Shown here piece after piece: positions 1 to 20,020 of a DNA stretch of 20,020 nucleotides. The stretch spans positions 1 through 20,020 of IMG/VR virus record IMGVR_UViG_3300047369_000739; one strand, written 5' to 3'. The notes under the pieces are model-generated. The model did no database searches and was not told the origin of the DNA. It worked only from the letters and a program-made list of their open reading frames with translations. Numbering within the stretch: position 1 is the stretch's first letter; each line of letters begins with the position of its first letter. The position numbers were made by a program, and so were the translations under genes. This DNA comes from a virus.

Positions 1-2
1 TT

Positions 3-623
3 AAAAACCTTACTCTGGTTGAGGACAACCTTACCAGTTTTATGAAGGCGTTTCACGCCTGTTCTAAAAACGAAATAGATCTAACATACGGTCTTAGGAT
101 TACTATGTGCAACTCTATGGACAGCAAGGATTCAGATCATAAGTCTGTTATATTTGCGCTAGATGATAACGGTTGTAAGCTGATGAACAAAATCTATTCC
201 AAAGCTTTTGTTGACAATGATGGAAGAATAACCTATGAAGAACTCAAGTCTTTCTGGGATGATGAGTCTCTCTGTTTTGTTGTTCCGTTTTATGACAGCT
301 TCATACACCAGAACAATCTATTTCTTAAAAATTGCATACCTCAACTTGAAGGTTTGAATCCTAGGTTTTGGATTGAGAAGAACAACCTGCCATATGATAA
401 GTTGATAGAGCAGAAGGTTATCGAATTTACAGATGACAAATTCCCCGTTAGTTTTGTAAAGTCGATTTACTACAAGGAGAAGGAGGATGTTGAAGCTCTC
501 CAAACATACAAAATTCTCTGCAACCGAAGTTTCGGAAGACAGGCTACATTATCATGCCCGAACTTAAATCATTTTTCTAGCGATGAGTTTTGTCTAGAGT
601 CATACATAGAAAACACCAAGTAA
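3..623 (+). CDS. PHP-domain subunit of a split DNA polymerase III alpha (5' end outside window)
   Basis: The frame is open to the left edge, so the gene begins outside the window; the ATG at 42 is internal. The visible part matches the second half of the PHP domain of bacterial DnaE. It has a YGLRITM strand of the kind where family members extract and compare substrate sites, then a stretch like the DnaE 'GYKNLMKIYSKA' helix (DNGCKLMNKIYSKAF), and near the C terminus NHFSSDEFCLESY, which corresponds to the DnaE segment 'YMRSEEEM' just before the palm. Translation then stops, so the PHP domain is a separate protein. In E. coli the PHP domain of alpha binds the proofreading exonuclease, and here the next gene is that exonuclease. 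The N-terminal metal ligands of the PHP domain would lie outside the window, so catalytic competence cannot be judged. Junction with the next gene is TAATG. Confidence 0.75.
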   Translation, partial: KNLTLVEDNLTSFMKAFHACSKNEIDLTYGLRITMCNSMDSKDSDHKSVIFALDDNGCKLMNKIYSKAFVDNDGRITYEELKSFWDDESLCFVVPFYDSFIHQNNLFLKNCIPQLEGLNPRFWIEKNNLPYDKLIEQKVIEFTDDKFPVSFVKSIYYKEKEDVEALQTYKILCNRSFGRQATLSCPNLNHFSSDEFCLESYIENTK

Positions 624-1255
624 TGAATAACGATTTATTAAGATATAATAGAGATCAAAAGTATATTATTTTTGATACAGAGACAGAAGGGCTAAACCTT
701 ATAAAGTCAAAGCCATGGCAAGCGGCATGGATCGTCGCTCAAGGAAACAAAATCATCAAGAAGTATGACAAGCTGATATACTGGGATGATTTAAATGTAT
801 CAAAAGATGCGGCTAGAATAACGGGCTTCAATCAATCTTATTACGAGAAGAATGCTGAAGACCCTAAAAAGGTTTGGAATGAGTTTTCAAAGTATTTATA
901 TGATGATTCTTATAAGATTGTAGGACAAAATCTTTTAGGTTTTGATATTTACATGATTGATGTTTGGAGGAAACTTATTGGAGAGCCGTTGCATCAAGAT
1001 TACATCAATAGAATTATTGACACAAAATCTATAGCCACAGCTATAGCTAAAGAGTCTCCAGTAGACAAGAAGGACTTCATCTATTGGCAGTATAGATGGT
1101 TAAATTACAGAGAAAGAGGTCTTAAAACATCACAGTTAACTCTTCTTAAAAAATATGAGATTGACTTTGACCCTAAAAGGTTGCATGATGCTCTTTACGA
1201 TATAGAAATGAACTTTGAAATATTCCACAAACAACTTTACGACATAGAACTATGA
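623..1255 (+). CDS. DnaQ-like DEDDh 3'-5' exonuclease (proofreading subunit)
   Basis: This 210-aa protein has all DEDDh signatures. Exo I is FDTETEG (D18, E20), Exo II is GQNLLGFD (D108), and Exo III is HDALYDIE (H188, D193). The family removes mismatched 3' nucleotides in a two-metal reaction, and its position between the PHP gene and the polymerase gene makes it the likely proofreading subunit of that replicase. The start at 623 is chosen because it overlaps the preceding stop as TAATG and gives a normal DnaQ N terminus. An in-frame ATG at 590 would add 11 residues that overlap the PHP gene by 34 bases and have no family counterpart. The 3' end overlaps the polymerase gene as ATGA. No clear Shine-Dalgarno sequence precedes it, so coupling to upstream translation is likely. 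Confidence 0.9.
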   Translation: MNNDLLRYNRDQKYIIFDTETEGLNLIKSKPWQAAWIVAQGNKIIKKYDKLIYWDDLNVSKDAARITGFNQSYYEKNAEDPKKVWNEFSKYLYDDSYKIVGQNLLGFDIYMIDVWRKLIGEPLHQDYINRIIDTKSIATAIAKESPVDKKDFIYWQYRWLNYRERGLKTSQLTLLKKYEIDFDPKRLHDALYDIEMNFEIFHKQLYDIEL

Positions 1256-3795
1256 GATACAAAAACCCATTTCCAGTAGGTGTTAAATTACCAGAAATTA
1301 GCGTACCAGATAAAACCTTAGAATCTTTAGGTTTAAAACATGGTAGTTCCAGCTTGGAGATCTTGAAGCAACTGTGCAGAAAAGGTCTTAGAGATAAATC
1401 TTTAACGGAAGCTGACAACAGAAAAGATTATTATGACAGGGTTCAAATGGAGATTGACATCCTTGATGACCTTGGTTTCGTAGACTATATACTCCTAAAC
1501 TGGGATATTATGGACTTCTGTAAAAGGGGTGGAATCCCTACTGGCGCTGGAAGGGGTAGTGCGGCTGGTAGTTTAGTTTTGTTTCTTTTGGGGGTAACTA
1601 ACATAGACCCAATTAAATATGAATTGTTTTTTGAAAGATTCGTATCTAAGAGCAGAGCTAGGAAAATTGAACATGAGGGAGAGGTTTTTCTTGATGGCTC
1701 TCTACTTGCTGATATTGATAATGATATCTCTTATGATCGGAGGATTGAAGTTATTAAGTATATTGAAGAAAAATTCGAAGGCAAAACTTCTAAAATCCTA
1801 ACTCTAAATACCCTTAGTTCTAAACTATGCATGAAAGAGTGTGGAAAGATTGTTGATGAGCTTTCAGAGATGGATGTTAACCAAATCAGCGATACTATTC
1901 CAAAGCATTTTGGCAAGGTTGCAAAACTTGACGTTGCGTATGAGGAGAGTGAATCTTTTAAAAAGTTTGCTGACAAATATAAAAAATCCTATAAAATAGC
2001 CAAAAAGTTAGAGGGTCTTATTAAAAATACTGGAGTACACCCTTCTGGCATATCTATCAGCTATTATAGCCAAGAAGATATAATGCCATTGCAGAAAACC
2101 AACGACGGAGCTTTGGTTTCTGGTTATGATATGGATGATGTCGCAAGCCTTAGTGTTAAGTTCGATATACTCGGACTGAGGACGCTTTCTGTTGTTCACG
2201 ATACATGTAATCAAATTGGCGTTAAGGCGTCTGAGATCGATCCTAGTGACGAAAGCATCTACGCTGCTCTTGCTTGTCTTGAGCAACCGAAGGGGTTATT
2301 CCAAATCGAGGCTGATACGAACTTTAAAGTATGTAGGCAAATAGCACCTAAAAGCCTTGAACAGCTTTCTGCAGTAGTTGCCATTGCTCGCCCTGGAGCT
2401 TTGGACTTTAAAGATAGATATGCCGACTATGCCAGAACTGGAGATTTCCAATCTGTTCATGAGTTTTTCGACGATATTCTTAGTTACACTGGAGGTATTC
2501 CGCTTTATCAAGAGCAGTTAATGAAAATGGCTGTTAAGGTTGGGTTCAGTCTTGATGAATCAGAACAGCTTAGACGAATCGTTGGTAAAAAGAAAGTGGA
2601 AGATATGCCAGCTTGGAAGGCTAAAATCGAAGATAAGATTAAAGAGAAAAATCTAGATCCAGTTATTGGAGATGTTTTATGGAAGGTGGCTGAAGATTCA
2701 GCTAACTACTCTTTCAATAAGTCTCACAGTATATCGTATGCATATCTAGCGGCTATAACCGTTTACCTCAAGTTTAATCATCCTCAAGAATTCTTCTTAA
2801 GCCTACTGAAAATGTCCAGGTTTGAGCCTAATGCTCATGAGGAAATAGCAAAGATATCTCAAGAGCTTTCATTTTTTGATATTAAGTTATTGCCACCTGA
2901 TCTGAATCTTTCTGATTTTGATTTTAAGATTGAAGGTAAGAACATTAGATATGGACTCAATTCAATTAAAGGCGTATCAGAAAAAGTTATAGAGTCTTTG
3001 ATAGACTTCAGAGAAAGCAGTTTTGAAAACAAGTATGATGTTTTTATAGCCGCTAAAGATTGTGGTGTTAATATAGGAACTATGTCGGCTTTTATTCAGG
3101 CTGGGTTGTTGGATTCTTTTGTCACTTCTGATCGTTGTAGGTTGGTGCTAGAAGCTCAAACATTTAATATACTTACGGACAGAGAGAAGAGAAATGTTAT
3201 CGAACTTGGGCAAAAGTTTGATTACGATATATTGAATACAATCCATTCCTGCAGAAGTGAAAACACACCAGCTGATGATGGTAGAGTTCTTTTTGCTGAT
3301 AGAAGATTTAATACGTTCAAGAAAAAATATGATCCATACAAAAATATTTACCAGCAAAACTCTAGTCATATAAAATATGCAAACTGGCATTTCGAAAGCA
3401 AACTTCTTGGTTATAGTTATTCTCACAATATTAGAGAGATATTTACAAGCGGTGATGAAGCCTCTTTTAAAACCTCAGAAGAGGTTAGGAACAGCGATGA
3501 AAGACGCAGGGTTAAATTTGTTGGCGATGTAACAGATATTATTAAAAGGACAAGTAGAAATGGCAATAAATATGCAAGAGTTGAACTGCAGGATGAGCTA
3601 GGTTCTGTTTGCGGTTTATTTTTAGATTCTGATAGAGAAGAAAGGTTGACAAACTATTTAAACTCTGGTAAAAAGTTACCTAAGAAGGGCGAGATTGCCA
3701 TCATTGTTGGTAGCGTCGGCGAAGATGTAGTCTTTATTGATAAGATAGAGACCATCCAAGAAAAAATTTATATGAAATTATCTGAACTAAAATGA
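1252..3795 (+). CDS. dnaE: DNA polymerase III alpha, polymerase body without PHP domain
   Basis: This 847-aa protein starts just after the PHP-palm linker of normal DnaE and continues through palm, thumb, fingers and an OB fold. Visible landmarks are GAGRGSAAGS (98-107, incoming-nucleotide loop), LADIDNDIS with D156 and D158 aligned to the two catalytic aspartates of E. coli alpha (D401, D403), KFDILGLRTL with D305 aligned to the third (D555), GVHPSGISIS (261-270), and SANYSFNKSHSISYA in the fingers. LLGYSYSHN precedes an OB fold at about 753-800. All three catalytic aspartates are kept, so the enzyme should be active. About 15 extra residues sit between FERFV and ADIDND. I see no canonical QxxLF-type clamp-binding motif at the usual place before LLGY. 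ATGA overlaps join it to the exonuclease upstream and the Clp gene downstream. Confidence 0.93.
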   Translation: MRYKNPFPVGVKLPEISVPDKTLESLGLKHGSSSLEILKQLCRKGLRDKSLTEADNRKDYYDRVQMEIDILDDLGFVDYILLNWDIMDFCKRGGIPTGAGRGSAAGSLVLFLLGVTNIDPIKYELFFERFVSKSRARKIEHEGEVFLDGSLLADIDNDISYDRRIEVIKYIEEKFEGKTSKILTLNTLSSKLCMKECGKIVDELSEMDVNQISDTIPKHFGKVAKLDVAYEESESFKKFADKYKKSYKIAKKLEGLIKNTGVHPSGISISYYSQEDIMPLQKTNDGALVSGYDMDDVASLSVKFDILGLRTLSVVHDTCNQIGVKASEIDPSDESIYAALACLEQPKGLFQIEADTNFKVCRQIAPKSLEQLSAVVAIARPGALDFKDRYADYARTGDFQSVHEFFDDILSYTGGIPLYQEQLMKMAVKVGFSLDESEQLRRIVGKKKVEDMPAWKAKIEDKIKEKNLDPVIGDVLWKVAEDSANYSFNKSHSISYAYLAAITVYLKFNHPQEFFLSLLKMSRFEPNAHEEIAKISQELSFFDIKLLPPDLNLSDFDFKIEGKNIRYGLNSIKGVSEKVIESLIDFRESSFENKYDVFIAAKDCGVNIGTMSAFIQAGLLDSFVTSDRCRLVLEAQTFNILTDREKRNVIELGQKFDYDILNTIHSCRSENTPADDGRVLFADRRFNTFKKKYDPYKNIYQQNSSHIKYANWHFESKLLGYSYSHNIREIFTSGDEASFKTSEEVRNSDERRRVKFVGDVTDIIKRTSRNGNKYARVELQDELGSVCGLFLDSDREERLTNYLNSGKKLPKKGEIAIIVGSVGEDVVFIDKIETIQEKIYMKLSELK

Positions 3796-6233
3796 GTGTA
3801 TTTAATAACGTGATATTTAAAGATTTTAACTTAACACCGAGGGCAAAGAAGGCTTACAAAGATGCTTACGAGCTATCTAAAGATTTAGGTCATAACAATA
3901 TTAATAATTTACATGTGGCTTATGGTTGCGCACAAAACATGCCGTCATCCCTAAGTAATTTAATAAAAAGCATAAACTATCCTTTCGAGTCTGAATTTAT
4001 TTATGACAAAATTATTTCGTGTCAAGAAAGCACTTCTTTAAGTGATAAATTCTACATTAATAAAAACTCAGACCCTTGGCATAAGGAAGTTATAGATTCA
4101 ATAACTTCTGCCAACGATGTATCTCAAAGTCTTGACCACCATTATGTAGGTATAGAACATATACTTTTGGGTATATTAGAAACGTCTTTTTACGTTTTTC
4201 CTAACGCTGGTTTAAATGGTTTTAAAGAAGCTCTTGAAAATTATGCAGAAGGCGATAAGTCAGACTTGCAAGAAGACGCTTTATATCTTGACGATCTCCT
4301 TGCTGATTTTGGTGATCTTACTTCTGTTAATCTAGAAGATGCGAATCAACATAGTCAATCAGAAACCCCTAAGTTTCTAACTAGCCTAAATGATCTTTAT
4401 TGTCAAGGCAACTTGCCAGATGTTTTTGGTAGGGATGAAGAAATAAAGCTTGTCATAGAGACTATTTCCAAGAAGAGTAAAAGCAATGCCATACTAACTG
4501 GTGACGCTGGAGTCGGCAAAACTGCTATCGTTGAAGCGTTAGCTACTCGGATATGCAAAGCAGAAGTACCATCTACTCTTTTAGGTATGGAGATAATGAG
4601 CGTCGATCTGGGGACAATGCTTTCTGGAACTCAGTATAGGGGTCAATTTGAAGCTAAGTTTAAAGAGTTGCTGGAGATGGCTAAAGAGAACCCTCATATT
4701 ATCTTGTTCTTTGATGAGATACATACGATATTTGGCGCAGGAGGCAATCAAGAAGGTAGTGTTGATGCTGCTAATATGCTAAAGCCTATGCTTGCTAGGG
4801 GTGAAATTAAATGCATAGGATCTACAACATCGGAAGAGTATGAGAAGATATTCAAAAAAGACTCAGCGATGAAAAGAAGATTCTTTAATATCGAAGTCCA
4901 AGAACCAAGCGTTGAAGAAACCAAAAAGATACTTTACAACTGCAAAGCTAAGTATGAAGAATACCATAATGTAAAATACAGTAAGCCCATCATAGATTGT
5001 GTTGTGGACTTGGCTGATAATTTAATAAGCAACAAAAACTTCCCAGACAAGGCTTTCGATGTTATTGATCAGGTGGGTTCTAGAGTTAAAATAGCAAACT
5101 CCAAACCTTGCAAGAAGCTTGTTAACAGCCATAAAGATTTTGTAAATTTATTATCAAGGGGGGATGTTTCTGTTGACGATGTCAAAGACAAGTTTAATTC
5201 TTTTTTGGCTGACTTAAATGAATCAAACGAAGAGCAATCTTCTAAATCTGTTATGATTAAAAAAAGCGATGTATTGAATGTTATTTCTGAGCATAGCAAA
5301 ATTTCCGTAGATCAGATAAAAGAAAGCAGACAGGGTTTTTGTTCGTTCTCCTCCAGGATGCACAAAGAGGTTTTCGGTCAGAACCATATTCTTGACAAAG
5401 TCAATGACTTACTAAGTTGTGCTAAAGCTGGCTTGATAGAAGATAATAAACCGTTAGCTAGTATGTTCTTTGTAGGTCCGACGAGTGTTGGTAAGACTTA
5501 TACAGCGAAGAAGATAGCTAAGAACTTTTTTGGGAATGAGAAAGCTATATTGCAAATCAATATGAGCGAACTTTATGATAAAACAGGCATTAGTAAACTT
5601 ATTGGATCTAATGCTGGCTACGTAGGTCATGAAGAAGGAGGATTGCTTACTAAATTCATGAGAGATAACCCTAATTCGGTAGTTCTTTTCGATGAGGTCG
5701 AAAAAGCAGATCCTCAGGTTTTAAATTTGTTGCTTCATCTTCTTGATGAGGGTTACATAGAAGACAACAAGCATAACAAGATTGATTTTTCTAAGTCAAT
5801 AGTCATTTTAACTAGCAATATTGGTCATGAAACCGCATCAAAACCTAGTATGGGTTTTGTGCAGGATGAAATAGATCTGACCGATTCTTATAAAAATTCC
5901 GTTAAGGGTAAGCTTAAGCCTGAACTTTTGGCTAGGATAAATGATGTTTTGGTTTTCAATCAACTTGGTGATTCTGATGTAAAGAGAATAATACAATTTG
6001 AGTTAAATGAAATCAAAGACAAGCTAAAAACAAAGAATATAGCTATGAACATTAAAAGTGCGTCAATTGATTGTATTTTTAATGATATTAAAAACCAAGA
6101 CATGCACGTAAGAGATATAAAAAGATACATCAGGGAAAAGATTCAAGTCCCGATTGCTCGTCTCGTAGTTCAAAGCTCAAAAACTTCAGAAATTTGCATA
6201 AAAAGTGTTGACAGTAAGATAAACATATCCTAA
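3792..6233 (+). CDS. ClpC/ClpA-like AAA+ unfoldase with two ATPase domains
   Basis: This 813-aa protein has the class I Clp layout: an N-terminal Clp repeat domain (about 1-150), AAA1 and AAA2. AAA1 carries Walker A GDAGVGKT (about 237-244), pore loop GTQYRGQFE, Walker B ILFFDEIH (about 304) and arginine pair KRRF. AAA2 carries Walker A GPTSVGKT (about 562-569), pore loop GYVGHEEGG, Walker B VVLFDEVEKA and an arginine finger in LLARINDVLVF. The long ClpB middle domain is absent, so this is not a disaggregase of the ClpB type. M687-G688-F689 lies where ClpC, ClpA and ClpX carry the IGF/IGL/VGF loop that docks on ClpP, which suggests delivery of substrates to a host protease. It is the last gene of the replicase operon (ATGA overlap), so remodelling or degrading replication or host proteins is plausible but inferred. 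Confidence 0.92.
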   Translation: MSVFNNVIFKDFNLTPRAKKAYKDAYELSKDLGHNNINNLHVAYGCAQNMPSSLSNLIKSINYPFESEFIYDKIISCQESTSLSDKFYINKNSDPWHKEVIDSITSANDVSQSLDHHYVGIEHILLGILETSFYVFPNAGLNGFKEALENYAEGDKSDLQEDALYLDDLLADFGDLTSVNLEDANQHSQSETPKFLTSLNDLYCQGNLPDVFGRDEEIKLVIETISKKSKSNAILTGDAGVGKTAIVEALATRICKAEVPSTLLGMEIMSVDLGTMLSGTQYRGQFEAKFKELLEMAKENPHIILFFDEIHTIFGAGGNQEGSVDAANMLKPMLARGEIKCIGSTTSEEYEKIFKKDSAMKRRFFNIEVQEPSVEETKKILYNCKAKYEEYHNVKYSKPIIDCVVDLADNLISNKNFPDKAFDVIDQVGSRVKIANSKPCKKLVNSHKDFVNLLSRGDVSVDDVKDKFNSFLADLNESNEEQSSKSVMIKKSDVLNVISEHSKISVDQIKESRQGFCSFSSRMHKEVFGQNHILDKVNDLLSCAKAGLIEDNKPLASMFFVGPTSVGKTYTAKKIAKNFFGNEKAILQINMSELYDKTGISKLIGSNAGYVGHEEGGLLTKFMRDNPNSVVLFDEVEKADPQVLNLLLHLLDEGYIEDNKHNKIDFSKSIVILTSNIGHETASKPSMGFVQDEIDLTDSYKNSVKGKLKPELLARINDVLVFNQLGDSDVKRIIQFELNEIKDKLKTKNIAMNIKSASIDCIFNDIKNQDMHVRDIKRYIREKIQVPIARLVVQSSKTSEICIKSVDSKINIS

Positions 6234-6236
6234 TAT
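6208..6236 (+). promoter_or_regulatory. sigma70-like promoter for the 74-aa gene, near-leaderless
   Basis: A perfect TTGACA -35 element (6208-6213) is followed after 17 bases by TAATAT (6231-6236), which keeps the critical A2 and T6 of the -10 consensus. The predicted start is about 6243, only 2-4 bases before the ATG at 6246. The -35 lies within the last codons of the Clp gene. No Shine-Dalgarno sequence lies between the -10 element and the ATG. Confidence 0.55.
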
Positions 6237-6245
6237 ACATAACAT

Positions 6246-6470
6246 ATGACAAATACAAAACAAAACAAAATCATGAAAGCAATCCGTAACAGCAAAGGTC
6301 GTTTCTTCGGTCTTTACACCAAATCTGGAGAAGCTCTGAACGCTCAGTTTGTTGCAGAGAGTCCTCAGTATGTGACTGTTTATGATCGGAATGCAAAAAA
6401 CAAACGTAAGTTTGCTAAGACAAGTCTAAATGGTCTTAAGCTCCAGGGTTCTAAAATCGGCTCGGTTTAG
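6246..6470 (+). CDS. small conserved-looking phage protein of unknown function, 74 aa
   Basis: This is a 74-aa basic protein (many Lys and Arg, ending KLQGSKIGSV). Residues 17-60 read as a small beta-rich domain, with the core KGRFFGLYTKSGEALNAQF and a second strand pair around YVTVYDRN. The text suggests an SH3- or OB-like barrel that contacts nucleic acid, but I do not recognise a named family, so this is inference from composition. It stands apart from its neighbours: a 12-base gap separates it from the Clp gene, and it has its own consensus-like promoter ending 9 bases before the ATG. Such a small, strongly promoted gene is probably made in quantity. The start at 6246 is the only reasonable ATG, and there is no ribosome-binding site upstream. 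Confidence 0.8.
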   Translation: MTNTKQNKIMKAIRNSKGRFFGLYTKSGEALNAQFVAESPQYVTVYDRNAKNKRKFAKTSLNGLKLQGSKIGSV

Positions 6471-6478
6471 GTTGTAGG

Positions 6479-6507
6479 TTGAAAAAATAAAGCCTTCCCA
6501 TTATAAT
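6479..6507 (+). promoter_or_regulatory. near-consensus sigma70 promoter, predicted start at the ATG of the next gene
   Basis: TTGAAA (6479-6484), a 17-base spacer and a perfect TATAAT (6502-6507) form a near-consensus promoter. Counting 7 bases past the -10 puts the transcription start at 6514, which is the A of the ATG of the 352-aa gene. The mRNA would be leaderless. The left arm of a 12-bp inverted repeat lies within the spacer. Confidence 0.65.
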
Positions 6508-6548
6508 TACTATATGAACCCATATAAGTTATTTTCTGGGAAGGCTTT
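6489..6548. repeat. 12-bp perfect inverted repeat with nested hairpin around a start codon
   Basis: AAAGCCTTCCCA (6489-6500) is exactly complementary to TGGGAAGGCTTT (6537-6548), with a 36-base loop. Inside the loop TATATG (6511-6516) pairs with CATATA (6521-6526) over a 4-base loop, so the ATG at 6514 lies in the inner stem. The right outer arm is coding (residues 8-12, SGKAF). In a transcript reading through from the upstream gene this would fold into a structure that hides the start and is followed by four T residues. In DNA it brackets the -10 and start site like an operator. Confidence 0.7.
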
Positions 6549-7572
6549 TACTATTCCTATGGACAAGGAATTAAAAGATGGTCCCAATTATGATTTAATT
6601 TTAAAAATTTTATCGCATTTTGATGAAGCTATTGAAGCTGAAAAAATAACAGATATAGGTAGTAACGAGAGCTTTGATGAATATTTAATAAGCACAAAGG
6701 ATAAACTTTACAACCTCAAGCTTTCTCTGGACGAAAGCTCTCCCGTTTTATCTAGGGAGATACGTTTCTTGAAAGAAAACGAATCTATAGTAATCTCTAA
6801 ATTTTATACATCAGGCAAGATAAAGGTTGGTGTTCCAGTGTTGTATTTACTCGCGTCTCATGAAGATGGCTTGTCTGTGGATGATTTTGGGCTTAGTTAC
6901 ATAGATGATAACTTATATCCTTTTTTGTGTTGCTCGTCGGGTTTCAACAAATTGAAAACCGAAACCACCGCCGAAGAATACTTAGAGTTCTTATTTAAAA
7001 ACTTTTCCATAAAGAATAGTTCTGATTTTCTAATTGAAAACATAAGTAATAACTACGACATCGCAGATATAAAGAAAGCTTTTGATTCTATAGAATCCGA
7101 AATAAGAGAAAGTTGCAATTTAGATATATTGAGTGGAGATTCAACTTGTCACGGGTTTTTCTCTAAGAGAAATATTATAAGCAGAAACTCTTTTTTTAAG
7201 TTTAAGAATCCATCGTTTTCATTCAGAGGTAATAAACTTTACGATTTTTCATTTCTTTTGGTTAGTCTTGGTGTTTATGGTAGAGATTATGCTTATGCAC
7301 TAAAAAAATATTGTGATCTGTTTCATATCGATTATAAAGAAAACAAAATTAATTTTGATCATTGCACAAAGATAGCGTCTGGTGTCTTTTTCTATAAATT
7401 ATTCTTTGACTTTCTTATCGAAGAATCTTTATTTTTAAATTCTAGACCAGAGAAAACGTTAAGTTTGATTTCAGATTATAGCAATTCTTCCAATCATTTG
7501 AAAAGACTATCTTGTTACGACGAAGTTTCTGCTATAATAGAGAAAACAATAACTAGACAGGTTTCAGAATAA
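6514..7572 (+). CDS. probable aminoglycoside-phosphotransferase-fold protein with degenerate active site
   Basis: This 352-aa protein has the outline of the APH/choline-kinase fold but not its catalytic residues. The N lobe has a possible ATP-lysine strand YNLKLSL (K69) followed by LSREIRFLKE (80-89), like the REI..L helix of APH proteins, then VGVPVLYL. The C lobe has CHGFFSKRN (212-220) where the family has HGDxxxxN: the histidine, glycine and asparagine are kept, but the catalytic aspartate is replaced by F215. The DFG-equivalent strand reads FKFKNPSF without an aspartate, then YDFSFLLVSLG (243-253) matches the usual YDLA segment. I infer a pseudokinase or a binding protein descended from a kinase. 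The fold assignment is by eye and could be wrong. The gene has its own promoter, a predicted leaderless transcript, and a start inside nested inverted repeats. The next gene starts 56 bases downstream. Confidence 0.5.
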   Translation: MNPYKLFSGKAFTIPMDKELKDGPNYDLILKILSHFDEAIEAEKITDIGSNESFDEYLISTKDKLYNLKLSLDESSPVLSREIRFLKENESIVISKFYTSGKIKVGVPVLYLLASHEDGLSVDDFGLSYIDDNLYPFLCCSSGFNKLKTETTAEEYLEFLFKNFSIKNSSDFLIENISNNYDIADIKKAFDSIESEIRESCNLDILSGDSTCHGFFSKRNIISRNSFFKFKNPSFSFRGNKLYDFSFLLVSLGVYGRDYAYALKKYCDLFHIDYKENKINFDHCTKIASGVFFYKLFFDFLIEESLFLNSRPEKTLSLISDYSNSSNHLKRLSCYDEVSAIIEKTITRQVSE

Positions 7573-7592
7573 AATATTTTTAAATATAAAGA

Positions 7593-7623
7593 TTGAAAAC
7601 CCCTTACTATCATATAGTATATA
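7593..7623 (+). promoter_or_regulatory. sigma70-like promoter for the glycosyltransferase/recombination operon
   Basis: TTGAAA (7593-7598) is followed after 19 bases by TATATA (7618-7623); TATAAC at 7620-7625 is an alternative -10. The spacing is longer than ideal, so this is weaker than the two upstream promoters. The -35 starts 36 bases before the ATG at 7629, compared with 35 and 38 for the other two genes, so the same near-leaderless layout is repeated. Confidence 0.4.
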
Positions 7624-7634
7624 ACTATATGATA
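7608..7634. repeat. 11-bp perfect inverted repeat containing the start codon of the next gene
   Basis: TATCATATAGT (7608-7618) is the exact reverse complement of ACTATATGATA (7624-7634), with loop ATATA. The ATG at 7629-7631 is in the right arm. The right arm shares the nonamer ACTATATGA (7624-7632) with the start region of the preceding gene (6509-6517). It may be an operator over the -10 region or an RNA hairpin that hides the start in read-through transcripts. Confidence 0.75.
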
Positions 7635-8090
7635 AACTTCTACAAACCCAACTCAAAGAACTCAGGCAACGCTTTTGGTTTTCGCCTTGGTGTAAAAGGA
7701 AAAACAGACGAGCCTTGCTTGTATATGACGGCGGTTCAGCAACACTCTTGGGACCCAAAGAAGCGAAGTGGCTCGTTCTCTGGTAACTCTAAAAACCCAG
7801 AGAAATCTGCATCAATTAAGTTTAATGAGTCTGAGCTTGGCGGCTTTATTTACGCCATAGAAAACTATGAAAAATTTAATGCTTTTCATAGCTTTGACGA
7901 CAATAAAACTTCAATATCTTTAAGTCCATATACAAAAAACGACGGTACAAAAGCTTTTTCCTTCTCCGTTACTAGAAACTCCGCCAACAAATTTGGTATA
8001 GGTATGGAAATGTCTGAAGCTTATTTGTTAGCAAATTATTTTAAATTTGTATTAAACAAAATTTTTACTTACAGAACTCAATCTAAGTAA
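7629..8090 (+). CDS. small phage protein, possible single-stranded DNA-binding protein
   Basis: The product has 153 residues from ATG 7629. A TTG at 7593 in the same frame would add 12 residues but coincides with the putative -35 element, and the protein looks complete from MINFYKPNSKNSGNAFGF. The text is rich in beta-strand and polar residues: LYMTAVQQHSWD, SIKFNESELGGFIYAIEN, FNAFHSFDDNKTSISLSP and KAFSFSVTRN, ending in an amphipathic helix (SEAYLLANYFKFVLNKIF). One domain of four strands and a helix, with lysines and aromatics, recalls PC4/Whirly-type ssDNA-binding proteins. Replicase genes lie upstream and an annealing-protein candidate downstream, which fits, but the family is not certain. 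TAATG overlaps the next gene, so it opens that operon. Confidence 0.7.
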   Translation: MINFYKPNSKNSGNAFGFRLGVKGKTDEPCLYMTAVQQHSWDPKKRSGSFSGNSKNPEKSASIKFNESELGGFIYAIENYEKFNAFHSFDDNKTSISLSPYTKNDGTKAFSFSVTRNSANKFGIGMEMSEAYLLANYFKFVLNKIFTYRTQSK

Positions 8091-9946
8091 TGAGAAAAAA
8101 AACTGTACTTATACACTCTAACTTTTGTAAAGCTTTTACTGGTTTCGGTAAAAACAGCAAGAATATACTTAAATACTTATACAAGACAGGAAAGTATAAT
8201 GTAGTCGAAGCCGCAAACATGAGGATGTCTGGGGACGAGGAGCTTGATCTTCTGCCTTGGAAAAGTTTTGGAGCTATACCTAAGAATTATTCCTCTCTCT
8301 CTGCGGAGGACAAAAGGAAAGCTGGGTACGGTTATTTTGAAATAGACAAGATTGTCGAGGAGGTTAGACCTGATGTGTATATAGGTATAGAAGATATATG
8401 GGCTTTCACAGACTACCACCGCAAGCCTTGGTGGAATAAAGTAAGTTCAATGGTTTGGACTACTCTTGATAGCTTGCCCATTTTACCTCAAGCAGTTCAG
8501 TATGCCCCAAAAATAAAAAACTATTTTGTATGGGCTAGTTTTGCTGAGAAAGCTTTTAAAGAAATGGGTTATGACCACGTAAAAACGTTGCGTGGCTCTT
8601 TGGATACTGAAACTTTTTACAGAATGTCTGACGATGAAAGATGTCAACTGAGAAAGTTCCACGATATTAACCAGGATGACTTCATTGTTGGTTTTGTGTT
8701 TAGGAATCAATTAAGAAAATCAGTCCCCAATCTGCTTGATGGTTTTAAGATTTTTAAAGAAGCAAACCCCAACGCAAGGCTTTTGCTTCACACTCACTGG
8801 GGAGAAGGTTGGGATATAAACAGGCTTCTGGATGAAAAAAAGATAAGCAGAAATGACGTACTCACAACCTACTTCTGCTCCTCCTGTAATTCGTATCACG
8901 TTAAAACATTTACAGGTCAAAAGCAAACATGTAGAGAATGTGGAGAGCAAACTCTAAACACAACCAATGTTTCTCAAGGCTGTTCTGAAGAACAACTCAA
9001 TCAGGTTTACAACCTTATGGATGTTTACTGTCATGCGTTCACCAGTGGAGGTCAAGAAATCCCAGTTCAAGAAGCTAAACTTACAGAACTCATAACCTTG
9101 GTTACCGACTATTCTTGTGGTGAAGATAGTTGTTCTGAGGAGAGCGGCGGTTTACCACTTAGTTGGCACGAATACAGAGAGCCTGGAACACAATTCATAA
9201 AAGCTTCTACTGATGCTGACAGCATTAATCAAAAGCTGCAAACCGTATACGAGATGAGCAAAGAGGAAAAAGTTTCTCTAGGAAAGAAGTCTAGGCAATG
9301 GGTTATTGACAACTTCTCCATTGAAGTTGTAGGTAAAAAACTCGAGGAAATCATTGACTCTATGCCTTATCTTGATGATGACGTTGATATTAAGAATTTT
9401 ATTTTTAATGAGTTTTATGAAATGCGTCAAGGTTTAAGTAATGACGATTTTGTAATTGACATTTATAAAAACATCTTGCATGAAGACGTAGACCAAAACA
9501 CTGAAGGATTTCAAAAATGGCGCTTAGATTTGGAAACAGGAAAGGTTAATCAAGAACAGCTATATCATCACTTCATAGAGGTTGCAAGAAAAGAAAACTT
9601 AAAAAAGCCTGTCGCATTTGAAGATATGCTTTCGAAAGATGACAAGGGTAAAAGAATTGCTGTTATCATACCTCAGTCTGGTACAGATTTATTGTTTATT
9701 AATTCTCTAATGAAGAACTTGCAAAAAAAGCACAAAAATCATAACATATATATTTTCACTAAACCAGAGTTTTTCGAATATATAGAAGACAATCCCAATG
9801 TGTATAAGTGCTTGCCATATTCAGAAGGTCTTGACAATCCAATTTCAATGGAGGGTTTTGGTGAACACGAAGGTTTTTTTGAAGCGGCTTATTACCCATC
9901 GACTACGACCCAAAAGGTTCCATGCTACATACATAACGGAAATTAA
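8090..9946 (+). CDS. GT4-type glycosyltransferase with zinc ribbon, DUF4214-like segment and N-terminal half of a GT9 domain
   Basis: This 618-aa multidomain protein begins with a GT-B glycosyltransferase of the GT4 group (about 1-425). It has IHSNFCKAFTGFGKNSKNIL at the N terminus, VGFVFRNQLRKSVPNLLDGF as the second Rossmann strand, and TSGGQEIPVQEAKLTE as the donor-binding E-x-P-x-x-E region. A zinc-ribbon insertion with C263, C266, C281 and C284 interrupts the C-terminal Rossmann domain. Residues about 451-502 (FVIDIYKNILHEDVDQ, then a GFQKWRLDL stretch) look like DUF4214, often attached to surface or sugar-transfer proteins. From about 516 (KRIAVIIPQSGTDLLFINSL) a heptosyltransferase-like GT9 N domain starts and is cut off by TAA at 9944. 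The rest of that fold is encoded by the next gene in the same frame. Sugar and acceptor are unknown; phage DNA, capsid or host envelope are all possible. Confidence 0.8.
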   Translation: MRKKTVLIHSNFCKAFTGFGKNSKNILKYLYKTGKYNVVEAANMRMSGDEELDLLPWKSFGAIPKNYSSLSAEDKRKAGYGYFEIDKIVEEVRPDVYIGIEDIWAFTDYHRKPWWNKVSSMVWTTLDSLPILPQAVQYAPKIKNYFVWASFAEKAFKEMGYDHVKTLRGSLDTETFYRMSDDERCQLRKFHDINQDDFIVGFVFRNQLRKSVPNLLDGFKIFKEANPNARLLLHTHWGEGWDINRLLDEKKISRNDVLTTYFCSSCNSYHVKTFTGQKQTCRECGEQTLNTTNVSQGCSEEQLNQVYNLMDVYCHAFTSGGQEIPVQEAKLTELITLVTDYSCGEDSCSEESGGLPLSWHEYREPGTQFIKASTDADSINQKLQTVYEMSKEEKVSLGKKSRQWVIDNFSIEVVGKKLEEIIDSMPYLDDDVDIKNFIFNEFYEMRQGLSNDDFVIDIYKNILHEDVDQNTEGFQKWRLDLETGKVNQEQLYHHFIEVARKENLKKPVAFEDMLSKDDKGKRIAVIIPQSGTDLLFINSLMKNLQKKHKNHNIYIFTKPEFFEYIEDNPNVYKCLPYSEGLDNPISMEGFGEHEGFFEAAYYPSTTTQKVPCYIHNGN

Positions 9947-9949
9947 AAA

Positions 9950-11113
9950 ATGTCTCACATCTTAAAAGAATACTCCAAAAACCTAGAGGTCGACCCATCA
10001 AGACCTATTGTTAATAAGCATTACTACCCAGTAACGCCAGAGAAATACATTGTCATCTATAACGAGCAATCAATAGATTCCAAATGTTATCGTTATTACT
10101 CATTGGCTATTGATTTGATCAAGCCAGAACTCCACAAGCTTGGAATTAAAGTGGTTCTTATTGGTTCTGGAAAAGACATTACAGACAGGGCTGATTTTAT
10201 TTATCCTAATTTGAACTTCAGGAAAAACGCATACATAGTATCAAAAGCTGAGTTGCTTATTTCTGTTGATAATGCTATAGCACAATTTGCCAGTCACGAA
10301 GATGTTCCTGTGGTTGGATTGTATGGAAATGTTTATTCTTCTGTTACAACACCATACTGGTTGAGCAAAAAAAGAAAAGTTGACTTAGAGCCTAAGTGGA
10401 AAGTAAAGCCAAGCTTGTCTCTTTCTGACCCAGAAGATTCTATCAACAACATTCCTGCAGAAAGAATAGCGGAATCGGTTTTTAAACTTTTGAAGCCAGG
10501 GTCTAACTTAAAAATTAATTTTAAAACAAAATTAAAAAACAAACATAAAGATTTTGAAATAGATGTTATTCCTACAAAATATGTGCCAGCGCCTGTTTTC
10601 GAGAACTCCGTTTTAAATCTGCGTTTGGATAGAGCCGAAATCAATCAAGAAGCTTTTTATACTTATTGTTCAAATCATAAATGTAACATATTAATAGAGG
10701 ATGCTGTTCTGAAACCAGAAACAATAGATCCTTTTCATTACAATGTGAATTCAATCCAACTTACGCTTACGAAAGACATAGGCGATATACCTAAAGAATA
10801 TTTTGTTTACTTTAAAAAAAGGAATATAGATTTCAAGATAGTTGTAAAGAACAAAGACATCTTAGATGAAACCCGCTTTAAGTACTTCGATCAAAAGGTT
10901 GAATTTAACTGCCCAATACAACAAAAGCCTCAAAACGTAAGTGATGGAGATAGATTTTTCTCTTTTAAATTGGTTGTTGATGGAGGTAAAATTTACAAAT
11001 CTACGTATCATTGGAAAAATAACATTGACAATGGAGACAATATAGTGGATAATGCTGATTACTGGGAAGAATTAGATTACTTTTATATTTATGAACAAGA
11101 CAGAAACCAATAA
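9950..11113 (+). CDS. C-terminal half of GT9-like glycosyltransferase plus an extra domain
   Basis: This 387-aa protein begins MSHILKEYSKNLEVDPSRP, which corresponds to the helix linking the two Rossmann domains of GT9 (heptosyltransferase) enzymes. It then shows the second Rossmann domain: KYIVIYNEQ, LGIKVVLIGSG, AELLISVDNAIAQFASHEDV and VPVVGLYGN match the family's donor-binding half. It has no N-terminal GT9 domain of its own; that half lies at the end of the preceding gene. The stop there and this ATG are separated by one AAA codon and the frame is unchanged. The two proteins may assemble into one enzyme, or the stop may sometimes be read through. Residues from about 185 to the end form another, unrecognised domain. 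The 3' end overlaps the next gene by 23 bases. Confidence 0.75.
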   Translation: MSHILKEYSKNLEVDPSRPIVNKHYYPVTPEKYIVIYNEQSIDSKCYRYYSLAIDLIKPELHKLGIKVVLIGSGKDITDRADFIYPNLNFRKNAYIVSKAELLISVDNAIAQFASHEDVPVVGLYGNVYSSVTTPYWLSKKRKVDLEPKWKVKPSLSLSDPEDSINNIPAERIAESVFKLLKPGSNLKINFKTKLKNKHKDFEIDVIPTKYVPAPVFENSVLNLRLDRAEINQEAFYTYCSNHKCNILIEDAVLKPETIDPFHYNVNSIQLTLTKDIGDIPKEYFVYFKKRNIDFKIVVKNKDILDETRFKYFDQKVEFNCPIQQKPQNVSDGDRFFSFKLVVDGGKIYKSTYHWKNNIDNGDNIVDNADYWEELDYFYIYEQDRNQ

Positions 11114-11936
11114 ACAACCTAAAGCGGCAGACAAAAAGAAGACAGTAAAGAAAGCCGCAAAAAAAACAACCAAGAAAAGCCCTAAAGCTAAAAAGCCTTT
11201 TGGTCCAGATCTCTACAAAAGAGATGAACACGGATTGCTTAATAGTGTTGAGTATAATTTTAATGAAGACGGCTCTGTTAATTGGCGATCTATGATCAAG
11301 CCAGAGTTCCTCTATCCAAACAAGGGGTGGTTTGACATGAGAAACCAACAAACCCCAACATCTATAGAAGGGCTTAAAGACAATCAGCTTTTGATTATGC
11401 TTGGTGGCATAAAGGACCTTGCTCGTTTGCGGGGTTTTCAGAGCGTTCGCTTTTCAACAGAGCGGGAAGAGGATTATGTTACCGCTAAATGTTCGATACA
11501 GTGGAATGGGATTTACGAAACTGGTAATTGCTTTACTACTTACGAAGATGTTGCTAATGCTACGGCAGAAAATACAGACGACTTTTGTTACAAGTTTCTT
11601 GAAACCATTGCTTGCAATAGAGCCTTTGTTCGCTGTGTCCGTAATTTTTTAAACATCAACATTGTTGGTGCTGACGAGATTGACAAGTCAAACGGTAAGA
11701 CGGCATCCAAACCCTCTGTACAACCCACCAGCAATAGCCCTATTACGCCCTCAGGTTTGCTTGAGAAGACTTTAAAAGAAAAGCATGGTGTAGAGTCGTT
11801 CGATGCATTCAAGGACCTACTGAGGGATTTATGGAAGTCTGAGAAGTATGTTAACGAATCGGTAAAAGATTGGGGTGGTTTTTCAGATATACCAGCGAAA
11901 GAAGCCAGAAAACTTATTGGCATAATCTCTAAATGA
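11091..11936 (+). CDS. possible Rad52/Sak-like single-strand annealing protein
   Basis: The 281-aa product has a very basic N-terminal tail (1-36, KKTVKKAAKKTTKK and similar), a central alpha/beta domain and a small C-terminal helical segment after a Ser/Pro/Thr linker (about 200-220). The centre runs from GGIKDLARLRGFQSVRF through VTAKCSIQWNGIYETGNCF to a helix FLETIACNRAFVRCVRNFLNI (169-189). A beta hairpin followed by a helix ending in an Arg-rich repeat resembles the Rad52/Sak annealing fold, where the helix reads 'A.tkAlkRAl..fG'. I judge this a plausible phage annealing protein that would act with the ssDNA-binding candidate at the head of this operon, but the match is loose. The ATG at 11091 overlaps the preceding gene by 23 bases; the next Met is residue 68, inside the domain. 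ATGA overlaps the following gene. Confidence 0.45.
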   Translation: MNKTETNKQPKAADKKKTVKKAAKKTTKKSPKAKKPFGPDLYKRDEHGLLNSVEYNFNEDGSVNWRSMIKPEFLYPNKGWFDMRNQQTPTSIEGLKDNQLLIMLGGIKDLARLRGFQSVRFSTEREEDYVTAKCSIQWNGIYETGNCFTTYEDVANATAENTDDFCYKFLETIACNRAFVRCVRNFLNINIVGADEIDKSNGKTASKPSVQPTSNSPITPSGLLEKTLKEKHGVESFDAFKDLLRDLWKSEKYVNESVKDWGGFSDIPAKEARKLIGIISK

Positions 11937-12391
11937 TTAAAAGGATTACAGACCCAGAAGACCTTAAGAAAGCTGTTGATGATTTACATGTTTTATTTGA
12001 GGACGAAGACAAGTCTTTTGCGCATGTTTTAGGCTTAAGGCATAATAAAGAAACAATTATAAATAGCTTCTCGAACGCCAAAATTTTAGCTTTCGATGTG
12101 TTTGTCTGGGGTAATAAAGAAGGTGACAATTATGATGCTCTAGGAATTTTCATTAATGACAAGAGTATTAAATTTGGCATAAATATATTGTCTGAGTTTT
12201 TGTGGTTATCTAAAAACCCGAAGGCTGGATTCAAAATTCTAAAAGAAGCCACAAACTTAGCAAGAGAAAAGAACATAAGCTATGTATCGTTATCAACAGT
12301 AGACAACCACCCACTGTCTGAAAGAAACGAAAAACTTTACGAGAAGTTGGGTTTTGTTAAAGACTCTACGACATTTATAGGAAAATTATGA
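11933..12391 (+). CDS. GNAT-like acetyltransferase domain protein
   Basis: The product has 152 residues. The C-terminal third has the GNAT pattern: a long helix after a short loop (NPKAGFKILKEATNLAREKN), a strand YVSLSTVDNHP, and the final ERNEKLYEKLGFVKDST, where the family places 'N..a..lYeklGF'. The middle, GNKEGDNYDALGIFINDKS, would be the central beta sheet. The acetyl-CoA pyrophosphate loop (usually Q/RxxGxG/A) is degenerate here (SKNPKAGFKIL keeps only one glycine), so binding of acetyl-CoA is uncertain. The N terminus (ITDPEDLKKAVDDLHVLF) is the usual first helix. The ATG overlaps the preceding stop as ATGA, and its own stop overlaps the next gene as ATGA. Substrate is unknown. Confidence 0.7.
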   Translation: MIKRITDPEDLKKAVDDLHVLFEDEDKSFAHVLGLRHNKETIINSFSNAKILAFDVFVWGNKEGDNYDALGIFINDKSIKFGINILSEFLWLSKNPKAGFKILKEATNLAREKNISYVSLSTVDNHPLSERNEKLYEKLGFVKDSTTFIGKL

Positions 12392-12564
12392 ACAATAAAG
12401 CTGCAAAAAAAATAAGATCAATCATCAATCCCGAAGATGCAATAACAAGAAAAGTGTATCGAAGGGCTAAAAAGCAATACAAGAAAACCCCAAAACCTTT
12501 AAGGGCTGAGTTCTTATCTGCTCTGGAGAAGATGCTTGGTGGAAATAAGGAGAACAGAGATTAA
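12388..12564 (+). CDS. 58-aa basic protein of unknown function
   Basis: A short gene starting at ATG 12388, four bases before the end of the GNAT gene (ATGA overlap), with AGGA 6-9 bases upstream. It ends with TAA at 12562-12564. The product is strongly basic and helical: AAKKIRSIINPEDAITRKVY, then RRAKKQYKKTPKPLRAEF and LSALEKMLGG. No motif is recognised; small basic nucleic-acid-binding or phage accessory roles are possible. Its stop codon overlaps that of the converging tail gene in TTAA. Confidence 0.7.
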   Translation: MNNKAAKKIRSIINPEDAITRKVYRRAKKQYKKTPKPLRAEFLSALEKMLGGNKENRD

Positions 12565-12579
12565 AAAGAATCTCTTTTA
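12556..12579 (+). terminator. weak terminator-like hairpin over the convergent stop codons
   Basis: AGAGATT (12556-12562) pairs exactly with AATCTCT (12569-12575) over a 6-base loop, and is followed by TTTTAT starting within the right arm at 12575. The stem is only 7 bp and AT-rich, so it could be a weak terminator for the plus-strand operon. Both stop codons lie in or next to this stem. No equivalent U-run exists on the minus strand. Confidence 0.35.
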
Positions 12580-14117
12580 TACTTGTAGTATTCAAATTGA
12601 TGACCTGTATTGCACACTAAGTACAGTCCGCTTTCGTTGTACAGTATATTAAGATCAACAACCTCTCCAGTATTTTCATCCGTTAGTTTGAACAGTGGCA
12701 GTCCACTATTTAACGGGTCTGAAGATGTTCCAGTTGCTGTTAGTTTTATTTTCTTGTTTAAGTTCGCGTAATCATCATCTTTGTCTTTAAACTCAAAATT
12801 GTAATCAAAAGATGTATAAAGCCACTTGCCACTTTCATTTGTAGGCAGTGTTTTAAATAAGTATATTTCATCTTGATATATAGCTTTTTCGGTTGTGTAA
12901 TCTTCTTTATTTATTATTAAAGTGTCGATTATGCCAGAAGAGCCTGTTATATTATTTGTGATCTCCCCTGTTCTAAATTCATTTAGATAACTGGAATCTT
13001 TATACATAAAGAGAGCGTCTTGAGCTTGCACTGGCTTGCCAGCTTGTTCTTTTTCAAAGATTTTATGAGGACCGAACCTTACCGAGTTTCCTTTGCCTAT
13101 TGAAGAATAACCTTCAAGTGCAAAATAATAATCTTCATTCGGTTCTATTTTAAAAGATTCGTTTACTTCCAGGGTCTTGGATACCGTACCATTCACTAAT
13201 GGTATTTTGTTTTTTAGTGTCGAATCGTTTAGTTGAAACTCCTTTGTTTTTGATGCGTATAAATTTAAGTGAGATAAGTTTATTTTTTCTGATATTGAAT
13301 CAAAAAGATTAGCTTTTATTTTTATTTTAGGTTCGTCTTCTTCTATATAACCTGATGGTATTATGCCATTAGTTTCTGCATCTTCACTGTTACTCAATGC
13401 ATTCCAATTAGTTGTTCCTTCTTTGTCTTGTACTGATAACGAATCTATATAAAGAACATTTCCGTAAGCATAAAATTCTACAGAAGAAGTTTCTCCCAGA
13501 TATTTGTCTATAACTCTGGCTTTAACCCCAAAATCCTTTGTGTATGTTCCAAATATTCTTTCGTTTTCTTCTTCTGTTATTGTTATAGATTGATTTGAGC
13601 TTTTAGAATAGTTCTTGTAAATTGTAGTTCCGTTCTCCCTCAATACATCATAATGTATTGTTTTTATAAAATCTTGATTGCTAAAATTAAAATTAAATTT
13701 TACGTCTTTTTTCTTGTGTATCGCTTTGCCTATAGCCTGACCATCGTTGTCTTCTGCTTTTAAAAAACTTGGTTCAAAATCATAAACGTTAAATTTATTA
13801 GCTTCTGTTATATCTACTGTGTAAAATCCACCAGTATAACTTCCCAAGGGGTCGCACGGATTCCCAGTTTTTACAGATCTGTAGACTGTAGAGTCGTCAA
13901 AACCAGTAGAGCTTCCTGAAAAAGTCCAGAATCCGCTTCCTGAATTGTATTCAATGTTAACTTCGTGATAGTCGTAATAGTTTAGTCCAGAAGTTCCAGA
14001 GTAATATTCATAATATCCACAACTAGGGGCATACCCAGTTCCTCTCTTTAATACAATATCTCCAGATACGCTTACTGATGGTATCTTAATATACTCTGGT
14101 GTGCAACAATCGCTCAT
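12561..14117 (-). CDS. tail-tip accessory or receptor-binding protein, 518 aa
   Basis: The product has 518 residues and follows the gpJ-like gene with one base between them, at the usual place for tip-associated fibre or receptor-binding proteins. Residues 1-100 form a Tyr-, Gly- and Ser-rich beta domain (CGYYEYYSGTSGLNYYDY, GFWTFSGSSTGF) with few Cys (MSDCC at the start and an SCGYY and NPCDP pair). The middle and C terminus are beta-sandwich text, with strands like FEPSFLKAEDNDGQ and DYYFALEGYSSIGKG that could be fibronectin-like modules. Nothing enzymatic is seen. Function is inferred from position; I do not recognise a named family. There is no coiled coil or collagen-like repeat. The gene converges on the plus-strand operon. 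Confidence 0.65.
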   Translation of the reverse strand: MSDCCTPEYIKIPSVSVSGDIVLKRGTGYAPSCGYYEYYSGTSGLNYYDYHEVNIEYNSGSGFWTFSGSSTGFDDSTVYRSVKTGNPCDPLGSYTGGFYTVDITEANKFNVYDFEPSFLKAEDNDGQAIGKAIHKKKDVKFNFNFSNQDFIKTIHYDVLRENGTTIYKNYSKSSNQSITITEEENERIFGTYTKDFGVKARVIDKYLGETSSVEFYAYGNVLYIDSLSVQDKEGTTNWNALSNSEDAETNGIIPSGYIEEDEPKIKIKANLFDSISEKINLSHLNLYASKTKEFQLNDSTLKNKIPLVNGTVSKTLEVNESFKIEPNEDYYFALEGYSSIGKGNSVRFGPHKIFEKEQAGKPVQAQDALFMYKDSSYLNEFRTGEITNNITGSSGIIDTLIINKEDYTTEKAIYQDEIYLFKTLPTNESGKWLYTSFDYNFEFKDKDDDYANLNKKIKLTATGTSSDPLNSGLPLFKLTDENTGEVVDLNILYNESGLYLVCNTGHQFEYYKYKRDSF

Positions 14118-14118
14118 G

Positions 14119-17100
14119 TTATTCTATTTCTACTCCTTCTGCTTGTGCTGTTTCTTGACCTACTTGACTTGGGTCTCCTGCTTCTATTGTCGTCAATGCT
14201 ACTTCTGAATTGTTATATCTAGTGTTGTAATTATCGTTATTAAATTTGTCAGCCAAAGCTTTCAACTTTAATGAATAAATACCAAATGATCCATCTGTGT
14301 CAAAAACAAAATCATTTTCCTCTAAATTTGTAGAAAATGAAGTTGAGTTTGATTCAATATTTAAATTGTAACCCGTTGCATCTTCCACCTCTGACCATTC
14401 TAAATTTATTTGATAAACTCCGCTCTCTGATACACCTGTCGTTTCAGACAAGAAACTAGGAGTTTGCAGTGTTTTAAATGTAATGTCGTCCACATTGTAT
14501 TGTAATTGATTATAACCAAACACATCCTCCTCTTGTTCTATATTAATTTCGTCTTCGATTATAGAGAATTTACCACTATCGTATTTATTTGCTATAATAT
14601 TATAAGAGTGATTTTCTTCTTCTCTTATGGTTTGTATTTTATACACTTGGTCTTCGTATTTTTTAGAATCGAACCTATATGTAGTGCCTTCAGGAATAAA
14701 GCTTAGTAAACTGTAATTTACGTCGTTTTCGTCTATGTATACAGTATCTCCATATTCTTTGGCTTGGATTCCGCTGTAACCACCCCAACCAGTTATATTA
14801 AAGTTTTTTATTTGCTTTGTCGAAGAAACTGATATTTCATCTTCAGAAACACCATCGCCTTGAGATGCTATTGAATTTAATTCTTCTTGCGTCTGGTTTC
14901 CAGAAGGAACATATAATGTTATCTTTGTGTTGTAATCAGAAGCTTTAAATATATCAGATGTTCTTATAATTCCATTTTTAGGATCTACATTTAAAACTGA
15001 ACCAAAGTTATTATTAAGTGTTTTTAACTCATCCTCAACCAATACCAAGTCACCAGGTTTGCATAGTAATGCTTCAGTTCCAGTTGTAAAAGATATTGTT
15101 TCATCTTCTTTCGTCGTTTGGTACATTACATGTTTTGCGGCTCTTATAGCCATTGCTTTTGAAGTTATACCTACAGCTATGATTTCTTTTTTAAACAAAC
15201 CTCTTTTAGATATATCGTCTTCGTTTTCTACATATTCTATTTTGGATTTGTATCCATCGTTTTTATCTTTGTAGCTAACCTCGACAGCATTGTATTTTTC
15301 GTCTCTTCTCGCGCTTGAGTAAGCAAAAAATCCATCTTTTACATTAGAGTTGGAAAACAAAGCCATAGGCTCTTTAAGTCTATCGTCAGAGAAGCTTATC
15401 GATGAATCATCAAAATAAACAATCCCCCTGAATATTGCTGATATTGAGTTTATGGCATCGAAAACATTAATCCCTTGGCTAAATAAAATATTGCAACTAA
15501 ACCTAGGCTCTAAACCGCCCCTTCCGTCACTAACGCCAATAAAACTTCCGTTTTCATCAATAGCATCGCAAAATCTTCCTATTTTATAAAGATCCCATTT
15601 ATTTACTTGTTCTTCATTTATCTGATCTCCAAGACCATATCTTGGGGAAGTTAGCATATCATATAAAATCCATGCTGGATTATCTGTCCAACCAAATTTA
15701 AATGACCCATTCCAATCTCCATTGTAAATTAATTTGTTATAATTTGGAGATTGAAAATCTTCTATAGTTTTATAATAACGTTTATCTCTACCATTTTCTT
15801 CAATAGGATAATAGTTTGATGGTATCTTTACTTTCTTTAGTTTACATTTATATGTTCTTTTTGGTATTTCGCTGAAAACTCTAGAGTCGGTTTTGATTCC
15901 CACGATAGAAGAAAGTGGGTAAAAGCAGGTTGATTCTATTATTTCAGTAACTTTAAGAAGATCAACATCTTTTCTGATTAATGAAGACTCTGTTTCAGTA
16001 CTTAATTTAGTGATCTTAACGTATCTTTTCTCCGATCCGTCTTCCTTAAACTCTGTATTTGTCTCTGTGTCTTTTGTTACTGTTGGCAACAAGAAAGGTG
16101 TGTGTAACCCATTGGGGTTGTATTGAGAGTTATTTTCTGAATATGGAGCAACTTCTCTTATGTCGTTGTAAAATTCCGCAGAACTCAATGAATCTGGAGA
16201 ACCCAAATCTATAATGGTTGGACTTTCTACCAACGCGACTATTTGAAAGAACCTGTCATTAAATTTTTCTTGAGTTCCATCTTTTTTTACAGAACCTACT
16301 TCTACCCTGATATTTAATACCGTAGGTTTCCTTGATCCAGGATCAATTTTCCTACCATTGAAAGTATGACTGTCTTCGTATACGTCTGAAAGCTGCCTAA
16401 TAAATAGACTTATAAAACAAGATTTTACATTTGGGTTTTGTATGATATGGGTTATTGCCTGTGCGCTCTCGTCAAAATCTCTAGCATTATCCCAGCTTGA
16501 ATAACTTTTTTCTTTACCCCCTGATGTCCTTAAATCTTTACTAGTCTCTTCATAAGCTATAAGAAAATTTGCATCCATATCTGGAATACTGTTCGAATCA
16601 AAATTCAATAAAGGAATACCATCATTTTTTATTAGGTTTGTATCGTTCTCTAGGGTTTGAACATTATTGTAATTGTATAAGAAAGGATCTTTTTGCTGTG
16701 TCGAAAAAGGACCTAATAACTGATCTTCATAAAAATGGTCTATATTTATGTTTTTGAAAAAACCAAGAGGCGATTGATATTCTTGACCTTCTCTAAATTC
16801 CATTAAAACATTTGAATAGTTATATTTGTTTGCTGAAATAGAAGCGCTTCTGGCGGATTGTTTTTTTACAACCTGCAAACCCTGCATATTTAGATAGTAA
16901 TTCATGTATTGATTACTTAATGCAATGTAAAGACTTGCGAAATCCCTATTATTCTTCTGTGGAGATTCTATGTTTATAGATGAATTAAAATGCTGAAGGT
17001 CAAAACCTCTGATCTTTCCATTCCATTTACCATTTTCGTCTAATTGAGGTATGATCAAATCATAATTAACGTCACTAGCAAAATTAGGTTTTTCTACTGT

Positions 17101-18525
17101 TGATTTAAATTGAAATGAATTTCTCCAATTGACCTCAGGCTCATCCAAAACATATAAGTTTAACTTTGGCGACCAACCTCCTATACTGGGAGGGTCGATT
17201 TCTTGATCTGGAGTTCTGTTTTCATTTGATGACTGAAGCCAACCTTCCTCACTTATAACTTGATAGTATTTTCCATTATAAGCAAAAATATTTCCAGGCT
17301 CATATGAATCGACACTATTGTATTTAGATATGTCTTTATATTTTGGATTTATAAATAAATCTTCATGCAAAGATTGGTTGTAACCATCGATGATTTTATC
17401 TTCATCCACTACCGAATAGAACAAATAAGGCGTGTATGTCTTATTAGTCACGCCTCCCGAAAAATTGTATTCCATTCTTGATGCTCTAGCTCTGGTCATC
17501 CTAGAACTAAATGAATAATAAGGATAACTAACACTACCCGTTCGTTTGATTAAAGTTTTCAGCTGGTTTTTGGTAATAGAATAGTTAAAATTACTATCTG
17601 GCGCTCCTAAGTCCAAACCCAAGTCAAAAAGCTTTTCTTTTAAAAGTTCTTTTTCAAACCTACTAAAAGAACTGGTTGTTAATATTTCAACTATTCTACC
17701 TATAGATGAATCTACATCCCCTTGGTCTAAGTAGGGTAATGAATTGTCACTAGATTTAATTTGGCTTGGTGCAAAGAAAAATTCAATATAAAAAGGATTG
17801 CAGGTTTGATACCATATTAGCGCCGAGTAGTTAAGGTAGTTGCCAAAATTCACCGCAGATTTTCGGTACCTCCTACTTCTTCCTACTCGATAATCGTCAA
17901 GAGCGCCTTCTCTTGACCATAGGTTATCGTCAACATTGGGAGTTGAGTCCTTAAACCAACGGCAGTTTTCAAGGCGACGCCATGATGATTGTGTTGAAAT
18001 TAAAATTTTATGTTTTAATTGGTGTGTACCACAATAGTCCTTTACAGGATCAAACATTATATTTTTATGAGAACCTTGATCCCAATCGTCTCCTTCCCTA
18101 CGCATCTCAGCGATTGTAAAGTGGTCTGGTTTTGATTTATACCCTGGAGATAAGTTTTCGGCATATTGAAAAATACCATCTTTTATTGCATCAAAAATAC
18201 ATTGCTCTGTTATCAAAATTTGATTTTGATCATCATCTTCAGAATAACTAGAATTTGTTACAAATGAGTTATTGGAAACCTCAACAGGAACATCGTTAAG
18301 GTAGACTCCCTGCAGGTATGATTGAGGCTTTAAAACGTACCCATCTTTATTTGTTAAACCTTCTATTGGTCCATCTGATATTAAATCTATAACTTCAGAA
18401 TACGAATAAGAAGAAACATTTTTGTAATCTCCCAGATAAGGGGGTTGCAAAACTGGTGGTTTTGGTGGTTTTGGTTTTTTACCCCCAGCACCACCTAAAA
18501 AGTTTTTTAATTCAAAATGTTTCAT
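14119..18525 (-). CDS. J: gpJ-like central tail-tip / host-specificity protein
   Basis: At 1468 aa this is the largest gene here. The N terminus has GGAGGKKPKPPKPP then VIDLISDGPIEGL (45-57), the hallmark opening of lambda gpJ (liSEGPIeGL). The gpJ core appears at about 930-1190: SFKFGWTDNPAWILYDML (W952 in PAW), RYGLGDQI, RFCDAIDENG, RFSCNILFSQG, FRGIVYFDDSSISFSDD, RGLFKKEIIAVGITSKAMA and KPGDLVLVEDE. A fibronectin type III-like domain follows (about 1354-1430), then an acidic tail. As I recall it, lambda gpJ is about 1130 residues with this core much nearer the N terminus, so several hundred extra residues (about 100-900) lie before it; one segment there, YNGKYYQVISEEGW, looks like a carbohydrate-module motif. 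The protein should form the central tail tip that contacts the host. Start chosen by the TAATG overlap with the preceding gene. Confidence 0.92.
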   Translation of the reverse strand: MKHFELKNFLGGAGGKKPKPPKPPVLQPPYLGDYKNVSSYSYSEVIDLISDGPIEGLTNKDGYVLKPQSYLQGVYLNDVPVEVSNNSFVTNSSYSEDDDQNQILITEQCIFDAIKDGIFQYAENLSPGYKSKPDHFTIAEMRREGDDWDQGSHKNIMFDPVKDYCGTHQLKHKILISTQSSWRRLENCRWFKDSTPNVDDNLWSREGALDDYRVGRSRRYRKSAVNFGNYLNYSALIWYQTCNPFYIEFFFAPSQIKSSDNSLPYLDQGDVDSSIGRIVEILTTSSFSRFEKELLKEKLFDLGLDLGAPDSNFNYSITKNQLKTLIKRTGSVSYPYYSFSSRMTRARASRMEYNFSGGVTNKTYTPYLFYSVVDEDKIIDGYNQSLHEDLFINPKYKDISKYNSVDSYEPGNIFAYNGKYYQVISEEGWLQSSNENRTPDQEIDPPSIGGWSPKLNLYVLDEPEVNWRNSFQFKSTVEKPNFASDVNYDLIIPQLDENGKWNGKIRGFDLQHFNSSINIESPQKNNRDFASLYIALSNQYMNYYLNMQGLQVVKKQSARSASISANKYNYSNVLMEFREGQEYQSPLGFFKNINIDHFYEDQLLGPFSTQQKDPFLYNYNNVQTLENDTNLIKNDGIPLLNFDSNSIPDMDANFLIAYEETSKDLRTSGGKEKSYSSWDNARDFDESAQAITHIIQNPNVKSCFISLFIRQLSDVYEDSHTFNGRKIDPGSRKPTVLNIRVEVGSVKKDGTQEKFNDRFFQIVALVESPTIIDLGSPDSLSSAEFYNDIREVAPYSENNSQYNPNGLHTPFLLPTVTKDTETNTEFKEDGSEKRYVKITKLSTETESSLIRKDVDLLKVTEIIESTCFYPLSSIVGIKTDSRVFSEIPKRTYKCKLKKVKIPSNYYPIEENGRDKRYYKTIEDFQSPNYNKLIYNGDWNGSFKFGWTDNPAWILYDMLTSPRYGLGDQINEEQVNKWDLYKIGRFCDAIDENGSFIGVSDGRGGLEPRFSCNILFSQGINVFDAINSISAIFRGIVYFDDSSISFSDDRLKEPMALFSNSNVKDGFFAYSSARRDEKYNAVEVSYKDKNDGYKSKIEYVENEDDISKRGLFKKEIIAVGITSKAMAIRAAKHVMYQTTKEDETISFTTGTEALLCKPGDLVLVEDELKTLNNNFGSVLNVDPKNGIIRTSDIFKASDYNTKITLYVPSGNQTQEELNSIASQGDGVSEDEISVSSTKQIKNFNITGWGGYSGIQAKEYGDTVYIDENDVNYSLLSFIPEGTTYRFDSKKYEDQVYKIQTIREEENHSYNIIANKYDSGKFSIIEDEINIEQEEDVFGYNQLQYNVDDITFKTLQTPSFLSETTGVSESGVYQINLEWSEVEDATGYNLNIESNSTSFSTNLEENDFVFDTDGSFGIYSLKLKALADKFNNDNYNTRYNNSEVALTTIEAGDPSQVGQETAQAEGVEIE

Positions 18526-19112
18526 TATGTTAAGAATTGAGTGCTTGACTCTGTTGGTACTTCTTCTTGATTGAATGGGTTGCGCCTGAATGATGCTGTT
18601 GTTTCTTGCCCGATTGGGAAAGACTTAATTGTTGATTGTATAACCTCAGATCCTACAATTAGCTCCCCATAACCTACAGGCACTGGTGTACCCTGTGCAG
18701 CTCTATTTACTTGGTTAGAAAATGTGAATGATGCTTTTGAGGCATTGGCTGTTTGTGTTATTTCTGGAGGTTTTGGTGGTTTGGGGGCTAATAATATCTG
18801 AGCTACTGTACTTACTGCAGTAACGATAGCGGCTACTAAGAATTCACTTCCTCCTGCCCCATTCAACACAGGCACTAGATCTATTGTCTTGGCTTTTTTT
18901 ACAATCAAGATATCCTCTTTATTTTCTATTTTCTTTTTGTCTACTAAGATGGCGTAATTAAATCCCTCCTTATGCAATTCAAGTACCCGTTTTTTGAATC
19001 CACTTCTATTAGCATCTATCGCCTCAAAAATAAGATCGGGTCTTCCGATGTCCATTTTAAATGAACTACCGAATTCATCCGCTAACAATCCATGTATATT
19101 TATCTTTGTCAT
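18525..19112 (-). CDS. I: gpI-like tail assembly protein
   Basis: This 195-aa protein lies directly before the gpJ-like gene, as in lambda (order K, I, J). The N terminus (KINIHGLLADEFGSSFKMDI) is the ubiquitin-like domain found in this family, where lambda-type members read 'vrLyGdLgkkFG'. A hydrophobic segment follows (91-109, FLVAAIVTAVSTVAQILLA), then APKPPKPPEI and a short C-terminal part with AAQGTPVPVGYGELIVGSEV, as in many TipI proteins. gpI is needed for tip assembly but is not known as an enzyme. Junctions are ATGA with the JAB gene and TAATG with the gpJ gene. The C-terminal PKPPKPP motif is shared with the gpJ-like protein. Confidence 0.85.
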   Translation of the reverse strand: MTKINIHGLLADEFGSSFKMDIGRPDLIFEAIDANRSGFKKRVLELHKEGFNYAILVDKKKIENKEDILIVKKAKTIDLVPVLNGAGGSEFLVAAIVTAVSTVAQILLAPKPPKPPEITQTANASKASFTFSNQVNRAAQGTPVPVGYGELIVGSEVIQSTIKSFPIGQETTASFRRNPFNQEEVPTESSTQFLT

Positions 19113-19513
19113 TGTGCTAATTTAAATTTTTCTATTATACTTACATCTAATTTTGCTTTTTTAGGGGTATAAAAATGAAAGTTTTTAGTGTTTAGTGAAT
19201 ATATGAAGAAAGGCAAACAACTATTCTCAGACATCATAATGTCTTGTTCTGATGGGTTTTCATCGCCATCAATATGACTATGGAAAAGTGCAACTGGATT
19301 GTATTCTTCGATAAAAAACAAATACTCTAAAGGATCTATAGAAAAGAAATTCCTTGGATCACTCGATTTATTTTGGCAAAGCATAGCTGTATAAACATTA
19401 TCTTTTTCTCCAATAAAACCACACGTTTCAAAAGTTAAACGTGATTCGCACCATTCAGATATTATCTTTAAGATTTCTGACTGTAATTTTGTTGTATAAA
19501 TTTCTTTTGTCAT
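19109..19513 (-). CDS. JAB/JAMM-domain tail peptidase, gpK-like without NlpC/P60
   Basis: This is a 134-aa metallopeptidase of the JAB/MPN fold. The zinc site is clear: E29 in ETCGFIG, and H78-x-H80-x7-S88-x2-D91 in ALFHSHIDGDENPSEQDI. In lambda, gpK carries such a domain joined to an NlpC/P60 peptidase; here the protein ends soon after the JAB domain, so the second domain is missing. It sits in the K position before gpI- and gpJ-like genes, and likely processes or matures tail-tip proteins or acts on the cell wall during entry; the substrate is unknown. This is the one gene in the window with a strong Shine-Dalgarno sequence. It overlaps its upstream neighbour as TAATG and the downstream gene as ATGA. 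Confidence 0.9.
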   Translation of the reverse strand: MTKEIYTTKLQSEILKIISEWCESRLTFETCGFIGEKDNVYTAMLCQNKSSDPRNFFSIDPLEYLFFIEEYNPVALFHSHIDGDENPSEQDIMMSENSCLPFFIYSLNTKNFHFYTPKKAKLDVSIIEKFKLAQ

Positions 19514-20020
19514 TATGCTCCTCTACTAAAGTCAAATCCATCTGTTCCTGGAAATCCTCCGAATGGCAACTTACCTTCGCCGCCTATTGTTATTTGTTCT
19601 TCAATATTATATTCATATGAATTGGTGTCTATCTCAAATGCCTCATCTTCAGGTTGGATAGGGCTAACACCGTAGTATGCATCAAGTATCAAGCTGTTTT
19701 GTTGTTTCAAATCTCTTATTCCGTCGAATTGTGTTAATCCGTTTAGATTTGTTGGAGGGTTTATTTCAGTGTCCCCTGTAAATGCATCCTGCCACCAGTT
19801 TTCGACATCTTCAAGTAAGGAATCTCCTTGTGGTATGTCTTGATATCTCTTTGCTCTCAATCCACCGTCAACAGGTTTGTTGTAAAGCCTTTGTATCTCT
19901 GCTTTAGTTATAGCTTTAGACCATAAGCAAATACTGTCTATATCCATTCTTGTTGACCTTATACTTCCAATAGTTGCATTAAATTCGTCAGCGCCAATAT
20001 AAAAGTTAGATATCCTGTTT
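19513..20020 (-). CDS. LamG/concanavalin-like structural protein (5' end outside window)
   Basis: The frame stays open to the right edge, so the gene starts outside the window; the ATG at 19947 is internal. Upstream of it the sequence reads NFYIGADEFNATIGSRSTRM and continues as IDSICLWSKAITKAEIQRLY, the last strand of a laminin G/concanavalin-like jellyroll, where such domains read 'iDevriwnraLt..EI..lYn'. Such domains bind carbohydrate and occur in phage tail and fibre proteins. After that come about 130 residues with no recognised motif, ending in GFPGTDGFDFSRGA. Its place just before the JAB, gpI and gpJ genes corresponds to a minor tail or tip protein. It overlaps the JAB gene as TAATG. 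Confidence 0.7.
   Translation of the reverse strand, partial: NRISNFYIGADEFNATIGSIRSTRMDIDSICLWSKAITKAEIQRLYNKPVDGGLRAKRYQDIPQGDSLLEDVENWWQDAFTGDTEINPPTNLNGLTQFDGIRDLKQQNSLILDAYYGVSPIQPEDEAFEIDTNSYEYNIEEQITIGGEGKLPFGGFPGTDGFDFSRGA
19518..19523 (-). promoter_or_regulatory. Shine-Dalgarno sequence of the JAB gene
   Basis: On the minus strand GAGGAG (19523-19518) lies 4 bases before the ATG at 19513. This is unusual here, because most genes in the window lack such a sequence and start in stop/start overlaps. It confirms that the host ribosome can use Shine-Dalgarno pairing and supports the chosen start. Confidence 0.6.

Follow-up and report, generated by a model that had tools for sequence, protein, structure and literature searches.

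The window analysed here, the whole stretch of 20,020 bases from a virus record, encodes a DnaE-like polymerase, an exonuclease, a Clp-like AAA+ protein, two glycosyltransferase-like proteins and tail genes. Between the Clp-like gene and the glycosyltransferase genes lies the gene studied here, KIN, whose reading frame starts with ATG, encodes 352 residues and has no internal stop, just as the original prediction had described it. The peptides that had been quoted from this protein as the outline of its fold, YNLKLSL (residues 66-72), LSREIRFLKE, CHGFFSKRN (212-220) and YDFSFLLVSLG (243-253), were all found in the translation. The features of the locus are listed in Table 1.

Table 1. Features at the KIN locus, in positions of the window
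Feature	Position	Strand	Basis or remark
ClpA/ClpB-like AAA+ protein, usual upstream neighbour of KIN	3792..6233	+	Pfam AAA_2 1.7e-50; synteny
P74, small conserved protein, function unassigned	6246..6470	+	family searches
Sigma-70-like promoter TTGAAA-17-TATAAT	6479..6507	+	sequence; probable leaderless start of transcription near the ATG
RNA hairpin around the -10 box and the KIN start, arms 6489-6500 / 6537-6548	6489..6548	+	z -6.3, z -5.6; covariation
KIN, CAK-fold (choline/aminoglycoside kinase) putative pseudokinase, 352 aa	6514..7572	+	ORF, AF2 structure, PDB matches, family alignment
K69, beta-3 lysine, kept	6718..6720	+	Lys in 75/78 rows
E82, alpha-C glutamate, kept	6757..6759	+	Glu in 66/78 rows
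F215 in place of the catalytic Asp of HGD (Asp lost)	7156..7158	+	Asp 25/78, Asn 24, other 29
N220, catalytic-loop Asn, kept	7171..7173	+	Asn in 47/78 rows
N232 in place of the Asp of DFG (Asp lost)	7207..7209	+	Asn 38/78, Asp 23/78
D244, structural C-lobe Asp, kept	7243..7245	+	Asp in 70/78 rows
P155, conserved protein, function unassigned, usual downstream neighbour of KIN	7629..8090	+	family searches; start taken as ATG 7629, longer TTG ORF begins at 7593
Glycosyltransferase with DUF4214-like stretch	8090..9946	+	Pfam, PHROGs

The two small neighbours, P74 and P155, represent conserved families that had no convincing match in the libraries searched. P155 had no match among PDB sequence profiles and P74 no convincing one, PHROGs contained no match to P155, and a hit of P74 to DUF5128, a beta-propeller family, was below the family cut-off and was not believed. 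The position of P74 varies among the phages, lying before the pseudokinase gene in some and after it in others.

The window protein alone retrieved nothing convincing in a first search of viral contigs, Pfam and PHROGs, and in cultured phages it gave only two sub-threshold stretches. By way of the Clp-like neighbour we reached four IMG/VR contigs sharing the gene order, in which KIN was 34-36% identical to the window protein and the Clp-like neighbour 75-80%. Scans with alignments of the family, of P155, of the glycosyltransferase and of the L069 type brought together 189 loci, 125 of them with a KIN member, and 81 members were distinct and at least 280 aa long. The profiles of separate clades match each other: in a small set of ORFs, the profile of the window's clade retrieves the L084 member (7e-21) as well as the L069 type (6e-10 to 7e-6). 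Searches of 50,697 phage records with L069 and L084 as queries gave no match, the L069-type alignment found no relative in genome contigs, PHROGs yielded only scattered weak matches to the KIN family, and the defence proteins of PADLOC did not match the window protein. Among the 45 closest pairs listed, dN/dS was 0.03-0.20 where computable, and KIN is therefore under purifying selection. Because there are syntenic orthologues, 81 distinct members and such low dN/dS values, the window ORF is not a chance frame.

The slot occupied by KIN is conserved. At the 119 loci with both KIN and P155, a count that includes copies of one contig and loci partly fetched via KIN and is thus not a prevalence, the order was Clp-P74-KIN-P155 in 74, Clp-KIN-P74-P155 in 24 and Clp-KIN-P155 in 8, so that Clp, then KIN, then P155 was seen at 106 loci. 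KIN was present in 17 of 18 long contigs, most of which had been chosen for a known KIN. We also searched 37 further contigs from loci without KIN; nine had a match elsewhere (spanning nearly the whole profile in seven, E <= 9.4e-51) and 28 had none. The phages of the KIN-less loci are more distant, and homologues are not universal. KIN also lies elsewhere than in the usual slot in L161 and L175. In the L021 group of more distant phages, a protein of 170-190 aa takes the slot instead of KIN, as at L021:5467-5991, where a 174-aa protein lies between Clp and P155. The members of L016, L030, L130, L011 and L026 have 473-504 aa, 120-150 residues more than the window protein.

The original prediction had assigned the protein to the aminoglycoside-phosphotransferase/choline kinase fold and had named structure prediction with a fold search as the means by which a different fold could come to light. 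A single-sequence prediction was of no use (pLDDT 34.6). With the 78-row family alignment, AlphaFold2 gave a model with a mean pLDDT of 92.4, a pTM of 0.91 and no residue below 50, and this predicted structure has the expected two-lobed APH/ChoK fold. Its best PDB match was the choline kinase LicA (4r77), with which VIA-align superposed 273 residues at Z 19.4 and rmsd 3.7. The Foldseek top ten includes APH(4), LicA and APH(3'), and among viral structures (BFVD) Gp311 of Bacillus phage G came first, with choline/ethanolamine kinases of giant viruses among the following matches; both lists are also rich in ordinary protein kinases, and the absence of a family from them carries no weight. Sequence profiles agreed with the model. 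Searched against PDB sequences, the family profile hit LicA with an E-value of 3.5e-8 when built from 27 sequences and of 2.6e-7 when built from 78; at E<=0.01, Pfam Choline_kinase is matched by 14 of the 78 members and APH by 11; and the NCBIfam models for thiamine kinase, APH(3') and CotS are matched by 20, 11 and 8 members, the last weakly. The relative L069 barely passes the Pfam cut-off of a CAK-type family (29.1 vs 29). The window protein alone matched none of the CAK family models of Pfam and NCBIfam at E<=0.01, and the sequence match to the CAKs thus comes through its relatives and through the family profile against PDB sequences. The assignment of the window protein to the CAK fold is well supported by the predicted structure.

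To place the catalytic residues, we used the alignment of the family profile to LicA, in which the CHGxLxxxNI loop falls on CHIDLVPENFI of LicA and kfiN on YLID. In the window protein, the loop CHGFFSKRN puts F215 in the place of the catalytic aspartate and FKFKN puts N232 at the DFG aspartate. Both substitutions had been anticipated, F215 for the aspartate of HGD and a missing aspartate of DFG, with the proviso that a better alignment might reveal intact residues; the 78-row alignment restores none in the window protein. Thus, two of the three residues beta-3 Lys, HRD Asp and DFG Asp are missing, and in the accessible text of PMC4718504 the loss of at least one of them defines a pseudokinase. 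Neither the catalytic Asp nor the metal-binding DFG Asp of an active CAK kinase is present. The loss of the motifs in the window protein is well supported, and the protein is probably catalytically inactive. D244 is, from its position, probably the equivalent of D220 of PKA. The most conserved other positions are D55 (Asp in 76 of 78 rows, Glu in the other two) and E303 (Glu in 74 of 78).

A profile search for homologues that keep HGD and DFG had also been suggested, and it upheld the loss in the window protein without extending it to all relatives, which are not uniformly dead. The count for the DFG Asp depends on the alignment, being 23 of 78 in the strict column and 39 of 78 when the preceding column is also accepted. 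On the lenient scoring, 21 of the 78 members have neither aspartate, while Lys, catalytic Asp, loop Asn and DFG Asp occur all together in L033 only. Some family members may therefore be enzymes, given that the HGD Asp is retained in 25 rows and the full set in one. On a tree of the quick kind, from which the motif columns were excluded and on which the numbers of changes are minima, HGD changed 7 times, DFG 8, the loop Asn 13, D244 6 and K69 2. Not every structural position stands out clearly from the catalytic ones, since D244, too, changes at least 6 times. The alignment indicates that the catalytic residues were lost in mosaic fashion and that the family comprises putative phage CAK-type pseudokinases, comparable to the bacterial spore kinases. 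A separate APH-like family was seen elsewhere in these phages, at L190:1883-5022 (the contig of L033), where four tandem copies carry HGS in three, HGD in one and a DFG-type Asp in all, and at L191:1764-2714 (the contig of L126), where there is one copy with HGD.

With LicA-type choline kinases (PDB 4r77, 4r78, 4r7b), KIN shares the whole fold over residues 23 to 335, the beta-3 Lys, the His and Asn of the catalytic loop and the C-lobe Asp; in contrast to them, it has Phe for the catalytic Asp and Asn for the DFG Asp, is only 13% identical, and is a phage gene with no choline pathway seen adjacent. The nearest known parallel to the phage family appears to be the bacterial spore kinases (YtaA/CotI, CotS, YutH and YsxE). 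As described in the accessible text of PMC2860764, these CAKs have lost activity repeatedly and independently, their authors infer a major non-catalytic function, and glycosyltransferase and sugar-nucleotide genes lie adjacent. The CAK fold, several independent catalytic losses and glycosyltransferase neighbours are thus common to both, and the CotS model is the one weakly matched by 8 of 78 phage members. However, the spore kinases are spore coat proteins of spore formers, whereas KIN lies between phage genes in a virus record, and neither allele exchange nor a start-codon hairpin is described for them in the accessible text. A viral example is vaccinia B12, which the accessible text of PMC6395007 presents as a virus-encoded, catalytically dead paralogue of the B1 kinase that affects infection. 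Like KIN as we read it, B12 is a dead kinase encoded by a virus. Unlike KIN, B12 reportedly belongs to the protein-kinase family rather than to the CAKs, and to a eukaryotic virus that has the active paralogue alongside.

The original prediction had also proposed that the gene has a strong promoter of its own. The promoter-like sequence ends 6 bases ahead of the KIN ATG and scores 11 of 12, which puts it in the top two of the 74 such sites counted across the window. This number is at the chance level (71.0 +/- 8.2 in shuffles), so what supports the promoter is where it lies and the conserved structure surrounding it, and its score, high as it is, gives no support. Because the -10 box is 6 bases from the ATG, transcription would begin at about the start codon and the message would be leaderless. 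A regular expression for promoters, run upstream of 77 relatives, matched 45 of them; it had no shuffle control and its L069-type matches lay inside the upstream gene, and it was not used as evidence.

RNA from 6478 to 6560 folds into a hairpin of -25.8 kcal/mol (z -6.3), whereas RNA starting at the ATG has no such hairpin (z -0.6). Among 11 places tested in the window, one of which was a point inside the exonuclease ORF with no annotated start codon, the KIN start was the strongest (z -5.6) and P155 the second (z -3.2). The hairpin is common to six relatives; across the 7 sequences, 94.5% of cells pair and 2 of 13 pairs have changed on both sides, and sliding the hairpin partner abolishes pairing. 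It is absent from L041 and L016, and Rfam gave no match. The 3' arm coincides with codons 8-12 (SGKAF), a peptide that may owe its conservation to the RNA and not to the protein. A different arrangement occurs just before KIN in L159, L151, L160 and similar loci, where a terminator-like hairpin with TTGAAA (the -35 box) in its loop is followed by a T-rich stretch, a TATTATA-like box and then the ATG; this looks like a composite terminator-promoter. At 7593-7640, P155 shows a second case of the arrangement at the KIN start, with a small hairpin (z -3.2) covering its ATG and a promoter-like site.

The arrangement resembles that of T4 gene e, for which the accessible text of PMC3014915 describes a hairpin that buries the start in read-through RNA and a promoter in its 5' part that yields translatable RNA. 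A conserved hairpin over the start, with a promoter at its 5' side, is likewise present at KIN. The T4 late promoters lie upstream of a ribosome binding site, whereas the KIN promoter is sigma-70-like and its start is expected at the ATG.

KIN was the least conserved of the compared genes in 78 of 98 pairs, and synonymous changes in close pairs showed that fast evolution is not the whole cause. In L112/L113, dS was 0.43 for Clp, 0.17 for P74 and 0.37 for P155, and 1.95 for KIN; in L177/L181 the neighbours had 0.21, 0.19 and 0.34 and KIN 2.73; and in L069/L071 they had 0.03 to 0.11 and KIN 1.71. Nucleotide identity falls at the edges of KIN and recovers beyond them. The converse was seen in L067/L073, in which dS was 0.15 for KIN and 0.55-1.29 for its neighbours. 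Among the 98 pairs, 10 had a close background, and KIN had a dS of at least 1 in 6 of these. A dS of 1.3-2.7 in KIN beside 0.0-0.4 in its flanks rules out drift as the sole explanation and requires allele replacement. The exchange is two-sided in L112/L113 and L177/L181. In L069/L071 and L073/L086 there is little or no sequence upstream of KIN and one flank only is seen: the L069 and L073 sequences begin just before KIN, and the L069-type order is KIN-P74-P155, with P74 downstream. In two L083 pairs the closeness is confined to P74 and P155, Clp itself being distant with a dS of 1.4-1.6. KIN alleles are thus exchanged in a conserved slot beside the Clp-like ATPase.

The kept fold, the lost aspartates, purifying selection and the exchange of whole alleles together point to a binding protein with a varying partner. 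We tentatively prefer, at somewhat less than even confidence, the reading that KIN is a CAK-fold protein that binds, without catalysis, a variable partner in the host or a competitor and is independently expressed. Such a pseudokinase, encoded in one slot common to a group of uncultivated phages, would bind rather than transfer phosphate. Its own host-type promoter by the start codon would give a translatable, probably leaderless message, while in read-through RNA from the upstream genes the start codon would be buried in the hairpin. The cleft, with the beta-3 Lys and alpha-C Glu and neither Asp, probably accommodates a nucleotide or small ligand that it does not turn over, or may merely stiffen the fold, and the surface would contact a partner that differs between hosts or competing phages. 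A variable-partner binder would explain why the gene is retained under purifying selection, why catalysis was lost piecemeal and why alleles are swapped as units. The original prediction had proposed binding of a host kinase, a metabolite or a replication protein, or a part in anti-defence, as candidate functions. Allele exchange fits a variable partner; however, swapping can also arise by recombination between conserved flanks without selection. A more specific proposal, which we consider rather unlikely as it stands, is that the slot is an allele-exchange locus for a modular recognition pseudokinase, whole alleles being swapped between the conserved Clp/P74 and P155 to match hosts or to exclude related phages.

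Several observations speak against this reading. Anti-defence genes are usually patchy, and near-universal presence in a phage group is less typical of them; KIN is nearly always present in its group, and around it lie genes of replication and of glycosyltransferases rather than known counter-defence genes. Its constancy and its place beside the DnaE-like polymerase, exonuclease and Clp-like genes, together with two conserved acidic residues away from the catalytic motifs, D55 and E303, would suit an internal protein of replication, recombination or the virion that uses the kinase fold as a pure scaffold and drifts fast as few residues matter. We regard this as unlikely, since the dS contrast with the flanks is beyond drift alone and a virion or replication homologue was not found. 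By analogy with the spore kinases, which as CAKs with repeated loss of activity adjoin glycosyltransferase and sugar-nucleotide genes (PMC2860764, accessible text), KIN might instead bind a nucleotide sugar, sugar or lipid head group and feed or regulate the 618-aa and GT9-like transferases encoded by the two glycosyltransferase-like genes 3' of it. This role seems distinctly unlikely: P155 intervenes, KIN lies outside the usual slot in L161 and L175, and across the change of KIN allele in L069/L071, L073/L086 and L112/L113 the transferase remains 97-100% identical, which means that the alleles are not matched to it. We favour a host- or competitor-facing partner over both of these readings.

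The retention of K69 and E82 raises the question of an enzyme with unusual chemistry, such as AMP transfer or cation-independent phosphotransfer through K69, E82, N220 and N232, and pseudokinases with other activities do exist, with SidJ (PMC6858067) and CASK (PMC4718504) as examples in the accessible texts. Nevertheless, both metal-binding residues, the Asn and the Asp, vary in the family and no single alternative set of residues substitutes for them, which makes an enzyme of this kind very doubtful. That KIN is a decaying, functionless remnant of a kinase gene would agree with the many losses of catalytic residues and is hardly credible, because the genome-search matches have no internal stop, the fold and the promoter/hairpin are kept, and the selection result already contradicts it.

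Spores are known to contain inactive relatives of small-molecule kinases, and our literature searches for phage pseudokinases and phage choline kinases, in the text accessible for their results, brought up no phage pseudokinase family. The near-constant presence of KIN, its exchanged alleles and the repeated loss of its catalytic residues would together be a useful sign of a protein contact on which selection changes. If the proposal of an allele-exchange slot is true, the slot would represent, in phages, an equivalent of variable immunity or anti-immunity genes built on a kinase fold, and the natural pairs of alleles in near-identical backgrounds make the idea of a changing contact testable.
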